Origin: Natrarchaeobaculum sulfurireducens
GTDB lineage: Archaea > Halobacteriota > Halobacteria > Halobacteriales > Natrialbaceae
Assembly (NCBI RefSeq): GCF_003430825.1
Contig: NZ_CP024047.1
Coordinates: 62,001 to 126,000 of the forward strand
Direction of reading: 5' to 3'
Length of the DNA stretch: 64,000 bases
The notes under the pieces were generated by a model. The model was not told the origin of the DNA and did no database searches. It saw only the letters and a program-made list of their open reading frames with translations. The position numbers were made by a program, and so were the translations under genes. Positions 1 through 64,000 of the stretch are shown piece by piece (position 1 is the first letter of the stretch; every line of letters begins with the position of its first letter).

Positions 1-114
1 GACGATCTCTCCTTTTTCGACCGTAAAGGAGATGCCGTCGACGGCGCGAACGGTACCCGCTTCAGTGAAAAACTGTGTCTTCAAGTTCTCGACGCGGAGG
101 AGTGGTTCGGACAT
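1..114 (-). CDS. Peptide/nickel-type ABC transporter ATP-binding protein (DppD/OppD-like), N-terminal fragment
   Basis: Only the first 38 codons are in the window; the gene continues past position 1. The protein begins [20 protein letters not shown], then reads on into a segment resembling the A-loop strand of DppD/OppD ATPases before the window ends. The Walker motifs are not visible. In this family the ATPase energises import of peptides or related substrates at the inner face of the membrane. It starts 2 bases after the stop of the upstream permease, so it is almost certainly the last or next-to-last gene of the importer operon. The operon order (binding protein, permease, permease, ATPase) supports the assignment more than the short fragment does. 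Confidence 0.8.
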
Positions 115-116
115 CG

Positions 117-1112
117 TTATTCGTTGAGTCGTGGATCGAGGGCGTCTTGCAGGCCGTCACCGAAGAGGTTGAAGCCCATGATGGTGATCAAGATGGCGAT
201 TCCGGGCCAGATCGAGAGCCAGACGTTCGCATGCATGTAGCCGTGAGAGACGTTGAGCATCTGGCCCCAGTCCGGCGTTGGTGGCTGGGCGCCGTACCCA
301 AGGAACGAAAGCCCCGCGACGATGAGAATCGTCACGCCGATCTGCAAGGTAGCGTAGACGAGTACAGGGGCGAAACTGTTCGGGATCACGTGTCTGAGGA
401 TGATCTCCCTGTTTTTCACACCGGACGCTCTCGCGGCTTCGATGTAGTCCATCTCGCGGATCGAGAGGACTTCACTCCGGATGATCCGTGCGAACACCGG
501 GATGAACGTGATCCCGACGCCGACGACTGCGTACATGATATCCGGGTTTCCGCCGGTTATGAACACCGTAAAGATGATGATGAGGATCAGCGGCGGAATC
601 GCATAGACCGTCTCGACGATGCGCATGAGGACGTCGTCGACCTTACCGCCGTAGAAGCCGGCGACGGCACCCACGAGGGTTCCGCCGACGAAACCGATGA
701 GCGTCGAGACGATGCCGACACTCACCGAGACCTGCGCTCCGTAGACGATTCGGGTGAAGTAATCCCGACCGTCAGGGTCCGTTCCGAGCGGATGTGCCAT
801 CGAGCCGTCGGCGTGGAACGCTGGTGGCAGGTGTCCCTCACCCTCACCCGGGCCTGGAATTCGCTCGGGGTGTTCGAAGATCGGCAGCGCCTCGGCGAAC
901 GTGAAATCCGACATCGCGCCGAGCGTGAGCCGGGAGAGGTTGCTGTCGATCATCGTGTACGCGGAGATCGCGAGCACGATCGCCACGATGTACAGTCCCC
1001 ACCGGGCGGTGGTGTCTTCTTTGACTTTCCTGACCGTGTGACGCCAGCCGCGTTTGACCTCGATATCGTCGCCCGATCCACCGTCGTCCATCTGAGATTC
1101 GCCAATTGCCAT
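117..1112 (-). CDS. dppC: ABC transporter permease, DppC/OppC family
   Basis: This 331-residue protein has a cytosolic N-terminus of about 35 residues, a first membrane helix, a large external loop (roughly residues 65-120, containing [17 protein letters not shown] typical of DppC) and five more helices. The cytoplasmic EAA loop is visible as [20 protein letters not shown], the site that couples to the ATPase. It would form the heterodimeric channel with the preceding DppB-type protein. The start is the ATG 2 bases after dppB; the stop lies 2 bases before the ATPase start, so translation is tightly coupled. Substrate (di- or oligopeptide, or another small solute) cannot be read from the sequence. 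Confidence 0.9.
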
Positions 1113-1114
1113 GA

Positions 1115-2116
1115 TTACTCACCCTCTCCGTACGTGACGCGGGGGTCGATGTACGCGTACGCGATATCGGTGATGATCACACCGATGACGAACATCGTCG
1201 CGATCACGATCGTAATCCCCATGATGAGCTGATAGTCGAGTTGTTGGATCGCTTCGATGAACAGCCGCCCCATCCCGTTGATGTTGAAGACCGTCTCGAT
1301 GAGGACAGCACCACCGAGGGCGGTCGACAGGTTGAGGCCCACGATCGTAATGATTGGAAGTTGTGCGACCTGGAAGGCGTGTTTGCGGAGGATCGTCCGC
1401 TCGGGAACCCCGTACGCGCGAGCCAGTTTGACGTACTCTCCCTGCAGTGACTCGATCATCTGCGTTCGCTCGACGCGCATCAACGTCGCCATCTGTAAGG
1501 TCCCAAGGGCGACCATCGGTAACAGGAGGTGCCTGATCGTTTGATAGATCAGTTCCGGCCACGTCTCTATCCAGTCGTAACCGTCCGGTCCACGCCACGG
1601 ATAGACCAGCCCGGTCGACGGGAGCCACCCGAGCTGGACGGCGAAAACGAGGATCAGCATGATGCCAATCCAGAACGACGGGGTGCTGACGCCGATGAGC
1701 GCGACGATCCGCGAGATGTGGTCGGTCGGCTCGTTCCGCCGTGTCGCCGCGAGGATTCCGAGTGGAATCGCCGTCACGAGCGCGAACGCGTACGCTGAGA
1801 GCACGAGCAAGAGCGTCGGGCCGACACGATTGAGCATCAACTCGGTGACCGGCCGATTCCGATGGATACTGTGGCCGAAGTCCCCCTGTACCAACCCGGC
1901 CATGTATGTCACGTACCGTTCGTGAAGGGGCCGATCGAGCCCATACCGCTGTTCGATCGTCTCGATCAACTCCTCGTCGACCTCCTGTCCCGCGAGCATC
2001 AATCGAACGGGATCGCCAGGGGCCAAATTTGCGAGGAGAAACGTAATGATCGTGATTCCGATCAGTACTGGAATCGACTGCAGAAATCGGTACAACGTGT
2101 ATCGGAGGAGTCCCAT
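1115..2116 (-). CDS. dppB: ABC transporter permease, DppB/OppB family
   Basis: This is a 333-residue integral membrane protein of usual family length. The N-terminal helix is followed by the family hallmark LANLAPGDPVRLMLAGQ and an external domain containing RYGLDRPLHERYVTYM. The EAA coupling loop reads GEYVKLARAYGVPERTILRK. It pairs with the DppC-like permease directly downstream. It is separated from the substrate-binding protein gene by 88 bases that include an A-rich stretch on the coding strand just before the start, so it may be read from the upstream promoter or from a weak internal one. Membrane topology and neighbours make the assignment secure; the transported substrate is unknown. 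Confidence 0.9.
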   Translation of the reverse strand: MGLLRYTLYRFLQSIPVLIGITIITFLLANLAPGDPVRLMLAGQEVDEELIETIEQRYGLDRPLHERYVTYMAGLVQGDFGHSIHRNRPVTELMLNRVGPTLLLVLSAYAFALVTAIPLGILAATRRNEPTDHISRIVALIGVSTPSFWIGIMLILVFAVQLGWLPSTGLVYPWRGPDGYDWIETWPELIYQTIRHLLLPMVALGTLQMATLMRVERTQMIESLQGEYVKLARAYGVPERTILRKHAFQVAQLPIITIVGLNLSTALGGAVLIETVFNINGMGRLFIEAIQQLDYQLIMGITIVIATMFVIGVIITDIAYAYIDPRVTYGEGE

Positions 2117-2204
2117 ATGTATATCTTATCTCTTTTTTCGCAAACGAACACCTATCTGTTTTCATCCGGTCGATCGGTTCGCGATCGACCAGTAGGCTGT
2201 TCAG

Positions 2205-3878
2205 TTATTCGTCGTCGACCCAGACGTTCGCCCCGTCGTGAACGAGGTTCGGGTTGTACTGCATCTGTGGGTGGACGTGAACGTCTTTGATGTGTTCTCC
2301 CGTCGCCATCGAGTTGTGTTCCGTAAACACCGGCAGGGCGGGGAGTTCCTCGAGAATCTCTTCGATCACGTCGGTGTAGAGCGCCTCGCGTTCGTCGTGA
2401 TCGGCAGATTCCCGCGCTTCGAGGATGTTATCGTGGAAGTCGTCACTCCCCTCGTAGAAGTGGCCCTGGTTGACCGACTCCTGGCTCTCGTGGAAGTTGG
2501 GGTAGAGATACTGGTCGGGGTCTGGACCACCGGTCCACCCGACGATGTAGGCCTCGTAGTCGTCCGGATCACCGTCGCTGTAGATCGTCTGATCGAGCAT
2601 CGCCCCGAAGTCCATCGTCTGAACCTGCATGTCGTAGCCGATCTCGTCGAGGCGGGTCGCGACGCGTTCGGCCAGCGTCGCCCGCTCGTCGTCCGGTGCT
2701 AGGAACGTCGGATTCCAGTCGTCGGGTGCGTGTTCGTCGAGCAGCTCCTGGGCGAGGTCTGGATCGTAATCGGGGTAGAGCTCCTCCCACTCGTCGAGCG
2801 GGAAGTCCCACAGCTCGTTCGTGATGCGGGAGGTCGGCGTGACCAGCGGCATCGCGGCGTTGTTCAGGTACGTCTCGACGTAGTCGGTCGCCGAGAAGGC
2901 GTGTGCGATCGCACGGCGGACGTTCGGGTCGGCCGTTCCTGCTCCCTCGTTGCAGTTGAAGTAGATGTACGCGACTGACGGACTCTCGGCGATGTGGACG
3001 CGGATGTCCTCTTCGTCCTCGAGCGTCTCCCAGTCGTCGTTCGGGACGTCACCGATTGCGTCCGTATCGCCAGCCAGAATCTCGCTGACGCGGCTTGCAT
3101 CGTCGACGTTGTCCTCGAAACGGATGTGCTGTACGTACGGCTGTGGCTCGTCCCAGTAGTCGTCGAATCGCTCGAGTTCGACGTACTCGCCGTACTCGAA
3201 GTCAACGAACTCGAACGGACCGGAGCCGATCGGGTCTTCGTTAAACGCCTCAGGGTCGTCGGTCCGGACGTCTTCCGGAACGATGCTGACGCCCTGGTTG
3301 AACATCTCCCACGGACCGTACGGGTGCTCGAGGTCGACTTGCAACTGGTAGTCGTCGATGACCTCGATCTCGTCGATCATGTCGTACGTCGAGATGTTCG
3401 GCGTCTCTTCTTCGACGGGAGCGGTGAACGAATGGGCAACGTCCGAGGCGGTGAGTTCGTCGCCGTTGTGGAACTCGATCCCCTCGTGAATCTCGTAGAG
3501 ATACCGGGTGTCGTCCCGTTCGACCTCCGGGAAGTCGACGGCGACTTTCGGCTGGAGTTCGTACTCGTAGTCGAATTCATAGAGGCTGTCGAAGATGAGG
3601 TTCGCCACCTGGACACTGTAGGCGTCGTTCGAGACGACCGTATCGAAGTCCTCGTCACGCTCGAGTTCCTGGGTATATACCAGCGTGCTCTCGCGCGCTG
3701 CGTCTTCGTCGTCGGGTTCTTCTCTGTCGTAATCGTACTCCTCTGGGTCGAGAATTTCACCGCTAGCGTCCTCCCCGTTGCCGTTCCCACCGATACACCC
3801 TGCAACTGCTACCGCGGAGACCGAGGCTCCCGTGGCGAGTAGCCACCGTCGAGATACCTCGTTGTCATCAAATCGCAT
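2205..3878 (-). CDS. dppA: Extracellular solute-binding protein, family 5 (peptide-type), Tat lipoprotein
   Basis: The protein is 557 residues when started at the ATG at 3878, which places a twin-arginine signal (SRRWLLATG) near the N-terminus, followed by a hydrophobic run and a lipobox (AVAGC). This predicts Tat export and lipid anchoring outside the cell, common for haloarchaeal binding proteins. The mature part is very acidic and matches SBP family 5 throughout (for example the segment DAIGDVPNDDWETLE and a C-terminal LPALPVFTEHN). A longer in-frame start 21 codons upstream would hide the signal behind a charged extension and fall upstream of the likely transcription start, so it is rejected. 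It delivers the substrate to the permeases encoded downstream. Confidence 0.88.
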   Translation of the reverse strand: MRFDDNEVSRRWLLATGASVSAVAVAGCIGGNGNGEDASGEILDPEEYDYDREEPDDEDAARESTLVYTQELERDEDFDTVVSNDAYSVQVANLIFDSLYEFDYEYELQPKVAVDFPEVERDDTRYLYEIHEGIEFHNGDELTASDVAHSFTAPVEEETPNISTYDMIDEIEVIDDYQLQVDLEHPYGPWEMFNQGVSIVPEDVRTDDPEAFNEDPIGSGPFEFVDFEYGEYVELERFDDYWDEPQPYVQHIRFEDNVDDASRVSEILAGDTDAIGDVPNDDWETLEDEEDIRVHIAESPSVAYIYFNCNEGAGTADPNVRRAIAHAFSATDYVETYLNNAAMPLVTPTSRITNELWDFPLDEWEELYPDYDPDLAQELLDEHAPDDWNPTFLAPDDERATLAERVATRLDEIGYDMQVQTMDFGAMLDQTIYSDGDPDDYEAYIVGWTGGPDPDQYLYPNFHESQESVNQGHFYEGSDDFHDNILEARESADHDEREALYTDVIEEILEELPALPVFTEHNSMATGEHIKDVHVHPQMQYNPNLVHDGANVWVDDE

Positions 3879-3904
3879 GATATCTATGCTCCCGAGGGGC
3901 CAAC

Positions 3905-3915
3905 CCTTATTTGTT
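3905..3915 (-). promoter_or_regulatory. Putative TATA box for the binding-protein operon
   Basis: On the minus strand the sequence reads CAAATAAGGG about 28-37 bases before the ATG at 3878, the spacing expected for a leaderless haloarchaeal transcript. The 200 bases further upstream are relatively A/T-rich and may hold regulatory sites, but no clear operator is visible. Confidence 0.45.
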
Positions 3916-4132
3916 TTGGTCTTCTTCTCAGGTATCGACAAAAGTCGGAGCTATTTCGGTGAAAATAACAATCCGAACGTAATATGTATTCACCACTGTC
4001 AAAATCTGTGCACTGCTTTGTACGTTTTTCAAACGGGTTTCAACGAAAAGGCGGTTTGGTTCGAGGCTGCATACTCGTCATCGACCGGTCGTATCGGTGG
4101 CCTTTTTCTTCCGGGAGCGCACACGTGCCTGC

Positions 4133-4552
4133 ATGAACTATCGAGCCGTCGAAACCACGAGCGAGTACGTCGCTCGTCTCGAGACCGGGGCCGAGTGGCG
4201 TACCGAGATCGAGACGCTCGCCGACGACGTCGACGCCGACGCCGCCTGGTTCACTGCGCTTGGGGCGGTCCAGGACGCTGAACTGTGGTTTTACGACCAG
4301 GACGAGCGTGAGTACTTCCCCATCGAGTTCGACGAACCGCTCGAGGTCGCAAGCTGTGTCGGTAACGTTTCCCTACTCGATGGTAATCGATTCGCACACA
4401 CGCACGCGGTGCTCTCCGATCCCGACGGTACCACCTACGCCGGCCACCTGAACGAGGCGACCGTCTGGGCGGGCGAAGTGCACATGCGCGTCTTCGAGGA
4501 GCCACTCGAGCGCGCCTACGACGAGACGACCGAACTCGACCTCTGGCTCTGA
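4133..4552 (+). CDS. PPC/DUF296 domain protein (AT-hook-associated domain family)
   Basis: This 139-residue protein is one PPC (DUF296) domain: beta-rich, with a metal-binding-like His pattern AHTHAVLSDPDG and the family motif YAGHLNEATVWAGEVHMRV. Archaeal members are stand-alone trimers, often adjacent to unrelated genes, and are thought to bind DNA or a small ligand; no precise role is established. The chosen ATG follows the T-rich box CTTTTTCTT by about 25 bases, fitting a leaderless start. An upstream in-frame ATG at 4097 would place a basic, non-haloarchaeal extension in front and is not favoured. The stop lies 1 base before the polymerase start, suggesting co-transcription. Confidence 0.82.
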   Translation: MNYRAVETTSEYVARLETGAEWRTEIETLADDVDADAAWFTALGAVQDAELWFYDQDEREYFPIEFDEPLEVASCVGNVSLLDGNRFAHTHAVLSDPDGTTYAGHLNEATVWAGEVHMRVFEEPLERAYDETTELDLWL

Positions 4553-4553
4553 A

Positions 4554-7500
4554 ATGCGCGAGGCAGACGAACGGTACTTCGAGCGGCTCGAATCGCAACT
4601 CGAGGAGGCGTTCGACGTCGCCGAGGAAGCGAAAGCACGCGGTGGTGATCCCGAACCCGAAGTCGAGATCCCGGTCGCAAAGGACATGGCCGACCGGGTC
4701 GAGAACATTCTGGGCATCGAGGGCGTCGCCGAACGGGTCCGGGAACTCGAAGGCGAGATGTCTCGTGAGGAAGCCGCCCTCGTTCTCGCTGAAGACTTCG
4801 CGGAGGGCCGGGTTGGCGACTACGAGACGAAAGCCGGGAAAGTCGAGGGAGCCGTTCGGACGGCGGTCGCGTTACTCACGGAAGGGGTCGTCGCCGCGCC
4901 GATCGAAGGGATCGACAAGGTCGAGATTCTCACTAACGACGACGGCTCCGAGTTCGTCAACGTCTACTATGCCGGGCCGATCCGTTCTGCGGGTGGGACC
5001 GCCCAGGCGCTATCGGTCCTCGTCGCTGATTATACCCGCGCGCTCGTGGGCATGGCGCAGTACGAGGCTCGAACGGAGGAGATCGAACGCTACGCCGAAG
5101 AAGTCGCCCTCTACGACAAGGAAACCGGCTTACAGTACACGCCGAAGGATACGGAAACCAAATTCATCGCCAAACACCTCCCGATCATGCTGGATGGGGA
5201 GGCGACCGGCGACGAGGAAGTCTCGGGCTTTCGGGACTTAGAGCGCGTCGACACCAACAGCGCCCGCGGTGGGATGTGTCTCGTCATGGCCGAAGGGATC
5301 GCACTCAAGGCTCCGAAGATCCAGCGCTATACCTCACAACTCGATGAGATCGACTGGCCCTGGCTTCAGGACCTGATCGACGGCACCTACGACGACGACG
5401 CCGGAGCCGAGGCGGAAGCCGACGGAACTGATGATGCCGACGAGGACGATGAGGGCGATGCCGACGGGGATGATGCCAACGAGGGCGATACGGAGGCGGG
5501 CGACGGTAGCGATGACAGTACCGACGGACCACCACGTGTCGAGGCGTCGACGAAGTTCCTCCGAGACCTGATCGCCGGTCGGCCGGTTTTCGGTCACCCG
5601 TGTGCTGAAGGCGGATTCCGACTCCGCTACGGCCGTGCACGAAATCACGGGTTCGCGACCGCTGGCGTCCACCCCGCCGCGATGCACCTCGTCGACGACT
5701 TTCTCGCTACTGGAACCCAGATCAAGACCGAACGGCCCGGGAAGGCCGCCGGGGTCGTCCCCGTCGACTCCATCGAGGGACCGACCGTCAAACTCGCTAA
5801 CGGCGACGTCCGACAGGTCGACGACCCCAAAGCGGCCCTCGAGATCCGAAACGGCGTCGAGAAGATCCTCGACCTCGGTGAGTACCTCGTCAACTACGGC
5901 GAGTTCGTCGAAAACAACCACTCGCTCGCGCCCGCATCCTATACCCCCGAGTGGTGGATTCAGGATCTCGAGGCCGCCGGTGCGGACGTCCAGGCGCTGC
6001 AGGACGATCCTCGGATCGACCTCGAGCATCCCCGCGCCGACCGAGCCCTCGAGTGGGCCACGGCCTACGACGCGCCGCTTCACCCCGCCTACACCTACCT
6101 CTGGCACGACCTCTCAGTCGAAGCGTTCTGTGCTCTCGCCGACGCCGTCACCGATGGCCGTGTCGAGACGACGGACGACGGGGACGTCCTCGTTCTCCCC
6201 TACGACGAGGCCACCTGCGACGCACTCGAGACGATCGTGATCGAACACCGCCAGCGCGAGTCCGCAGCCCGGATCGAGCTCGACGACTGGAAGCCGTTCG
6301 TCCGCTCGCTGGGGTGTGCGATCCGGCAGACGGCGACCGACGGGGCCGCCCTCGAGTCAGCCGACCGGGAGACCACGACGGTCGAACTCGAGCGCACCTG
6401 GACCGACGACGACCTCTCCGAGCGTGCCCGCATGTGGGGTGAAAAGACGGGGAACAACGCCGTCGAGGCGGTCAACGAGGTCGCCCCGTTCGAGATCCGC
6501 GAGCGTGCGCCGACCCGGATCGGCAACCGAATGGGCCGCCCGGAGAAGTCCGAACGTCGTGACCTGAGCCCGCCGGTTCACACGCTCTTTCCCATCGGCG
6601 AGGCCGGCGGCGCACAGCGAAACGTCGCCGACGCGGCCAAACACGCCGAGACGATGCGCGATACGCCGGGTGTCGTCGAACTCCAGATCGGCCGCCAGCG
6701 CTGTGAGCACTGCGAGACGGAGACGTTCAAGAACCGTTGTCCCGACTGCGGCGAGCGGACGACGCCCGACTACCGCTGTCCCGACTGCGACCAGCAGGTC
6801 GAACCCGACGAGGCCGGTCGCGTCGAGTGTGGCCGCTGTGAGGTCGACGCGACCTGCGTCGAGTTCCGCGAAGTCGACATCAACGACGAGTTCCGAAGCG
6901 CCCTCGAGTCGGTCGGCGAACGTGAGAACGCCTTCGAAATTCTGAAAGGTGTTAAGGGGCTGACTTCAACGACCAAGATCCCTGAACCGATCGAGAAGGG
7001 CGTCTTACGTGCGAAACACGACGTTTCGGCGTTCAAAGACGGCACCGTCCGCTACGACATGACCGACCTCCCCGTCACGGCGGTCCGAGCGAGCGAACTC
7101 GACGTCGACGTCGGCCAGCTTCAGGCGCTGGGCTACGAGACGGACGTCCACGGCGATCCACTTAGACACGAAGACCAGCTCGTCGAACTCAACGTCCAGG
7201 ACATCGTCCTCTCGGATGGCGCAGCCGAGCACATGATGCAGACGGCCGACTTCATCGACGACCTCCTCGAGCAGTACTACGGCCTCGAGCCGTTCTACGA
7301 ACTCGAGGATCGCCAGGACCTCGTGGGTGAGCTGGTCTTCGGGATGGCTCCACACACGAGTGCAGCAACTGTCGGAAGGGTGATCGGATTTACGAGTGCG
7401 GCGGTCGGATACGCTCATCCGTACTTTCATGCCGCGAAACGAAGAAATTGCGACGGTGACGAAGACTGCGTAATGCTCCTTATGGATGGACTTCTCAATT

Positions 7501-8195
7501 TCAGTCGGAGTTTTCTCCCCGACAAACGGGGTGGTCGAATGGATGCGCCGCTTGTCATGTCCTCCCGGATCGACCCCTCCGAGATCGACGACGAGGCTCA
7601 CAACATGGATATCGTCTCGGAGTACCCACGCGAGTTCTACCTCGCGACCTTAGAGCAGGCAGACCCCGGTGAGGTCGACGTGAAAATCGCCGAGGAGACC
7701 CTGGGGACCGACCTCGAGTACACCGGCTTTGCTCACACCCACGACACGACCGACATCGCGATGGGGCCGGACCTGTCGGCGTACAAGACGCTGGGGTCGA
7801 TGATGGACAAGATGGACGCCCAACTAGAACTCTCGCGGAAACTCGAGTCGGTCGACGAGACCGACGTCGCAGAGCGAGTCATCGAGTATCACTTTTTGCC
7901 GGACCTGATCGGCAACTTGCGGGCCTTTTCACGACAGGAGACTCGGTGTCTCGACTGCGGCGAAAAGTTCCGGCGGATGCCCCTGACCGGCGACTGCCGG
8001 GAGTGTGGTGGTCGGGTCAACCTCACTGTTCACAAGGGCTCGGTGAACAAGTACATGCAGACGGCGATCAACGTCGCCGAGGAGTACAACTGCCGCGACT
8101 ACACGAAACAGCGGTTAGAGGTGTTAGAGCGAGCGCTCGAGAGCATCTTCGAGAACGACAAAAACAAACAGTCCGGTATCGAGGACTTCATGTGA
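4554..8195 (+). CDS. polC: DNA polymerase D large subunit DP2 (replicative polymerase)
   Basis: The catalytic subunit of archaeal family-D polymerase has 1213 residues and works with the small exonuclease subunit DP1, which is not in this window. Visible landmarks: the N-terminal domain to about residue 270; a haloarchaeal acidic linker (about residues 281-327); a zinc cluster beginning at C717 (CEHC, CPDC and CPDC pairs); the catalytic motif NCDGDED at residues 965-971 with D967 and D969 the likely metal ligands; and a second zinc site from C1132. The C-terminus ends QSGIEDFM, a PIP-box-like PCNA-binding tail. The gene is uninterrupted, with no intein present, but codon use is atypical on both sides of N965/C966 (see findings). 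Confidence 0.97.
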   Translation: MREADERYFERLESQLEEAFDVAEEAKARGGDPEPEVEIPVAKDMADRVENILGIEGVAERVRELEGEMSREEAALVLAEDFAEGRVGDYETKAGKVEGAVRTAVALLTEGVVAAPIEGIDKVEILTNDDGSEFVNVYYAGPIRSAGGTAQALSVLVADYTRALVGMAQYEARTEEIERYAEEVALYDKETGLQYTPKDTETKFIAKHLPIMLDGEATGDEEVSGFRDLERVDTNSARGGMCLVMAEGIALKAPKIQRYTSQLDEIDWPWLQDLIDGTYDDDAGAEAEADGTDDADEDDEGDADGDDANEGDTEAGDGSDDSTDGPPRVEASTKFLRDLIAGRPVFGHPCAEGGFRLRYGRARNHGFATAGVHPAAMHLVDDFLATGTQIKTERPGKAAGVVPVDSIEGPTVKLANGDVRQVDDPKAALEIRNGVEKILDLGEYLVNYGEFVENNHSLAPASYTPEWWIQDLEAAGADVQALQDDPRIDLEHPRADRALEWATAYDAPLHPAYTYLWHDLSVEAFCALADAVTDGRVETTDDGDVLVLPYDEATCDALETIVIEHRQRESAARIELDDWKPFVRSLGCAIRQTATDGAALESADRETTTVELERTWTDDDLSERARMWGEKTGNNAVEAVNEVAPFEIRERAPTRIGNRMGRPEKSERRDLSPPVHTLFPIGEAGGAQRNVADAAKHAETMRDTPGVVELQIGRQRCEHCETETFKNRCPDCGERTTPDYRCPDCDQQVEPDEAGRVECGRCEVDATCVEFREVDINDEFRSALESVGERENAFEILKGVKGLTSTTKIPEPIEKGVLRAKHDVSAFKDGTVRYDMTDLPVTAVRASELDVDVGQLQALGYETDVHGDPLRHEDQLVELNVQDIVLSDGAAEHMMQTADFIDDLLEQYYGLEPFYELEDRQDLVGELVFGMAPHTSAATVGRVIGFTSAAVGYAHPYFHAAKRRNCDGDEDCVMLLMDGLLNFSRSFLPDKRGGRMDAPLVMSSRIDPSEIDDEAHNMDIVSEYPREFYLATLEQADPGEVDVKIAEETLGTDLEYTGFAHTHDTTDIAMGPDLSAYKTLGSMMDKMDAQLELSRKLESVDETDVAERVIEYHFLPDLIGNLRAFSRQETRCLDCGEKFRRMPLTGDCRECGGRVNLTVHKGSVNKYMQTAINVAEEYNCRDYTKQRLEVLERALESIFENDKNKQSGIEDFM

Positions 8196-8395
8196 TTTCG
8201 GGAGCTGGGGTTTCCCACACCCCCGTCGGCGCTGATTTGCTCGTCTCGGTCGCCTTCCCAGCTCGCTCGTCACCGTGCATCGAACGGCTTGGGGGTCCTG
8301 CCCGTCTCTTGTTGTCGTATCCGTTCTTTTCCTGACGTCGTCTGTCCGTTCACAGTAGCGAGGGGCCACGCTACCAGCGTCTCGGATGGGCCCGA

Positions 8396-8427
8396 CAAAA
8401 TTTGTATAGCATTATATAATTTATAAC
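8396..8427. promoter_or_regulatory. Isolated A/T-rich patch with perfect palindrome ATTATATAAT
   Basis: About 30 bases (AAATTTGTATAGC, ATTATATAATTTATAA) stand out in a GC-rich surrounding. ATTATATAAT at 8411-8420 is a perfect 10-base palindrome that could act as a TATA element in either direction. No convincing ORF begins within 40 bases on either strand. It may be an orphan promoter for a short RNA or a remnant promoter of the decayed gene at 8524. Confidence 0.3.
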
Positions 8428-8523
8428 CCGCCGAAGCCTGAACCTCGCCCATTCTGAAAACAGCACTGTCAGACTCGCTAATCCGTGTTTCCCCTTATTT
8501 CTCTTCGACTGGTGGACTCGAGC

Positions 8524-8797
8524 ATGGTCATCGAAGACGAACATCCACAGCTCGGGTTCGGGACCGAAGTGTACACTGAACACGGCACGCAGATCGATCA
8601 GATTCGGGGGTCGACAAAAACGGCTTCCACGTCACCCTTAGAGCCGGCCTCGAGGGGATGAACGTCGAGTACGTCCGCTCTGGCTACGAGTTCGGTGAGG
8701 CCCACCTGATATGGCAGTGTCTCGAGCGTGGCGAGATGGGCGACCTAACCAGGAACTGCTGGAGGCACGTCCGTCGTCTGGGGCCAAACGAGAGAAC
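8524..8797 (+). pseudogene. Decayed rubredoxin-like zinc-ribbon gene (haloarchaeal DUF7130-type)
   Basis: The first 28 codons read MVIEDEHPQLGFGTEVYTEH and onward, then the frame breaks at the G run at 8606-8610. Adding one G restores DKNGFHVTLRAGLEGMNVEY and GYEFGEAHLIWQC. A second one-base loss near 8750 is needed to recover a QELLEARPSSGAKRE tail. In the haloarchaeal family this resembles (DUF7130, from memory), that tail carries a CPxC zinc knuckle; here both cysteines are R and S, and the second Cys of the WxCxxC pair is R. Two frameshifts plus loss of zinc ligands argue for real decay rather than sequencing error. A TATA-like CTTATTT about 30 bases upstream of the ATG is still present. 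A MITE-like repeat abuts its 3-prime end. Confidence 0.65.
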
Positions 8798-8803
8798 CGC
8801 TAC

Positions 8804-8915
8804 TATAGTAGTCGTTGAAACGATTTACTCATCGTTCGCACTCGGGCGGCCAACATCCGCTGTGCTGGCCGCTGAATCGCGAGCGAGAGTGCAATGACTT
8901 TCAATGCCTACTATA
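8804..8915. repeat. MITE-like inverted-repeat element, copy 1 (112 bp)
   Basis: The left end TATAGTAGTCGTTGAAA and the right end, read as its reverse complement TATAGTAGGCATTGAAA, match at 15 of 17 positions. The interior holds nested inverted repeats (GCACTC with GAGTGC, and GGCCAACA with TGCTGGCC), so the whole element can fold. No ORF is inside. A second, shorter element with the same TATAGTAG terminus lies at 48275-48356. This looks like a small non-autonomous element or a structured intergenic repeat; no transposase with matching ends is in the window. Confidence 0.7.
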
Positions 8916-8981
8916 CTGGACCGAGGACTGACCGGCGACGAAAACGGTTTTCCTCGCGCCCTGCCCACGTGAGGTACAACG

Positions 8982-9881
8982 ATGGAGATCGTCGTCTTCG
9001 GTGCCGGAAGCCTCGGGAGCCTCGTCGGCGGCGTCCTCGCGCGCGAACACGACGTGACGCTCGTTGCGCGTTCGGCCCACGCCGAGGCAGTCCGGGATGA
9101 TGGTCTCACCGTGACCGGTGTGACTGATTTCTGTGTCTCGCCCAGCGCGACGACCGACGGTCAGGGACTCGCTGCGGATCTCGCGATCGTCGCGGTGAAA
9201 GCCGCTGACAGCAAGGCTGCGGCAGAGACGCTCGCAACGGGGTCGTTCGACGCCGTGCTCTCACTCCAGAACGGCATGGGTAACGAGGAGACGCTTGCCA
9301 GCCATCTCGAGTCGCCAGTTCTCGCTGGGACGGCAACCTACGGAGCGGTGCTTCGGAACCCCGGCGTCGTCGAGTGTACGGGCCTGGGCGAGGTCGTCCT
9401 CGGATCGCGAACTGGCGGCCGATCTTCGCTCGCCGACCGGGTGGGCGACGCGTTCGACACGGCCGGCCTCGAGACGACCGTCGCCGCCGACATGCCCCGA
9501 CGACTGTGGAAGAAACTCGCCGTCAACGCGGCGATCAACCCGGTGACGGCGCTGGCAAACGTCGACAACGGGGCTGTACTCGAGCCGCCGACGACCGACC
9601 TTGCCCGGTCAGCCGCACGCGAGACCGCAGGCGTCGCTCGAGCCTGCGGTGTCGAACTCTCCGACCAGGAGGCGATCTCGGCGATGGAACGCGTCGCGAC
9701 TGCTACCGCCGCGAACACCTCCTCGATGCGCCAGGATGTCCTTGCCGACCGTCGAACCGAAATCGACGCGATCAACGGCTACGTCGTCGACCGAGCAGCG
9801 GATCACGACTGTGCGGCCCCGACGAACCGGGCGCTTACCGCACTGATCCGATCGTGGGAACGCGGTATCGGTCACCGGTAG
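8982..9881 (+). CDS. panE: 2-dehydropantoate 2-reductase (ketopantoate reductase)
   Basis: The 299-residue protein is of normal family length. It opens with the NADP(H)-binding Rossmann motif FGAGSLGSLVGG and then carries the ketopantoate reductase signatures: AVKAADSKAAAETL after the fourth strand, LQNGMGNEE, and the catalytic-lysine helix RRLWKKLAVNAAINPVTALAN. The reaction reduces 2-dehydropantoate to pantoate, feeding the archaeal CoA pathway (pantoate kinase route). It stands alone, between a MITE-like repeat upstream and a 500-base intergenic region downstream. The ATG at 8982 gives an N-terminus that starts directly with the Rossmann strand, so it is preferred. Confidence 0.92.
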   Translation: MEIVVFGAGSLGSLVGGVLAREHDVTLVARSAHAEAVRDDGLTVTGVTDFCVSPSATTDGQGLAADLAIVAVKAADSKAAAETLATGSFDAVLSLQNGMGNEETLASHLESPVLAGTATYGAVLRNPGVVECTGLGEVVLGSRTGGRSSLADRVGDAFDTAGLETTVAADMPRRLWKKLAVNAAINPVTALANVDNGAVLEPPTTDLARSAARETAGVARACGVELSDQEAISAMERVATATAANTSSMRQDVLADRRTEIDAINGYVVDRAADHDCAAPTNRALTALIRSWERGIGHR

Positions 9882-10379
9882 TCGCCACCTGTCTCTGGCT
9901 CTCAATCGTCTCTTTGCGATAACCGTCTACTCACGGCTCACCTCTCCCTCGAGTTTCACACACACTGGACTCGCCCCGTTTCGATGGTGGAATCAGGGCT
10001 CTTCGGCCGCTGTCTGCTAGTTTCTTGAAGTGCGTTATCCACTCGCTTCGAATGCTGGTTTCGATTCTTCGTGACCGGCGTCGGCCTCTCTCGACGAGTT
10101 TTACACTCGTTCTGCCAGTGATAAACCAAATAACGATATATAGAATCGTCGACGATCGGGAAATGCGCCGTTGCTCGTTGGTCGAAACGAGGCGTCCAGG
10201 CTTCCCTCGAGCGAGGGCCTCAGGTCACAACCGACGGTTTGGTGAGAAGGAAACGTTCCGTCTTCTCTGAACGGGTGTTATCGCTCGAGCGGACTCGAGA
10301 GTGGCCGGTATGGGGTGCAGTAGCTCCGATCGAAACCGGCGAACGAAAACGGGACTCGTGAGTCGAACGACGAGACGAT
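9882..10379. other. Long intergenic region with a candidate leaderless micro-ORF promoter
   Basis: No standard gene is visible in these 498 bases. A well-formed TATA-like box, GATATATAG, lies at about 10134-10142 after the A-rich AAACCAAATAA. An ATG at 10163 lies about 25 bases downstream and opens a 35-codon frame ending TGA at 10270. The peptide is basic (MRRCSLVETRRPG at its start), unlike haloarchaeal proteins, so the transcript may be a non-coding RNA instead. Evidence is limited to the promoter-like sequence. Confidence 0.3.
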
Positions 10380-10736
10380 CTAGAACGGGGCTTCGGGACC
10401 TTCGTCTTCTTCGCCGTCGTCTACGGTTTCACCGGGGAACGACGGGCTCATGCCGCCGCCTCCTCCGCCACCGCCACCCATACCGGTGTGGGCGTTGACC
10501 TTTTCGATCTCGGGGATCTCTTTGACCATCCGGCTTTTGATCGCCTGGATCGTCATCGGGGAGATACCACAGCCACTGCAGGCGCCGCCGAGTGCGATCG
10601 TGACCTCGCCGTTCTCGCGGTCGATGTCCTGGATCGCTGCGCTGCCGCCGTGCATCTGGATCTGTGGGAAGTTTCGGCGGAGGAAGTTCGTCACTCGCTC
10701 CTCTAAGTCGTCCCCGTCCTGAGTTTCGGTGCTCAT
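10380..10736 (-). CDS. NifU-like C-terminal domain protein (Fe-S scaffold/carrier)
   Basis: This 118-residue protein contains the Nfu/NifU C-terminal domain at about residues 8-80: an N-terminal helix (ERVTNFLRRNFPQIQMHGG), the central strand EVTIALGGACSGC and the cluster-binding CSGC pair followed by ISPMTIQAIK. Nfu proteins hold a labile [4Fe-4S] cluster between subunits and pass it to apo-proteins. The tail is a run of nine glycines and an acidic end. The ATG at 10736 is chosen because upstream in-frame codons encode a basic extension not seen in the family. SufS is encoded elsewhere in the window (42.2 kb). Confidence 0.88.
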   Translation of the reverse strand: MSTETQDGDDLEERVTNFLRRNFPQIQMHGGSAAIQDIDRENGEVTIALGGACSGCGISPMTIQAIKSRMVKEIPEIEKVNAHTGMGGGGGGGGGMSPSFPGETVDDGEEDEGPEAPF

Positions 10737-10844
10737 GGACGTTTGTTGGGGTTCCGAGCCCCTAAACCTTCCGTCACTCACGGTCGGTCCTCATGCGGGG
10801 CTCCGTCTGGGTCATCGCCGGTGTCGGCTTCACGCTGTCGTCGA

Positions 10845-11162
10845 TTACTGGACGTTGAATACGCGTTGGAGCTCTGCCTCGATCTCGTCGACGTGTTTCT
10901 CGAGCACCGTATCGAACCGCTCTTCGTCGACGAGGACGCCGGTGAGCCTGTCGTAGGGGTTGTCGGGTAGTTCGATGCGGAACTGCCCGTCTCCCTCGTA
11001 GAACGGTTCGCTCTCGTTCAACACCTGCTGGTCGATCGCGTGGACGAGCTCGGAGTCGTATTGATCGTTCATGCGGTTGAACGCGTTCTTGTACGCTTGC
11101 TGGAGTTCGGGGAAGTAGTGGACGTACTTGTCCTCGAACTTTTCGGGGTCGAAGTCGGCCAT
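10845..11162 (-). CDS. Haloarchaeal conserved protein (DUF5783-type)
   Basis: The 105-residue acidic, mostly helical protein starts MADFDPEKFEDKYVHYFPEL, a pattern I recall as the haloarchaea-restricted DUF5783 family. It has no cysteine, no membrane segment and no known catalytic motif; it ends VDEIEAELQRVFNVQ. The start at 11162 removes a basic upstream extension. It lies 108 bases upstream of the nfu-like gene on the same strand, close enough for weak co-transcription but with room for a separate promoter. Function unknown. Confidence 0.75.
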   Translation of the reverse strand: MADFDPEKFEDKYVHYFPELQQAYKNAFNRMNDQYDSELVHAIDQQVLNESEPFYEGDGQFRIELPDNPYDRLTGVLVDEERFDTVLEKHVDEIEAELQRVFNVQ

Positions 11163-11416
11163 ACGCGATCGAACGGCCAGCGGAGACAAAAGTCGGACGA
11201 TCGGTCTGCGTTCGATCTGTTTGGGGTGAGTCCGGTGTTGCTTCCGCACACGCAAGCGACTGCAGAACGCACGTTCGGGCGAGTTTGGGGTGCCTACACG
11301 CACACGAACGACGGTATGCAACCATTACACGTGGATGGTCTCGGGACCGAGATCTCGCGCACTCGTAGTAGCGGAGCGTGCGCATGCAAGCGGAACGTCC
11401 ACTCGTTCGACGGTCA

Positions 11417-11812
11417 ATGACGACGTACATGTCTCCCGAACAGCCACCGATCCCGCGGGAAGCGCTCCCGCCGGGATGGGGGCTTACAGCACATTGTGAC
11501 GGCCGGTTCGGCTACCGTTATCGGGCGCCGCCGATCGACCTCGTCGCGGATCGAACCGCGGCGAACCAGTGCCATCCGACGCTCGGGCTGAACTGTTGCT
11601 GGGAACTGCGCTGTCGGTACCGCCTCGGCGACCGGTCGATCGCCGACGTGATCGGTTGTGTGTCGACGCGACGGGCTGCCGCAGACGGGCTCCTCGAGTG
11701 CATGCAGCACATCCACGACGCTGGAACTCTATCGGGCCCGGCCGAGGTGTTGGCCGTTCTCGAGGACGTCTCGTTCTCGGATTTCGTCCCGGACTGCCGG
11801 ACGTCCCCATAG
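11417..11812 (+). CDS. Conserved haloarchaeal hypothetical protein
   Basis: This 131-residue protein has an N-terminal segment PREALPPGWGLTAHCDGRFG that recurs in small haloarchaeal proteins of unknown function, then a Cys-containing middle (HPTLGLNCCWELRCRYRLGD) and a C-terminal helical part. The cysteines (C-C-x4-C) could bind a metal but the spacing matches no family I know. It has no membrane helix. The ATG at 11417 is favoured over 11378 because the upstream codons encode a basic segment. It stands alone, facing the PHP gene downstream. Confidence 0.6.
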   Translation: MTTYMSPEQPPIPREALPPGWGLTAHCDGRFGYRYRAPPIDLVADRTAANQCHPTLGLNCCWELRCRYRLGDRSIADVIGCVSTRRAAADGLLECMQHIHDAGTLSGPAEVLAVLEDVSFSDFVPDCRTSP

Positions 11813-12115
11813 AGACCTGCCGCCGCTCGCACTCATTTTATATCGTGCAATGTGATTTACGACCGCCCCGTAACTCGAGTCCGAACCGTCGCGTGCTGGC
11901 GGCCAGAGTTTCGTGGACGGCGAATCACACTCTCTTTTCCGAGCGTGAGCGCTGAGCCGACAGTTCTCCGGCCCCAGACTCCTGACTCCTGACGAGGCCA
12001 GCGACGCTGACAGTCCGACGTCGACACCTGACCGATCGGGCCGAAGGTGAGGCTGGGTGGTAACAGAGAGCTTATGCCGTCGTCGAAAGAAACGAAGGGA
12101 GGCACTCGAGGTTCT
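11813..12115. other. Intergenic region with no recognisable gene
   Basis: A TATA-like run (CATTTTATATCG) occurs near 11834-11845 but no convincing ORF follows within leaderless distance. The downstream half holds the leader of the PHP gene. I see no RNA gene or repeat here. Confidence 0.3.
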
Positions 12116-12868
12116 ATGACCGCCCAGATTCCCTTTCGCATCGACTTTCACGTCCACTCTGATGACTCCTACGATGGCCACGAACCGATCGAGCTCATCC
12201 TAGAGCACGCCGCAGATATCGAACTCGATGGGGTCGTCATCACCGACCACGACGAGATCCGTGAGTCACTCCGTGCGGCCGAACTCGCACCCGAGTACGG
12301 CCTCGTCGGTATTCCAGGCGTCGAGGTGTCGACGCGCCACGGTCACTTGCTCGCGGTCGGCGTCGAGGAACGCCCCGAACCCGGCCAGCCGTTTACAGAA
12401 ACCGTCGAGACAGTCCGCGAACTCGGCGGAATCGCGGTCGTCCCACATCCGTTCCAACGCAGCCGCCACGGCGTCCGCAAACGCTACATCAAAGACGCCG
12501 ACGCGATCGAGACGTACAACTCCATGCTCTTTACCGGCTACCGAAATCGCCGGGCTCGGACGTTCGCTCGCCGACGCGGTTACCCGGAGATCGGCGCGAG
12601 CGACGCGCACTACCTTCCGAACGTCGGGAAGGCCTACACCGAGATCCTGGTGACACCGGACGCCGAGAACCCGACCAAAACCGACATCGACGGCGACGAC
12701 CTCATCGATGCCATCCTCGAGGGACGAACCCAGATCCGAGGCAAGCGGACCCCGGTCCACAAGAGTACGGTCCAGTACGCCAAAGGGGCCGTTCGCAAGT
12801 CGACGTATCTGCTGACCTCGCGTGCGCCTCTGGTTCCGACGGTGCCGTCGTCGATGGACCGACAGTAA
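12116..12868 (+). CDS. PHP-domain metal-dependent phosphoesterase
   Basis: The 250-residue protein has a compact PHP domain. Metal-binding motifs appear in order: DFHVHSDDSYDG (motif I), TDHDE (motif II), a central PHPFQRSRHG (motif III) and GASDAHYLPNVGKA (motif IV). PHP proteins use a trinuclear metal centre to hydrolyse phosphoesters; stand-alone archaeal forms are often annotated PHP C-terminal or histidinol-phosphatase-like, but the substrate is not predictable. The C-terminal 50 residues are basic and may contact nucleic acid. Two upstream in-frame ATGs exist; the one at 12116 puts motif I close to the N-terminus. It converges on the DHH gene, with a repeat in between. Confidence 0.85.
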   Translation: MTAQIPFRIDFHVHSDDSYDGHEPIELILEHAADIELDGVVITDHDEIRESLRAAELAPEYGLVGIPGVEVSTRHGHLLAVGVEERPEPGQPFTETVETVRELGGIAVVPHPFQRSRHGVRKRYIKDADAIETYNSMLFTGYRNRRARTFARRRGYPEIGASDAHYLPNVGKAYTEILVTPDAENPTKTDIDGDDLIDAILEGRTQIRGKRTPVHKSTVQYAKGAVRKSTYLLTSRAPLVPTVPSSMDRQ

Positions 12869-12881
12869 GCCGTTCGACGTC

Positions 12882-12960
12882 TCATACTGCCGGACAGTGT
12901 GAGAACTCGCCGTGTCCGTCCGACGAATCCTCTTCACTGACTCCTGTCTGACAGTCTCAG
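12882..12960. repeat. Stop-codon-overlapping inverted-repeat element, copy A
   Basis: About 79 bases are bounded by TCATACTGCCGGACAG and, on the other side, CTGTCTGACAGTCTCAG. The interior GTCCGTCCGACGAATCC matches copy B at 61922 almost exactly. It fills the gap between two convergent genes, and its right terminus supplies the TGA stop (12957-12959) of the minus-strand DHH gene. It could serve as a bidirectional terminator or be a small mobile element. Confidence 0.75.
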
Positions 12961-14474
12961 GAGAGCTGTTCACCGACGATCTCGTCGGCACGGACGACGA
13001 ACTCGTCTTCGGCACCGCTCGGAACGGTCGCGCCAGCAGCGACGTCGTGACCGCCGCCGTCGCCGCCGACGGCCCGAGAGGCCTCGCCCATCACGACCGA
13101 GAGGTCGAGTCCTCGTCGAACGAGGCTGTGGGTGCCACGTGCTGATACTTTCACCTCGGCGTCGCCGCCGGACCCGCTCGCCTCCTCGGCAGACTTTTCG
13201 GCGAAGGCGAAGATCGGCTTCGAGCGGCTGACACCGGCGTTGCCCATCGCCATCCCCGCGACGATGCCGACGATCGTCTCGCGGATACGATCGCCCGCGT
13301 GAAACCACTGAATGTGGTCCTCGTGGGTGACGCCTTCCTGGGTGACGAGGTCGATTCCCTGTGAGAGGTTCCGCCGATGGTTCCGCAAGAGCGAGCGGGC
13401 TCGTTCGAGCGCCTCCCCTCGGTCACCGAGACAGACTGCAAGGCCGACGTCGGCCCGTTCGTAGCGCGCAGTCGCGTTGAGCAACGTCGAAAATTCGCTG
13501 GCGTCGCGGAGTTCGGTGCCGACGGGTTCCGTGCGCAGGACGTAGCTCGTCCCGACCAGCTGGTCGATTTTTCCCGCGGGAACGCCACGTGAGACGGCTC
13601 GCTTGACGAGCGCGCTGGCGACGACCTGTTTCTCTTCGTTGGTCAGTCCGGCCCAGCGGCGCCACTCGCCGTCACGCTTGAGTTCGAGGTCGAGGTCCTC
13701 GAGAAAGCGGAGAGCACCGGCTTCGTCGTTCGAGATGCCGGGGATGCCGACGTCGGTCGCGTACTCGAGCAGTTTCGGCAGGGGGCGGGTCTGTTTCCCG
13801 TAGATGGCGAGATCGGTGCCGGTCTCGAGGACGCCGGCGTCGACGCCCTCGGCGACGATCTCTGCGTTCGCGCCGTGGAGTTCCCCACCGGAGGCCTGCA
13901 TGTCCCCGACGGCGCCGACGATGGCCAGTGCGGCGAGGTCGCGGTTGTCCGCGTGAGCCTCGGTTCCGGTCGCTGCCGTCGCGGTGCCGCCGTCGGTCGC
14001 AACTGGTGGGTCATCTGCATCCGCCTGCCCCGAGACATCGGCCAGCGCCCGCGCGAGGACGTAGCTCGCACCGGCACCGGAGAGTTCCGACGCCCCGTTG
14101 ATGCCGAACAGCAGCGGATTCAGGTGGTACTCCGTGTCGCGCTCGGCGGGCTGGTGGTGGTCTGCGATTACGGGCGTGAACGCGCCTGCGTCCTCGCACT
14201 CGCCGATGATGTCGAGCTGGCCGCTCCCGAAGTCGGTAAAGAGGACGGTCTCGTACTCCGTCGCGGCGATCGACTCGATGGCGGCTTCGTCGAGTTGTTT
14301 CTCGAAGACCGTCTCGAAGGGCAGTCCCGCGCGCTCGAGCGCGCTGGCGGCGATCGCGGCGCTGGTCAGTCCGTCGGCGTCGATGTGTGAGGCGAGCAAC
14401 ACGCGGTCGGCCTCGAGCAGACGGTTGGCACAGGCAACGGCGCGATCGGCGAGTTCGGGGACCGGCCCGGTCAT
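12957..14474 (-). CDS. DHH-family phosphoesterase, archaeal RecJ-like
   Basis: This 505-residue protein carries the DHH signature set: ASHIDADGLTSAAI near the N-terminus, then ADHHQP as the DHH motif, and a C-terminal DHHA1 part with GDRIRETIVGIVAGMAMG. These Mn-dependent enzymes are archaeal RecJ/GAN relatives acting on single-strand nucleic acid or nanoRNA. An insertion rich in Ala/Asp (about residues 190-220) is typical haloarchaeal. The start MTGPVPELADRAV is chosen; the open frame extends 69 codons further upstream but through a low-complexity Ser/Arg repeat that is not protein-like here. Its stop codon lies inside an inverted-repeat element. Which RecJ paralogue it is cannot be decided. 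Confidence 0.85.
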   Translation of the reverse strand: MTGPVPELADRAVACANRLLEADRVLLASHIDADGLTSAAIAASALERAGLPFETVFEKQLDEAAIESIAATEYETVLFTDFGSGQLDIIGECEDAGAFTPVIADHHQPAERDTEYHLNPLLFGINGASELSGAGASYVLARALADVSGQADADDPPVATDGGTATAATGTEAHADNRDLAALAIVGAVGDMQASGGELHGANAEIVAEGVDAGVLETGTDLAIYGKQTRPLPKLLEYATDVGIPGISNDEAGALRFLEDLDLELKRDGEWRRWAGLTNEEKQVVASALVKRAVSRGVPAGKIDQLVGTSYVLRTEPVGTELRDASEFSTLLNATARYERADVGLAVCLGDRGEALERARSLLRNHRRNLSQGIDLVTQEGVTHEDHIQWFHAGDRIRETIVGIVAGMAMGNAGVSRSKPIFAFAEKSAEEASGSGGDAEVKVSARGTHSLVRRGLDLSVVMGEASRAVGGDGGGHDVAAGATVPSGAEDEFVVRADEIVGEQLS

Positions 14475-14779
14475 AGCCTGGAGTGGGGCGTCATTTCCGA
14501 TAAAGGTGCGGACATCTGCGTGGGTGGTCGCCTCCGAAGTCGTCTCTCGGACCGACACGACCTCGAAAGCCCCTGGCGACCTCGACTCGCGCGAAACGCC
14601 CTGCGCGCCTCGCTCGCTCCGCTCGCTTCGGTGCTTGGGGTTCCGGGCGTCGTCGACGCCGCCAGCCCCTTTCAGTCCCACCCGGCGGTGGTTGGTCAGG
14701 CGGTCGTAGGCGGTGATTAGTCGGGCGGTTGTAGAGGGTGGGTAGACGGGTGCCCAGAGGACGTAGAGAAATGGGGTGG
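14475..14779. other. Intergenic region with Ser/Arg-coding low-complexity DNA
   Basis: No gene is visible in these 305 bases. A GC-rich stretch around 14590-14650 contains repeated CGCTCGCTCCGCTCGC units and, translated on the minus strand, gives a pseudo-peptide of repeating Ser/Glu/Arg. A similar short unit occurs inside hemC near 16965. It is probably a drifting low-complexity repeat that lengthens frames artificially. Confidence 0.4.
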
Positions 14780-15514
14780 CTACGAGCGGACGGCCTCGAG
14801 TGTCTCGCGTGCGAGGGCGTCGAACGTGGCTTCGTCGGGGACGACGTCGACGGGAACGCCACAGTGTTCGGCCCGGCGTCGGGTGGGTCCGCCGATGACG
14901 CCGACGACGACGTCCTCGAGTCCGGTGAGGGTCTCCTCGCGGATGCCGCGGGCGTCGGCGGCCTCGAGGAAGTGTTCGACGGTCAGCGGTGAGGTGAAAC
15001 AGGCGGCGTCGAGGTCGCCGTCGGCGGCACGCTCGGCCGCGTGGCCGCTGCCGTCGGGTCTGGCGAGCCGGTAGAGGGTCGTCTCGTGGACGTACGCGCC
15101 GGCGGCCTCGAGACCGTCGGGCAACACGGGGCTGCCGTGGTCGCTGCGGGCGATCTCGACGCGTGCGCCGTCGACCTCTCCGTCCAGGGCCTCGACCATC
15201 CCGCTCGAGGTGTACTCCTCGGGGACGACGTCGACGTCGTAACCCGCTTCGCGGAGGGCGTCGGCCGTTTTTGGCCCGATCGCACAGACGAGCCCGTTGC
15301 CGTGGTCCCAGGCCGCCTCCGCGGCGAGTTCGACGCCGGTCGTACTCGTGAGGATCGCGTAGTCGGCGTCGCGTCGTGGCGTTTCCCCGGTCGGCTCGAT
15401 CTCGAGCATCGGGTCGGCGACGGGGGTCGCCTCGAGCGACTCGAGGGTGGCGACGGCAGCCTCGATGCGCTCGTCGTCGGGTCGAAAGACGGCGACGGTG
15501 GGCCGGTCAGTCAT
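14780..15514 (-). CDS. hemD: Uroporphyrinogen-III synthase
   Basis: The 244-residue protein shows the two-lobed HemD fold: an N-terminal strand VAVFRPDDERIEAA, the lobe-linking YAILTSTTGVELA, and C-terminal VVVGVIGGPTRRRAEHCGVP ending FDALARETLEAVRS. HemD closes hydroxymethylbilane to uroporphyrinogen III with inversion of ring D. Sequence conservation is always low in this family, so the context is important: it overlaps cobA by 8 bases and lies in the same operon as hemC. It is the last gene of the group on this strand. Confidence 0.9.
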   Translation of the reverse strand: MTDRPTVAVFRPDDERIEAAVATLESLEATPVADPMLEIEPTGETPRRDADYAILTSTTGVELAAEAAWDHGNGLVCAIGPKTADALREAGYDVDVVPEEYTSSGMVEALDGEVDGARVEIARSDHGSPVLPDGLEAAGAYVHETTLYRLARPDGSGHAAERAADGDLDAACFTSPLTVEHFLEAADARGIREETLTGLEDVVVGVIGGPTRRRAEHCGVPVDVVPDEATFDALARETLEAVRS

Positions 15515-16310
15515 TGGATACGCCTTCGCCTGACTGACTGTAGTCGTTGCGGAGAAAGTCGACGACCGATTCGCGCGTTCCGGCGACGCCGCCGATCACG
15601 GTTATCGCGGGGGGCTCGATACCGACCTCGTCACGGACGTCGACGATCGTCTCGAGGGTACCCGTGGCGATCTGCTGGCCGGGCCAGGTCGCCCGTTCGA
15701 CGAGCGCGACGGGCGTCTCGGGGCTCAGGCCGCCGTCGATGAGCGCCTCGGCGTACTGGGGGAGTCGGGTGACGCCCATCAGGACGACGATCGTGCCGCC
15801 GGTTTCGGCCAGCGCCTCCCAGTTGACGGTCGATTCGGGTTTGGTCGGGTCCTCGTGACCGGTGACGAACGAGACGGACGAGGCGTGATCGCGATGGGTG
15901 ACTGGAATGCCAGCGACGCCGGGCGCGGCGACCGCCGAGGTAACGGCGGGAACGACCTCGAATGGGACGCCGTGTTCGGCGAGGTACGCTGCTTCTTCAC
16001 CGCCGCGGCCGAAGACGAACGAGTCGCCGCCTTTGAGTCGGACGACACGTTTCCCCTCGCGGGAGAGTTCGACCAGTCGCTCGTTGATCTCCCACTGCGG
16101 CGTCCGGTTGCCGTGGGCGCGTTTACCGACGTCCTGGCGACGGTCGTCCGGCAACAACTCGATGATCTTCGGACCGGGCAACTTGTCGTGTAAGACGAAA
16201 TCCGCTTCCTCGAGCAACCGTTTGGCCTTGAGCGTCAGCAACTCCGGATCGCCGGGGCCGCTGCCGACGAGGTAGACCGTTCCGGGCTCGGGCGTGGCAT
16301 CTTCTGACAT
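15507..16310 (-). CDS. cobA: Uroporphyrinogen-III C-methyltransferase (SUMT)
   Basis: The 267-residue protein has the classic SUMT motifs: TVYLVGSGPGDPELLTLKA at the N-terminus, ADFVLHDKLPGP, a central VRLKGGDSFVFGRGGEEA and GIPVTHRDHASSVSFVTGH. It transfers two methyl groups from SAM to uroporphyrinogen III giving precorrin-2, the branch point to siroheme, siroheme-derived heme and cobalamin. In Halobacteria heme is made through siroheme (ahb route), so this enzyme is on the main path. It lies between hemC (14 bases upstream) and hemD (8-base overlap). Confidence 0.95.
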   Translation of the reverse strand: MSEDATPEPGTVYLVGSGPGDPELLTLKAKRLLEEADFVLHDKLPGPKIIELLPDDRRQDVGKRAHGNRTPQWEINERLVELSREGKRVVRLKGGDSFVFGRGGEEAAYLAEHGVPFEVVPAVTSAVAAPGVAGIPVTHRDHASSVSFVTGHEDPTKPESTVNWEALAETGGTIVVLMGVTRLPQYAEALIDGGLSPETPVALVERATWPGQQIATGTLETIVDVRDEVGIEPPAITVIGGVAGTRESVVDFLRNDYSQSGEGVSND

Positions 16311-16324
16311 TCCCGTACCCGACT

Positions 16325-17479
16325 CTATTTCCCGGCTGGCTTATCTCCCTCGGAAACAGTTTCGTCGTCGGCTGTGGTTTCGTCGTCCGCGGCGTTTTTG
16401 CGTGCGCGATCGATCAGTTCGGCCGCGCCACGGTCTGCGAGGTCCGCGGCGAACGCTCGAGCGGCCTCGGCGTGGGTTTCGATCGGGAGGTCGCGGTTCG
16501 CGACGACGGATTCCTCGCCGTCGCGGTCGAAGACGCTCACCGTCGCGTGGACGTACTCGCCCTGGACGATGGCGTAGATGCCGACTGGCGCGATACAGCC
16601 ACCGCCGAGTTCGGCGAGGATCGTCCGTTCGACCGTCGTTTCGACGCGACTCCGCGGGTGATCGATCGCCGACTGGATCTCCCGGGCCGTCTCCCCGTCG
16701 GTCGCCGTCACCGCCAGCGCGCCCTGGCCCGGCGCCGGGACGAACGTGTTCGTCGGGAGTTGCCAGTAGTCGACGTAGTGAGCGAGCCCGCTTCGCTCGA
16801 GTCCGGCTTCGGCCAGCACGATCGCGTCGTACTCGGTGTCGACCTCGCGACCCAGTGCCTGTTTCTCGAGTTCTGAACGCTCGTCGAACCACTCGTCGAC
16901 GGTCCGGTCGTACTCCGATTCGAACTCCTCGTTTCCGGTCTGGCCTTTCCGTTCGCTGTCGGCCTCGCTCCGCTCTGCGTGTTCGGTCTGAAGCGTGGGT
17001 GCGAGCAGCTTCTCGAGACGTGTATCGACGTTCCCGCGAAGCGGTTCGACCTCGAGATCCGGTCGCTCCGACAGCAGTTGTGCGCGCCGCCGGAGACTCG
17101 AGGTGCCGACGGTCGCGCCGTCGGGCAACTCCTCGAGGCTCGAGCCGTCAGGTGTCACCAGCACGTCGCCAGGGGAGCCGCGTTCGGGGACGGCGGCCGT
17201 CACCAGCTGCTGGGGCTGTTCGGTCGGCATGTCCTTCATCGAGTGGATCGCGCCGTCGAGGTCGCCATCGAGGACCCGTTCGTCGAGTTCGCGGACGAAC
17301 GCCCCGGTTTTCCCCAGCCGGTGGATGAGTTCGTCCTGGATCTGGTCACCGGTCGTCTCTACTGTCAGGAGCTCGACCTCGTATCGGCGATCCTCCAGAG
17401 CCTCTTTCACCAGCGTCGCCTGTCGCCGGGCGAGTGTGGACCCCCGTGTCGCCAGTCGCAACGTCCCGCGTGTTCTCAT
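16325..17479 (-). CDS. hemC: Hydroxymethylbilane synthase (porphobilinogen deaminase)
   Basis: The 384-residue protein has all core signatures: LRLATRGSTLARRQA at the N-terminus, GAIHSMKDMPTEQP, VGTSSLRRRAQLL, and LGGGCIAPVG with C295 predicted to carry the dipyrromethane cofactor. It polymerises four porphobilinogens. It is longer than the usual roughly 310 residues because of an acidic insertion at about residues 163-215 between domains 1 and 2, plus an acidic tail. The start MRTRGTLRLATRG is the natural one; a far longer in-frame ORF upstream is arginine-rich and not real. It heads the hemC-cobA-hemD operon. Confidence 0.95.
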   Translation of the reverse strand: MRTRGTLRLATRGSTLARRQATLVKEALEDRRYEVELLTVETTGDQIQDELIHRLGKTGAFVRELDERVLDGDLDGAIHSMKDMPTEQPQQLVTAAVPERGSPGDVLVTPDGSSLEELPDGATVGTSSLRRRAQLLSERPDLEVEPLRGNVDTRLEKLLAPTLQTEHAERSEADSERKGQTGNEEFESEYDRTVDEWFDERSELEKQALGREVDTEYDAIVLAEAGLERSGLAHYVDYWQLPTNTFVPAPGQGALAVTATDGETAREIQSAIDHPRSRVETTVERTILAELGGGCIAPVGIYAIVQGEYVHATVSVFDRDGEESVVANRDLPIETHAEAARAFAADLADRGAAELIDRARKNAADDETTADDETVSEGDKPAGK

Positions 17480-17586
17480 GGGCGGTACTCCACGCTTGGA
17501 GTATGAAAAGCGCACGCTTATGCGGCGGACGACTCTTCGTCGTCCGGCCGTCCCGCTGGGCAGGGTCACGTACACTCGAGCGGTCG

Positions 17587-18264
17587 TCACGTCTCGACGG
17601 CCCGTCGCCGGAAGAGATAGTAGCCGGCGAGGACTGGCTGTAGCGGCGGGACGAACAGACTCACGAACGCAAGCCCGAGGTAGAGCCCGGGGTTCGGCCG
17701 CCACGAGTCGCCGTAGGTGCTCACGTAGGCGGCGTCCTGATGAATTGCGATCGGGAACGTGCCAAATGCGATCGCTCCTGCGAGTCCGACCGCTGCGGTA
17801 AACAGCGACGGAATCGCGAGGACGAGCGCGACGACGGCCGCGATGAGCCCGAAGAGTGAGGTCGAAAGCGAGAGCGCCACGACGAGCCACCAGCGCGACC
17901 AGCCCGGCGGCGTCCCGAAGCGCCGATGTCGACGAGCGAGATAGACCACGCCGGCCGCCGGCGCCCAGAGGAGCCCGAAGACGGCGTTGAGCCACGGGCT
18001 CGGTTTCCAGCTGCCGCTAGCTCGAGGCTGGCGGCGAACGCGCCGTGCGTCGAGTCCGAGTGCGACCGCCACACCCAGTGTGAGCACCGTGTAGCCAAAC
18101 GTTCCGAACAGGACGAGCCCCGACTGGAGCCCGGGGACGCCCGGCTCGGCGTCCTGGAGGATGCCGACGACCCCGACGCCGATCACCGGCGGAACGGCAT
18201 AGAGCAGGCGCTCGAGGACGCGTGCCCAGTCGACCTCGCGAGCGCCAGTCATGCGTCCCATCAT
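17587..18264 (-). CDS. Polytopic membrane protein, unknown function
   Basis: A 225-residue protein with about six predicted membrane helices, including ILQDAEPGVPGLQSGLVLFG, AVFGLLWAPAAGVVYLA and VVALSLSTSLFGLIAAVVAL. It has no recognised enzyme motif. The short loops carry Arg-rich stretches (RRVRRQPRASG, LARRHRRFG) on what would be the inner face. It lies 107 bases after hemC in the opposite reading order of the operon and may be separate from it. A second start at 18252 (MTGAREVDW) is possible. I do not recognise the family beyond being haloarchaea-like. Confidence 0.7.
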   Translation of the reverse strand: MMGRMTGAREVDWARVLERLLYAVPPVIGVGVVGILQDAEPGVPGLQSGLVLFGTFGYTVLTLGVAVALGLDARRVRRQPRASGSWKPSPWLNAVFGLLWAPAAGVVYLARRHRRFGTPPGWSRWWLVVALSLSTSLFGLIAAVVALVLAIPSLFTAAVGLAGAIAFGTFPIAIHQDAAYVSTYGDSWRPNPGLYLGLAFVSLFVPPLQPVLAGYYLFRRRAVET

Positions 18265-18375
18265 GGCGTTTGGCGCCGTCGATGAGCGCGCGTTCGTCCG
18301 TCCGGACCGTCGACGACGGACCGAACCGCGACGAATGACCGTTTCGACCTGATCACGACGAGACGGGCTTCGTGA

Positions 18376-19722
18376 TCAGAGGGCTTCTTTGTACGCCTCG
18401 AGGGTCCGTTCGACGTCCTCGTCGGTGTGGGCGTAGCTGACGAACTGACACTCGAACTGGTTTTGGCTGAGGAAGATCCCCTGCGCTTTCATCTGGCCCC
18501 AGAAGACCCGCCGCCAGCGTTCGGTCTCGGCGTTTTTGACGTCGGCGGCGTTTTTCGGACAGTGGTCGTAACGCGGACAGGTCGGGTTCTGTCGACAGCC
18601 GTCGGTGCAGGCTTCGTCCAGGCTGTTCTTCCCGGGGCCTGCTCTCGTGAAGATCACTTTGAACATGCTGTCGGTGCCGACGACGGTGTACTCGGGCGCT
18701 TGGTCGGCGACGATCTCCGAGAGGCCCGTCCGAAGCCGCTCACCCAGTCCGTTGACGTGATCGTAGACGCCGTTTTCGGCGGCGAACTGTAGCGTCTCGA
18801 GGCCGGCGGCCATCGTCACGGGATGGCCCGAGAAGGTGCCGGCCTGAAAGACCGGCCCCGAGGGGGCGAACTGCTCGATGATGTGGGCTTTGCCGCCGAT
18901 TGCGCCGACGGGGAAGCCGCCCCCGATGATCTTTCCGAAGGTGGTAATGTCGGGCGTCACGCCGAACTCACTCTGGGCACAGCCGAGGCCGCCGACGCGA
19001 AAGCCGGTGATGACCTCGTCGAGGATGAACAGCGAGCCGTGTTCGTCGGTGAGCTCCCGGAGGAACTCGAGATAGCCGTCCTCGGGGGAGACGATGCCGT
19101 AGTTGCCGAGAATCGGTTCGGTCATCACGGCCGCGATGTCCTCGCCATGTTCTTCGAAGACCGCTCGCATCGCGTCTTCGTCGTTGAACGGGACGGGAAG
19201 GGTGTGCTCGGCGAACGAGTGGGGGACGCCCGCCGAAGACGGCTGTGGATTCTCGGCGTCACCTTCGACCAGCGTCGACTCCTGGGCCCCGTGGTACCCA
19301 CCCTGCATGACGACGATCTTGTTCCGGCCGGTGTAGCCGCGGGCGAGGCGGACGGCGGAGGTCGTCGCCTCGGTGCCCGAGTTGACAAAGCGGATCTTCT
19401 CGACGCTTGGGACGTGGCGGACGACGAACTCGGCGAGGTCGACCTCGACCTCTGTCGGCGTCCCGTACATCGGCCCTTCGCTGGCGTTTTGCTGGATCGC
19501 CGCGCGTACCTGGTCGGGCAGGTCGTGGCCCAAGAGGAGCGGACCGAGCCCCATCACCCAGTCGACGAGTCGGTTGCCGTCGGCGTCGATGACGTGGCCG
19601 CCGTCGCCTTTCTGGACGAAGAATGGGTACGGTTCGATCGCCGCGCGAACCGCGGAGTTGACGCCACCGGGCATGACCGACAGTGCCCGATCGTACAGCT
19701 CGCGTGAGTTGTCGTCGTTCAT
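18376..19722 (-). CDS. hemL: Glutamate-1-semialdehyde 2,1-aminomutase
   Basis: The 448-residue PLP enzyme converts glutamate-1-semialdehyde to 5-aminolevulinate. Signatures include [43 protein letters not shown] and the PLP lysine region [16 protein letters not shown]. Start 19722 ([13 protein letters not shown]) matches the usual N-terminus; 15 upstream in-frame codons are rejected. An unusual Cys-rich insertion is present near the C-terminus: C372, C376, C382 and C388 in the order C-x3-C-x5-C-x5-C. Bacterial and plant enzymes lack this segment; it could bind zinc or Fe-S (see findings). Confidence 0.96.
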
Positions 19723-19889
19723 AACCGGCCGTACGGAAGCCGACGGCAAAGTAGTACCGAGGTTCACTCGAGCGCTTCCGACCTTTCCTCAGACCGCAAA
19801 ACTGTGTGGCGCTCGAGTGGGTCGATCCGGCTGACCGTAGGTGGCTGCCGGGAGACGGTTCCAGTCGCCTGTCGGGAGGGTCCGTCCGG

Positions 19890-21608
19890 TTAGACCGCCT
19901 CCGTGCCAGTCTCGCCGGTGCGAACCTGACAGGCGTCGGCGACCGGGAGGACGAAGATCTTCCCGTCGCCGGGTTCGCCAGTGTTCGCGGCCTCGCGGAT
20001 GGCGTCGACGACGTCCTCGGTCGGAACGTCGGCCACGACGCACTCGATCTTGACCTTCTGGTGGAGGTCGACCGTGTACTCCTCGCCGCGCCACTGCCCT
20101 TTCTTCGCAGGCTGGGAGCCCCGGCCGGAGACGTTCGTGACGGTCAGCGACGGCGCGCCGACTTCAGCCAGCGACTGCTTGATCGCGCCCAGGCGGTCGG
20201 GGCGGACGATTGCAGTGACGAGTTCGATGCCCGACTCGGAGGTGCTCGAGCCGCCGTCGGTGCGCAGTTCGCCGCCGTCGGTGGCGATCTCAGGCTTGCC
20301 GAACTCGGGGTAGGTGTCGACGCCGTGTTCGGCGAGGTCCAGCCCGTCGCGTTCGTGTTCGGAGGTGACTCGAGCCTCGCCGACGAGTCTGAACGCGCCC
20401 CAGATGGCCGCGGTCGCGGCGACGGTCCAGATCGTGATGACGGCGACGCCGACGATCTGGGGAACGAATGCGCCCGCTTCGATCGAGAGGATGCCGCCGG
20501 CGACGAGGCCGCCGCCGACCGCGGTGCCCTCGATCGACCAGAGCGGGTAGATGATCAGCCCGAGCATGCCCGCAGAGCCGTGGACGGGGAACACCGCACA
20601 GACGTCGTCGATCTTCAGGCGCTGTTCGACGAATCGGAAGACGATCGGGAGCTGTGCGCCGGCGAGGAAGCCGATCGCGATCGCACCCATGGGGGTGATG
20701 AGGTCAGTCGGGCCAGTGACGCCGACGAGGCCTGCCAGCATCCCGTTGGCGACATACAACGTGTCGACCTTGCCGTTGATTTTGAGCGAGACGACCGAAG
20801 CGCCGATCGCGCCCAGCCCCATCCCCAGTGCCGTGACCATCGCGACGCTACCGACGTAGTCGAAGTCGGCGAGTTCGAAGGTTCCAGGGTCGATCACGGT
20901 CGCAGCCGTGCCGACGTTGAAGCCGAACCAGCCGAAACAGAGGATCAACGTTCCCAGGACGGCGAAGGTCATCGAGTGACCGGGGATGACGTTCGACGTC
21001 CCGTCGTCGTTGTACTTGTCCATCCGTGCGCCGAGGATCCAGGCCGCGGTGAGGCCAGCAACGCCGCCAACGCCGTGGACGACCATCCCGCCCGCGAAGT
21101 CCGCGAAGCCAAAGGCCGCGAGGATCGGCGTCCCGCCGGGGGCGTACCAGACCATCGCCGCGACGACCGGGTAGATGACCGCCGCGAGCAAGAACGTGTA
21201 AGCAACGTACGCACGCAGTTTCGCGCGACCAGCGACGGCCCCCGAGACGATCGTGGCGGCAGTCATCGCGAACACCGCGCTGAACAGCCACATCGCCCAG
21301 TCGAACGACCCCTCACCGAACATCGTCAATGGCGAGGACTCACCGCCGCCAAGCGCTGAACCAACGTTATTCGAGAGTCCCATCCCGATCACGAAGAAGA
21401 CGCCGATCCCGACCGCCCAGGTCAGCATGTTCTTGGTCAACTGGTTTGCGACGTTCTTCGAGCGGACCTGTCCCGCCTCGAGCATTGCGAACCCGGCGTG
21501 CATGAAAAAGATCAGGAACGTCACGGTGAGCGCCCACATCAGGTTCATCCCCGTCGCGAGCGACTCGAGATCGGAGGCACTCACCTCGAAGACTACAGGA
21601 TCGATCAT
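19890..21608 (-). CDS. amt: Ammonium transporter fused to a P-II (GlnK) domain
   Basis: One 572-residue chain holds two proteins usually encoded separately. Residues 1 to about 430 are an Amt/Mep/Rh channel ([42 protein letters not shown]). After a roughly 30-residue acidic linker, residues 461-572 are a P-II domain ([35 protein letters not shown], and the ATP-binding [14 protein letters not shown]). The T-loop has W506 where many P-II proteins carry the modified tyrosine. A strong Shine-Dalgarno, AGGAGGTG, sits 6 bases before the ATG at 21608, unusual in this leaderless-rich genome. It imports ammonium; the fused P-II would gate it directly. Confidence 0.93.
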
Positions 21609-22086
21609 TGGCACACCTCCTGGCTGGTCGCTTCGTTTTGCTCTCGCAGTGACTGGTCGGCTGCGAATAAACGTTCGTCCACGGTCGATGCCCCTTCTGC
21701 TATAGTCGTATTCCGAATCACGATTGAGTGACACGAAGTAACCCAATATAATGATTAGCGTTGTGGTTTGTCTACAATTAGGGTCCTACGCTGGCGTTCC
21801 TCAAAATCTAAGTGAGGTTTAATCTATATAAGGTCGATGAACGTCGCGATCAATCTCGACGACGACTATGTTCTGGTCGTTCGTCCACCCAGAATCGCTC
21901 TCACAATCCGGACGTTCGGCATCGACGAACGCTATCTGGCGGCTCGAGCCCGTGGCTCCGACCAGCGGACCTCGGGCGCGGCAGATGTTGCCACGCGACA
22001 TTCAGCGAACTGCCCAACTGGACGTTCGTCAGAATCGGGGCCACAACTGTACTCGTCGACGACCGCCGACGGTCGTCGTGGGTCGC
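21609..22086. other. Regulatory region upstream of the ammonium transporter
   Basis: These 478 bases hold no convincing gene. On the minus strand a TATA-like GTTTATTC lies at about 21664-21671, predicting a leader of about 30 bases that contains the AGGAGG ribosome-binding site. Further A/T-rich TATA-like runs (CATTATATTGGG, about 21750; CTATATAAGG on the plus strand at 21824-21833) suggest additional promoter or regulator sites. An 85-codon plus-strand frame at 21837 starts acidic but then turns basic and lacks a promoter at the right distance, so it is not called. Confidence 0.4.
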
Positions 22087-23106
22087 CTACGTGAGTTCTT
22101 CGGCGACGTCCTCGGCGAAGTACGTCAGGATCAGATCTGCACCCGCCCGCTTGATCGACAGCAGCGACTCGAGCGCGACGGCCTCGATGTCGAGCCACCC
22201 CTTCTCGGCGGCGGCGTGAAGCATGGCGTACTCGCCGGAGACGTTGTAGGCGGCGACGGGGTGGTCGAACTCTCTACGCAGGGCAGAGACGATGTCGAGG
22301 TAGGGCAGCGCGGGTTTGACCATCAGCACGTCCGCACCCTCTTCGACGTCGAGGCGGACCTCGCGTAGCGCCTCGCGGGCGTTCGCCGGGTCCATCTGGT
22401 AGTGACGTCGGTTCCCGAAGCTCGGCGCGCCGTCGGCGGCGTCGCGAAACGGCCCGTAGAAAGCACTCTCGTACTTGGCGGCGTAGCTCATGATCGGGAC
22501 GTGGTCGTAGCCCTCGTCGTCCAGTGCCCCGCGAATCGCGGCGACCATCCCGTCCATCATCCCGCTGGGAGCGACCATGTCCGCGCCGGCGTCGGCATGG
22601 GAGACGGCGATGCGCTCGAGTGCCTCGAGCGTCGCGTCGTTGTCGACGGTCAGCGTCGGATCGTGGTCACAGCCGGGGCCGTGTTCGTGGTCGACCTCAC
22701 CACGAAGTTCCTTCTCGAGCGGGCCGCAATGGCCGTGGTCGGTGTACTCACAGAGACAGACGTCGGTGACGACGTAGGCGTCCGTTTCAGCGGTGATCCG
22801 ACGGGTCGCCTCCTGGACGACGCCGTCGTCGACCCACGCACGGGTACCTTCGGGGTCTTTCGATTCGGGGATTCCGAAGAGCATGACGGCCTCGACGCCG
22901 GTCTCGAGCACCTCCTCGACGCGGGCAACGCTCTCGTCGATCGGCACCCGCTCGTGGCCGGGCATCGACTCGATCGGCACTCGCTCGTCCGTCGTCGCGT
23001 CGACGAACACCGGGGCGATGAAATCGGTGGGCTCGAGACTCGTCTCGCTGACGAGGTCGCGAACCCGATCCTGTCGGAGTCGACGGGGTCGGTGGGTGAG
23101 GTCCAT
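22087..23106 (-). CDS. hemB: Porphobilinogen synthase (5-aminolevulinate dehydratase)
   Basis: The 339-residue enzyme condenses two 5-aminolevulinates. The zinc-site cysteines are present ([14 protein letters not shown]), as are both active-site lysines: [17 protein letters not shown] and the Schiff-base [11 protein letters not shown]. The start [19 protein letters not shown] is typical; a much longer open frame upstream is arginine/serine-rich and not coding. It stands apart from the hemC-cobA-hemD group but supplies its substrate. On the same strand the next gene upstream is a DCC-type protein 140 bases away. Confidence 0.96.
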
Positions 23107-23246
23107 ACTCGCCCTACCGAGGGGACGGCCAAAAGCGGTGCGCTCGAGGGCTGCGTCTGTCGTGTCCGTTCGCCGGGACTGCTGTAGTCCTTGGAGCCTC
23201 TTCAACCGCTCTTGATTGTGTCGTGTCCGTGCGAGCGGGAGGCCGG

Positions 23247-23669
23247 TCAGGAGTCCCGTCGCGCCGGCGGCTCGCGGCTGGCGAGTTTGCCGAACAGGGC
23301 TCGCCGGTCGGCGACCTCCCGGTACAGCGACTCCCGAACCGTCTCGTTTCCGGGCACCTGCTGGAAGACCGCTGCAAGGTAGCGAGACGGCGTTTCGACT
23401 CGGCTCATTGCCTCTTCGATCGCCGCACCGCAGGAGTAGACTCGGTCGTCCGTCAGCAGGTGTGCACACTCCTCGTAGTCGTCGGGGAGACGCGCTAGCT
23501 GATCCGGCGTGAGTTCCTCGAAGCCGACGAGTTCGAACTCGCCGCGCTCGGCGGCGAACGCTGCACACCAGGTACAGAAGCCACAGTCGTCGTCGTAGAC
23601 CAGCCGCGGCGCTGGCCGCTGGCTCGAGCCCGATTCGATACCGGCCGCGTCCGCACCTGAAGGGGTCAT
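23247..23669 (-). CDS. DCC-family (DUF393) thiol-disulfide oxidoreductase-like protein
   Basis: The 140-residue thioredoxin-like protein has the family-defining [20 protein letters not shown]. The Cys pair C-x2-C within DDCGFCTWC is expected at the redox-active site. The rest ([34 protein letters not shown]) matches DUF393 proteins, which are presumed oxidoreductases without an established substrate. The start at 23669 ([10 protein letters not shown]) is chosen over one 20 codons upstream. It lies upstream of hemB on the same strand, which may be chance. Confidence 0.85.
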
Positions 23670-23773
23670 GGGAATGCTACGGGCTCGGCACCCAAAAGCC
23701 CGACTCCCGTTCACCGCGGTAGGGGCCAATTAGCCACTGCCGTTCGAGCCCGGAGACGAGTCCGTACTTTTAA

Positions 23774-24127
<354 letters not shown>

Positions 24128-24154
24128 CCTCTCGAGTCCTCGAGAATAGAACCG

Positions 24155-24319
24155 TTATTCGGCGCGGTCGACGTCGACTTTCTCCTTCAACGTCTCCAGC
24201 CCGTCGGCTTCGGCGAGTTCCTGGAGCCGTTCCCGGAAGTGCTCCTCGCAAAGCCCGACTTTGAGGCCTTCAGATTCGGCGGCAAAGGCGGCCTCGCTGT
24301 CGCAGTAGTGGCAGTTCAT
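24155..24319 (-). CDS. Small zinc-ribbon-like haloarchaeal protein (DUF6757-type)
   Basis: A 54-codon gene starting MNCHYCDSEAAFAAES and containing GLCEEHFRERLQEL. The two CxxC/CxxxH-like halves (C3 with C6, then C24 with H28) can form a single zinc site. From memory this is a widespread haloarchaeal small family (DUF6757). It ends VDVDRAE. The short length hides it from length-based gene finding, but codon use and family resemblance are good. It lies 54 bases after the PHP gene on the same strand. Function unknown; such mini-zinc-fingers are often regulators or binding adaptors. Confidence 0.82.
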   Translation of the reverse strand: MNCHYCDSEAAFAAESEGLKVGLCEEHFRERLQELAEADGLETLKEKVDVDRAE

Positions 24320-24373
24320 GTGCGGGCGTAGGGGCCACGTCGCATTGAACCCTCCGCTCCCGGCGATGTTCCG

Positions 24374-25153
24374 TCAGTCGAGACCGAGCTCGAGTCGGTC
24401 GAACGCCGCCCGTGAGAGCCCGGCACGTCCGAGTACGTCGTCGTGGGCATCGCTCCCACCGGTGGCGACCAGTTCGTATCGTTCGATCGCCCGCTCGACG
24501 GGCGTCACGTCGACGTCCCGTGCGTAGGGGTACCATCGCTCGATAGCGTCGAGGTGGGCTCCCAGCCCGAGTGCCTGTTCGGGATCGCGGTACCGTAGCG
24601 GGTGTGCGAGCGAGACGAGTCGACCGGCGTCGGCGAGGACTCGCCGTCCGTGGTCGAACGACGGCACGTCTCGCGGGACGAAACACGGACCGTCGTTACC
24701 GATCAGTCGATCGAACGCCTCCCCGTACCCGTAGTCGGTGTCGGGATGGGCCTCGATGGCTCGGGCAACGTGTGGTCGACCAAAGCCGTCGGTAACGGTA
24801 ACTCGGAGGTCGACGCCCAGTTCGTCTTCGACCTTCTCGACGATCGCTCGGCCGCGTTCGATTCTATTCGTCTGGATTCCCTCGACCAGCGCCTCGAGAT
24901 CGGATGTTGGCTCGATTCCGTACCCGAGTAGATCGACGCGTTGGCCAGCGTCGGTCTCGACGCGCAGTTCGATCCCGTGGACGACCGTCACGCCGTCTCG
25001 CTCGATGGCAGGCTCGTCGAACGGTTGCAGTCGGTCGTGGTCCGTCACGGCGACGACGTTCACGTTGGCGCGCCGAGCGGCGGCGGGGATCGCCTCGAGT
25101 TCGAGGCTTCCGTCCGAGCGCGTCGTGTGAACGTGCAGATCGGCGTAGGGCAT
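24374..25153 (-). CDS. PHP-domain phosphoesterase, TrpH/RNase AM-like
   Basis: The 259-residue protein starts directly with the PHP motif DLHVHTTRSDGSL, followed by AVTDHDRLQPFDEP, GIELRVET, a central SLAHPLRYRD and the C-terminal GGSDAHDDVLGRAG. This layout with a lid segment inserted between motifs II and III is that of the YciV/TrpH group, whose members hydrolyse 3-prime,5-prime-bisphosphate nucleotides or act as 5-prime exoribonucleases. The substrate here is inferred. It is upstream of the small zinc-ribbon gene on the same strand. A second, differently arranged PHP protein is at 12.1 kb. Confidence 0.88.
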   Translation of the reverse strand: MPYADLHVHTTRSDGSLELEAIPAAARRANVNVVAVTDHDRLQPFDEPAIERDGVTVVHGIELRVETDAGQRVDLLGYGIEPTSDLEALVEGIQTNRIERGRAIVEKVEDELGVDLRVTVTDGFGRPHVARAIEAHPDTDYGYGEAFDRLIGNDGPCFVPRDVPSFDHGRRVLADAGRLVSLAHPLRYRDPEQALGLGAHLDAIERWYPYARDVDVTPVERAIERYELVATGGSDAHDDVLGRAGLSRAAFDRLELGLD

Positions 25154-25298
25154 AGCTCACTCGAGCGGTCGGCGGCCTATAGGCGTTTCTCAGTGTCCGT
25201 GCCCCGTTTGCGGGCCGTCACTGAGTTTGCAGCAACTCTTCGTTGCGTGTCAACGAGCGACATATAAGGTATGGGGTTGTCCTAGAGATCGTTTATGG

Positions 25299-25318
25299 AC
25301 AATGTTTATAATCATTGT
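25299..25318. promoter_or_regulatory. Near-perfect 20-bp palindrome spanning the TATA box
   Basis: The sequence ACAATGTTTATAATCATTGT has perfect 6-base arms (ACAATG and CATTGT) around TTTATAAT. The central box lies about 27-34 bases before the ATG at 25339, the correct position for a leaderless TATA box. An operator overlapping the TATA box would let a dimeric repressor block TBP binding. No regulator gene is adjacent. Confidence 0.6.
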
Positions 25319-25338
25319 TCACCCAGAAACGTATTGTA

Positions 25339-25626
25339 ATGCTGCTCAATGGCACCGGCGAGGTCATCGACGACCACGAGTACCCCGCAACCACCGAGGA
25401 AATGATCGAGGCACACGGCGACCGCACCCTCGAACTCCCAAACGGCTCCGAGACGGTCGGTGATGTACTCGCCCGCCTCGAGACGGAAACCTTCGAAAAC
25501 CCTGAAGACGCGCGCTTTGCCGTCTACTCCGCAGTGAGCGACAAAGCCGTCGGTCGCGTCGGCTACAGCGACCGCGACCCGACTCCCGTCGGAAGCCCGT
25601 ACGCTCCCGACGCTGTGTCGTTTTAA
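25339..25626 (+). CDS. DUF5789-type haloarchaeal protein
   Basis: The 95-residue acidic protein begins MLLNGTGEVIDDHEYPATTE and contains a central GDVLARLETETFENPEDARF, features I recall for the haloarchaeal DUF5789 family (related to DUF2795). It has no cysteines and no membrane segment. It is monocistronic, with its own TATA box overlapped by a palindrome, so regulated expression is likely. DUF2795-like proteins are small, helical and of unknown function, sometimes linked to stress. Confidence 0.75.
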   Translation: MLLNGTGEVIDDHEYPATTEEMIEAHGDRTLELPNGSETVGDVLARLETETFENPEDARFAVYSAVSDKAVGRVGYSDRDPTPVGSPYAPDAVSF

Positions 25627-25725
25627 CCCTTAGTAGGGCGTTTTCGACGGCCGAGTTCGTCTGCGAGCCTGCCGTTCGTTCAGGCGTGGTCGACTCGCTG
25701 TCAGTAGCTGGCCCGTCCCATCCTC

Positions 25726-26796
25726 TCAGAACTCGTCGATGACGGGAATTCCTTCGGTCTCGTAGTCAGTCATCGCCTCGAGTTTGTCGTTGACGTCCTC
25801 GAGACCGATCGTCTCGGAGACGACGTCCGCGGGTCGGAGTTTGCCGGTCGCGACCAGCCGGAAGATTTCGTCGTAGCGGGTCGGCGGCATGCCGAGCGAG
25901 CCGATGAACTCGATCTCTTGCATGACCATCGCGTCGGTCGGCAGTTCGATCGTCCCCTGTTCGTCCTGGGTGGTGAGTCCGACCTGGAGGTGCTGGCCGT
26001 GCGTTCCCAGACTCTTCACCGAGTTCTGGCAGGTCGCGGCGATCCCGAGGGCGTCCATCGAGACGTCGGCACCGCCGTCGGCGATCGCTTTCACCTCGGC
26101 GGCGACGTTCTCGGCGTCGCCCGCATTCACCGTCTCGACGGCGCCGAGTTCGCGTGCTTTCTCGAGCTTTCCGTCGTCCAGATCGACTGCGATCACGTTC
26201 GCGCCGAGGGCGTCGGCGATGTGGACCGCCGAAAGGCCGACGCCGCCGACGCCGTGGACCGATACCCAGTCGCCCGCCTCGACGTCGGCCCGGTGAGCGA
26301 GTGCGTGAAACGACGTCATAAACCGGCAGCCGAGCCCGGCCATGTCGACCGACGAGACGCCATCGGGCAGGGAGACCAGGTTGTGGTCGGCGAACGGCAC
26401 GTGAAGCTCCTCGGCGAACGCGCCCTGAACCGGCTCGACGAATCCGAGCGGCATTACGTTCTCACAGGTGTTCGAAAATCCTCGCCGACACTGTGGACAC
26501 GTCCCGTCACCGAGGTTGAACGGGACGGCCACGTGATCGCCCTCCGAGACGGTCGTTACGTCCTCGCCGACGGCGACAACGGTTCCCGCGGGCTCGTGGC
26601 CGAGGATCTGTCCCGGCTGGGTCTCGAGCCCGAGCCAGCCCCAGTCACCCTGCCAGCCGTGCCAGTCGCTCCGGCAGACCCCGCAGGCTTCGACCTCGAC
26701 GACCGCACCCTTCGGGTCGGGTTCGGGTGCGTCGATGTCTTCGATCGAGAGTGGTTCTCCGTGTTCCTCGAGAATTGCTGCGCGCATAGCCGCCAT
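25726..26796 (-). CDS. adh: Zinc-dependent alcohol dehydrogenase family protein (MDR superfamily)
   Basis: The 356-residue medium-chain dehydrogenase has the catalytic zinc ligands in CGVCRSDWHGW and GHEPAGTVVAVGEDV, the NAD(P) motif VHGVGGVGLSAVHIADALG, and a following acidic residue (VIAVDLDD) favouring NAD. In the structural-zinc lobe only three of the usual four cysteines are evident (TCPQCRRGFSNTC), so the second zinc may be absent or use another ligand. Substrate is unknown. The ATG at 26787 (MRAAILEEHG) is an equally good start. Flanks are unrelated. Confidence 0.88.
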   Translation of the reverse strand: MAAMRAAILEEHGEPLSIEDIDAPEPDPKGAVVEVEACGVCRSDWHGWQGDWGWLGLETQPGQILGHEPAGTVVAVGEDVTTVSEGDHVAVPFNLGDGTCPQCRRGFSNTCENVMPLGFVEPVQGAFAEELHVPFADHNLVSLPDGVSSVDMAGLGCRFMTSFHALAHRADVEAGDWVSVHGVGGVGLSAVHIADALGANVIAVDLDDGKLEKARELGAVETVNAGDAENVAAEVKAIADGGADVSMDALGIAATCQNSVKSLGTHGQHLQVGLTTQDEQGTIELPTDAMVMQEIEFIGSLGMPPTRYDEIFRLVATGKLRPADVVSETIGLEDVNDKLEAMTDYETEGIPVIDEF

Positions 26797-26880
26797 ACAC
26801 TACGATAACAGGACACATATATCAATCCCCTAACGTCGGATGAGCGTGCCGGGAGGTCCGTCGGTCGGCCTCGACTGCGC

Positions 26881-27933
26881 TCAGTCGGCGAACGTGATCG
26901 CGTCCTCGAGTTCGAGCGGGACCGATCCTTTCCGGTAGGCCTCGACGTGGCCGTTCGGGCGGGCGCGATAGACGACGGCGGGTCGGTGGTGGACCTCGGG
27001 TTGTTCGCCGCGGACGGCGTTCCAGGCGTCGTCCCGGAACGACGAACAGTCGACGAAGAGGACGGCACCGCCGCCGTGTTTGGCGAGCTGGCCGTCGGTT
27101 TTCGTCTCGGCGGTGTCGCGGACGGCGGCGACGGGGCCGGCGGCCGCACGGTTCTTCGGTGGCTGGGGGCGAGTCACCTCGACGAGGACGTTCGTCCTGT
27201 CGTCGACTGCACGGAAGTCGAGTGAGTGTCCGGTCGTCACCTCGATTTCGGGTTCGACCCGGTATCCGGCTTCGGTAAGCACCCTCGCGGCGATGAACTC
27301 GCCCATCGCGGCGCTCATCCGGACGCGGTCGACGTGGCTGCTCGTCCCGAGCTTGCCCGACATAACGTGTCGGTACTCATCGAGCGCCCCGGTCTCGAGG
27401 AACTCCTCGAAGTAACGAGTCGTCTCGCGCCGGCCGGCGTCGGGGAAACCGGCGGCGTGTTCGCGAAAGAACGCACGGGTCGCCTCTCGGCCGTCTTTGG
27501 ACATGAAGACGGGCAGGAAGAACCACGAAATGTGGGGATAGTCGGCGAGCCACGGATCCTCCTCGTACAGCGTTGCGAGCAGTTCCCGCTGGGTCCAGCG
27601 AGTGACGCGATAGGGGACCTCGCGCCAGCCGAACTTATCGGTTCGCCACAACGACGAGGGGGTCTCCGTATTGCCCATCCAGTAGGCCTCCTCGCCGTTG
27701 CGGGCGAACAGTGCAACGTCGCCGTTTTGCATCTCGAAGCGGTGGGTCTCCCAGTTCGCACCGATCTCGTATTGCGGTGTGACTGCGCGAGCCCCGATGT
27801 TCGACCGAAGCGGCTGGAGGATCTGTTGTCTGACTCGTTGCTCGCTCCAGTGGTCGGGCGAGTATCGAAAGCGAAGCGGCCGTGCCACGCCGGTAGCTAT
27901 GGGTCGATGCCGGAAATACTGTTCGTTGTCCAC
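26881..27933 (-). CDS. Haloarchaeal DUF5784-type protein with a possible nuclease-like core
   Basis: A 350-residue protein unique to haloarchaea as far as I recall (DUF5784). It begins with RPLRFRYSPDHWSEQRVRQQ. The C-terminal third contains GYRVEPEIEVTTGHSLDFRA followed by NVLVEVTRPQPP, reminiscent of a D...ExT/K core of PD-(D/E)xK nucleases; this is inference, since the lysine is not clear. A GTG at 27888 could be the real start, matching the VARPLRFRYSP beginning. It is monocistronic and divergent from the small DUF5786 gene. Confidence 0.75.
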   Translation of the reverse strand: MDNEQYFRHRPIATGVARPLRFRYSPDHWSEQRVRQQILQPLRSNIGARAVTPQYEIGANWETHRFEMQNGDVALFARNGEEAYWMGNTETPSSLWRTDKFGWREVPYRVTRWTQRELLATLYEEDPWLADYPHISWFFLPVFMSKDGREATRAFFREHAAGFPDAGRRETTRYFEEFLETGALDEYRHVMSGKLGTSSHVDRVRMSAAMGEFIAARVLTEAGYRVEPEIEVTTGHSLDFRAVDDRTNVLVEVTRPQPPKNRAAAGPVAAVRDTAETKTDGQLAKHGGGAVLFVDCSSFRDDAWNAVRGEQPEVHHRPAVVYRARPNGHVEAYRKGSVPLELEDAITFAD

Positions 27934-28029
27934 GTCCAGCGTTCGTCACCTCGCTTTCGTCTCCGACTCCCCGTCGATGAACGACCGTTACATTCATGTG
28001 TCTCTGCGTCATAGATGTGTGCACTTACC

Positions 28030-28203
28030 ATGTCAATGGGTGCCTATGACGAGAACGAGCACGAGCGCCGCGAGCAACAGGCCTCGAGAGTGGACGCGGA
28101 CTTCGACGACGAGCGGACGATCTACCACGGCGAGGTCGAGTACGACTCCGGCGACTCTGCAGAAGCACTTCTCGACCAGTTCGAGCAAATCAAGTCGAAC
28201 TAA
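28030..28203 (+). CDS. Small acidic DUF5786-type protein
   Basis: A 57-residue acidic protein starting MSMGAYDENEHERREQQ with a C-terminal EALLDQFEQIKSN. I recall this architecture (GxYDE... start, acidic middle, LLDxLxxIK end) from the haloarchaeal DUF5786 family. No cysteines or membrane segment. Three in-frame ATGs occur at the start; 28030 or 28036 fits the family. The last four bases overlap the end of the convergent membrane-protein gene. Function unknown. Confidence 0.72.
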   Translation: MSMGAYDENEHERREQQASRVDADFDDERTIYHGEVEYDSGDSAEALLDQFEQIKSN

Positions 28204-28937
28204 CGCCGGTCCATCGGTGCCCGCCTGTTCGTCTCGCCGTTTCGCCCGAGTCCAATCGACAGTGACGCGACCACCACGACGGCGACGACGTGACCGCCGA
28301 GTGTTGCGAGCAAGAGCGGTCGATCGAGTACGAACGGAACCAACAGTAACTGGACGCCAGCGAAGGCAACGTTCAGCGCGTCAACCCGGCGGTAGCGCCG
28401 TGCCGTCACCGGGTCGAACTCGTAGACGAGCGCCCGCCAGAGGCCGACGACGCTCGCCCACCAGCACGTTCCGATCCGGTAGACGACGTCCCACAGTACG
28501 AGCAACGCGAGCGCGACGGCGACCGCAGGTGGGGCGGTGCCGAACAGCTCGGTCACGAGCCCGCCCTCGTTCGCCTGTGGATCGAGCACGAACAGATACG
28601 TAACGAGTGCGACGAACGCGAACACACCGAGAACGACGTCGATACTCGAGCCGAACAGCAGCCGCCGGTACGCCGTCGGTGTCGGAAGCTCGCGCACCTG
28701 GCGGCTAAACTCCAACATGAGCCAGCTTCCGACCGTTGCGACTACGACGGCGACCGTTCCCGGCACTACTGCGGCCCAGAGGTCGTAAACGGCGGCGACG
28801 AGTACGATCGCGGCTTCGAATCCGAGAAACTGAACCAGGATCGCCGTTCGGCCCGAGACCCGTAACCCGGGCACCGTCCCGAGCAGGCTTTCGTACACCC
28901 ACGTCTCCCCGTATTCCGGCCGCGGAGACGACGTCAT
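28200..28937 (-). CDS. Polytopic membrane protein, unknown function
   Basis: The 245-residue protein has a cytosolic N-terminus (TSSPRPEYGETWVYESLLG) and about five or six membrane helices, such as AAIVLVAAVYDLWAAVVPG and LGGHVVAVVVVASLSIGLG. A central loop includes YRIGTCWWASVVGLWRALVY. I recognise no transporter or enzyme motif. Its ATG overlaps the stop of the upstream oxidoreductase gene by 4 bases (ATGA), so the two are translationally coupled, hinting at a joint role. Confidence 0.75.
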   Translation of the reverse strand: MTSSPRPEYGETWVYESLLGTVPGLRVSGRTAILVQFLGFEAAIVLVAAVYDLWAAVVPGTVAVVVATVGSWLMLEFSRQVRELPTPTAYRRLLFGSSIDVVLGVFAFVALVTYLFVLDPQANEGGLVTELFGTAPPAVAVALALLVLWDVVYRIGTCWWASVVGLWRALVYEFDPVTARRYRRVDALNVAFAGVQLLLVPFVLDRPLLLATLGGHVVAVVVVASLSIGLGRNGETNRRAPMDRR

Positions 28938-29869
28938 TCGACAGCCTGCTCCGGTCGTGTCGTCCGCGTCGTGTCGTCCGTGTCGTGGCCGAGCGCCCGG
29001 CGAACCGCGACGTCGAACGACACCGGCTCGAGGCCGACCAGTCGCTCGAGTCGGTCGTCCTCGACGACGACGGGGTTTCGGAGGCCGTCGATCAGCGGGT
29101 AGGCGACTGCCGTCGGGACGTCGGTGACGAGGCCGACCCAGTAGGCGGACAGTCGGGGGCTCAAGATCGGAACGGGGAGGACGAGCGGTCGGCGGCCGGT
29201 GGCGATTTCGGCCGTCGTCGCCAGCAGCTCCCGGTAGGTGAGGACGTCGGGGCCGCCGATCTCGTACGTCTCACCGGCCGTCTCAGGGCGCTCGAGGACG
29301 GCCAAGCAGTACGCGACGACGTCGTCGATGCCGATCGGTTGACACCGCGTATGAATCCACCGGGGCGTTACCATCACCGGAAGCCGCGTCGCGAGCTGTG
29401 TCAACAACCGGAAACTCGCGCTGCCGTCGCCGACGATGATCGCGGCCCGAAGGACGGTTACCTCGGTGCTTCCCGCTGCGAGGACCGATTCGACCTCGTG
29501 ACGGGATTCGAGGTGAGCCGAGAGCACTTCCGCGTCGCTGCCGAGCCCGCTAAGATAGATCACTCGCTCGACCCCTGCAGCACTCGCCGCCCGTTCGAAG
29601 TTGCGGGCTGCCCGTCTGTCTCGGTCGGCGAAATCGCCGTGTGCGCCCATCGCGTGGATCAGGTAGAAGGCGGCGTCGACGTCCTCGAGTGCCGTCTCGA
29701 GGCCGTTCGGCTCGAGGACGTCGCCTTCGACGACGGTTACCGACTCCGCCGATTCGTAGGCGGTTTCGTCCCTGACGAGGACGGTCACATCGTGATCCGT
29801 CTTCTCGAGGAGGGCGACGACGAGTCGGCCGCCGACGAACCCAGTTGCACCCGTAACGAGTACGTTCAT
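28934..29869 (-). CDS. NAD(P)H-binding atypical SDR oxidoreductase
   Basis: The 311-residue protein begins with the Rossmann motif MNVLVTGATGFVGGRLVVAL and continues with VVEGDVLEPNGLETAL and AFYLIHAMGA, matching atypical SDRs of the NmrA/complex-I NDUFA9-like type. The classical YxxxK pair is not obvious; YLSGLGSDAEVLSAHLESRH takes its place, as in NDUFA9-like members that bind NADPH without strong catalysis. It shares a 4-base overlap with the downstream membrane-protein gene. Possible roles are quinone-, lipid- or carotenoid-related reductions, but nothing in the sequence decides. Confidence 0.85.
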   Translation of the reverse strand: MNVLVTGATGFVGGRLVVALLEKTDHDVTVLVRDETAYESAESVTVVEGDVLEPNGLETALEDVDAAFYLIHAMGAHGDFADRDRRAARNFERAASAAGVERVIYLSGLGSDAEVLSAHLESRHEVESVLAAGSTEVTVLRAAIIVGDGSASFRLLTQLATRLPVMVTPRWIHTRCQPIGIDDVVAYCLAVLERPETAGETYEIGGPDVLTYRELLATTAEIATGRRPLVLPVPILSPRLSAYWVGLVTDVPTAVAYPLIDGLRNPVVVEDDRLERLVGLEPVSFDVAVRRALGHDTDDTTRTTRPEQAVE

Positions 29870-29927
29870 GCCGTCCGTTGGGCTGCTGGTGTCTTAACAG
29901 TCGTTGCGAACACGATCCGCACAGCGA

Positions 29928-30941
29928 TCACTCGAGGTCGTCCCACCCCGGCGTCTCCGGTGCGCCGCGAGCCTCCTCGACAGCGCTCGCGACGGTCGGC
30001 GATGGCGTCCCGTCGGTTTGCACGCGCCGGCGATGCCACTCGCGGATGGTGGGACCGACCCAGGCGTCGTCGTTCGTTTTACTCGCTGCCTCGAGCGCCC
30101 GCTCTCTGGCCTGCTCGCGGTGGTGTTCGGAGATCGCGAGCGTGCCGGGACTCGAGGCGGCCGCGACCGCCAGACAGGTCGCCCGGTCCTCGCGGGTCGC
30201 CTCACCGCGGGCCAGCCGATCGATCACGCCCTCGAGCCTGTCGGGCTCGGGATGACAGAAGAGCTTCTCGCCGATGGCCTGGCTGCCGAGCAACAGATCC
30301 ACCGGCTCGTCCTCTACGTCAGCCTCGAGCAACCGCTCGCCGCCGAACGCCGCTTCGACCCGTTCGCACTCGGTCTCGGCCTCGAGCGCGAGGTTGTGGG
30401 CAGGGTAAGCGCCACACTCGGCCGGGAACAGGTCGTCGTCGTGGATTCGACACTGTAGCGTCGTCGGATCGAGGAAGACACAGGCCGGGAGCCAGACGGG
30501 CTCCTCGAGCTCGAACGGGGTGACGGGTTTCGGGGGTTTTCGCAGGCCGACGAAGAACGCCGGACGATCGGCGACGGCCGCGAGGTCGTAGCCGTCGACC
30601 GTGACTGCCTCGTGTTCGTCCCGTACACGCCAGAACCGTGGCGTCAGCGCGGCGGCGTATCCGGCCTCGAGAAACGCTCGCACCTCCTCGCGCGTGAGCG
30701 GGACGAAGTTCGCCACGTCGTCGATCGACGCCCGCCTCGAGCCGTCGTCCGTTCCGAGCGATCCGCGCTGGCGAGTCGTCGTTAGCGCGTCGTCGCCGTC
30801 GGGTGCGGCTGTCCCGTCCGTTCGCGGGCTGTCTGAGCCGCCGTTCGCCTCGGGCTGGAGGAGCCCTCGCCAGTCGATACAACAGCCCGCACAGCCCGCA
30901 CAGTTCACCTCCATATCGTGTGCTACGTCTTCATAGCGCAT
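29928..30941 (-). CDS. YkgJ-family cysteine cluster protein
   Basis: The 337-residue protein opens with the cluster motif EVNCAGCAGCCIDWRG, then has ACVFLDPTTLQCRIHDDDL and a CGAYPAHN segment. Together these give the YkgJ (Fe-S or zinc) cysteine pattern, here spread over a longer chain by an acidic insertion at about residues 35-80 and a C-terminal helical extension of about 110 residues. The family binds an Fe-S or zinc centre; its role is unknown. The start MRYEDVAHDMEVN is chosen because upstream codons are basic. It is divergent from the small zinc protein at 30991. Confidence 0.83.
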   Translation of the reverse strand: MRYEDVAHDMEVNCAGCAGCCIDWRGLLQPEANGGSDSPRTDGTAAPDGDDALTTTRQRGSLGTDDGSRRASIDDVANFVPLTREEVRAFLEAGYAAALTPRFWRVRDEHEAVTVDGYDLAAVADRPAFFVGLRKPPKPVTPFELEEPVWLPACVFLDPTTLQCRIHDDDLFPAECGAYPAHNLALEAETECERVEAAFGGERLLEADVEDEPVDLLLGSQAIGEKLFCHPEPDRLEGVIDRLARGEATREDRATCLAVAAASSPGTLAISEHHREQARERALEAASKTNDDAWVGPTIREWHRRRVQTDGTPSPTVASAVEEARGAPETPGWDDLE

Positions 30942-30990
30942 AATCGATCCGGGGGGAACGACTTTCCGCGCCCGGCCCCCTCGCTTACGC

Positions 30991-31236
30991 ATGGTCAGAG
31001 ACACCTGTGACGGCTGTGGGCGGCGTATCAGGGTTGCTGGCGGGATGGAGAACCTCTGGACGTTCGGCGAGGACGACGGCAGTACGGGGACGGCGATGCT
31101 GCTCGAACTCGGCGACGGCTCGGAACACCTGCTCTGTTATCCGTGTCTCGAGGCATTGCCCGACGAGCCGACCGCCGTGGACGTCGACCGACTCGAGCAA
31201 GTCGACGCGGAGACGTCGACGCTTTCCGGCCGGTGA
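30991..31236 (+). CDS. Small zinc-binding haloarchaeal protein
   Basis: The 81-residue protein has an N-terminal CDGCG knuckle and a second HLLCYPCLEALPDEP knuckle, together a likely C4 zinc ribbon. Between them lies an acidic, Gly-rich segment (GTAMLLELGDGSEH). Such small proteins are common in haloarchaea and unassigned. It is transcribed away from the YkgJ-type gene, sharing its 49-base upstream region, which is too short for two full separate promoters unless they overlap. Confidence 0.75.
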   Translation: MVRDTCDGCGRRIRVAGGMENLWTFGEDDGSTGTAMLLELGDGSEHLLCYPCLEALPDEPTAVDVDRLEQVDAETSTLSGR

Positions 31237-31391
31237 GCGGGACTCGAGTCGTCACGTCCGAATTGGCGACGGCGAAAACGGGTAGGGGTATGGGGAGGCG
31301 GACTGGCACGCGATGCGAACGTGGACACTGGTGCAGCCGTGTGATCACGGCCGCGTGGGCACGACGCGGCGGGGAACCGCGATGCCCGAAG

Positions 31392-31480
31392 CGGAAGGGG
31401 TGGGATTTGAACGCCACGAGGCTGTGAGGCCGCCGCGGGCCAGATGGCACCGCGGTGCTCTACCGCTGAGCGACCCTTCC
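31392..31480 (-). tRNA. tRNA-like sequence with aberrant anticodon region (possible tRNA pseudogene)
   Basis: Read on the minus strand, the acceptor stem GGAAGGG pairs perfectly with CCCTTCC. The D-arm GCTC-AGCGGTA-GAGC is perfect. The T-arm is nearly normal, with TTCAAATC in the loop but one extra C in its 5-prime strand. The region in between is 17 bases too long: a stem CCGCG/CGCGG closes a 13-base loop and a 16-base segment follows before the T-arm. A loop reading CTCACAG would give a Val (CAC) anticodon but its stem does not pair. This may be a decayed tRNA, an intron-containing tRNA with unusual geometry, or a tRNA-derived element. Identity is not assigned. Confidence 0.5.
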
Positions 31481-31668
31481 GTACTCGGTTCGATGGCCGA
31501 GTTCGTATTTGTAATCGGTCGGCTACCCCACTGTAGCACACCCTTACGCCCGCGAGCCGGCGGCCACTCGTGCGGTAAGCGCTGCCTTCCACCAGCTCCG
31601 GCGGACTCGAGTTCACTGGGCGCGACGCTCCGCAGCCTTTAGGGCCGGGCCGCTCCGTGCATCGAACG

Positions 31669-33546
31669 GTGAATCCCGACCGGATCTTCGAGGCGTTTCC
31701 CGCGCCGAGCTACCGCGGGAATCAAGAGCAGGCCCTCCAGGACATCCGCGACGCGTTCGCGGCCGGCAACGACGTCGTTCTCGTCCGTGCGCCGACGGGC
31801 AGCGGCAAATCGCTGCTCGCCCGAGCCGTCGCCGGCTGTGCCCGTCGGATCGACGAGGCGGACCCCAGCGACGCGACCGGGGCCTACTACACGACGCCGC
31901 AGGTCTCACAGCTCGACGACGTCGCCGAGGACGACCTCCTCGAGGATTTGAACGTCATCCGCGGCAAGTCGAACTACAGCTGTATTCTCCCACAGGAACG
32001 GAACACGCCGGTCAACCAGGCCCCCTGCGTTCGCGAGCGGGGGTACGACTGTTCGGTCAAACACCGATGTCCGTACTTCTCAGACCGGGCGATTGCCTCG
32101 AACCGGTCGATTGCGGCGATGACGCTCGCGTACTTCATGCAGACCGCCGGCAGCGAGGTGTTTCGCAAGCGCGACGTCGTCGTCGTCGACGAAGCCCACG
32201 GCCTCGCGGAGTGGGCCGAAATGTATGCGACGATCCAACTCGGCCCTCGCACTGTGCCGTTCTGGGACGACCTGCGCGTCCCCGCGATCGACTCGATCGA
32301 GCGCGCGGTTCGCTACGCCGAGAACCTCGCGGGCACCTGCGAGCGCCGCAAAGACGAGTTGCTCGCCCAGGAGTCGCTCACCCCCGGCGAGGTACGCGAA
32401 CGCGACCGCCTGCAAGAACTCATCGGCGAACTCGAGTGGTTCGTCAAGGACTTTCGTGACCCTCAGAGTCCAACGACGTGGCTGGTCGACCAGAGCGAAC
32501 CCCGCGACGCGGGGGCTCGAGGGAACGACGACGGCTCCGGCGACGCCGACGATCAGGCGGGCGGGCCGCTGACGATCAAGCCGATGAACCCCGAAAAGTA
32601 CCTCGCACACACCGTCTGGGATCGGGGCAACAAATTCGTCTTACTGTCCGCGACGATCCTCAACAAGGACGCGTTCTGCCGTCACGTCGGGTTGAACCCC
32701 GACCACGTCGCGCTCGTCGACGTCGGTCACACGTTTCCCGTCGAACACCGGCCGCTGTACGACGTCACCCAGGGAAAGATGACCTTCGAGCACCGCGACG
32801 AGACCACGCCGAAGATCGCTCGCACGATCGTCCGGCTCATGCAAAAACACCCCGACGAGAAGGGACTGATCCACGCACACTCCTACGACATCCAGGGACG
32901 GCTCGCCGACCTCCTCTCCGATTTCGGCGTCGGCGACCGCATCCGGGTCCACGACCGCGACGGCCGGGACGCCGACCTGGAGGCCTGGAAAGCGACCGAC
33001 GATCCCGACGTCTTCGTCTCCGTCAAGATGGAAGAAGCACTCGACCTCAAAGGCGACCGCTGTCGCTGGCAAGTGCTCTGTAAGGCACCATTCCTCAATA
33101 CGGGTGACTCGAGGGTGGCCCACCGTCTGGAAGAGGGCCAGTGGGCGTGGTACTACCGCGCCGCGTTGCGGACCGTCATCCAGGCCTGCGGCCGCGTCGT
33201 CCGCGCGCCCGACGACTACGGCTCGACGTACCTCGCCGATTCGAGTCTGCTCGATCTTTTCGAGCGTGCACGAACTGATACGCCCGACTGGTTCACCGAC
33301 CAGGTCGAGCGCATGAGCCAGCCGGAGTTACCCGCGTTCGACCCGCAGGCCGCCCTCGGTGACTCCTCGTCCGGTGGCCGATCGGGTGGCGTCTCGACGA
33401 CCGGACGCGCGAACGGACGCACGAGCACCGCCTCGAGTGGACGACGAGATGGTGACACCGACCGCGACCGTGGCTGGTCACGATCGAATCGCCGCCGCTC
33501 GTCGGGCTCGAGTCCGCTAGCAGACGTCTGGGATACGGACGGCTGA
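31669..33546 (+). CDS. Fe-S cluster DEAD/DEAH helicase, XPD/DinG-like
   Basis: The 625-residue superfamily-2 helicase has Walker A APTGSGKS (residues 41-48), Walker B VVDEAH, motif III LLSATIL, and a C-terminal motif VI QACGRVVRAPDDYG. Four cysteines, C105, C120, C128 and C134, lie between motifs I and II with the spacing of the XPD/Rad3 [4Fe-4S] domain. It probably unwinds DNA 5-prime to 3-prime in repair. The start is GTG; the family resemblance NPDRIFEAFPAPSYRG suggests 31669 rather than the GTG four codons upstream. The C-terminal 70 residues are Ser/Arg/Gly-rich and disordered. Confidence 0.9.
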   Translation: MNPDRIFEAFPAPSYRGNQEQALQDIRDAFAAGNDVVLVRAPTGSGKSLLARAVAGCARRIDEADPSDATGAYYTTPQVSQLDDVAEDDLLEDLNVIRGKSNYSCILPQERNTPVNQAPCVRERGYDCSVKHRCPYFSDRAIASNRSIAAMTLAYFMQTAGSEVFRKRDVVVVDEAHGLAEWAEMYATIQLGPRTVPFWDDLRVPAIDSIERAVRYAENLAGTCERRKDELLAQESLTPGEVRERDRLQELIGELEWFVKDFRDPQSPTTWLVDQSEPRDAGARGNDDGSGDADDQAGGPLTIKPMNPEKYLAHTVWDRGNKFVLLSATILNKDAFCRHVGLNPDHVALVDVGHTFPVEHRPLYDVTQGKMTFEHRDETTPKIARTIVRLMQKHPDEKGLIHAHSYDIQGRLADLLSDFGVGDRIRVHDRDGRDADLEAWKATDDPDVFVSVKMEEALDLKGDRCRWQVLCKAPFLNTGDSRVAHRLEEGQWAWYYRAALRTVIQACGRVVRAPDDYGSTYLADSSLLDLFERARTDTPDWFTDQVERMSQPELPAFDPQAALGDSSSGGRSGGVSTTGRANGRTSTASSGRRDGDTDRDRGWSRSNRRRSSGSSPLADVWDTDG

Positions 33547-33599
33547 TCGATCGAGGTTTCTGTCGATCGAGTGGCCCCGACAGTCGTCCAGCCGATCAG

Positions 33600-33686
33600 T
33601 TAGAACGCAGCGAGTGCGCCCCAGGCGATCATGGACGTCACCATGAGGACGGAAAAGAGGACGGCCATGATCTTGCTCATGTTCAT
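33600..33686 (-). CDS. 28-residue predicted membrane peptide
   Basis: Starts MNMSKIMAVLFSVLMVTS and ends AWGALAAF, one hydrophobic helix with a single lysine at the N-terminus. I have seen very similar tiny hydrophobic proteins annotated in haloarchaea, but cannot name the family. A longer in-frame version (start at 33812) would add a soluble extension. Coding potential is inferred only from the orderly hydrophobic character; expression is unproven. It faces the end of the helicase gene. Confidence 0.5.
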   Translation of the reverse strand: MNMSKIMAVLFSVLMVTSMIAWGALAAF

Positions 33687-33850
33687 ACGTAGACTCTCAG
33701 TCTCCGGGAGCATGAATGTCACGACCGCTACCGACCGGTAGGAGTCGTCACACCACTGACCCACTGCCGGAGCTGTCACACCAGCGGCCGCTTGCCACTC
33801 GGCTACCAGCAAGCCCGGCTCGTCGCCCGATGTCCAGCGACCGCCGCCCG

Positions 33851-35065
33851 TCAGTCGAATCGAGCGTCGACGACGACGTGGGAAACGCCCGCACTGTGGC
33901 TCTTCACGCGTCGTTTCTCGAGCACCGTCAGCTCCCGGTCGACCGCCGCTGTGGCGGCCTCGAGTCGCTCGAGCGGACGGTCCCAGCCGCAGGACTCGGG
34001 CGTCGCCTCGTGGTAGTGGACGATGCCGCCGGGAGACAGTGCCTCGAGTGCGTCGGGGAGGAACTCGTTGGCTTCGTTCGTGCGGGTGCCGTGGTCGGCC
34101 GCGGCGGCCTCTTCATCGTCGCTTTCGACCGATCCGGCGTCGCCGCCCGCCGAGTTACTCGAGCCGTAGTAGCCCATCACGATCCGGTCGACCTCGAGGT
34201 CGCCCGTGAGGGCGCGACAGTCGGTCATGTAGGCGTCGACCCGGTCGCTCACGTCGTTCAACACCGCGTTCTCGAGGAGATACCGGAAGGCGGTGGGGTT
34301 CAGTTCGGTCGCGGTCACGGACGCCCCGGCGCGAGCCATCGGCAAGGTAAAATAGCCGATACCGGCGAACATGTCGAAGACCCGCTCACCCTCGTTGACG
34401 ACCGCGCCCATTCGCGCGCGCTCGGCCTGATTGCCCGGCGAGAACATGACGGCGGCGGGATCGAGCCCGTACCGTGTGCCGTGTTCCGTGTGGATCGTCT
34501 CTGTGTCCGGATCGCCCGCGAGCAACCGCGTTCGGGGCTCGCGATAGGTTCCCGACGTGCCGTCGTTTTCGATCCCCTCGTCGGCCAGCACGCTGTCGGC
34601 TTCGCCGTGGAGGTCGAGTAACGCCTCGGCGACCTCGGTCTCGTCCGGGCAGTCTGCCGGCAGACGAACGAGGATCACGGAGCCGATCACAGCCCACGAT
34701 CCCGGCGCGGACTCGAGATCGGCGTCGCTCCAGCCACGGTCGACGAGCAGGTCCTCGAGGTCCCGACTCCGGTAGTCGGGATCGACCTGGCGGATCACCT
34801 CGCGGACCGGCGTCTCGGCGGGCGGTTCGGTGACGGGCAGTGCGATCCGGTCGGTGACGTCCCCCTGGTTCTGTGCCGTTTGCGTCTCCAGTGGCGTCGC
34901 TTCGCTCACGGCCCGGACGCGTCTCGAGTCGTCGTAGACGCCCTCATTCCGAAGCGATTCGATAGCCGTCTCCGTGTGTGCTTTCTCGACGACGACGGCC
35001 AACGGCACGTCGCCGTCCGGGTCGGGTAGCGTCGACTCGAGGTCGTCGTCTGCGTTCTCAGGCAT
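33851..35065 (-). CDS. taw2: tRNA wyosine/m1G37 family methyltransferase-fold enzyme (Taw2/Trm5-like)
   Basis: The 404-residue class-I methyltransferase-fold protein has an N-terminal D1-like domain (DPDYRSRDLEDLLVDRGWSD), a central SAM motif VFDMFAGIGYFTLPMARAGA and ATELNPTAFRYLLENAVLN. Where Trm5 has the NLPP-type motif, this protein reads IVMGYYGSS; the MGY form is what I recall for Taw2, which transfers the aminocarboxypropyl group of SAM in wyosine synthesis on tRNA-Phe. Trm5 activity is the alternative. An acidic loop (SVESDDEEAAAADHG) is a haloarchaeal insertion. Its ATG overlaps the stop of nmd3 by 8 bases. Confidence 0.82.
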   Translation of the reverse strand: MPENADDDLESTLPDPDGDVPLAVVVEKAHTETAIESLRNEGVYDDSRRVRAVSEATPLETQTAQNQGDVTDRIALPVTEPPAETPVREVIRQVDPDYRSRDLEDLLVDRGWSDADLESAPGSWAVIGSVILVRLPADCPDETEVAEALLDLHGEADSVLADEGIENDGTSGTYREPRTRLLAGDPDTETIHTEHGTRYGLDPAAVMFSPGNQAERARMGAVVNEGERVFDMFAGIGYFTLPMARAGASVTATELNPTAFRYLLENAVLNDVSDRVDAYMTDCRALTGDLEVDRIVMGYYGSSNSAGGDAGSVESDDEEAAAADHGTRTNEANEFLPDALEALSPGGIVHYHEATPESCGWDRPLERLEAATAAVDRELTVLEKRRVKSHSAGVSHVVVDARFD

Positions 35066-36257
35066 CGCTCTCGCCGTGGTCCGTGTACGGGTCGTAGTAC
35101 TCGGTCTCCGCGTCGTCTTCTGTTTTCGGATCGGGGTCGGGGAGGACGTGCAGCCCGGCGCGGCTTTTCAGTACGGGCACCGTCTGGGCGTCGGGATCGA
35201 AGTACGCCGGTCGGGAGACGGTCTTTGCCTCGTAGGTCTCGGGGTCGAGTATCTGGACGGCGTTTTCGTCCTCGACGGTGACGACCGTCGTCTCGACGCC
35301 ATCCTCGAGTCGGCCGAGCTTCCGCGCGTCGGGCGAAGCGCCGTCCTCGTAGCTGGCTTCGTAGCGCTCGCCAGTCGTCACGCGCGTCCCCTTGAGGTTG
35401 CCATGGGCGCTGCGGACGAGTACGGGTCCGTCGTCGTCGTCGGTGAGGTCGATAACGTCGCCAGGACGGTAGGGCGGCAGGCGGACGGCGAAGGTGACAC
35501 GGTAGACCTCGTTGCCGTCTTCGTCTTCCGTGACGAGCGTCTCGGCGTCGTTGACCGTGCCGCCGAACTCCTCGACCATCTTGCTCGAGATTTTCTTGCC
35601 GATCTTGTTGGTCGAGACACGCATGTTCAGCCCATCGTCGACCTCGCCCATTTCGGTGATGAAGGCGTTTCGGTCGCCGGTGGCCTCCATGTCGGCGACG
35701 ACTCGGTTTGCGATCGTTTTCGCGCGATCGATTTCCTCGCTCGTTGGCGTCCGATCCTCGGCGCGAATCTGGACGATGCTGGCGTAGTAGTCGCCCGCGA
35801 TCCGTCCACACCGGGTGCAGGTCTGGCGGGCGATCTTGACGGGGATCATCAGCTGTTCTTCGACGGGTGTCCCCCGAACCACACCGGTGAAATAACAGTG
35901 CATCCGGATCGTGTTCGGGTCGATCTGTTCGGGTTCGACCTGCCAGGCGACGTCGTCGACGTCGACGTGGACGGACAGCGCCTTGCTGACCTCCTCGACC
36001 GCGACGTCGGTGTAGTCGTCGGCACCGACGTCGACCCACCGGTTCCCCCGGTAGACGGCTCCACACTGTGCACACACCCGAACGTCGATCCGATCCGGCG
36101 CGTCCACGAAGTCGAACCCCTCGAAGTAACACGCATCACAGAGCTCGACCTCTGCGCCCGGACGGAGCGGATCGACCGCTTGCCCATCGGCGTCCTCGGC
36201 CGACCGATCGGGCACTGGCTCCCCACACCGGGGACAGAACGCACGCGAATCAGTCAT
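35058..36257 (-). CDS. nmd3: NMD3-like ribosome biogenesis protein
   Basis: The 399-residue protein has the NMD3 zinc region: FCPRCGEPVPD, ELCDACYFEGFDF, VCAQCGAVYRG and the characteristic IARQTCTRCGRIAGDYYASIVQ. In eukaryotes NMD3 is the 60S export adaptor; in archaea, where there is no nucleus, its role is thought to be in large-subunit maturation. The C-terminal beta-rich part (RVTFAVRLPPYRPGDVIDL) is also conserved. The start MTDSRAFCPRCG is chosen. It is co-transcribed with the Taw2-like enzyme, linking ribosome and tRNA maturation. Confidence 0.92.
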   Translation of the reverse strand: MTDSRAFCPRCGEPVPDRSAEDADGQAVDPLRPGAEVELCDACYFEGFDFVDAPDRIDVRVCAQCGAVYRGNRWVDVGADDYTDVAVEEVSKALSVHVDVDDVAWQVEPEQIDPNTIRMHCYFTGVVRGTPVEEQLMIPVKIARQTCTRCGRIAGDYYASIVQIRAEDRTPTSEEIDRAKTIANRVVADMEATGDRNAFITEMGEVDDGLNMRVSTNKIGKKISSKMVEEFGGTVNDAETLVTEDEDGNEVYRVTFAVRLPPYRPGDVIDLTDDDDGPVLVRSAHGNLKGTRVTTGERYEASYEDGASPDARKLGRLEDGVETTVVTVEDENAVQILDPETYEAKTVSRPAYFDPDAQTVPVLKSRAGLHVLPDPDPKTEDDAETEYYDPYTDHGESDA

Positions 36258-36743
36258 TGCGTCTCGTTGTCGACTGATCGAGTTAAACGGCCCGCTCTCG
36301 CTCGCATCGTCGCGCGCGACCACGTGCTGCCTGCGCTTTCTCACGCCCTCCTTTCTCCGGTGGGCACCACTACACCCGGTCAGCGGGTCCCGACAGCAAA
36401 CCACCTAGCTCCGAGCCGCTTTCCAGGCGAAACAGGGGGGTTGGCGTTCTCGAGCCGTCCGGCCTCGCCCTCAAACCCGCCCCTCGAGATGGCTGTTTCC
36501 GGCCGTCTGTGGTGGGGGAACCTGATCTTCGAACTCACACGGTCGACCCGACCGCCGGTTCGGGTGGATGTCAGACGGACGGCAGACAATGGGTCCCTCC
36601 GACGTGTCAGACGGTGTCGCGTCCCGGGGTCTCCATGCGAAACGAAGGGGTTCGACGATCGACAGCACCATATGTCAGTCCCCCGTACTTTCCTCGGAAG
36701 TCGCGTTGGTGACACTTATTCGGCTTGACCCCCTACGGATTGT
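36258..36743. other. 486-base intergenic region between divergent nmd3 and htpX
   Basis: No ORF with haloarchaeal character is visible. The region contains several short GC-rich inverted stretches and, at its right end, a TATA-like ACTTATTCGG at about 36713-36722 about 25 bases before the htpX ATG. The middle part (about 36400-36680) is neither A/T-rich nor clearly coding; a structured RNA is possible but I cannot match one. Confidence 0.3.
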
Positions 36744-37616
36744 ATGGACTGGCAGGCTGACTGGGGGCTGCGGTTTCGGATGTTCTTGACGATGTTCCTG
36801 TTGTTCGCACTGTACATCGTCTTCGCTGGCGTACTAACGCTGTACTTCACGGAGGGGGCAGGAAGCATCCTCATATTTGGACTGTTGTTCGGCGGGATGT
36901 CGCTCGTGCAGTATTACTTCAGCGACACGCTCACGCTCCGGACGATGGGTGCAAAAGCGGTCACAGCCGACGAATACCCACAGCTCCACGGCTCGGTCGA
37001 ACGCCTCTCTCAGCAGGCCGACCTCCCGAAACCGAAAGTCGCAGTAATCGACTCGAACGTCCCCAACGCTTTCGCGACCGGGCGCAATCAAAAGAACGCC
37101 GCCGTCGCGGTGACCACCGGCCTCATGAACACGCTCAACCGGGAGGAACTCGACGGCGTCATCGCCCACGAACTCGCCCACGTCAAGAATCGGGACATGA
37201 TGGTGATGACGATCGCCTCGTTCCTCTCGACGATCGCGTTCATGATCGTCCGCTGGGGGGCGCTCTTCGGCGGTGGCCGGAACCGACAGGGTGGTGGCGT
37301 CGTCGTCGCTATCCTCGTTTCGTTGGTCGTCTGGATCATCAGCTACATCCTCATCCGAGCCCTCTCCCGGTACCGCGAGTACGCAGCCGACCGTGGCGCG
37401 GCCGCGATCACCGGTAACCCCGCCGCGCTTGCGTCCGCACTGATGAAGATCTCCGGTCGGATGGATAAGGTTCCGAAAAACGACATGCGCGAGGAAGCGG
37501 AGATGAACGCCTTCTTCATCATCCCGATCAAGTCCGGCATCGTCGGCCAACTGTTTAGCACGCACCCACCGACAGAAAAGCGAATCGAACAACTTCGGGA
37601 CCTCGAGCGGCTCTGA
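36744..37616 (+). CDS. htpX: HtpX-like M48 membrane zinc metalloprotease
   Basis: The 290-residue protein has two N-terminal membrane helices (FLTMFLLFALYIVFAG and a second after it), the zinc-protease motif GVIAHELAHVKNRDMM, two more helices after the active site, and the distal zinc ligand helix YREYAADRGAAAITG. The C-terminal HPPTEKRIEQL is typical. HtpX degrades misfolded membrane proteins from the cytosolic side. It has its own TATA-like box, and probably ends before the small membrane-protein gene 80 bases downstream. Confidence 0.93.
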   Translation: MDWQADWGLRFRMFLTMFLLFALYIVFAGVLTLYFTEGAGSILIFGLLFGGMSLVQYYFSDTLTLRTMGAKAVTADEYPQLHGSVERLSQQADLPKPKVAVIDSNVPNAFATGRNQKNAAVAVTTGLMNTLNREELDGVIAHELAHVKNRDMMVMTIASFLSTIAFMIVRWGALFGGGRNRQGGGVVVAILVSLVVWIISYILIRALSRYREYAADRGAAAITGNPAALASALMKISGRMDKVPKNDMREEAEMNAFFIIPIKSGIVGQLFSTHPPTEKRIEQLRDLERL

Positions 37617-37696
37617 CGACAGTATGCTCGCCGTCCTCGCTCGTCGCTCGAGTCCTTCGAAGCGCTTTTGATCCGGCCGACGAAATCGACCGTATA

Positions 37697-37951
37697 ATGC
37701 TCGAGCGCGAGCGGATCATCGAAATCGTGGTCGCGGTCGCCGTCGTCGTCACCATGCTGGGCGTCATGGTTTCCATCGGCTCCTCGTACGGCGGCGACGC
37801 ACTCTCACCCGACGGTGCAGAACTGCTCGTCGGTGCCATCATCGGGTTCATCTTCCTGTTGCTGGGCGTCGGCCTCGCCCTGGCGTTCCTGCTGAACGAC
37901 CCCGGTGAGGGGCTCGAGGACGACGATGCCGACGCGAAGAGTACGGCCTGA
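37697..37951 (+). CDS. Small two-helix membrane protein
   Basis: The 84-residue protein has two membrane helices (IVVAVAVVVTMLGVMVSIG and AIIGFIFLLLGVGLALAFLL) separated by a short extracellular-type loop (SSYGGDALSPDG). An acidic tail follows (GEGLEDDDADAKSTA). This architecture is common in haloarchaeal small conserved membrane proteins (I recall DUF7472-like) and carries no function. The same strand and short gaps suggest co-transcription with the next gene, also a small membrane protein. Confidence 0.78.
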   Translation: MLERERIIEIVVAVAVVVTMLGVMVSIGSSYGGDALSPDGAELLVGAIIGFIFLLLGVGLALAFLLNDPGEGLEDDDADAKSTA

Positions 37952-37993
37952 CTACCGCGCCAGCCCTTTCACGTTCGAGACCTGATATTCTCT

Positions 37994-38383
37994 ATGGTCA
38001 GATCCGAAACTGATCCGACCGACGGCGGTCGATCGTCGCTGTGGCCGCTGGCCGTCGGCCTCGCGTTCGTGTTGCTCGGTTCCTCGTTGCTCGTACGTTC
38101 GCCCGCCGCCGTCGAGCCGTCGCTCGCTGCTGTCGGGCTGGCGACGCTCGCCGTCGTTGCCGCACTGTTGTTCGCGCGACGTACCGGCACCGCTGAGAGC
38201 GGTCACGACGATGACGACACCGTTGAGGACGAGGACTCGAGCGTGTGGGACGCTATTCCGTCCTGGCAGTACGAGGGTCGACACGTCGAATCGGGTGGCC
38301 TCGCCCGAAGCGAACAGGAGCAGGCGCTTCAGGACATTCAGAAACAGGCCGACGAGCTATCCAACGACCCACCGGAAAAGTAA
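37994..38383 (+). CDS. Small membrane protein with acidic cytosolic tail
   Basis: The 129-residue protein has two hydrophobic helices (LWPLAVGLAFVLLGSSLL and AAVGLATLAVVAALLFA), then an acidic linker and a helical C-terminal part (LARSEQEQALQDIQKQADEL). The segment WDAIPSWQYEGRHVESGG resembles conserved patches in haloarchaeal membrane proteins of unknown role. It is 42 bases after the preceding small membrane-protein gene and ends 15 bases before the convergent primase gene. Confidence 0.72.
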   Translation: MVRSETDPTDGGRSSLWPLAVGLAFVLLGSSLLVRSPAAVEPSLAAVGLATLAVVAALLFARRTGTAESGHDDDDTVEDEDSSVWDAIPSWQYEGRHVESGGLARSEQEQALQDIQKQADELSNDPPEK

Positions 38384-38398
38384 CCCCTCCTGCTCGAG

Positions 38399-39478
38399 TC
38401 ACTCGGCGCTCGCGGCTTCGTCGTCTGCCTCGCGCCAGTCCTCTAAGTCGTCGTCTTCGGCGTCGTCGATCCGCTCTTCGTAGTAGGCCATCGGATGTGG
38501 AATGCGCTCACAGAGGTCGTCTTTGTTCACGCAATCTCCGTACGACTGCATCGTCGCACACGAGGGTGGCGAGTATTCAGTCGGTGAGGTCTCTCCACGG
38601 ATGTGGTCGGTCTGATAGCGGGTCATATCCTCGCCGAAGCCGGCGTTTACCTGATAGAGATCGACGATCTCGTCGGTGCTCATCCCGATACTCGCCAGGA
38701 AGGCAGTGATCGCGAACCGGGAGTGGTGTGGGAGGTGTTCGCCCTTCTGGACGTCGTCGAGCAAGGCCTTCATACACGGCGGGAAAAGGTCGGGGACGAC
38801 CGTGTCGATCTCGCGGGTGAGATCGAGGTCGGCGAGGACGTCCCTGATTTCCGTGACGTCGCCCTCGAGGTCGTCTGCGATGGCCTCGGGAACGTCGAAC
38901 GGGAGGCCGTCTTCGATCCGGTTTCTGATCGCCTCCCGCAAGAGTTCGTGGAGTTCGTCTTCGTCGACCGGCACCTCCCCGTCGGCGAGCGACCGGTTGA
39001 CGAGTCGCCACTCGTCACCCCAACAATCCGCCGCGAGCGGGAGATAGGTGCCGACGCCGATTCGATACTCCTCGTCGCCACGCTCCTGGACCGCCGACTC
39101 GAGATCGAACTCCGTGAGCAGGTCCGTGAGGTCGAGAGCCGTCGACTCGACGCTTTTCAACTCGGTCGTATCCTCGAGATCCGCGACGAACCGTTCGTGG
39201 GCCGTCTCGGCTTCCGCCCGGGCGTACCGGCGGACGAGGACGCGCTCGCCGACGACCGAGACGAGCACGCGAGCGACCGGGTACGAGAGCAACTCGGTCC
39301 GCGAGTCGCGGTGTGGCTCACCGATCGTGCCGTCCTCGAGCGCGCTCAGGACGCGATTTCGGGCGCGGTCGACGACCGCCTGGTCCCGTTCGACGACGGC
39401 TGCGAGGTCGACGGCTGCCGTCGCCACCGACTCGCGGGCCGCCTCGAGAAACGGGTACCGGGCGTGAAGTCGCTGCAT
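38399..39478 (-). CDS. priL: DNA primase large subunit
   Basis: The 359-residue protein matches archaeal PriL over its length: N-terminal helical domain (LHARYPFLEAARESVA) and a C-terminal Fe-S domain with cysteines in FPPCMKALLDDV, SPPSCATMQSYGDCVNKDDLC. Four Cys are therefore available for the [4Fe-4S] cluster needed for initiation. With PriS (not in the window) it makes RNA primers at replication forks. An acidic tail closes the chain. The gene is transcribed alone on the minus strand, convergent with two small membrane-protein genes. Confidence 0.95.
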   Translation of the reverse strand: MQRLHARYPFLEAARESVATAAVDLAAVVERDQAVVDRARNRVLSALEDGTIGEPHRDSRTELLSYPVARVLVSVVGERVLVRRYARAEAETAHERFVADLEDTTELKSVESTALDLTDLLTEFDLESAVQERGDEEYRIGVGTYLPLAADCWGDEWRLVNRSLADGEVPVDEDELHELLREAIRNRIEDGLPFDVPEAIADDLEGDVTEIRDVLADLDLTREIDTVVPDLFPPCMKALLDDVQKGEHLPHHSRFAITAFLASIGMSTDEIVDLYQVNAGFGEDMTRYQTDHIRGETSPTEYSPPSCATMQSYGDCVNKDDLCERIPHPMAYYEERIDDAEDDDLEDWREADDEAASAE

Positions 39479-39724
39479 CGGTAAAACGATATTACTCCGA
39501 CGGGATAAGCGCGCTGGTTGCCCAGTACGGCGGTTAAATGGTTCTTACTGCGATCACGATTCCCTGGGCTGTGGTGACCGTCCCCAGACGACGATGGGAT
39601 GCGATTCGATCCGCGACGACGACAGCGGCGCTGGTAAACCGTGGTTACAGTCGGCTTCCTTTCCGAACGGTCGTCTCGGCCAGGGAGGGTCGATTTCAAG
39701 GGGACCCGATACGTCAGTTCGGGT

Positions 39725-40585
39725 ATGCCACGTGCGACTCGGGACGGCGTGTCGATCTACTACGAGTACGACGAGGGCGACGGTGCGCCGGTCGTCTTCG
39801 TCCAGGGACTCGGATACGGCCGGTGGATGTGGCGATGGCAACGCGAGGCCATCGCTGGCGAGCACGCCGTGATCGCCCCCGACAACCGCGGAACCGGTCG
39901 GTCGGACGCCGGCCTCCCGCCGCTCGTCCCACGGCTTCCACAGAAACTGCGTGTGCCTCTCCTCCTCAAACTGGCCGGCTACTCGATCGAGGGGCTGGCC
40001 GCCGACCTCGAGGCTGTCCTCGACGACGTCGGCACGCGCACCGTCCACCTCGTCGGCGCGAGCATGGGTGGGATGATCGCCCTGCAACACGCCATCGACT
40101 ACAACCGCGTAAAGACGCTGACGCTTTTGTGTACGAGCCACGGCGGCCCGGACGCTGTGCCGGTACCGGAGGAAACCCAGGAACACATCTTCGACACCCC
40201 AAAGGGAGCCAGCGAGCGTGAGACGCTCCGTCACCAAATGCGGCCAGCGTTCAACGAGGGCTTCACCAACCGCAACCCACACCTCCTCGACCGGATCATC
40301 GAGTGGCGACTCGAACAAGACGCCGGCGAGCCGGCCCGCGAGGCACAGGCGGCGGCAGTCCTCGGATTCGACGTCAGCGACCGACTCCACGAGATCAGGG
40401 TCCCGACGCTCGTGATCCACGGCACGAACGATCGCGTCGTTCCGGTCGAGAACGCCCGACTGCTCGAGGAGAAGATCGCCACTACCCGTCTCGAACTCGT
40501 CGAGGGCGGCTCACACTGTCTGTTCGTCGAGGACGCACCGCGAGTGAACGACGCACTCTGCTCGTTTCTCGACGACTACGACTAA
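39725..40585 (+). CDS. Alpha/beta hydrolase
   Basis: The 286-residue protein has the alpha/beta-hydrolase fold: nucleophile elbow GASMGGMIALQHA (catalytic Ser), the oxyanion-side VFVQGLGYGRWMWRW, catalytic Asp in HGTNDRVVPVENA and catalytic His in EGGSHCLFVED. A lid domain lies between about residues 115 and 190. Substrate class (ester, epoxide, or haloalkane) is not predictable. The start MPRATRDGVSIYYEYDE is chosen; upstream in-frame residues are basic. It stands alone after a 246-base intergenic region. Confidence 0.85.
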   Translation: MPRATRDGVSIYYEYDEGDGAPVVFVQGLGYGRWMWRWQREAIAGEHAVIAPDNRGTGRSDAGLPPLVPRLPQKLRVPLLLKLAGYSIEGLAADLEAVLDDVGTRTVHLVGASMGGMIALQHAIDYNRVKTLTLLCTSHGGPDAVPVPEETQEHIFDTPKGASERETLRHQMRPAFNEGFTNRNPHLLDRIIEWRLEQDAGEPAREAQAAAVLGFDVSDRLHEIRVPTLVIHGTNDRVVPVENARLLEEKIATTRLELVEGGSHCLFVEDAPRVNDALCSFLDDYD

Positions 40586-40736
40586 CTCGACCGCGACGGC
40601 TCCGAGCGACGTCTGACCGACCGGAGCGACCGCTCGAGTCGCCCCTTCTGGAGGTGGACGAACCGTCGCCTCGAAGCTCGAGGAAGACGAAATCACGGTG
40701 ACCCAGACGACGGCAATTGGCGGTCTGCGGGACCGT

Positions 40737-41063
40737 TCAGGCGGTCGGCTGGACTCGATCGGTCCCGTCGACGATTCGAATCTGGCCGTCCGTTCGGACG
40801 CCGACGTCGAAGCCCTCGTACGTGAACCACACCTGATGAGCGTCGGCACCGATTCGATGGGCGTGTTCGACCAGCGTATCGAGTGCGCCCGGTTCGACGA
40901 CGTCGTATAGCGGTGACAGCTCGAGCGGATCTACGTTGGCAACCGCGGCGACGGCCGTCACGATGGCCTCGCTCGGCTCGTCGCCGCCAGCCGGATCGAA
41001 CGTCGTGACGTACCCTGGCGGTCGCTCGTCTGAACCGTTGTCGGAGTCGTCTGTGGAGGGCAT
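40737..41063 (-). CDS. HalOD1 output-domain protein
   Basis: The 108-residue protein is mostly a halobacterial output domain 1: EPSEAIVTAVAAVANVDPLE, SPLYDVVEPGALDTLVEHA and GFDVGVRTDGQIRI. The domain is found at the C-terminus of haloarchaeal two-component and GGDEF-like regulators or alone, as here; its mechanism is unknown. The start at 41063 (MPSTDDSDNGS) is preferred over one 15 codons upstream. Its flanks (hydrolase and PCNA) are not regulatory genes. Confidence 0.85.
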   Translation of the reverse strand: MPSTDDSDNGSDERPPGYVTTFDPAGGDEPSEAIVTAVAAVANVDPLELSPLYDVVEPGALDTLVEHAHRIGADAHQVWFTYEGFDVGVRTDGQIRIVDGTDRVQPTA

Positions 41064-41336
41064 GGCTCGTACTACTGTGCTCTTGCTGTTAGGTCCAATC
41101 CTTTCCATGTAATGGCACTATACTACTGACCGGCCGTGCCGGGTGATGGGACCACGGCTCGCTCCAGTCGCGGTAACAAGTTCTTACCGCCCGGAGCCAC
41201 TGCTGTCGAAGTCGGTGCTCGAGGTGAAACGGACAGCAAAAATCGTCGGATCGCTGTTTCGACGGTTATCGTCCACCGGTCCCATCGAAGCCGCGAGTTG
41301 GACTGCAGCTATCAAACATCGGTACGGCGGTCCGTA

Positions 41337-42080
41337 TCAGTCGCTCTGGATGCGGGGTGCGAGCATGTAGGTGACCTGGCCGTGGCCCTCCGCGAAGCCG
41401 TAGTAGATCTTGACGGGGAACTCCTCGCCGAGTGCAAGCGTGACCTCGGTGTCGCCGGGAATCGCCTTGTTCATGTCTTTGAGATAATCGAGGCTGAACA
41501 GCGAGTGGGCCGGGCCGACCTGAAGGTCGATCAGGTCTGCTTCGGTGAGCTCGAGGTGGACGTCGTCGGTGTCCCCCTCTGCGTCGACATAAAAGAACTC
41601 CTCGCCTTCCTCAACGCCGAGGGCGATGTGATCGGAGACCATGTCCGCGGCGGTCACCGAGCGGTTGACGTCTTTGCCCTCGAGGACGACCTCAGCGGGG
41701 AGGTCGAGGTCCGGAATGTCCGGTTCCTGGCGGATCGAGTCGGGGTCGATCAACGCGAGGGTGTACTCGAGCCCGTCGATCTGGATGTGGAGCTTTCGGG
41801 TTTTCTCGTCGAGTTCGAGCTGGATGAGCTGGCCGGATTCGGCCATTCCGGCGATGTCCTCGAGCCGAGAGAGGTCGACGCCGATCGTCCCGCCATCGGC
41901 CTCGTAGGATTCGAACGCGGCCGCGTCGAGCGAGAGATCGACCATCCCGACGTTCGCGGGGTCGACGGCCCGGATTTCGAGGCCCTCGGACTCGAGGTGG
42001 ATCTTGCACTCGTCGACCAGCACGCTCACCGAATCGAGCGCGCTGGTGAGCGTTTCCGCGCTCACGATGGCCTTGAACAT
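41337..42080 (-). CDS. pcn: PCNA sliding clamp
   Basis: The 247-residue protein has the standard PCNA length and features: [37 protein letters not shown], the interdomain connector around [17 protein letters not shown] and the C-terminal [10 protein letters not shown]. It forms the homotrimeric clamp that tethers PolD and PolB. The start is fixed by family length and by a TATA box (minus strand CTTTTTATG) about 25-33 bases upstream. The longer open frame upstream is non-coding. Confidence 0.97.
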
Positions 42081-42104
42081 ATAGATCGGGGTACGGACGG
42101 TCGG

Positions 42105-42113
42105 CATAAAAAG
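42105..42113 (-). promoter_or_regulatory. TATA box of the PCNA gene
   Basis: Read on the minus strand the sequence is CTTTTTATG, centred about 29 bases before the ATG at 42080. The spacing predicts a leaderless mRNA for the clamp gene. Confidence 0.55.
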
Positions 42114-42201
42114 CCACCCTTTACGGCCGACGGGACGGTCGGTAGTTCGGTCGGCGTCCGAGGTGCTTACACCGCTGGTGTCGGTTCGTGGCCCATCACG
42201 A

Positions 42202-43449
42202 TTATGCGAACAGTTGACGTGCGTCGTCAAGTGCGGCGACCAGCTTGTCGACCTCTTCGCGCGTGTTGTAGACGTAAAACGAGGCTCGAGTCGATGCCGG
42301 GACGCCGAGTTTGTCGTGAAGCGGCTGGGTACAGTGGTCGCCAGCGCGGACGGCGATCGTGTGGTCGTTCAGGATCGAGGTCAGGTCGTGGGCGTGGACC
42401 CCCTCGAGATTGAAGCTCACGAGCCCGCCGCGGTCGGGGCCGCCCTCGGGGCCATAGAGTTCGACGTCGCCTTCGGCCGCGAGTTGATCGTAGGCGTAGG
42501 CGGCCAGTTCCTCCTCGTGTTGTCGGATCCGATCCATGCCGAGGTCCTCGAGCCAGTCGATGGCGGCGTGGAGGCCGACGGCTTCGGCGATCGGCGGTGT
42601 CCCGGGTTCGAACTTCCAGGGGAGGTCGGCCCAGGTCGACTCCTCGAAGGTGACTTTGCGGATCATGCCGCCGCCGTAGAGATAGGGCTCTAGCTCCTCG
42701 AATAGCGCTTCCTTGCCGTAGAGGACGCCGATACCGGTGGGGCCAGCCATTTTGTGACCCGAGAAGGCGTAGAAATCGGCGTCGATCTCGCCGACGTCGA
42801 CGGGGCGGTTGGGGACGGCCTGGGCACCGTCGATGAACGCGAGGGCGCCGTGGTCGTGGGCCAGTTCGGTCAACTCGCTGACGGGGTTGACGGTGCCCAG
42901 CGTGTTCGAGACGTGGACGGCGGAGACGATGGCCGTCTCGTCGTCGATCAGCTCGCGGGCGTGGTCCATGTCGAGGCGGCCGTCGTCGTCGACGCGGACG
43001 TATGCGACGTCCGCACCGGTGCGCTTTGCGACCTGCTGCCAGGTGACGAGCGAGGCGTGGTGTTCCATCTCCGTCAGCACCACCGTATCGCCCGGCTCGA
43101 GTTCGTTCAACCCCCACGAGTACGCGAGCAGGTTTTCGGCTTCGGTCGTGTTCTTCGTGAAGACGATTTCCTCGCGGCCGTCCGCCCCGATAAACTCCGC
43201 GACGCGGTCGTGGGCCTCCTCGTAGCGAATAGAGGCCTCCTGGCTCAGGTGGTGGATGCCGCGATGGACGTTCGCGTTGTACGTCCGGTAGTACTCGCTC
43301 ATCGCGTCGACGACCGCGTCGGGGGTCTGGGTCGTCGCCGCGTTGTCGAGGTAGACGACCTGCTGGCCGTCGAACTCCCGCTCGAGAATAGGGAACTCCT
43401 CCCGGATGGCCTCGACGTCGAGCGACTCGAGGTTCTGATGACTCATCAT
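42202..43449 (-). CDS. sufS: Cysteine desulfurase, SufS type
   Basis: The 415-residue PLP enzyme begins near [20 protein letters not shown] and has the PLP lysine in [17 protein letters not shown] and the catalytic cysteine in [15 protein letters not shown] (SufS loop type). It takes sulfur from cysteine for Fe-S assembly. The gene begins [10 protein letters not shown]; either Met may start. No sufBCD is in the window. The nfu-like protein at 10.4 kb would act later in cluster transfer. Confidence 0.94.
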
Positions 43450-43662
43450 ACGACTAGCAGGGCCCCAGACAAAACACTCCTTCGGTTCTGCGGCCTCGAG
43501 ACGGACTGGATCGCCGATATCTGTAACGGCTCGTCCTCGGTTCGCGATCCGAGGCTGGTGCTGTTGGTCGCGCTCGACCACTCCCTGTCTCACAGAGGCG
43601 TTTTCTGCCTCTGAGAGGTCGACCATCGGCTTATATGCTCGATCGTGGTAGCTGCGGAGAAC

Positions 43663-44655
43663 ATGGCAGCCATCGAGACGGCTGGGTTGACCAAACGGTA
43701 CGGCGACGTCACGGCCGTCGACGACCTCGAGTTGACCGTCGAGGAGGGGGAGGTGTTCGGATTTCTCGGTCCGAACGGTGCCGGCAAGTCGACCACGATC
43801 GATCTCCTGCTCGATTTCGTCCGTCCGACCGCCGGCTCGGCGACGGTGCTCGGCTACGACGCCCAGGCTGCCCCTCAGAAGGTGAGCCAACGCGTCGGCG
43901 TTCTCCCCGAGGGGTTCGACGTCTATCCGCGACTCACCGGCCGTCGCCACGTCGAGTTCGCCATCGAAACCACCGACGCCGACGACGACCCCGACGCGAT
44001 CCTCGAGCGCGTCGGCCTCGAGCCGGACGCTCGCGATCGACCTGCTGGCGAGTATTCGACGGGGATGCGACAGCGTCTGGCGACTGGAATCGCCCTCGTC
44101 GGCGACCCCGACCTGCTGTTGATGGACGAACCCGCCTCCGGACTGGATCCCCACGGCATCCGCGACCTCCAGACGCTCGTCCGCGAGGAAGCCGACGCCG
44201 GAACGACCGTCTTCTTCTCGAGTCACATTCTAGAGCACGTCGAAGCCGTCTGTGACCGCGTCGGCGTCCTCGTCGACGGTCAGTTGGCCGCCGTCGATAC
44301 GATCGCGGGGCTGCGCGCATCGGTCGGCACCGGGGCCACGATGGAACTCACCCTCGCCGGGCGGGTCGACCGAGCCGCCGAGACTGTCGCCGCACTCGAG
44401 GGTGTCACCGACGTCACGACCACGGGATCAACCCTCGAGTGCCTGGTTACTCATCCGCGAGCGAAAGCACTCACCGTCACCGAACTCGAGGACGCGGGCA
44501 TGACCGTCCGAGACCTTCGCGTCGAAGACGCCTCGCTCGAGTCGCTTTATACGACGCTGACCGACGAACAAGCGGCTGACGTCGCAGCCGAGGCGCTCGA
44601 GGACGGGTCCGGCTCGGACACGAACGCTGAACACGAACCGGAGGCGGTCGGATGA
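43663..44655 (+). CDS. ABC transporter ATP-binding protein (ABC-2 exporter type)
   Basis: The 330-residue ATPase has Walker A GFLGPNGAGKST, signature GEYSTGMRQRLATG, Walker B LLLMDEPASGLDP and the switch SHILEHVEAV. A C-terminal extension of about 110 residues (MELTLAGRVDRAAETVAALE) is typical of NosF/CcmA-like drug or polymer export ATPases. It overlaps the permease gene by 4 bases (ATGA), so the two are one transporter. A TATA-like CTTATATGC lies about 27 bases before the ATG at 43663. Confidence 0.93.
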   Translation: MAAIETAGLTKRYGDVTAVDDLELTVEEGEVFGFLGPNGAGKSTTIDLLLDFVRPTAGSATVLGYDAQAAPQKVSQRVGVLPEGFDVYPRLTGRRHVEFAIETTDADDDPDAILERVGLEPDARDRPAGEYSTGMRQRLATGIALVGDPDLLLMDEPASGLDPHGIRDLQTLVREEADAGTTVFFSSHILEHVEAVCDRVGVLVDGQLAAVDTIAGLRASVGTGATMELTLAGRVDRAAETVAALEGVTDVTTTGSTLECLVTHPRAKALTVTELEDAGMTVRDLRVEDASLESLYTTLTDEQAADVAAEALEDGSGSDTNAEHEPEAVG

Positions 44656-45527
44656 CGTCGAACGTGTGGGCGGTCGCGCGAAAGGAGTTCGACGACGCCG
44701 GTCGCTCGCGGCTGCTCTGGACGCTTGTGGGGTTGCTCGTGCTCGTCGCGTCGCTCGGCTACGCGGCGCTGTGGTACGCCGACGAGCCGGTCACTGCGAG
44801 CGAGGCGCTGGCGTTCCTCGGAGTGCCGTTGCAGGTGTTGCTTCCGATCGCCGCCCTCGTGGTCGGCTACATGGCCGTCGTCGGCGAGCGACGATCCGGG
44901 AGTATCAAGCTCCTGTTGGGGCTGCCGCCGACCCGGACCGACGTCGTCCTCGGGAAGCTTCTCGGACGGCTCGCCGTCGTTGCCGTCGCCATCGCGTTCG
45001 CGTTCGTCGTCGCACTTGTCCTCGGTGCGGTGCTGTTCGGCGAGGCTCCAGTGTTCGAGTGGCTTACCTTCGGCGCGATCACGCTCCTGTTCGGCTCGGT
45101 GTTCGTCGCCGTCGCCATCGGCGTCTCCGCCGCCGTCTCCACTCGAGGTCGGGCGATGGCGTTCGTCGTCGGCTGTTACGTCGCCATCGTCGCCTTCTGG
45201 GAGTTACTCACCGCCGGTCCGTACTACCTGCTGTACGGCCACGGGCCGCCCGTTCAGGCCGCCCCCTGGTATCTCGCACTCGAGCAGTTCAACCCCGTTC
45301 TCGCGTACACGACCCTGACGAATCTCGTCCTCGAGAACGACCTGGTCCCGCTGCAGTTCCAGTACGGGCTCGAGTCGATCGAGGCGGCCGGGATGACGCC
45401 GGCGGAGCGATACCCCGGTGACGCACCCGTCTACCTCCAGGAGTGGTTCGCGTCGGTCGCGCTTTTGATCTGGCTGGTCGTTCCCGTCGCCATCGGCTAC
45501 TATCGGTTCATCCGCGCCGACCTGTAA
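44652..45527 (+). CDS. ABC-2 type transporter permease
   Basis: The 291-residue protein has a short cytosolic start (WAVARKEFDDAGRSRLLW) and six membrane helices, including GVPLQVLLPIAALVVGYMAV and a coupling segment ERRSGSIKLLLGLPPTRTDVV that is typical of NosY-like permeases. Together with the ATPase it would export an unknown substrate or flip a membrane compound. The 4-base overlap couples its translation. Confidence 0.9.
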   Translation: MTSNVWAVARKEFDDAGRSRLLWTLVGLLVLVASLGYAALWYADEPVTASEALAFLGVPLQVLLPIAALVVGYMAVVGERRSGSIKLLLGLPPTRTDVVLGKLLGRLAVVAVAIAFAFVVALVLGAVLFGEAPVFEWLTFGAITLLFGSVFVAVAIGVSAAVSTRGRAMAFVVGCYVAIVAFWELLTAGPYYLLYGHGPPVQAAPWYLALEQFNPVLAYTTLTNLVLENDLVPLQFQYGLESIEAAGMTPAERYPGDAPVYLQEWFASVALLIWLVVPVAIGYYRFIRADL

Positions 45528-45645
45528 CCCGCTCTCCAGGGACCCGGCTCGAACACGACAGCCGGTGAACCGATCGGCAAACGCCACCGGATCGAGTGAG
45601 CCGTCGACGACAGCCGGTGCAGTGGACCCGTTCTGGACTCGATGA

Positions 45646-46176
45646 TCAGTTTCCCTCTTCGGTCTCTCGAACCCGCTCGTTGCCCCGATGCCTCCTGTCG
45701 GTTGGTTCAGTCCGTTCGTCGGTTCCGTGCCCGTCTTCCGATAGCGCTCGCTCGAGTTCGCGTTCGAACGCCTCTTCGGACAGCTCTCCTTGCCGATACC
45801 GCGTTTTGAGTTGTTCGGTCGCCGACGCGTCGGCTTCGGCTTGGGACTGTCGGTCGGACTCAGAGACTGTCTCGAGGTGGTTTCGATACTCGGTCGCGGC
45901 GTCGATCCGCCCGATCGCCGACAGATCGAGCGGCCAGAGCGTGAGTACGGTCACGACGGTGAGGAACACGCCGGCGACCGCGGCCACCGGAACGACCAGC
46001 ACCGACGCGATCCAGGGGTTGACCAGAAAACCGACCGCGAGCATCAGCGCGTAGATCCCGACCGGCCCGGCGACCGCCGACAGCCCGACCCGTCCGAGTG
46101 CCCCATCGGGCGTGTACGTCTCGATGAGCCGGCGAATGCCGGTTCGGACCGATTGCGGTGGGGAAGCGTCCGGCAT
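45646..46176 (-). CDS. Membrane protein with SHOCT domain
   Basis: The 176-residue protein has two or three membrane helices in the first half (GIYALMLAVGFLVNPWIAS, VAGVFLTVVTVLTLWPL) and a C-terminal SHOCT motif, LKTRYRQGELSEEAFERELE, followed by a charged tail. SHOCT is a short helix-turn-helix-like protein-interaction module in many membrane proteins; its role is unknown. The start at 46176 (MPDASPPQ) is chosen. It faces the ABC exporter convergently. Confidence 0.8.
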   Translation of the reverse strand: MPDASPPQSVRTGIRRLIETYTPDGALGRVGLSAVAGPVGIYALMLAVGFLVNPWIASVLVVPVAAVAGVFLTVVTVLTLWPLDLSAIGRIDAATEYRNHLETVSESDRQSQAEADASATEQLKTRYRQGELSEEAFERELERALSEDGHGTDERTEPTDRRHRGNERVRETEEGN

Positions 46177-46253
46177 ACACACACATACGTGTCACTCGAG
46201 CATCAGCATTCGCCTCACAGTCGCTCGCTGAGAGCACTGTATCGCCGTCGCTC

Positions 46254-46547
46254 TCAGTACATCCGCAGCAACTGGGCGTGACGCGTCTCGCCGACCTCGA
46301 GGACGTTCGCCTCGTCGACGATCCCCTCTTCGATCGCCAGCGCTACCGCCCGGGTGCCGACGATGTTGGCGACGTCGGCCCGGACGAGGCTGTCGATGAC
46401 GGTTCCCTCGTCGACTTCGTCGCCGCCGTAGAACGCTTCGGTGACCGTCAGCGAGAACTCGCCGTCCTCGAACGTCTCACCCAGAACGTCGCTGTCGCAG
46501 ACGGCGACGAGCAACCCCTGCTCGGTCTCTCGCTCGTTGACGATCAT
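46254..46547 (-). CDS. DUF424 family protein
   Basis: The 97-residue protein has all features of the archaeal DUF424 family: MIVNERETEQGLLVAVCDSD at the start, FEDGEFSLTVTEAFYGGDEV in the middle and VVEVGETRHAQ-like ending. DUF424 is conserved across Archaea and possibly linked to translation or RNA metabolism; no function is proven. It starts 2 bases after the stop of the TPR gene, so the two are co-transcribed. Confidence 0.9.
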   Translation of the reverse strand: MIVNERETEQGLLVAVCDSDVLGETFEDGEFSLTVTEAFYGGDEVDEGTVIDSLVRADVANIVGTRAVALAIEEGIVDEANVLEVGETRHAQLLRMY

Positions 46548-46549
46548 GC

Positions 46550-47398
46550 TCACTCGAGTTGCCACTCCCGGTCGCGCTCGCCTTCGCGCCCCGGATCGTC
46601 GAGTTCGACGTCCCCGCGTGGCTGGCCGGCAGTGCCGGCTTCCTGGCCCTGCATTTCGCGGCGCTCCTCGACCAGTTGTCGCTCGGCGCGCTCGAGCATC
46701 TCGTTTGCCTCCTCGGCGATCGCTTCGGCCTCGTCGTACTCGCCGAGTTCCTCGAGGATCGTCGCTTTCTCCTCGAGAACCTTCGCGTTGCGCAGGCCGA
46801 GTCGGATGGCGTTGTCGATGCAGTGGAGTGCCTCCTCGGCCAGCCCGCGTTCGGCGAGGAAAAACGCCCGGTTGAACCAGCCTTCGGCGAACCGTTCGTC
46901 GAGTTCGACGGCGCGTTCGGCGTGATCCAGTGCCTGGGCGGTCTCGCCGAACTCCCAGAGCGCGTAGGCGAGGTTCGTCTCCGCCGTGGCCGCGTGCTCG
47001 CTCGAGTCGTCGATCGAAAGGGCCTCGCGGTAGGCACCGATCGCCTCGTCGTACTCCTCGAGTTCGGCGTGGGCGACGCCCTTGTTCACCCACGCTTCCT
47101 GTTCGACGCGCTCGTCATCGGCGAAGCGAGCGGCCCGCTCGAAGGCTTCGGTGGCCTGTTCGTACCGATTGATCTGTACGTAGTTGAGGCCGACATCGAG
47201 GAGTTCCCCGGCGTCGACATCGTCTTTTACGACGTTGTGCTCGTCGAGCATGTCGGCGACGACCCGTGAATCGACGGGGTCGATCTTCGAGGGATCGACG
47301 TCCAGTTCCGGCGGATCGAGGTCAAAGTCGTCGTAGGGATCGCCGAAGCCCTGCCCGTCTGAGAAGCGGTGGTCGCGATCGCCCTCTCGGTCGGTCAT
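46550..47398 (-). CDS. Tetratricopeptide-repeat protein
   Basis: The 282-residue protein has an acidic disordered start of about 65 residues and then at least four or five TPR-like units (LNYVQINRYEQATEAFERAA, AWVNKGVAHAELEEYDEAIG, NLAYALWEFGETAQALDHAE, WFNRAFFLAERGLAEEALHC). A helical charged tail follows. TPRs scaffold protein complexes; its partner is unknown, but it is co-transcribed with DUF424. The start MTDREGDRDHRFSDG is chosen over an upstream basic extension. Confidence 0.88.
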   Translation of the reverse strand: MTDREGDRDHRFSDGQGFGDPYDDFDLDPPELDVDPSKIDPVDSRVVADMLDEHNVVKDDVDAGELLDVGLNYVQINRYEQATEAFERAARFADDERVEQEAWVNKGVAHAELEEYDEAIGAYREALSIDDSSEHAATAETNLAYALWEFGETAQALDHAERAVELDERFAEGWFNRAFFLAERGLAEEALHCIDNAIRLGLRNAKVLEEKATILEELGEYDEAEAIAEEANEMLERAERQLVEERREMQGQEAGTAGQPRGDVELDDPGREGERDREWQLE

Positions 47399-47532
47399 GG
47401 ACGAATCGAGGCGGTGACGACTGTTAAGGGCTGCGACCATGGTTGGCCTTGGACGGCCTCTGAGAGGCTGCGGGTGTCGCCGCCCTTCGAGCGTCGCGAA
47501 GTCACCGCTCACACACATCCCTGTCTTCAGTA

Positions 47533-48225
47533 TCAGTCACCGCGACCGAATCCAAGCACCGACCGCAGCGTCCGCGTTCGAACGCCACACGACGCCGCAA
47601 ACTCGCATGCGTCGCACTTCGACCGATTCGCTGTCCGTGGAGGCGGTCCGTCTAGTTCTCGAACCGCTCGTAGCGTGCGACGGTATCTCGCTTTCCGCCG
47701 GGTCGTCATCGCGAGTGAGCGGACGACGCCGTACGCTGGATACTCGAGCCAGACTCGGTCTACCGACGTCTCGTGCTCCCAGGCGAGGGCCTTTGCGGCG
47801 GCGACGGCGTGAACGGACTGTGACTCCCAGACTCCCCGTGGCGGTGGCTCACCCGCGGAAACGATCACCGGCTCGAGCGGGGCCGTGAGTACCTTGTGGA
47901 CGATCCCGCGACAGTCCCGGCCAGTTACGAGGCGCGCTCGCTCACTCGGCTCACGAAGCCGTTCCCACTGTCCGTCAGCGTCGAGTCGATCCCTGGTCGC
48001 TGCCAGCCGTTCGCGGTACCGAACGGGCGAGACCGCGATCGGCTCGTCCTCGAGCGTGCCGGGCGGCGTCTCGAGTAGTTCCTCATAGCGAGGCTCGAGG
48101 CTCCGAACCGCGTCAACCGTCGGCGGCGGCTCGCGATCGGTATCGCGCGTTTGCCGGTAGTAGAGCTTCCGCGGACAGTACGCGGCGGTTCGCAGATCGC
48201 TGAACGAGACGAGATCGCTGGTCAC
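47533..48225 (-). CDS. Cas4/Dna2-like Fe-S protein with degenerate nuclease core
   Basis: From GTG at 48225 the protein has 230 residues. C17 (AAYCPRKLYYRQ) together with C204, C207 and C213 (CDACEFAASC) match the four Fe-S cysteines of Cas4/RecB-type nucleases. The active-site motifs, however, differ: the GxxD strand reads RGIVHKVL (H in place of D) and the usual ExK strand reads VIVSAGEPPPRGVW. QSVHAVAAAKALAWE keeps the Q. I therefore predict DNA binding without normal cleavage. The GTG start is supported by a TATA box at 48248-48255. There is no CRISPR array or other cas gene nearby. Confidence 0.75.
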   Translation of the reverse strand: MTSDLVSFSDLRTAAYCPRKLYYRQTRDTDREPPPTVDAVRSLEPRYEELLETPPGTLEDEPIAVSPVRYRERLAATRDRLDADGQWERLREPSERARLVTGRDCRGIVHKVLTAPLEPVIVSAGEPPPRGVWESQSVHAVAAAKALAWEHETSVDRVWLEYPAYGVVRSLAMTTRRKARYRRTLRAVRELDGPPPRTANRSKCDACEFAASCGVRTRTLRSVLGFGRGD

Positions 48226-48247
48226 GCCGCTGTTGGCCGCTCGTTCG

Positions 48248-48255
48248 TATATAAA
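48248..48255 (-). promoter_or_regulatory. TATA box of the Cas4-like gene
   Basis: The minus-strand sequence GTTTATATAC lies about 23-30 bases before the GTG start at 48225, consistent with a leaderless transcript. The MITE-like repeat ends about 19 bases further upstream, so the promoter BRE region and the repeat nearly touch. Confidence 0.6.
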
Positions 48256-48274
48256 CTCTTGCCTGGATCGAACT

Positions 48275-48356
48275 ATAGTAGTCACTGCAACGAGTTGCAC
48301 ACTGATCGCCGATCCGTCTGCCGAGCAGGTGCGCACTGACGTGCAGTGGCTACTAT
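48275..48356. repeat. MITE-like inverted-repeat element, copy 2 (82 bp)
   Basis: The left end ATAGTAGTCACTGCA and the right end, as its reverse complement ATAGTAGCCACTGCA, match at 14 of 15 positions. It shares the TATAGTAGTC terminus and general layout with copy 1 at 8804 but is 30 bases shorter and differs inside. It lies between divergent genes (Cas4-like and rlmE). Confidence 0.6.
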
Positions 48357-48506
48357 TTGTCCTCGGGAGTGGCTGCGTGGCGACTGTCCTGAGCGACCAC
48401 CCACATCCGACGAGCCTTTCCGGACCGACTGCGTCACACCGTGTATGAACGCGAATTCGTCGACGATTCGCACCCGAGACGGAATCCGATCTCCGGTGAA
48501 CTCCCC

Positions 48507-49340
48507 ATGACACGAAAAGACGACTACTACAACAGAGCGAAACAGCAAGGCTATCGCTCGAGAGCGGCGTACAAGCTCAAACAGCTCGACGACCTCGAGA
48601 ACGTCATCGAACGCGGCGATACGGTCGTCGACCTCGGTGCCGCACCGGGTGGCTGGCTCCAGGTCGCCGCCCAGAACGTCGGCCCCGACGGAACGGTGAT
48701 CGGCGTCGACCTCCAGCGGATTAAGCCGTTCGACGACGACGAGCTGAACGACCGCGTCGAGACGGTTCGCGGCGACATGACCGAAGAGCGAACCCGCGAG
48801 CGCGTCATCGAGGCTGCCGGTGGGAGCGCCGATGAGACGGCTCCCGCCGCCAGTTCGGAGCCGGCCAGTGGACCCGTGGATGTTGTCGTCTCTGACATGG
48901 CACCGAACATGTCTGGTGAATACTCGCTCGATCAGGCCCGCTCGCTGTATCTGGCCCGCCAGGCGTTCGAGACGGCCCTCGAGCTGCTCGACACCGGCGG
49001 CGACTTCGTCGTCAAGGTCTTCCAGGGCCCCGACGTCGAGGCGTTCCGGGCTGACGTCGAAGAGGAGTTCCGGTACGTGCGTGCAACGAGCCCCAAAGCC
49101 TCCCGCGACGAATCGTCCGAGATCTACCTCATCGGGAAGGGGCGACTCACGGCACCCGTCCGACCGGGCGACGAACTCGAGGTCGAGATCGTCGACGTCG
49201 GCGGCGAAGGCGACGGTATCGCATCCGTCGACGGCTACCGGCTGTTCGTCCCTGCAACCGAGACAGGCGAGACGGTCGCGGTGCGCGTCGACGACGTCAA
49301 GCCAAACTTCGGCTTCGCCCAGCGTCTCGACCGCGACTAG
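48507..49340 (+). CDS. rlmE: 23S rRNA 2-prime-O-ribose methyltransferase RlmE/FtsJ with TRAM domain
   Basis: The 277-residue protein has the FtsJ domain: DYYNRAKQQGYRSRAAYKLK, SAM motif VVDLGAAPGGWLQVA, the catalytic Asp in SDMAPNMSGEYSLDQAR, Lys in FVVKVFQG and Glu in SSEIYLIGKG. A C-terminal TRAM domain (ELEVEIVDVGGEGDGIASV, GETVAVRVDDVKPNFGFA) adds RNA binding, a haloarchaeal combination. It methylates the A-loop U of 23S rRNA. The ATG at 48507 is the usual start; one 22 codons upstream is possible. An acidic loop is inserted near residue 115. Confidence 0.93.
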   Translation: MTRKDDYYNRAKQQGYRSRAAYKLKQLDDLENVIERGDTVVDLGAAPGGWLQVAAQNVGPDGTVIGVDLQRIKPFDDDELNDRVETVRGDMTEERTRERVIEAAGGSADETAPAASSEPASGPVDVVVSDMAPNMSGEYSLDQARSLYLARQAFETALELLDTGGDFVVKVFQGPDVEAFRADVEEEFRYVRATSPKASRDESSEIYLIGKGRLTAPVRPGDELEVEIVDVGGEGDGIASVDGYRLFVPATETGETVAVRVDDVKPNFGFAQRLDRD

Positions 49341-49517
49341 TTACTCTTCGGTCTCGAGGCGGTCGTGCCGTTCGTCGATCTCGTCCAGAATATCGAGGTT
49401 CTTGCGAATTGACGCTCGAATGGCGTCGCTCCGGTTGACGAACTTGCCGTCGTCGCCGACGTGCTCGTCGAGGTCGTCTAAGAGTTCCTGTGGGATTTCG
49501 ACGCTAATCTTCGGCAT
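49341..49517 (-). CDS. Ribbon-helix-helix (CopG-like) DNA-binding protein
   Basis: A 58-residue protein too small for most length cut-offs. It opens MPKISVEIPQELLDDLDEHV with the beta-strand, then FVNRSDAIRASIRKNLDILD for the two helices, the classic RHH layout. It should bind DNA as a dimer. Its stop immediately follows the end of rlmE on the other strand (no gap), so the genes are tail to tail. Target unknown; autoregulation is common in the family. Confidence 0.88.
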   Translation of the reverse strand: MPKISVEIPQELLDDLDEHVGDDGKFVNRSDAIRASIRKNLDILDEIDERHDRLETEE

Positions 49518-49637
49518 GTGGGGCCGTTCGAACCGCTGGTTCTTAACGACCCTTGGCTTCGAACTCGAAAGTTACGTTCAGCCGTTCACCTCGAGTGTCG
49601 ACGAGAGTGACGGCTCCCGTGTGTGACGATGTCCGTC

Positions 49638-51959
49638 TCAGTCGCTGAGCAGTCCCGAGTCGGGATCGGCCTTTCGCTTTCCGCCACCGCCACCGAAGAG
49701 GCGCCCACCGGCGGTGAACACGTAGAGAATCGCCAGTCCCAGCAGGTACGTGAGGGCGATTGGGAACGCCAGCAACAACATCGTGAGGATTCCTTTCGGG
49801 CTCGCGAAGGCAGCGATCGTGAAGATGCCGACGACGACCGGCCGCCAGCGCTCGAGCATCGTGCGGTAGCTGATGATGCCGCCGACGTGGAACAGCGCCA
49901 TCGTGACGATGATGTTGAAGAGGAAGCCGATACCGAGGGTCGTGTAGATCACGAGCCACGAGAAGCTATTGATCCGGTAGGTGACTTCCATTCCGTTGGC
50001 GATGGCGTCGGTGATGAGATAGGAGATCACGGCCGGGGCGATCCAATAAAAGCCGAGGAACAGCCCGACCCCGAAGCCGACGAACAACGCGCCGCCCCAG
50101 ACGAGGAACACCCGCGGATCACCGTAGACGAGGCCGCGCTCTTTGGCCGCCGGCCAGGCCCAGTAGAGGATCATCGGGGCAATGGCGATGAACGCCAGGA
50201 TCGTACTCACCTTCACCATGAAGATCAGCACCTCGACTGGGTGTAAGGCGATCACCAGTCCGAGTTCGCCCACTAACTCCGACGTCACCTCGTCCGTGTT
50301 GGCGCCGTCTTCGGTCACTTCGTCGAGCACTTCCGGGGGTACGCGGTCGACGAACTGCGCGAGGATGATGCCGAACCCACCCTGATAGAGCGCCAGGAAC
50401 GAGCCGCCGAGGACGGCCATGAAGACGCCGACGATGTAGATCGTCTTCGAGGTGAGACTGTCGACGATGAACGCCAGGTCGTAGGCGTAGCCTCCGATGT
50501 CGTCTTCGGTCGTTTCGTCTTCCGTGAACGGATCGAGCATTCCGGCGGCCGTACTCGAGAAGACGCTGCCTCCCGCCGCGTCGTCGGAGTCGGTTGCGCC
50601 GACTGCCGTTCCTGTCCCCTCGCTCGAGGCGTCCTCGGCAGCGTCCTCGGCTTGCTCTTGGAGGGTGTCGAAACGGTCGAGGATCGCCTGAGCTTTCTCC
50701 CGATTCTCGTCGTACAACGCCTCTCGGGAGTATTCGAGCGCCTCTTCTTCGTCCATCGCGAGGAAGACCGGTGCCGGCACGTCCTCGATGTCGTCGGCGG
50801 CGAGCGTTTCGAAGTCGATGTCGTCGGGGGCTTCGGCGGTTCGAATGTCGTCTTCACGCGGGTAAACCGGGGATCGGAGCACCTTCGCCGTGTAGCCAAC
50901 GAGGACGACGAACCCGACGACAGCGGCTACGATCAGGCCGGCGGCGGCGTCTCCGAGCACGCCGTACTCGAGTGCGATGGCCTCGAGCCCGGTCGTCCCC
51001 TCGGGTCTAAAGCCGTCGGGGAACAGGGGGTAAACCGACTCCTCGAGGTGATCGAAGCCATCCTGATTGACGAACGTCGCCGTGGCGACGGTGACGACCC
51101 CGAGAGCGCCGACGAACTGCAAGACCCGTCGCTTGACGAGTTTCGTTCCGGTGTCGAGTTCGGCCGCGCCGCGTCGGCGCATGTTCGCAACGATCTTTGC
51201 GAGGCCGAGGCTGAAGACGTAGAGGCCGACCAGCGGCAGCGCCCACATGATCAGCGTGAACGGGTCCGGCGGCGAGAACAGCGCGCCGAAGACGGTGATC
51301 GCGACGATCGCGTGTCGCCACTTATCACGGAACGTCTCGTAGGAGACGATTTCGGTATACGAGAGGACGCTCATGAACAGCGGCAACTGGGCGGCGAGGC
51401 CGAACGAGAGGGTCAGTAGGGCGATGAACTCGGTGAACTCCGTAATCCCCCAACTCGGGTTCACACCAGCGTCGTGGGCGACGGCACCGAGGAAGTTGAA
51501 CGCGAACGGGAAGAAAACGGCGTATGCATAGGCGACACCGATCCAGAAGAGAGTGACCGACGCCAGCACGAACCCGACCAGATAGCCACGCGAAACCGGA
51601 ACGGCGGACTGGACGCCGCGCCGTCGTAACGCATCCCGAGAAAAATACAGCAGGGCCGGGACCGCGACGATCGCACCGACCAGCAGTCCGATCTTCGCCT
51701 GTAAGAGGATCACCTCGAACGGCGTTCGTGTAATGATGTTCGTCGCCTCGGCGACCTCGGCGGTCATCTCCGCTTTCGCTGTCTCCTCGAGGAAGTCCCA
51801 GATGTACATCCGAAGGGCCCAGAACGACCCCAGAAAGCCGAGCACGAAGACGATGAACACCTTTTGCAGGTGGGTCTGCGCGCTCGAGAACATCGCACCG
51901 AGGGTTTCCCGGCCGGTGTGGATAGCTCGAGCGGTATCTTCGTTGACGGCAGAACTCAT
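49638..51959 (-). CDS. tatC2: Twin-arginine translocase subunit TatCt (fused double TatC)
   Basis: The 773-residue protein consists of two TatC domains separated by extra helices and a long acidic cytosolic linker (about residues 395-470). Both domains carry characteristic loops (for example FGALFSPPDPFTLIMWALPL in the first and FASPKGILTMLLLAFPIALT in the second). This fused double TatC, TatCt, is haloarchaea-specific; these cells send most secreted proteins by Tat. The start at 51959 (MSSAVNEDTARAIH) is chosen; upstream codons are Ser/Arg-rich. It is divergent from tatCo. Confidence 0.95.
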   Translation of the reverse strand: MSSAVNEDTARAIHTGRETLGAMFSSAQTHLQKVFIVFVLGFLGSFWALRMYIWDFLEETAKAEMTAEVAEATNIITRTPFEVILLQAKIGLLVGAIVAVPALLYFSRDALRRRGVQSAVPVSRGYLVGFVLASVTLFWIGVAYAYAVFFPFAFNFLGAVAHDAGVNPSWGITEFTEFIALLTLSFGLAAQLPLFMSVLSYTEIVSYETFRDKWRHAIVAITVFGALFSPPDPFTLIMWALPLVGLYVFSLGLAKIVANMRRRGAAELDTGTKLVKRRVLQFVGALGVVTVATATFVNQDGFDHLEESVYPLFPDGFRPEGTTGLEAIALEYGVLGDAAAGLIVAAVVGFVVLVGYTAKVLRSPVYPREDDIRTAEAPDDIDFETLAADDIEDVPAPVFLAMDEEEALEYSREALYDENREKAQAILDRFDTLQEQAEDAAEDASSEGTGTAVGATDSDDAAGGSVFSSTAAGMLDPFTEDETTEDDIGGYAYDLAFIVDSLTSKTIYIVGVFMAVLGGSFLALYQGGFGIILAQFVDRVPPEVLDEVTEDGANTDEVTSELVGELGLVIALHPVEVLIFMVKVSTILAFIAIAPMILYWAWPAAKERGLVYGDPRVFLVWGGALFVGFGVGLFLGFYWIAPAVISYLITDAIANGMEVTYRINSFSWLVIYTTLGIGFLFNIIVTMALFHVGGIISYRTMLERWRPVVVGIFTIAAFASPKGILTMLLLAFPIALTYLLGLAILYVFTAGGRLFGGGGGKRKADPDSGLLSD

Positions 51960-52104
51960 TGACTGGTTCTGGGTACCCGATTTCCAGTTATCAACCTTTC
52001 GTGTGTCTAGCGTTTCTCGTCCGCGTGGGTGGCATCTCTCATCCTCTCTGCCGATGCACGTAAGAAAAAGGCCTATAACCGGCGGCCTATCTATATCTCG
52101 ATAG

Positions 52105-53052
52105 ATGTCCGAGGAGCCGGCGCCGGACGGGGACCGCGAGGACCCCGGCAGGTCACGCGAAGCGGGTGACGAGCCGCCGCGCCCGGCAGACGAGGCTGCC
52201 GACACCGAGGACGAGGCTACCGACACCGAGGACGAGGCTCGCCCCGTCGAAACCGACGGTGAGGGCGTCGCTTCCGGACACGGCTCTCCCGAACAGTCGT
52301 ACCCCGACGACGTTGGAGGGATCTCGACCCCGCCGGACGACGAGGAGATGCCGCTGGCTGATCACATCGAGGAGATGATCCTCCGGTTCGCGGTCGTTCT
52401 TCTCTTTGCTTCGGCAGGGACTGCCATCGGCCTGCTGTGGGCTTCCGACGCCATTTCGATCATCTGGGCCGACGTGTTCCCGGAGGGTGTCGACGAACCA
52501 CCGCCGCACATCTATCACCCGCTCGAGCTGTGGCTTACCCGAATCAAGGTCGCGGCGTTACTCGGGATCATGGTCGGGCTCCCGATGTTCGTCTACCAGT
52601 GTTACCTGTTCATGAAGCCGGGGCTCTACCCCAACGAGCGCAAGTACTACCTCGCGGCCGTCCCGACCAGTGTCGTCCTCGCGGGCGTCGGGATGCTGTT
52701 TTCGTACCTGCTGGTGTTGCCGATCCTCTTTTATTACTTTACGTTCTACGCCGAGGGCAGCGCCGAGATTGCCTATGCGCTCGGCGAGACCTTCGACCTG
52801 GTCATCACGTTGACGGCCTTCCTCGCCATCGTCTTCCAGATTCCGCTCTTTATTATGCTCGCGATCATGATGGGCGTGACGACCCGACGTTGGCTGGCCG
52901 AAAAGCGCCTGTACTTCTGGGCGGCCTTCTTCGGGCTGGCGTTCATGTTCACGTTCGATCCGACGGCGATGGCACCGGTCCTCGTCGGCATCGTGATGAT
53001 CCTCCTCTTCGAGGGGACGCTACTGGTCTTAAAGTGGGTCGGGCGGGAGTGA
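52105..53052 (+). CDS. tatC1: Twin-arginine translocase subunit TatCo
   Basis: The 315-residue TatC has an unusually long acidic N-terminus of about 80 residues, including an exact tandem DTEDEATDTEDEA repeat, and then six membrane helices with the TatC signature MPLADHIEEMILRFAVVLLF and FVYQCYLFMKPGLYPNERKY. It is the single-domain TatC of haloarchaea and recognises twin-arginine signals with TatCt. A TATA-like CCTATAAC lies about 26-33 bases upstream, giving a leaderless transcript. A perfect ATCTAT...ATAGAT inverted repeat lies right at the start codon. Confidence 0.95.
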   Translation: MSEEPAPDGDREDPGRSREAGDEPPRPADEAADTEDEATDTEDEARPVETDGEGVASGHGSPEQSYPDDVGGISTPPDDEEMPLADHIEEMILRFAVVLLFASAGTAIGLLWASDAISIIWADVFPEGVDEPPPHIYHPLELWLTRIKVAALLGIMVGLPMFVYQCYLFMKPGLYPNERKYYLAAVPTSVVLAGVGMLFSYLLVLPILFYYFTFYAEGSAEIAYALGETFDLVITLTAFLAIVFQIPLFIMLAIMMGVTTRRWLAEKRLYFWAAFFGLAFMFTFDPTAMAPVLVGIVMILLFEGTLLVLKWVGRE

Positions 53053-53072
53053 CCGACGAGCCGTGGGGCCGC

Positions 53073-53429
53073 TCATCGATGGTCTCGCGTTCGGTCGGCG
53101 GCGTACTCGAGGGCATCCTCGAGCGAGCCGGGGCCGTCGTAACGGGCCGCAAAAAGGGTCATAAACTGGCGGGCGATCTGGTCACAGCGATCCGCCGTGA
53201 GCACGGTCCTGACGTGGATCGTCTCGGATAACTCGAGGCCAGGGTAGCTCGTTGCGGTCAGCGCGTATCCGGGGTGGTCGTCACCATCGAGTGCTGCGGG
53301 AGCGACCTTCAACCGCAGGTCACCCGACTCGTGGCGGTAGGTTCGATACTCGCGTTCTCGGTCGCTATCGGCGGGGGTATACGTCCGTTGCGTTTCGATG
53401 CTCCACTCGGGCTCTGCGTCCGCATCCAT
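53073..53429 (-). CDS. Conserved haloarchaeal hypothetical protein
   Basis: The 118-residue acidic protein has a beta-rich middle (REYRTYRHESGDLRLKVAP, GYALTATSYPGLELSETIHV) and a helical end (CDQIARQFMTLFAARYDG). No known motif; a single cysteine. Similar small proteins are found in many haloarchaea. It converges on tatCo and is monocistronic. Function unknown. Confidence 0.68.
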   Translation of the reverse strand: MDADAEPEWSIETQRTYTPADSDREREYRTYRHESGDLRLKVAPAALDGDDHPGYALTATSYPGLELSETIHVRTVLTADRCDQIARQFMTLFAARYDGPGSLEDALEYAADRTRDHR

Positions 53430-53661
53430 CGAGTACTGCTACTCCTTTCGGAAGTACGTTCGCATCGTATTGTGCAATATTTCCGTACGTAAGTCCAGGA
53501 ATTTCCTCATCGTTGCGTTCGATGCACGAACAGGGGGTTCGATTTCGACGAACGTCTGCCACCGGTGGGACGTTTCCAACGTTCGGCCCGTTCACTGCCG
53601 TGGGTACTCTCCGCTATGGCGGCTTCCGACTCGACTCTCCGCAGACGGATAGCGGTCCGTC

Positions 53662-54531
53662 TCAGCCGTCGGGTGGGGACTCGGCTGTGACCGCGTTTTC
53701 TTCGCCCGAGCGGTCGTCGACGTCGGCGGCGGGACTGACGCTCCCGGTGCGATAGCCGTGGAGATCGAGCGTGACGTGGTCGAACCCGAGCGCCGAGAGC
53801 TCCTCGCGGACGGTTTCGACGAACTCGAGTTCGAGCGCGCGCTCGAGTTCGTCGCCTGCGACCTCGATGCGTGCGAGGCCGTCGTGGTCGCGGACGCGGA
53901 ACTGATCGAACCCCCACTGTCGAAGCAGGGCTTCGGCCCGTTCGACACGCGTCAGTCGTTCTTCGGTGACCTCGAGGCCGGTCGGAATGCGTGAGGAGAG
54001 ACAGGCCATCGAGGGCTTGTCGGCGACCGAGAGCCCGTAGTGGGCAGCGATCTCGCGAACCTCGGCTTTCGTGATGTCGTGAGCCAGCAGCGGTGAGTGA
54101 ACCTCGAGTTCGTCGACGGCTTTGAGGCCGGGTCGGTGGCCCGCACCGGGGTCGTCCGCGTTCGTCCCGTCACAGACCGTCTCGACGCCGAACTCGCGGG
54201 CAGTGTCGAGCATCTCGCCCAGTCGCATGGTCCGGCAGTGATAGCACCGCTCGTCGTCGTTCTGGACGAACTCGTCGCTTTCGAGTTCCGAAAAGGAGAC
54301 GAGTTCGTGGCGGATGCCGATCTCGTCGGCGACCCGTCTGGCGTCCTCGAGTTCGGCCTCGGGGAGCGTCTCGCTGCGGGCCGTACAGGCGATTGCATCC
54401 TCCCCGAGGGCGTCGTGGGCGAGTGCGGCCACCACGCTCGAGTCGACCCCGCCGGAGAAGGCCACGAGCACGCCGTCGTGACTCGCGAGGTCGTCGCGTA
54501 CGGCCTCGAGTTTCGCCTCGACCGATGTCAT
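53662..54531 (-). CDS. larE: LarE-type ATP-dependent sulfur transferase (predicted 4Fe-4S type)
   Basis: The 289-residue PP-loop protein has the ATP motif FSGGVDSSVVAALA (residues 25-38), ARSETLP, and the C-terminal half GLSVADKPSMACLSSRIPTG. Three cysteines, C96 and C99 (RCYHCRT) plus C177 (MACLSS), match the [4Fe-4S]-dependent LarE variants, as opposed to the sacrificial single-Cys Lactobacillus enzyme. LarE sulfurates a nicotinic acid-derived precursor to make the nickel-pincer nucleotide cofactor. larB and larC are not in the window, so another sulfur-transfer role is possible. Confidence 0.88.
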   Translation of the reverse strand: MTSVEAKLEAVRDDLASHDGVLVAFSGGVDSSVVAALAHDALGEDAIACTARSETLPEAELEDARRVADEIGIRHELVSFSELESDEFVQNDDERCYHCRTMRLGEMLDTAREFGVETVCDGTNADDPGAGHRPGLKAVDELEVHSPLLAHDITKAEVREIAAHYGLSVADKPSMACLSSRIPTGLEVTEERLTRVERAEALLRQWGFDQFRVRDHDGLARIEVAGDELERALELEFVETVREELSALGFDHVTLDLHGYRTGSVSPAADVDDRSGEENAVTAESPPDG

Positions 54532-54599
54532 GACCCGTCGTTCGTCTCGAACGGGGAAAAGTACGTTGTCGTGTCGACACTGGGAGCTGACGGTGGCGC

Positions 54600-55373
54600 T
54601 TAGCTGCCGATCGCGGCCTCGAGCGCGTCACGGGCGGCCCTGGGGACCTCGTCGGCGGCCAGTCGGTGGTCGACCCACCACCGACGCTCGAGGATGACCG
54701 CGCCGTCGGTTTCGCGGTAGCCGTCGAACTGCTCCCAGGGTGTGAACTGGGTCCCGCCGACTCCGGGTTGACGACGCTGAAGCCCGTGCTCGCAGACGTC
54801 GAACGTCAGTCGTTGTCCCAGCGATCCCCAGAGCCCGCCTGCAACGCCGGCAGCCATCACCGAAACGAGCGATGGCAAGCCGAACTCGACGGTTGCGACG
54901 AGCCCGAGGACGGCGACGAGTGCCGCGATCCAGCTCGCGAGGCGTGTTCGTCGTCGGCGAGTTGCGTCCGCGCGACACTCCCACGAGATCGATCGGTCGC
55001 CCGCGGCCTGCCGGGCGTACGCACTCGTTCCGGTGACATGAATGCCGACGCCGAGTAGCATGAGGGCCACGGACACGTAGAGGCTGGTTCGCCACGCATC
55101 TCCGACGACCCCCGTCTGGAGTGCCATCGCAAGCCCGATTGCGGGTCCAAACGCCACGATGGTCGGAACGCTGAGAAGCCGCTGCCGACCGAGTACGACC
55201 CAGACCCACGGTCGAGCCGTGAGCGCGAACGCGATGACCAACCAGCCGAGCAGCCCGCCGACGAGCAAGACTGCACGCTCGAGGCCGAGGACAGACCCGA
55301 CCCCACACGCGAGCAACGCGACGTAGACGCCGGTCATAACGGACGGGGCGTCGAGTGGACCTCGCCGTCCCAT
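54600..55373 (-). CDS. Membrane protein with C-terminal PH-like (bacterial PH) region
   Basis: The 257-residue protein has about five hydrophobic helices in the first 180 residues (GVYVALLACGVGSVLGLERA, LGWLVIAFALTARPWVWVVL, SLYVSVALMLLGVGIHV, WIAALVAVLGLVATVEFG) and a soluble end (LTFDVCEHGLQRRQPGVGG, TQFTPWEQFDGYRETDGAVI) typical of bacterial-PH-like domains. No enzyme motif. The start at 55373 (MGRRGPLDAPSVM) is chosen. It is transcribed towards larE with 68 bases between, perhaps as an operon. Confidence 0.75.
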   Translation of the reverse strand: MGRRGPLDAPSVMTGVYVALLACGVGSVLGLERAVLLVGGLLGWLVIAFALTARPWVWVVLGRQRLLSVPTIVAFGPAIGLAMALQTGVVGDAWRTSLYVSVALMLLGVGIHVTGTSAYARQAAGDRSISWECRADATRRRRTRLASWIAALVAVLGLVATVEFGLPSLVSVMAAGVAGGLWGSLGQRLTFDVCEHGLQRRQPGVGGTQFTPWEQFDGYRETDGAVILERRWWVDHRLAADEVPRAARDALEAAIGS

Positions 55374-55568
55374 CGCTGTGGGTTGTGGTGATAAGCAATG
55401 AAACAAAAGCGTGCCGTTCGGTTTCGTCGCGGAGATCATCGATTTCCAGAGATTCGGTGATCAATCAGCAGACGACAAGCTCACAACGACCGCTCGCGAG
55501 CCGTGCAGTCAGTCGCACGCCGGAGCGTTAAGACGCCGTTCGTCGTAGGCTCACAGCCGATCCAATCG

Positions 55569-56642
55569 ATGTCTGTATCTGACCGGCTCCGACGGCTTCG
55601 ACCACGCGGCGAGCCGACGGATCGAACCGAGGAAACCGACGATCGTTCGAGGCTCGAACACGCCGCTTACGCCGGTGTTCGAGGGCTTCAGGCGGGGTTC
55701 GTCGCGACGCTGATCATGACCGCGTTCCGGCTACCGATCATGCGGTCGTTACAGGCGGAGCAGCGCAATGCCACGGCCTGAAGGCCGTGGATACGCGCGT
55801 AAGCTTGATTGGGCTGTATCCCGTAAACGGCAGTACCGGAGTTCCCACGTTGAGAAACGCCGTCTTCGACGGCACTACGGCTTCGCCGTGACTTCTCACG
55901 TGGTAACAAATCCGATCGAACCAGTCCACGACGTAACACTAAGCGGAACCCAGTTCCGCGAGGGCAGCGGAATCTTCGATTCCGCCAGACTTCGGGTGAC
56001 GCGAATCGTGGTACCGTGCGGGCTGAATACCCCGCCGTGGAGGGACGAGCGGTATTCGTCGCGTCGAAACGCCGACCGCGCGTCGGACGGAAGGCCCGTT
56101 TGGCCGGGCTATACGCGCTGTAACGCACGTCCTTGGTCACAACTGGGCGGCGACCGTCGACGTGGGACGCGAAAGCGTACTTCGCCACCGAGGAAACGCG
56201 CAACCTTGAACTCCGCTTCGCGGATTCCGGCGTCTTCAGGCGCGGGAGGAGGTCAACGCCGTCAGCGAACTTCTGGGCGCAGTACGTCTCCCGGGGTGAG
56301 CCGGACGACCATCCGACTGCGGGCCTTCTCCTCCACTTCGCCTACGGGATTCAAGCTGGCGCGCTCTTCGGGACGCTGTTCGCCCTGCAGGATGCCGACC
56401 GGTCGATCGAACCCGAACAGCGCGGGCTTCTCTGGGGCGCAGTCTACGGGATGGTGCTCTCGGCGTTTGGCTCCCAGATCATGCTGAAGGAAGTGCTCGG
56501 CACCCGCCTCGAGGCGGACGAACTCGCGCTGTTTCACGCTGGCCACCTCGTCTACGGCCTCTCGCTCGGTGCCTGGGTCGGCTCGCGCACCGAAGGCGTC
56601 GAGGACCCCCAGAAGGGATACGAGTACGACGACGGAAACTGA
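55569..56642 (+). pseudogene. Conserved membrane-protein gene split by an IS200/IS605-type element
   Basis: The 5-prime part (55569-55752) reads MSVSDRLRRLRPRGEPTDRT to TAFRLPIMRSL. The 3-prime part (56257-56642) continues PPSANFWAQYVSRGEPDDHP to the TGA at 56640-56642. Removing 55753-56256 joins TTAC directly to CGCCGTC and restores an uninterrupted 189-codon frame. The intact protein would be a membrane protein with helices GLQAGFVATLIMTAFRLP, GLLLHFAYGIQAGALFGTLF and GLLWGAVYGMVLSAFGSQIM (a haloarchaeal family I recall as DUF6789-like). With the insertion present the product is truncated after about 72 codons and so probably non-functional. Confidence 0.8.
55753..56256. mobile_element. 504-bp non-autonomous IS200/IS605-type element (PATE-like)
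   Basis: The borders are exact: the host gene continues if the DNA between TTAC (55749-55752) and the final TCAA (56253-56256) is removed. The left end carries the hairpin CCACGGCCTGAAGGCCGTGG and the right end a CTTCAGGCGCGGGAGGAGGTCAA-type border, both typical of haloarchaeal IS200/IS605 (TnpB-type) elements. Insertion 3-prime of a TTAC-like tetranucleotide without target duplication is the hallmark of this single-strand, Y1-transposase mechanism. No tnpA or tnpB ORF is inside, so it needs a helper, like the palindrome-associated elements (PATEs) described in Haloquadratum. Confidence 0.85.
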
Positions 56643-56721
56643 TACTGTCGGTCAGAACTCGTGTGAGATTCGCCGCACCCGTCCGGTGACTGCGCTTCAA
56701 TCACTGCTGTCCGGCAGTACG
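56640..56721. repeat. Stop-codon-overlapping inverted-repeat element, copy C
   Basis: Begins TGATACTGTCGGTCAGAAC, with its first three bases acting as the TGA stop of the split gene, and ends CTGTCCGGCAGTACG. Interior GATTCGCCGCACCCGTCCG matches copies A and B. It is the most diverged of the three. Confidence 0.7.
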
Positions 56722-56882
56722 GGGAGTCGAACGTTCCCGTGGCCGCCAGGTCGCGGTTCACTTCCATCCACCACTTGCTTAACAGTCTGATCCCGGACCT
56801 TAGCAGGATTTCCTAGTCGTATTACGATACCCCGACACTGCTCATAACAACCTGTTTAGGGCCCAGGGGCTGCCGTTTGGAT

Positions 56883-57716
56883 ATGGAACTCGGTGTCGTT
56901 CTCGGGGTCGTCCTCATCGGGTTCGTCCACGGCGTGTTGCCGGACCACGGCTGGCCGATCGCCGCGACGTACGCGTTGAACAAGCGACGGCGCTTGCTGT
57001 ATGGCTTTCTCGCGGCGGTGATCCTCGGCGTCGGGCATCTCATCAGCAGCGTCGCACTCGTTCTAGCGTACTTCTGGTTTTCCGCGTTTGCAGAGTTTGC
57101 TGAGGGGCCGTGGCTCCGGTACGTCGCCGGTCTCATCCTGATTCTGCTCGGCATCCACGAGTATCGCAACGGTCACGTACACGGGATCGGCGACGACCAC
57201 GAACACGACGCCGGCCACCACGACCACCACGAACACGACGACAGTCACCAGGAACACCACGACCATCATCATGATCACGCTCACCGCACTGATGCCGGCG
57301 AGGCCCATTCGCACGACCGTGGTGGACACTTCCACGGGCACGACCACGCCGAATCGGCCGGACTCTTCACCCGGCTTCGGCGCGTCCTCCCTGGTGGAGG
57401 CGGCCACCAACACCTCAGCGAGGAACACGCCGAACGCGGCCTCCTTGCGCTCGGGACGACCGCGCTCTTGCTCGGCTTTGCCCACGAAGAGCCGATCCAG
57501 ATCCTCGCCATCTGTGTCGGGACGGATGCCTGCCTCGAGTTGATGCTCGTCTACTCGCTGGCCGTCATCGTCGCCATCGTCGTCCCGACGCTGCTGTTGA
57601 TCGCGGGCTATGAGCACTCCCGCGATCGGATCGAACGACTCACGCCATATCTTCCGACGATCACCGCCGTCGCGCTCGTCGGGATGGGGCTGGCGTTCGT
57701 CCTTGGACTGATCTAG
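56883..57716 (+). CDS. Nickel/cobalt transporter, HupE/RcnA-type, with long His-rich loop
   Basis: The 277-residue protein has six membrane helices. The first contains GFVHGVLPDHGWPIAA, with the H-x4-DH metal motif of Ni/Co transporters, and a later one GFAHEEPIQILAICVG. Between helices 3 and 4 is a cytosolic loop of about 70 residues packed with His, Asp and Glu (HDHHEHDDSHQEHHDHHHDH), a metal sponge. The direction of transport (uptake or efflux) cannot be read from this. It lies next to the NikR-like regulator. The ATG at 56883 is preferred; a TTG two codons earlier would add nothing. Confidence 0.85.
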   Translation: MELGVVLGVVLIGFVHGVLPDHGWPIAATYALNKRRRLLYGFLAAVILGVGHLISSVALVLAYFWFSAFAEFAEGPWLRYVAGLILILLGIHEYRNGHVHGIGDDHEHDAGHHDHHEHDDSHQEHHDHHHDHAHRTDAGEAHSHDRGGHFHGHDHAESAGLFTRLRRVLPGGGGHQHLSEEHAERGLLALGTTALLLGFAHEEPIQILAICVGTDACLELMLVYSLAVIVAIVVPTLLLIAGYEHSRDRIERLTPYLPTITAVALVGMGLAFVLGLI

Positions 57717-57800
57717 CCACCGGGCTCGTCCCAGTGTTCAACCGACTGTCCGTCCATCTCGAACACTCGCACACGGTCGAGGTAAGTCGCGGTCGTCCCC
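57713..57800 (-). pseudogene. Possible remnant of an NTF2/SnoaL-like gene
   Basis: Read on the minus strand this segment ends LDRVRVFEMDGQSVEHWDEP followed by TAG, close to the conserved C-terminal FRFEDGKIVEHWD pattern of SnoaL-like proteins. No upstream start or the rest of the fold is found, so it seems to be a fragment. Its stop shares the CTAG at 57713-57716 with the stop of the transporter gene. Confidence 0.3.
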
Positions 57801-57974
57801 GTCCGACGCCGTGGTACCGGTCCCTCCCGGACCGGCCATCGAAAGGCGATGGGTGTCACCCACCGAAAAGTACGGGCGGCCGAGGGAGTAACTACTCCGA
57901 CTGGAGTCGAAGCCGTCGGCTCCGGTCCGCTCCCGTCGTGGCTCCGAGATGGGCCGTGCCGACGTGAGCACCGG

Positions 57975-58325
57975 TCAGTCGACCGGTCGTTGACCCACGT
58001 CGTCCAGCGGGACCAGCGAACACTCGACGGCCTCGACACCCTCGAGCACCCGACAGCCGCCGACGAACGTCGAGACAAGCAGCTCCTCGTGCTCGTGGCG
58101 CAGCGCCGCGATGCGGTGTTCGTCGCCGCGAGCACCGAATGCGGAAACGACACTGACTGTCGCCGCGAGCGGCCGGCTCTCGAGACGCTCGTCGTCGAAC
58201 TCGGAGAGCAGCGTTCGGACTCCCTCGCGGACCACCTCGCTGCGGCCAGTGTAGTCGTACTCCTCGGCAAGTGCGTCGAGTCGCTCGAGCAGTTCCGTGG
58301 GCATCGAGCCGCTGACGACGGGCAT
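57975..58325 (-). CDS. nikR: NikR-like ribbon-helix-helix metal-responsive regulator
   Basis: The 116-residue protein has an N-terminal RHH (VSGSMPTELLERLDALAEEY, GRSEVVREGVRTLLSEF) and a C-terminal ACT-like sensing part (ATVSVVSAFGARGDEHRIAA, EELLVSTFVGGCRVLEGVEA). NikR proteins use His and Cys ligands in this part; here H, H and C candidates are present but the exact spacing differs from E. coli NikR, so the sensed metal (Ni, Co or another) is uncertain. It is divergent from the COG0523 GTPase genes, and its own promoter contains the AAATAATATTATTT palindrome. Confidence 0.8.
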   Translation of the reverse strand: MPVVSGSMPTELLERLDALAEEYDYTGRSEVVREGVRTLLSEFDDERLESRPLAATVSVVSAFGARGDEHRIAALRHEHEELLVSTFVGGCRVLEGVEAVECSLVPLDDVGQRPVD

Positions 58326-58345
58326 ATTAATAATACCAATAATAA

Positions 58346-58359
58346 AAATAATATTATTT
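58346..58359. promoter_or_regulatory. Perfect 14-bp palindrome, candidate NikR-like operator
   Basis: AAATAATATTATTT is a perfect palindrome within a 100-base A/T-rich stretch between divergent nikR-like and GTPase genes. It lies 21-34 bases before the regulator start, so it overlaps the TATA position for that gene. Several further AATAAT units lie at 58327-58345. A separate TATA-like ATTAATAAG at 58395-58403 fits the plus-strand GTPase gene. Confidence 0.6.
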
Positions 58360-58429
58360 GTTATCTACTCCGCGCAGCCCACGTAATAACTAACATTAAT
58401 AAGACTCTGGAACTTATTCACAACTCACG

Positions 58430-59635
58430 ATGACAGACGACCGTATTCCCGTGACCGTTCTCAGCGGCCCGCTCGGGGCGGGCAAGACGACCGTCCTCAA
58501 CCACGTACTGACCGCCGACCACGGCCTCGAGGTGGCCGTCGTCGTCAACGACATGGGCGAGGTGAACGTCGATGCCGAACACGTCGCCCAGCAGTCCGAG
58601 TTGGCTGGTGACGAAGACATCATCGAGTTGTCCAACGGCTGTATCTGCTGTCGCCTGCGCGGCGATATGCTCGAGGAAGTCGGCCGTCTCGCCGACCGGC
58701 GTGAGTTCGATTACCTGCTGGTCGAATCGTCGGGTATCTCCGAGCCGATCCCGGTCGCCCAGACGTTCGCGATGGGCTTCGAGGACGCGAGTTTCGACCC
58801 GACCGACACGTACGAACTCGACACGATGGTGACCGTCGTCAACGCCCACAGCGTCTGGGAGTCGTTCGACACCGGCTCGGAACTGACCGACGGGCGACTC
58901 GAGGCGCACTCGAGCCGAGTCCCCGAGGAGGTCCTGCTCGACCAGATCGAGTTCTGTGACGTCCTCGTGCTCAACAAATGCGATCTCGTCCCCGACGACG
59001 CCCTCGAGGAGATCGAGGCCGTCCTCGAACGGCTTCAGCCGCGGGCCGAGATCGTTCGCACCGAGTTCGGCGACGTCGATCCCGCCGAGATCCTCGGTAC
59101 CGGCCGCTTCGATTTCCAGCGCGCCCAGAACTCGGCGGGCTGGAAACACGAACTCCAGCACGACCACCACCACGACCCGGCCGAGGAACACGGCGTCACC
59201 TCGTTCGTCTACGAGCGCGACCGGCCGTTCCATCCCGAGCGGATCGCCGCCGTCTTTACTTCAATGCCCGACGAGATCGTCCGCGCGAAGGGTTTCTTCT
59301 GGAGTGCCGGTCGCGAGGACGTCGCGATGGGACTCGACAAAGCCGGCACGTCCGTCCGCGCGGGGCCGTCGGGCCAGTGGCTCGCGACGCTCCCGGCCGC
59401 CCAGCGCGAGCAGTACTTCGCCGCTCGCCCCGGCCTCGAGGACGACTGGGACGACGAGTGGGGCGACCGAATGACCCGCCTCGTCTTCATCGCCCGCGAG
59501 TTCGACGAGGCCGGCCTGATCGACCGACTCGACGACTGTCTGCTCACCGACGCCGAACTGGACGACGACTGGGAGACCTACGCCGATCCGTTCGAACCGC
59601 AAGATCGACGTGAACTCGCGCTCGCAAACGAGTAA
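58430..59635 (+). CDS. COG0523/CobW-family GTPase metallochaperone, paralogue 1
   Basis: The 401-residue G3E GTPase has Walker A GPLGAGKTT (from residue 13), the metal-binding CxCC as C71, C73 and C74 (NGCICCRL), the ESSGISEP switch, the base-specificity NKCD (residues 182-185) and the C-terminal CobW domain (FHPERIAAVFTSMPDEIVRA). A short His-rich patch (HDHHHDP) separates the domains. Such proteins insert or store Zn, Co or Ni under limitation. It is transcribed divergently from the NikR-like gene and is followed by a paralogue after 3 bases. Confidence 0.93.
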   Translation: MTDDRIPVTVLSGPLGAGKTTVLNHVLTADHGLEVAVVVNDMGEVNVDAEHVAQQSELAGDEDIIELSNGCICCRLRGDMLEEVGRLADRREFDYLLVESSGISEPIPVAQTFAMGFEDASFDPTDTYELDTMVTVVNAHSVWESFDTGSELTDGRLEAHSSRVPEEVLLDQIEFCDVLVLNKCDLVPDDALEEIEAVLERLQPRAEIVRTEFGDVDPAEILGTGRFDFQRAQNSAGWKHELQHDHHHDPAEEHGVTSFVYERDRPFHPERIAAVFTSMPDEIVRAKGFFWSAGREDVAMGLDKAGTSVRAGPSGQWLATLPAAQREQYFAARPGLEDDWDDEWGDRMTRLVFIAREFDEAGLIDRLDDCLLTDAELDDDWETYADPFEPQDRRELALANE

Positions 59636-59638
59636 GAA

Positions 59639-60952
59639 ATGTCCGTCCCGGTTACCGTCCTCTGTGGTGAACTCGGCGCAGGAAAGACGACGTTGCTCTC
59701 GACGCTGCTCGAGTCGACCGACCGCGACGTCGCGGTGCTGGTCAACGACGTCGGCGACGTAAACGTCGATGCCGACCTCGTGGAGGCGCGCACCGATCTC
59801 GAGGGTGGCGAGGAGGTACTCGCTCTCGAGAACGGCTGTATCTGCTGTAGCCTCGGTGGCGAACTCTCCCGATCCGTGATCCGCCTCTGGCAGGAACACG
59901 ACTTCGACCACCTCGTGGTCGAGGCTTCCGGCGTCGGCGAACCGGAACCGATTGCCCGCCAGTTCGTCCGCGGCCCCGCTGGCGGCCCCTACGACCTCGA
60001 GGCCGTCGTCACTGTCGTCGACGCCCGTCGCTTCCACGATCGCTTCGCCGACGACGGTAGCGACCGCGAGTCTGACACTCCCCCAGCGACCCCGGAACGC
60101 CGGGGCGAAGACGACTCCGGCAACCGACCGCTCGCGGACCTCGTCTTAGCGCAGGTCGAGTTCTGTGATCTGCTGGTCGTCAACAAATGCGACCTCGTCG
60201 ACGCCGCCGAGCGCGAGCGCGTCGTCACACTGCTCGAGACCTTACAGCCCCGTGCCGAAATCGTGACCACTGAGTACGGCGCGCTCGATCCCGAGGACCT
60301 GCTCGGTGTCGACCGATTCGACCTCGAGGCAGCAACCGACGCCGCGGGGTGGAAACGGGCGCTCGAGGACGAGGGCGGAGCCGAAGACGGCACCTGCGAG
60401 GAACACGCACACGGGCACGCGGACAACGAGCATGATCACGATCACGAGGACGACCACACCGATCACGACCACGGGCACGACGACGAGCACGCACATCCGC
60501 CGGAACGCTACGGCATCGTCGTCGACGGCTACCATCGCCGACGGCCCCTCCACCCCGAGCGGTTCGCGGCCCTGCTCTCTGATCTCCCCGACGAACTCGT
60601 CCGCGCGAAGGGGCTGTGCTGGATCGCCGGCCGCGACCGACAGGCGATCACGATGAGCCAGGCAGGGGACGAGACGACCCTCGAGGTGACGGGACGCTGG
60701 ATCGCGAGCCTCTCCGAGGACCAACAGGAGCTCTACCGCGAGGGCCAATCGGACCTCGAGTGGGACGACACGTGGGGCGACCGCGAGACGCGACTCGCGC
60801 TCATTGGCCGAGGGCTCGATCTCGAGGCCCTCACGCAGCGACTCGACGACTGTCTGCTCACGGACGCGGAACTGGACGCCGACTGGTCGACCTTCGAGAA
60901 CCCCGCACCGACGGGAATGGGCGAGACGGTCGTTATCTCCGGTGACGGGTGA
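59639..60952 (+). CDS. COG0523/CobW-family GTPase metallochaperone, paralogue 2, with His-rich loop
   Basis: The 437-residue paralogue has Walker A GELGAGKTT, CxCC as C67, C69 and C70 (NGCICCSL), EASGVGEPEP, NKCD and the C-terminal CobW domain (PLHPERFAALLSDLPDELVR). Between domains it holds a long His/Asp-rich loop (HAHGHADNEHDHDHEDDHTD), a metal-loading tail far longer than in paralogue 1. The start lies 3 bases after the preceding stop, so the pair is one operon. Differences in loop suggest divided roles, for example storage and delivery. Confidence 0.93.
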   Translation: MSVPVTVLCGELGAGKTTLLSTLLESTDRDVAVLVNDVGDVNVDADLVEARTDLEGGEEVLALENGCICCSLGGELSRSVIRLWQEHDFDHLVVEASGVGEPEPIARQFVRGPAGGPYDLEAVVTVVDARRFHDRFADDGSDRESDTPPATPERRGEDDSGNRPLADLVLAQVEFCDLLVVNKCDLVDAAERERVVTLLETLQPRAEIVTTEYGALDPEDLLGVDRFDLEAATDAAGWKRALEDEGGAEDGTCEEHAHGHADNEHDHDHEDDHTDHDHGHDDEHAHPPERYGIVVDGYHRRRPLHPERFAALLSDLPDELVRAKGLCWIAGRDRQAITMSQAGDETTLEVTGRWIASLSEDQQELYREGQSDLEWDDTWGDRETRLALIGRGLDLEALTQRLDDCLLTDAELDADWSTFENPAPTGMGETVVISGDG

Positions 60953-61021
60953 CCGATCCGTCCACGGCGTCCCGGAGGACAGCAATTATCGCACCGCGGC
61001 GTGCACACACGCATACGACCC

Positions 61022-61633
61022 ATGACCGACACCGACGCACCGATCGATCGCGACGACCGGCGAAGCACCGACGATCACGGCCACGACCTCATCGATCCGC
61101 TCTATGTCGGAATCGTGACGGTCTCGAGTTCTCGCGCGGCGGCCGACGAAGCGGATCCCGACGATCCGGGCGGGGACACGATCCAGGAGTGTTTCGAGGA
61201 CGAGGGCCACGAGATCCGCGAGCGACTGCTGGTTCGGGATGACTACTCGGCGATCCGGACGGCTGTCCGGGGCCTGGTCGCCCGTCGTGACATCGACGTC
61301 GTCGTCACGACCGGCGGGACGGGCGTCACGGTCGACGACGTCTCGCCCGACGCCACGTCGTCGCTGTTCGAACGCGACCTGCCGGGTTTTGGCGAACGGT
61401 TTCGCGCGCTCTCGTGGGACGAAATCGGTACGCGAGCAATCGCCTCGCGTGCGACCGCGGGTCTCGCCGTCGACACACCGGTGTTCTGTATCCCGGGGAG
61501 CACTGGCGCCTGTCAGACTGCCTGTGAGAAACTCATCGTTCCGGAGGCACCCCACCTCGCGGGACTCGCGACGAGCCATCGGGCGGACGTGACCGAGGGG
61601 TCACTGACCGAATACGGCGACGGATCGGAGTGA
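61022..61633 (+). CDS. moaB: MoaB/Mog-type molybdopterin adenylyltransferase
   Basis: The 203-residue protein has the MoaB/MoeA-C fold motifs: YVGIVTVSSSRAAADE, VVVTTGGTGVTVDDVSPDA and FCIPGSTGACQTACEKLI, all typical. An acidic N-terminal extension of about 25 residues is haloarchaeal. It takes part in molybdenum/tungsten cofactor synthesis by adenylating molybdopterin. It lies 69 bases downstream of the GTPase pair on the same strand; the join to a metal-handling operon is suggestive but not shown. Confidence 0.9.
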   Translation: MTDTDAPIDRDDRRSTDDHGHDLIDPLYVGIVTVSSSRAAADEADPDDPGGDTIQECFEDEGHEIRERLLVRDDYSAIRTAVRGLVARRDIDVVVTTGGTGVTVDDVSPDATSSLFERDLPGFGERFRALSWDEIGTRAIASRATAGLAVDTPVFCIPGSTGACQTACEKLIVPEAPHLAGLATSHRADVTEGSLTEYGDGSE

Positions 61634-61687
61634 GCCTGTCACGCTCGAGCCGTCACTACTGAGTGGGTTGAGCCGAGACGTCGATCA

Positions 61688-61924
61688 ATGCCCGAGTGTG
61701 AGTACTGCGACGCGACGATTTCCGACGAAGACGCGTATCTAACCCACCTCGGCTCGGAACACGCCGACGAACTCGGAGGAATCGACCGTCGCCGCGTCGC
61801 TGACCACGGCTCGCTCAATGAGTCCGATGACGCCCCCTCGCCGACCATGGCTTACGTCTTTTTCGCCATGTTCGCGTTTTTCACCGCCGCGATGATATGG
61901 TATCTCGTCTTCGTCGGCATTTGA
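61688..61924 (+). CDS. Small membrane protein with N-terminal C2H2-like zinc finger
   Basis: The 78-residue protein starts MPECEYCDATISDEDAYLTH and continues LGSEH, giving a classical C-x2-C-x12-H-x4-H zinc finger, then an acidic linker and one C-terminal membrane helix (YVFFAMFAFFTAAMIWYLVF). Such finger-plus-anchor proteins are frequent in haloarchaea and unassigned. Its TGA stop is formed by the first bases of repeat copy B. Confidence 0.8.
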   Translation: MPECEYCDATISDEDAYLTHLGSEHADELGGIDRRRVADHGSLNESDDAPSPTMAYVFFAMFAFFTAAMIWYLVFVGI

Positions 61925-62005
61925 TACTGTCGGACAGAACCACTGTGAGCGTTCGCCGCTCCCGTCCGACGAATCCCCTTCATTGACTTCTGGCTGATAG
62001 TATGA
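61922..62005. repeat. Stop-codon-overlapping inverted-repeat element, copy B
   Basis: Begins TGATACTGTCGGACAG and ends CTGATAGTATGA, an imperfect inverted repeat. Interior CCCGTCCGACGAATCC matches copy A. The first TGA is the stop of the small zinc-finger gene. It separates that gene from rpa. Confidence 0.75.
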
Positions 62006-62078
62006 GGACTCGACGGCGGTGAACGGGCCGTCGCCACGCTCGTCGTACGGACGTTCACTTTCGATCCGGTGGCGGCAA

Positions 62079-62086
62079 TTTAAATA
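62079..62086 (+). promoter_or_regulatory. TATA box and leader of the rpa operon
   Basis: TTTAAATAG at 62079-62087 should give a transcript start near 62108-62112, a leader of about 35 bases and a Shine-Dalgarno GGAGG at 62131-62135, 10 bases before the ATG at 62145. This is a leadered gene, unlike most here. Confidence 0.55.
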
Positions 62087-62144
62087 GTATCGGGCGCGAA
62101 CAGCGGTATGCCTCCCGTTGAAACGAAAGAGGAGGCGTGAGACA

Positions 62145-63074
62145 ATGAGCGACGTACGACAGCACGCGGAAGACGTATACGAGCAGTTTTCGGACCATCT
62201 CGACGTTACCGTCGAAGACGTCGAGGAGCGCTTTCGGACGCTCGTCGACGAGTACAAAGTCCCCATCGACGAAGCCAGACGGAGCGTCACCAACCACTAT
62301 CTCGAGGAGGCGGGTCTCGAGCGCGAGGATATCTCGCGTGGCGGCAGCGAGGCCGTCAGCATCGAAGACGTCGACGAGCCCGAAGAGTGGATCGACCTCA
62401 CTGCGAAGGTCATCGAACTCTGGGAGCCCCGCAGTGACTCTATCGCACAGGTGGGACTGCTCGGGGACCCGACCGGGACGATCAAGTTCACCAAGTGGGC
62501 CAAATCCGAGCTTCCGACGCTCGAGGAAGGCGGTGTCTACGAGCTCCGAAACGTCGTCACTGACGAGTATCAGGGCCGATACTCGGTCAAACTCAATTCA
62601 ACGACCGTCACCGAGGAACTCGATGAGGACCTCGAAGTCGGCGACGACACGAGCGAGATCCACGGTGCCCTCATCGACATGCAGAGCGGCAGTGGACTCA
62701 TCAAGCGCTGCCCCGAGGAGGACTGTACGCGCGTCCTCCAGAACGGCCGCTGTAACGAACACGGCGAGGTCGAAGGCGAGTTCGACCTCCGGATCAAGGC
62801 CGTCGTCGACGACGGCATCGACGCGCACGAAGTGATCTTTGACAAGGAAGCCACCGAGGAGCTCACGGGACTCTCGCTCGAGGAGGCCAAAGAGATGGCG
62901 ATGGACGCACTCGATACGACGATCGTCGCCGACGAGATCGCGGCGAAGATCCTCGGCACCTACTACCGGATCGAGGGGCCGACGTTCGGCCGGTACGTGC
63001 TGGCTGACGACGTCGAGGAACTAGACGCACCGGGCGATGCAGAGGACCTGCTGATCAAAGCGAGGTCGATGTAA
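62145..63074 (+). CDS. rpa3: Replication protein A (single-strand DNA-binding, RPA3-like)
   Basis: The 309-residue protein has an N-terminal helical part (DVRQHAEDVYEQFSDHLDVT), an OB-fold (IDLTAKVIELWEPRSDSIAQ, GTIKFTKWAKSELP) and a zinc-binding region (CPEEDCTRVLQNGRCNEHGE) before a C-terminal OB-like part. This size and zinc motif match the RPA3-type of Haloferax rather than RPA1 (about 430 residues). It coats single-stranded DNA. It overlaps in operon with the RPA-associated protein, 1 base apart. Confidence 0.92.
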   Translation: MSDVRQHAEDVYEQFSDHLDVTVEDVEERFRTLVDEYKVPIDEARRSVTNHYLEEAGLEREDISRGGSEAVSIEDVDEPEEWIDLTAKVIELWEPRSDSIAQVGLLGDPTGTIKFTKWAKSELPTLEEGGVYELRNVVTDEYQGRYSVKLNSTTVTEELDEDLEVGDDTSEIHGALIDMQSGSGLIKRCPEEDCTRVLQNGRCNEHGEVEGEFDLRIKAVVDDGIDAHEVIFDKEATEELTGLSLEEAKEMAMDALDTTIVADEIAAKILGTYYRIEGPTFGRYVLADDVEELDAPGDAEDLLIKARSM

Positions 63075-63075
63075 C

Positions 63076-63708
63076 ATGAGCCAGGCAGAACTCACTCGCG
63101 AAGTCGCTCGCCGCGTCTTCGCCTCGGAATTTAACGACTCGACGTACACCTTCAAAGAATCCGACGATGAGCGCGCACCCAACTACGCGCTGCTTCCGAC
63201 GGGCGACCGCGCCAACCGCGTGTTTTTCGTTGGCACCCTCACCGAAACCGAAGACGTCGGCGAGGACAGCGAGTACTGGCGCGGCCGGGTCGTCGATCCC
63301 ACGGGGACGTTCTTCGTCTACGCCGGCCAGTACCAGCCCGAAGCCGCTTCGATTCTCCGGGACACTGAACCGCCGGCGTACGTCGCGGTCGTCGGGAAAC
63401 CCCGGACGTACGAGACCGAAGACGGCACCGTCAACGTCTCGGTCCGCCCCGAGTCGATCGCGGTCGTCGACGCCGCGACGCGCGACCGCTGGGTCGTCGA
63501 GACCGCCGAACGAACGCTCGATCGCATCGAAGCGTTCGAGGCGTGGGAAGCCGAGCAGGAGGCACCCGAGAGCGGTTCGACCGCACCGACCAACGAGTAC
63601 GCTCAGATGGTTCACGACCGCTACGATTCACCCGTCGAAAACTATCGGCGTGTCGTCATCCAGGCGCTCGAGCAACTCGAGGAGACCGACGCGGAAGCGC
63701 CGGCGTAA
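63076..63708 (+). CDS. rpap3: RPA-associated protein (RPAP, COG3390)
   Basis: The 210-residue protein has the COG3390 OB-like domain (YWRGRVVDPTGTFFVYAGQY, VAVVGKPRTYETEDGTVNV) and a helical C-terminal part (ERTLDRIEAFEAWEAEQEAP). In Haloferax each RPA has a co-transcribed RPAP that binds it; deletion phenotypes are DNA-damage sensitivity. It starts 1 base after the rpa stop. The C-terminal helices likely bind the RPA partner. Confidence 0.92.
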   Translation: MSQAELTREVARRVFASEFNDSTYTFKESDDERAPNYALLPTGDRANRVFFVGTLTETEDVGEDSEYWRGRVVDPTGTFFVYAGQYQPEAASILRDTEPPAYVAVVGKPRTYETEDGTVNVSVRPESIAVVDAATRDRWVVETAERTLDRIEAFEAWEAEQEAPESGSTAPTNEYAQMVHDRYDSPVENYRRVVIQALEQLEETDAEAPA

Positions 63709-63921
63709 CCCGCACTCGATATATCACCACACGGTCGGTTCAAATCTGCCGTTCGACACACCACCGGACCGCCGTTTTTCTCGCCGGAACTGAAACCGCC
63801 CGCCGAGTACTCATATTCGTCGCTCGGCAGGTTCTCGAGACGCCATTACTGGCCCGCTCGGCGGCGACTGCCGGTCGTCTGACCAACTGTTAAGTACGTT
63901 GAACGGAAACTACACCGATGA

Positions 63922-64000
63922 ATGGGCAACAAGAACAAGACGATCTCGTTTCGAGTCAACGAGGACGCGTTCGAGGCGCTCCAGGACATCGCGGCCGAAC
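63922..64000 (+). CDS. Ribbon-helix-helix-type regulator, N-terminal fragment
   Basis: The last 79 bases of the window encode MGNKNKTISFRVNEDAFEAL and onward, the start of an RHH protein in which a beta-strand is followed by the first helix. The rest lies beyond position 64000. An ATG 10 bases upstream in another frame would give an unrelated Gln/Asp-rich peptide and is rejected. It probably controls a neighbouring gene outside the window. Confidence 0.65.
   Translation, partial: MGNKNKTISFRVNEDAFEALQDIAAE

Follow-up and report, generated by a model that had tools for sequence, protein, structure and literature searches.

The polC gene of Natrarchaeobaculum sulfurireducens, studied in a window of 64,000 nucleotides (the whole stretch of DNA analyzed), raises the question of why a short run of unusual codons surrounds the Asn-Cys junction of the motif NCDGDED in a gene without an intein. 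The earlier note had read this run as the scar of one intein gained and then precisely lost, or as donor flanks taken up alone. The features concerned are the following.

4554-8195, plus strand: polC, DNA polymerase D large subunit DP2, intein-free allele of 1213 aa (open reading frame; Pfam PF03833, PF24844, and PF24846)
7347-7544, plus strand: codon-scrambled island, codons 932-997, with low GC3, excess synonymous divergence, and a conserved protein (GC3 scan, relatives)
7446-7451, plus strand: intein site a (presumably pol-IIa), N965/C966 in NCDGDED, occupied in relatives

Codon usage and synonymous divergence in polC

The three PolC_DP2 Pfam domains were all matched in the 1213-aa product of polC, and the reading frame was unbroken over its whole length, with no intein in the window allele. 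The island borders were set by a maximum-segment GC3 scan as the best low-GC3 segment of the gene. GC3 was 0.47 in codons 932-997 and 0.80 elsewhere in polC (0.50 versus 0.80 outside in the interval originally described), and an equally strong segment appeared in 1 of 5000 codon-order shuffles. The unusual-codon patch was thereby recovered, as was its claimed centering on N965/C966, with a segment midpoint of 7445.5 and the border at 7448/7449. The codons named as rare elsewhere in the gene were mostly enriched in the patch relative to the rest of polC, namely, AGT (4 versus 1), AAT (2 versus 1), AGG (1 versus 0), AGA (1 versus 1), GGA (4 versus 7), TTT (3 versus 6), and CTT (2 versus 5); GAT, also named, was found 2 times in the patch versus 21 times in the rest and is not rare in the gene. 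Compared with the closest relative, nucleotide identity was 0.763 in the patch and 0.90 in the rest of polC. The second-lowest GC3 stretch of the gene (0.65 to 0.70, window positions 5364-5723) lies in and after an acidic linker, the protein sequence of which is poorly conserved.

At fourfold sites, the rest of polC was composed of C 0.59, G 0.31, A 0.04, and T 0.05, compared with C 0.27 to 0.30, G 0.40, A 0.17 to 0.19, and T 0.11 to 0.17 in the island left of site a in empty (intein-free) alleles. The island is thus a loss of the host preference for C-ending codons rather than a plain gain of A+T. Its base composition was similar to that inside full-length inteins of site a (C 0.32, G 0.33, A 0.15, and T 0.19).

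Divergence between relatives was scanned in 64-codon windows over 112 close pairs. The window of codons 929-992 had a mean z of -3.13, with 47% of pairs below -3, which denotes an excess of synonymous divergence; outside the patch, at most 5% of pairs fell below -3 in any window, and the island was the only region of polC with such an excess. Over 179 close pairs, amino acid change per codon was lowest left of site a (0.0014), reached 0.022 on its right side, and stood at 0.064 elsewhere in polC. Because the synonymous excess coincides with this low amino acid change, the island combines fast synonymous sites with a conserved protein. The transition/transversion ratio was hardly changed (0.43 to 0.45 in the island versus 0.35 in the rest). 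Deamination-type hypermutation was rejected on the lack of a large rise in this ratio and on the increase of G left of site a. An overlapping gene was rejected as well, the other frames being closed in 91 to 98 of the 98 empty alleles, except for one antisense frame closed in 41, and so was a structured RNA (fold z-score of 0.34, no Rfam match).

Inteins and the island in relatives

In Natrialbaceae, 118 polC alleles were fetched, the sampled family including Natrialba, Natrinema, and Natronococcus. Of these alleles, 72 were intein-free, 35 carried an intein at site a only, and 11 at both site a and a second site, b:

7533-7538, plus strand: intein site b, G994/995, border at 7535/7536, occupied in 11 relatives

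The statement that N965/C966 is an intein site proved correct, with an intein inserted exactly there in 46 of the 118 family alleles (178 to 508 aa, starting CFHP after N965) and in a further 55 fetched alleles from other families. The double-intein alleles combined a 178- to 182-aa intein at site a with a 517-aa intein at site b. Site b, absent from the earlier note, forms the right edge of the island. Codon 995 encodes the +1 Ser in site-b-occupied alleles, mainly Lys or Arg in empty ones, and Arg (R995) in the window; invasion of site b would therefore have to change a residue, by analogy with the Pro/Ser case at MCM-d. We take sites a and b to be pol-IIa and pol-IIb, respectively. Both of the latter are known as intein alleles in Halobacteria (Soucy et al. 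2014, PMC4071816).

Two further observations concern intein mobility in these genomes. The genome of the window has an intein-sized insertion in an MCM gene (contig C3, near 3163018; a 1349-aa frame in which the Pfam match ends at profile position 135), yet its polC and polB are intein-free. In one genus, two species, one with a 494-aa intein (locus L080, genome G110) and one intein-free (L147, G113), matched almost perfectly from codon 916 to beyond codon 1060, a shared stretch in which a recent exchange or an intein gain or loss appears to be visible.

The island was found in almost all of the 118 sampled Natrialbaceae and in many other haloarchaea. Mean patch GC3 was 0.66 without an intein, 0.72 with an intein at site a only, and 0.73 with inteins at both sites, compared with 0.87 in the rest of the gene. 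After correction for amino acid and genome, the GC3 residual of intein-free alleles ranged from -0.19 to -0.28 at codons 931-990 and stayed within about 0.1 of zero elsewhere. The edges were sharp throughout the family, the left one near codon 931 and the right one at codons 991-1005. Families other than Natrialbaceae were polymorphic, with strong dips in Halorubrum, Haloarcula, Halorientalis, and Natronomonas; no dip was present in the sampled polC of Halolamina pelagica, Haladaptatus salinisoli, and Halovenus, and no clear dip was found in the non-haloarchaeal archaea sampled. Some rare codons were strongly conserved, namely, ACT at T939 (99 of 119) and CAT at H955 (104 of 119), and the GC3-rich Halorubrum (0.96) had several of the same ones (ACT939, AGA942, CAT955, and TTT958). 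One genus (g2; genomes G001 to G006, loci L081 to L085 and L097) showed almost no codon dip, and five of its six polC alleles were occupied.

These distributions bear on the proposed scar. It has the position of the patch at an intein site and its intein-like composition in its favor, and the association between patch and inteins stood up statistically. The attribution to one lost intein or to donor flanks in this genome did not. A patch with the same edges was present in the 72 intein-free and the 46 occupied relatives. The phylogenetic signal of the patch was ordinary: the nearest neighbor belonged to the same genus in a fraction of 0.60, against 0.39 to 0.67 in control windows, and the expected discordance with the gene was not found. 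Both results had been named beforehand as grounds against the scar, and because both were obtained, the one-off scar is refuted as a general account. Beside the intein, codon usage was also nearer to normal in occupied alleles than in empty ones, the opposite of what a scar leads one to expect. It is accordingly extremely improbable that the lineage of the window once gained an intein and lost it precisely, or that it took up donor flanks. Wholesale horizontal transfer of the patch was likewise rejected, as the codon-identity kappa of the island tracked that of the rest of polC (with wide scatter) and the genus signal was normal.

Empty and occupied alleles and other intein-target genes

Empty and occupied alleles were compared over all families (133 empty and 59 full-length-intein polC alleles), and two parts of the island behaved differently.

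7344-7418, plus strand: left part of the island, codons 931-955, equally deviant in empty and occupied alleles (allele comparison)
7443-7466, plus strand: codons 964-971 around site a, with the peak wobble difference between empty and occupied alleles (allele comparison)

Codons 931-955 deviated about equally in both groups, whereas codons near site a were closer to normal in occupied alleles. The strongest single codons were R964 (P = 3e-4), N965 (AAT in empty and AAC in occupied alleles, P = 7e-5), G968 (GGT in empty and GGC in occupied alleles, P = 8e-4), and D971 (more GAT in empty alleles, P = 4e-4). In the window, codons 964-968 read AGA AAT / TGC GAC GGT and codon 971 is GAC, the occupied type. 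When occupancy was permuted only inside 26 genera, the difference in GC3 residual held at codons 956-965 (P = 0.0002), 966-975 (P = 0.0006), and 976-985 (P = 0.0014), and was not significant at 901-955 and 1006-1040. Codons 964, 965, 968, and 971 had been chosen from overlapping data, and the within-genus test of these four codons is thus not independent. Divergence between empty and occupied alleles at codons 956-994 exceeded the prediction from gene distance (P = 0.003), compared with P = 0.4 in a control stretch. Such a near-site signal would be expected from escape from recognition and from short co-conversion alike.

The left part, codons 931-955, is also where the strongly conserved rare codons ACT939, CAT955, and GGA952 occur, shared with Halorubrum and independent of occupancy. 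It is perhaps another intein target outside the sample, or under a separate constraint.

Comparable dips were found in other intein-target genes. In the mcm alleles lacking an intein, GC3 dipped most deeply inside the gene at codons 326-345 around GDPGTGK^S (Walker A), with another dip at 386-405; the deepest internal dip of polB was at 581-640, from VIMN^SLYG to YGD^TDS, and that of class II RNR (six alleles) at 421-440, containing NP^CGE. The mcm K^S and polB N^S insertion sites were confirmed in occupied genomes, and the polB TDS and class II RNR NPCGE motifs are presumably intein sites too. No internal dip was present in AtpA (with its P-loop), AtpB, RadA, the C-terminal half of RpoB, or the RNR paralog, in which dips occurred at gene ends only; for RadA and AtpB, 11 of 30 and 19 of 30 loci, respectively, were used, the rest having aligned badly and been dropped. 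An effect of active-site codons as such was rejected because AtpA and RadA, the P-loop controls, lack the dip. The mcm and polB dips occurred irrespective of occupancy, and no significant near-site difference between empty and occupied alleles was detected at mcm-a and polB N^S with 9 to 30 alleles per group (none in polB, weak at most in mcm).

Origin of the island and comparison with known systems

The patch is best read as the window's copy of an island of recurrent synonymous turnover around intein sites, probably reflecting escape from cleavage and from homology-dependent invasion, a reading to which we give about even confidence. Inteins with homing endonucleases would repeatedly cut and invade the target sites, and the host gene would answer with synonymous changes, because the catalytic protein sequence cannot change. 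Changes beside the site would weaken endonuclease recognition, those spread over about 100 bp would reduce the flanking homology available to homing repair, and with rare sequence variants favored again and again, synonymous sites would turn over fast and GC3 would be low. The allele in the window, presently unoccupied, would then carry partly escape-type codons at site a. Homing of haloarchaeal inteins consists of endonuclease cleavage and homologous recombination, and in Haloferax volcanii, polB homing reached 90% with 850 bp of flank homology, 67% with 500 bp, and 20% with 250 bp (PMC3024317). Because inteins target conserved motifs, hosts have difficulty in becoming immune (PMC2814812). 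Several points count against the homing footprint: codons 931-955 show no significant difference between the two allele types, the near-site difference does not extend to polB and is weak at most in mcm, the occupied genus g2 is almost dip-free, the edges are sharper than a process decaying with distance would give, and the conserved rare codons (ACT939 and CAT955) fit constant turnover poorly. A further point against it is the published statement that homing endonucleases tolerate single synonymous changes (PMC3024317).

Recurrent co-conversion, in which homing copies a short donor flank along with the intein and cycles of gain and loss make the flanks part of the intein lineage with its codon composition, would account for the similar fourfold compositions of island and intein, and for the MCM-d inteins it has been inferred that sometimes at least the last extein codon moves with the intein (PMC10643990). 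Three hosts (L063, L075, and L077) have inteins 96 to 97% identical and different flank codons. L075 and L077, from different genera and with inteins 97% identical, showed few differences over about 15 codons per side; this stretch was not shared by the pairs L063/L075 or L063/L077, and in L063/L075 the flanks differed within 10 codons upstream despite 97% intein identity. With the rest of the gene controlled for, the partial Mantel correlation between patch and intein distances was 0.57 in mini-intein alleles, where it is confounded by the double-intein (site b) group, and 0.10 (P = 0.06) with full-length inteins. The lesser deviation of intein-adjacent flanks than of empty alleles, the near absence of a dip in the occupied g2 alleles, and the genus-level signal kept by the patch, within which a few exchanges inside genera were present, make this explanation unlikely.

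Inaccurate repair of repeatedly cut empty alleles could create a local synonymous hotspot that ends once an intein occupies the site, and it would fit both the relief of near-site deviation in occupied alleles and a turnover that appears to arise in place rather than by exchange between genera. A transition/transversion ratio close to that of the rest of the gene, a rise of G left of site a instead of a simple C-to-T bias, and a dip lacking a peak at the cut render such break-associated mutagenesis distinctly unlikely. Alternatively, the segments could serve a function in translation or at the RNA or DNA level, such as slowing translation or acting as a regulatory element, that has nothing to do with inteins, the shared catalytic motifs being a coincidence. 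This idea draws on the conservation of some rare codons across families, such as ACT939 and CAT955 in the GC3-rich Halorubrum. It is very unlikely given several haloarchaeal lineages that have a very similar protein and no dip, the P-loop segments of AtpA and RadA without one, the RNA fold and Rfam results, and the mostly closed alternative frames.

Returning to the homing footprint, we infer from these sequence comparisons that the turnover is driven by selection and not by mutagenesis or a build-up of co-conversion. The islands might further act as a synonymous camouflage of roughly 60 to 200 bp, in which codons are continually rescrambled and the protein is left unchanged, defeating both endonuclease recognition and flank homology; we regard this as possible while inclining to doubt it. 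Camouflage of this kind would be a host counterstrategy confined to the synonymous sites of essential genes. The genus-matched synonymous divergence at the target and the matching islands in other intein-target genes suggest that hosts may fight back at the only level still open to change, a matter of relevance to the resistance that gene-drive-like elements encounter in nature. The islands could also reveal past homing pressure from sequence alone, with intein targets marked even in intein-free genomes. They also caution that a local codon anomaly in a conserved gene need not mean horizontal transfer.

A search of open-licence papers turned up no description of codon islands around intein sites. 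The same gene was treated by Soucy et al. (2014, PMC4071816), in whose text a search found no mention of codons, flanks, or GC content; here, occupancy was 46 of 118 at the N/C junction of NCDGDED, 11 of them also at G994/S, and the finding differs in that the window allele is empty and the codon island lies in the extein. The MCM inteins share the haloarchaeal homing setting, with co-conversion and invasion-resistant alleles, and the Pro/Ser difference at MCM-d resembles the lack, in empty site-b alleles, of the Ser of occupied ones (PMC10643990). There, resistance is put down to an amino acid that prevents splicing, whereas the polC signal is synonymous, covers some 200 bp, and occurs whether or not an intein is present. 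Nuclease resistance through allelic differences in host gene sequence is also known from the yeast WHO homing elements and cleavage-resistant FBA1 (PMC7282813); WHO itself supplies the resistant sequence when it replaces the 3' end of FBA1, whereas the variation in polC mostly appears to arise in place.
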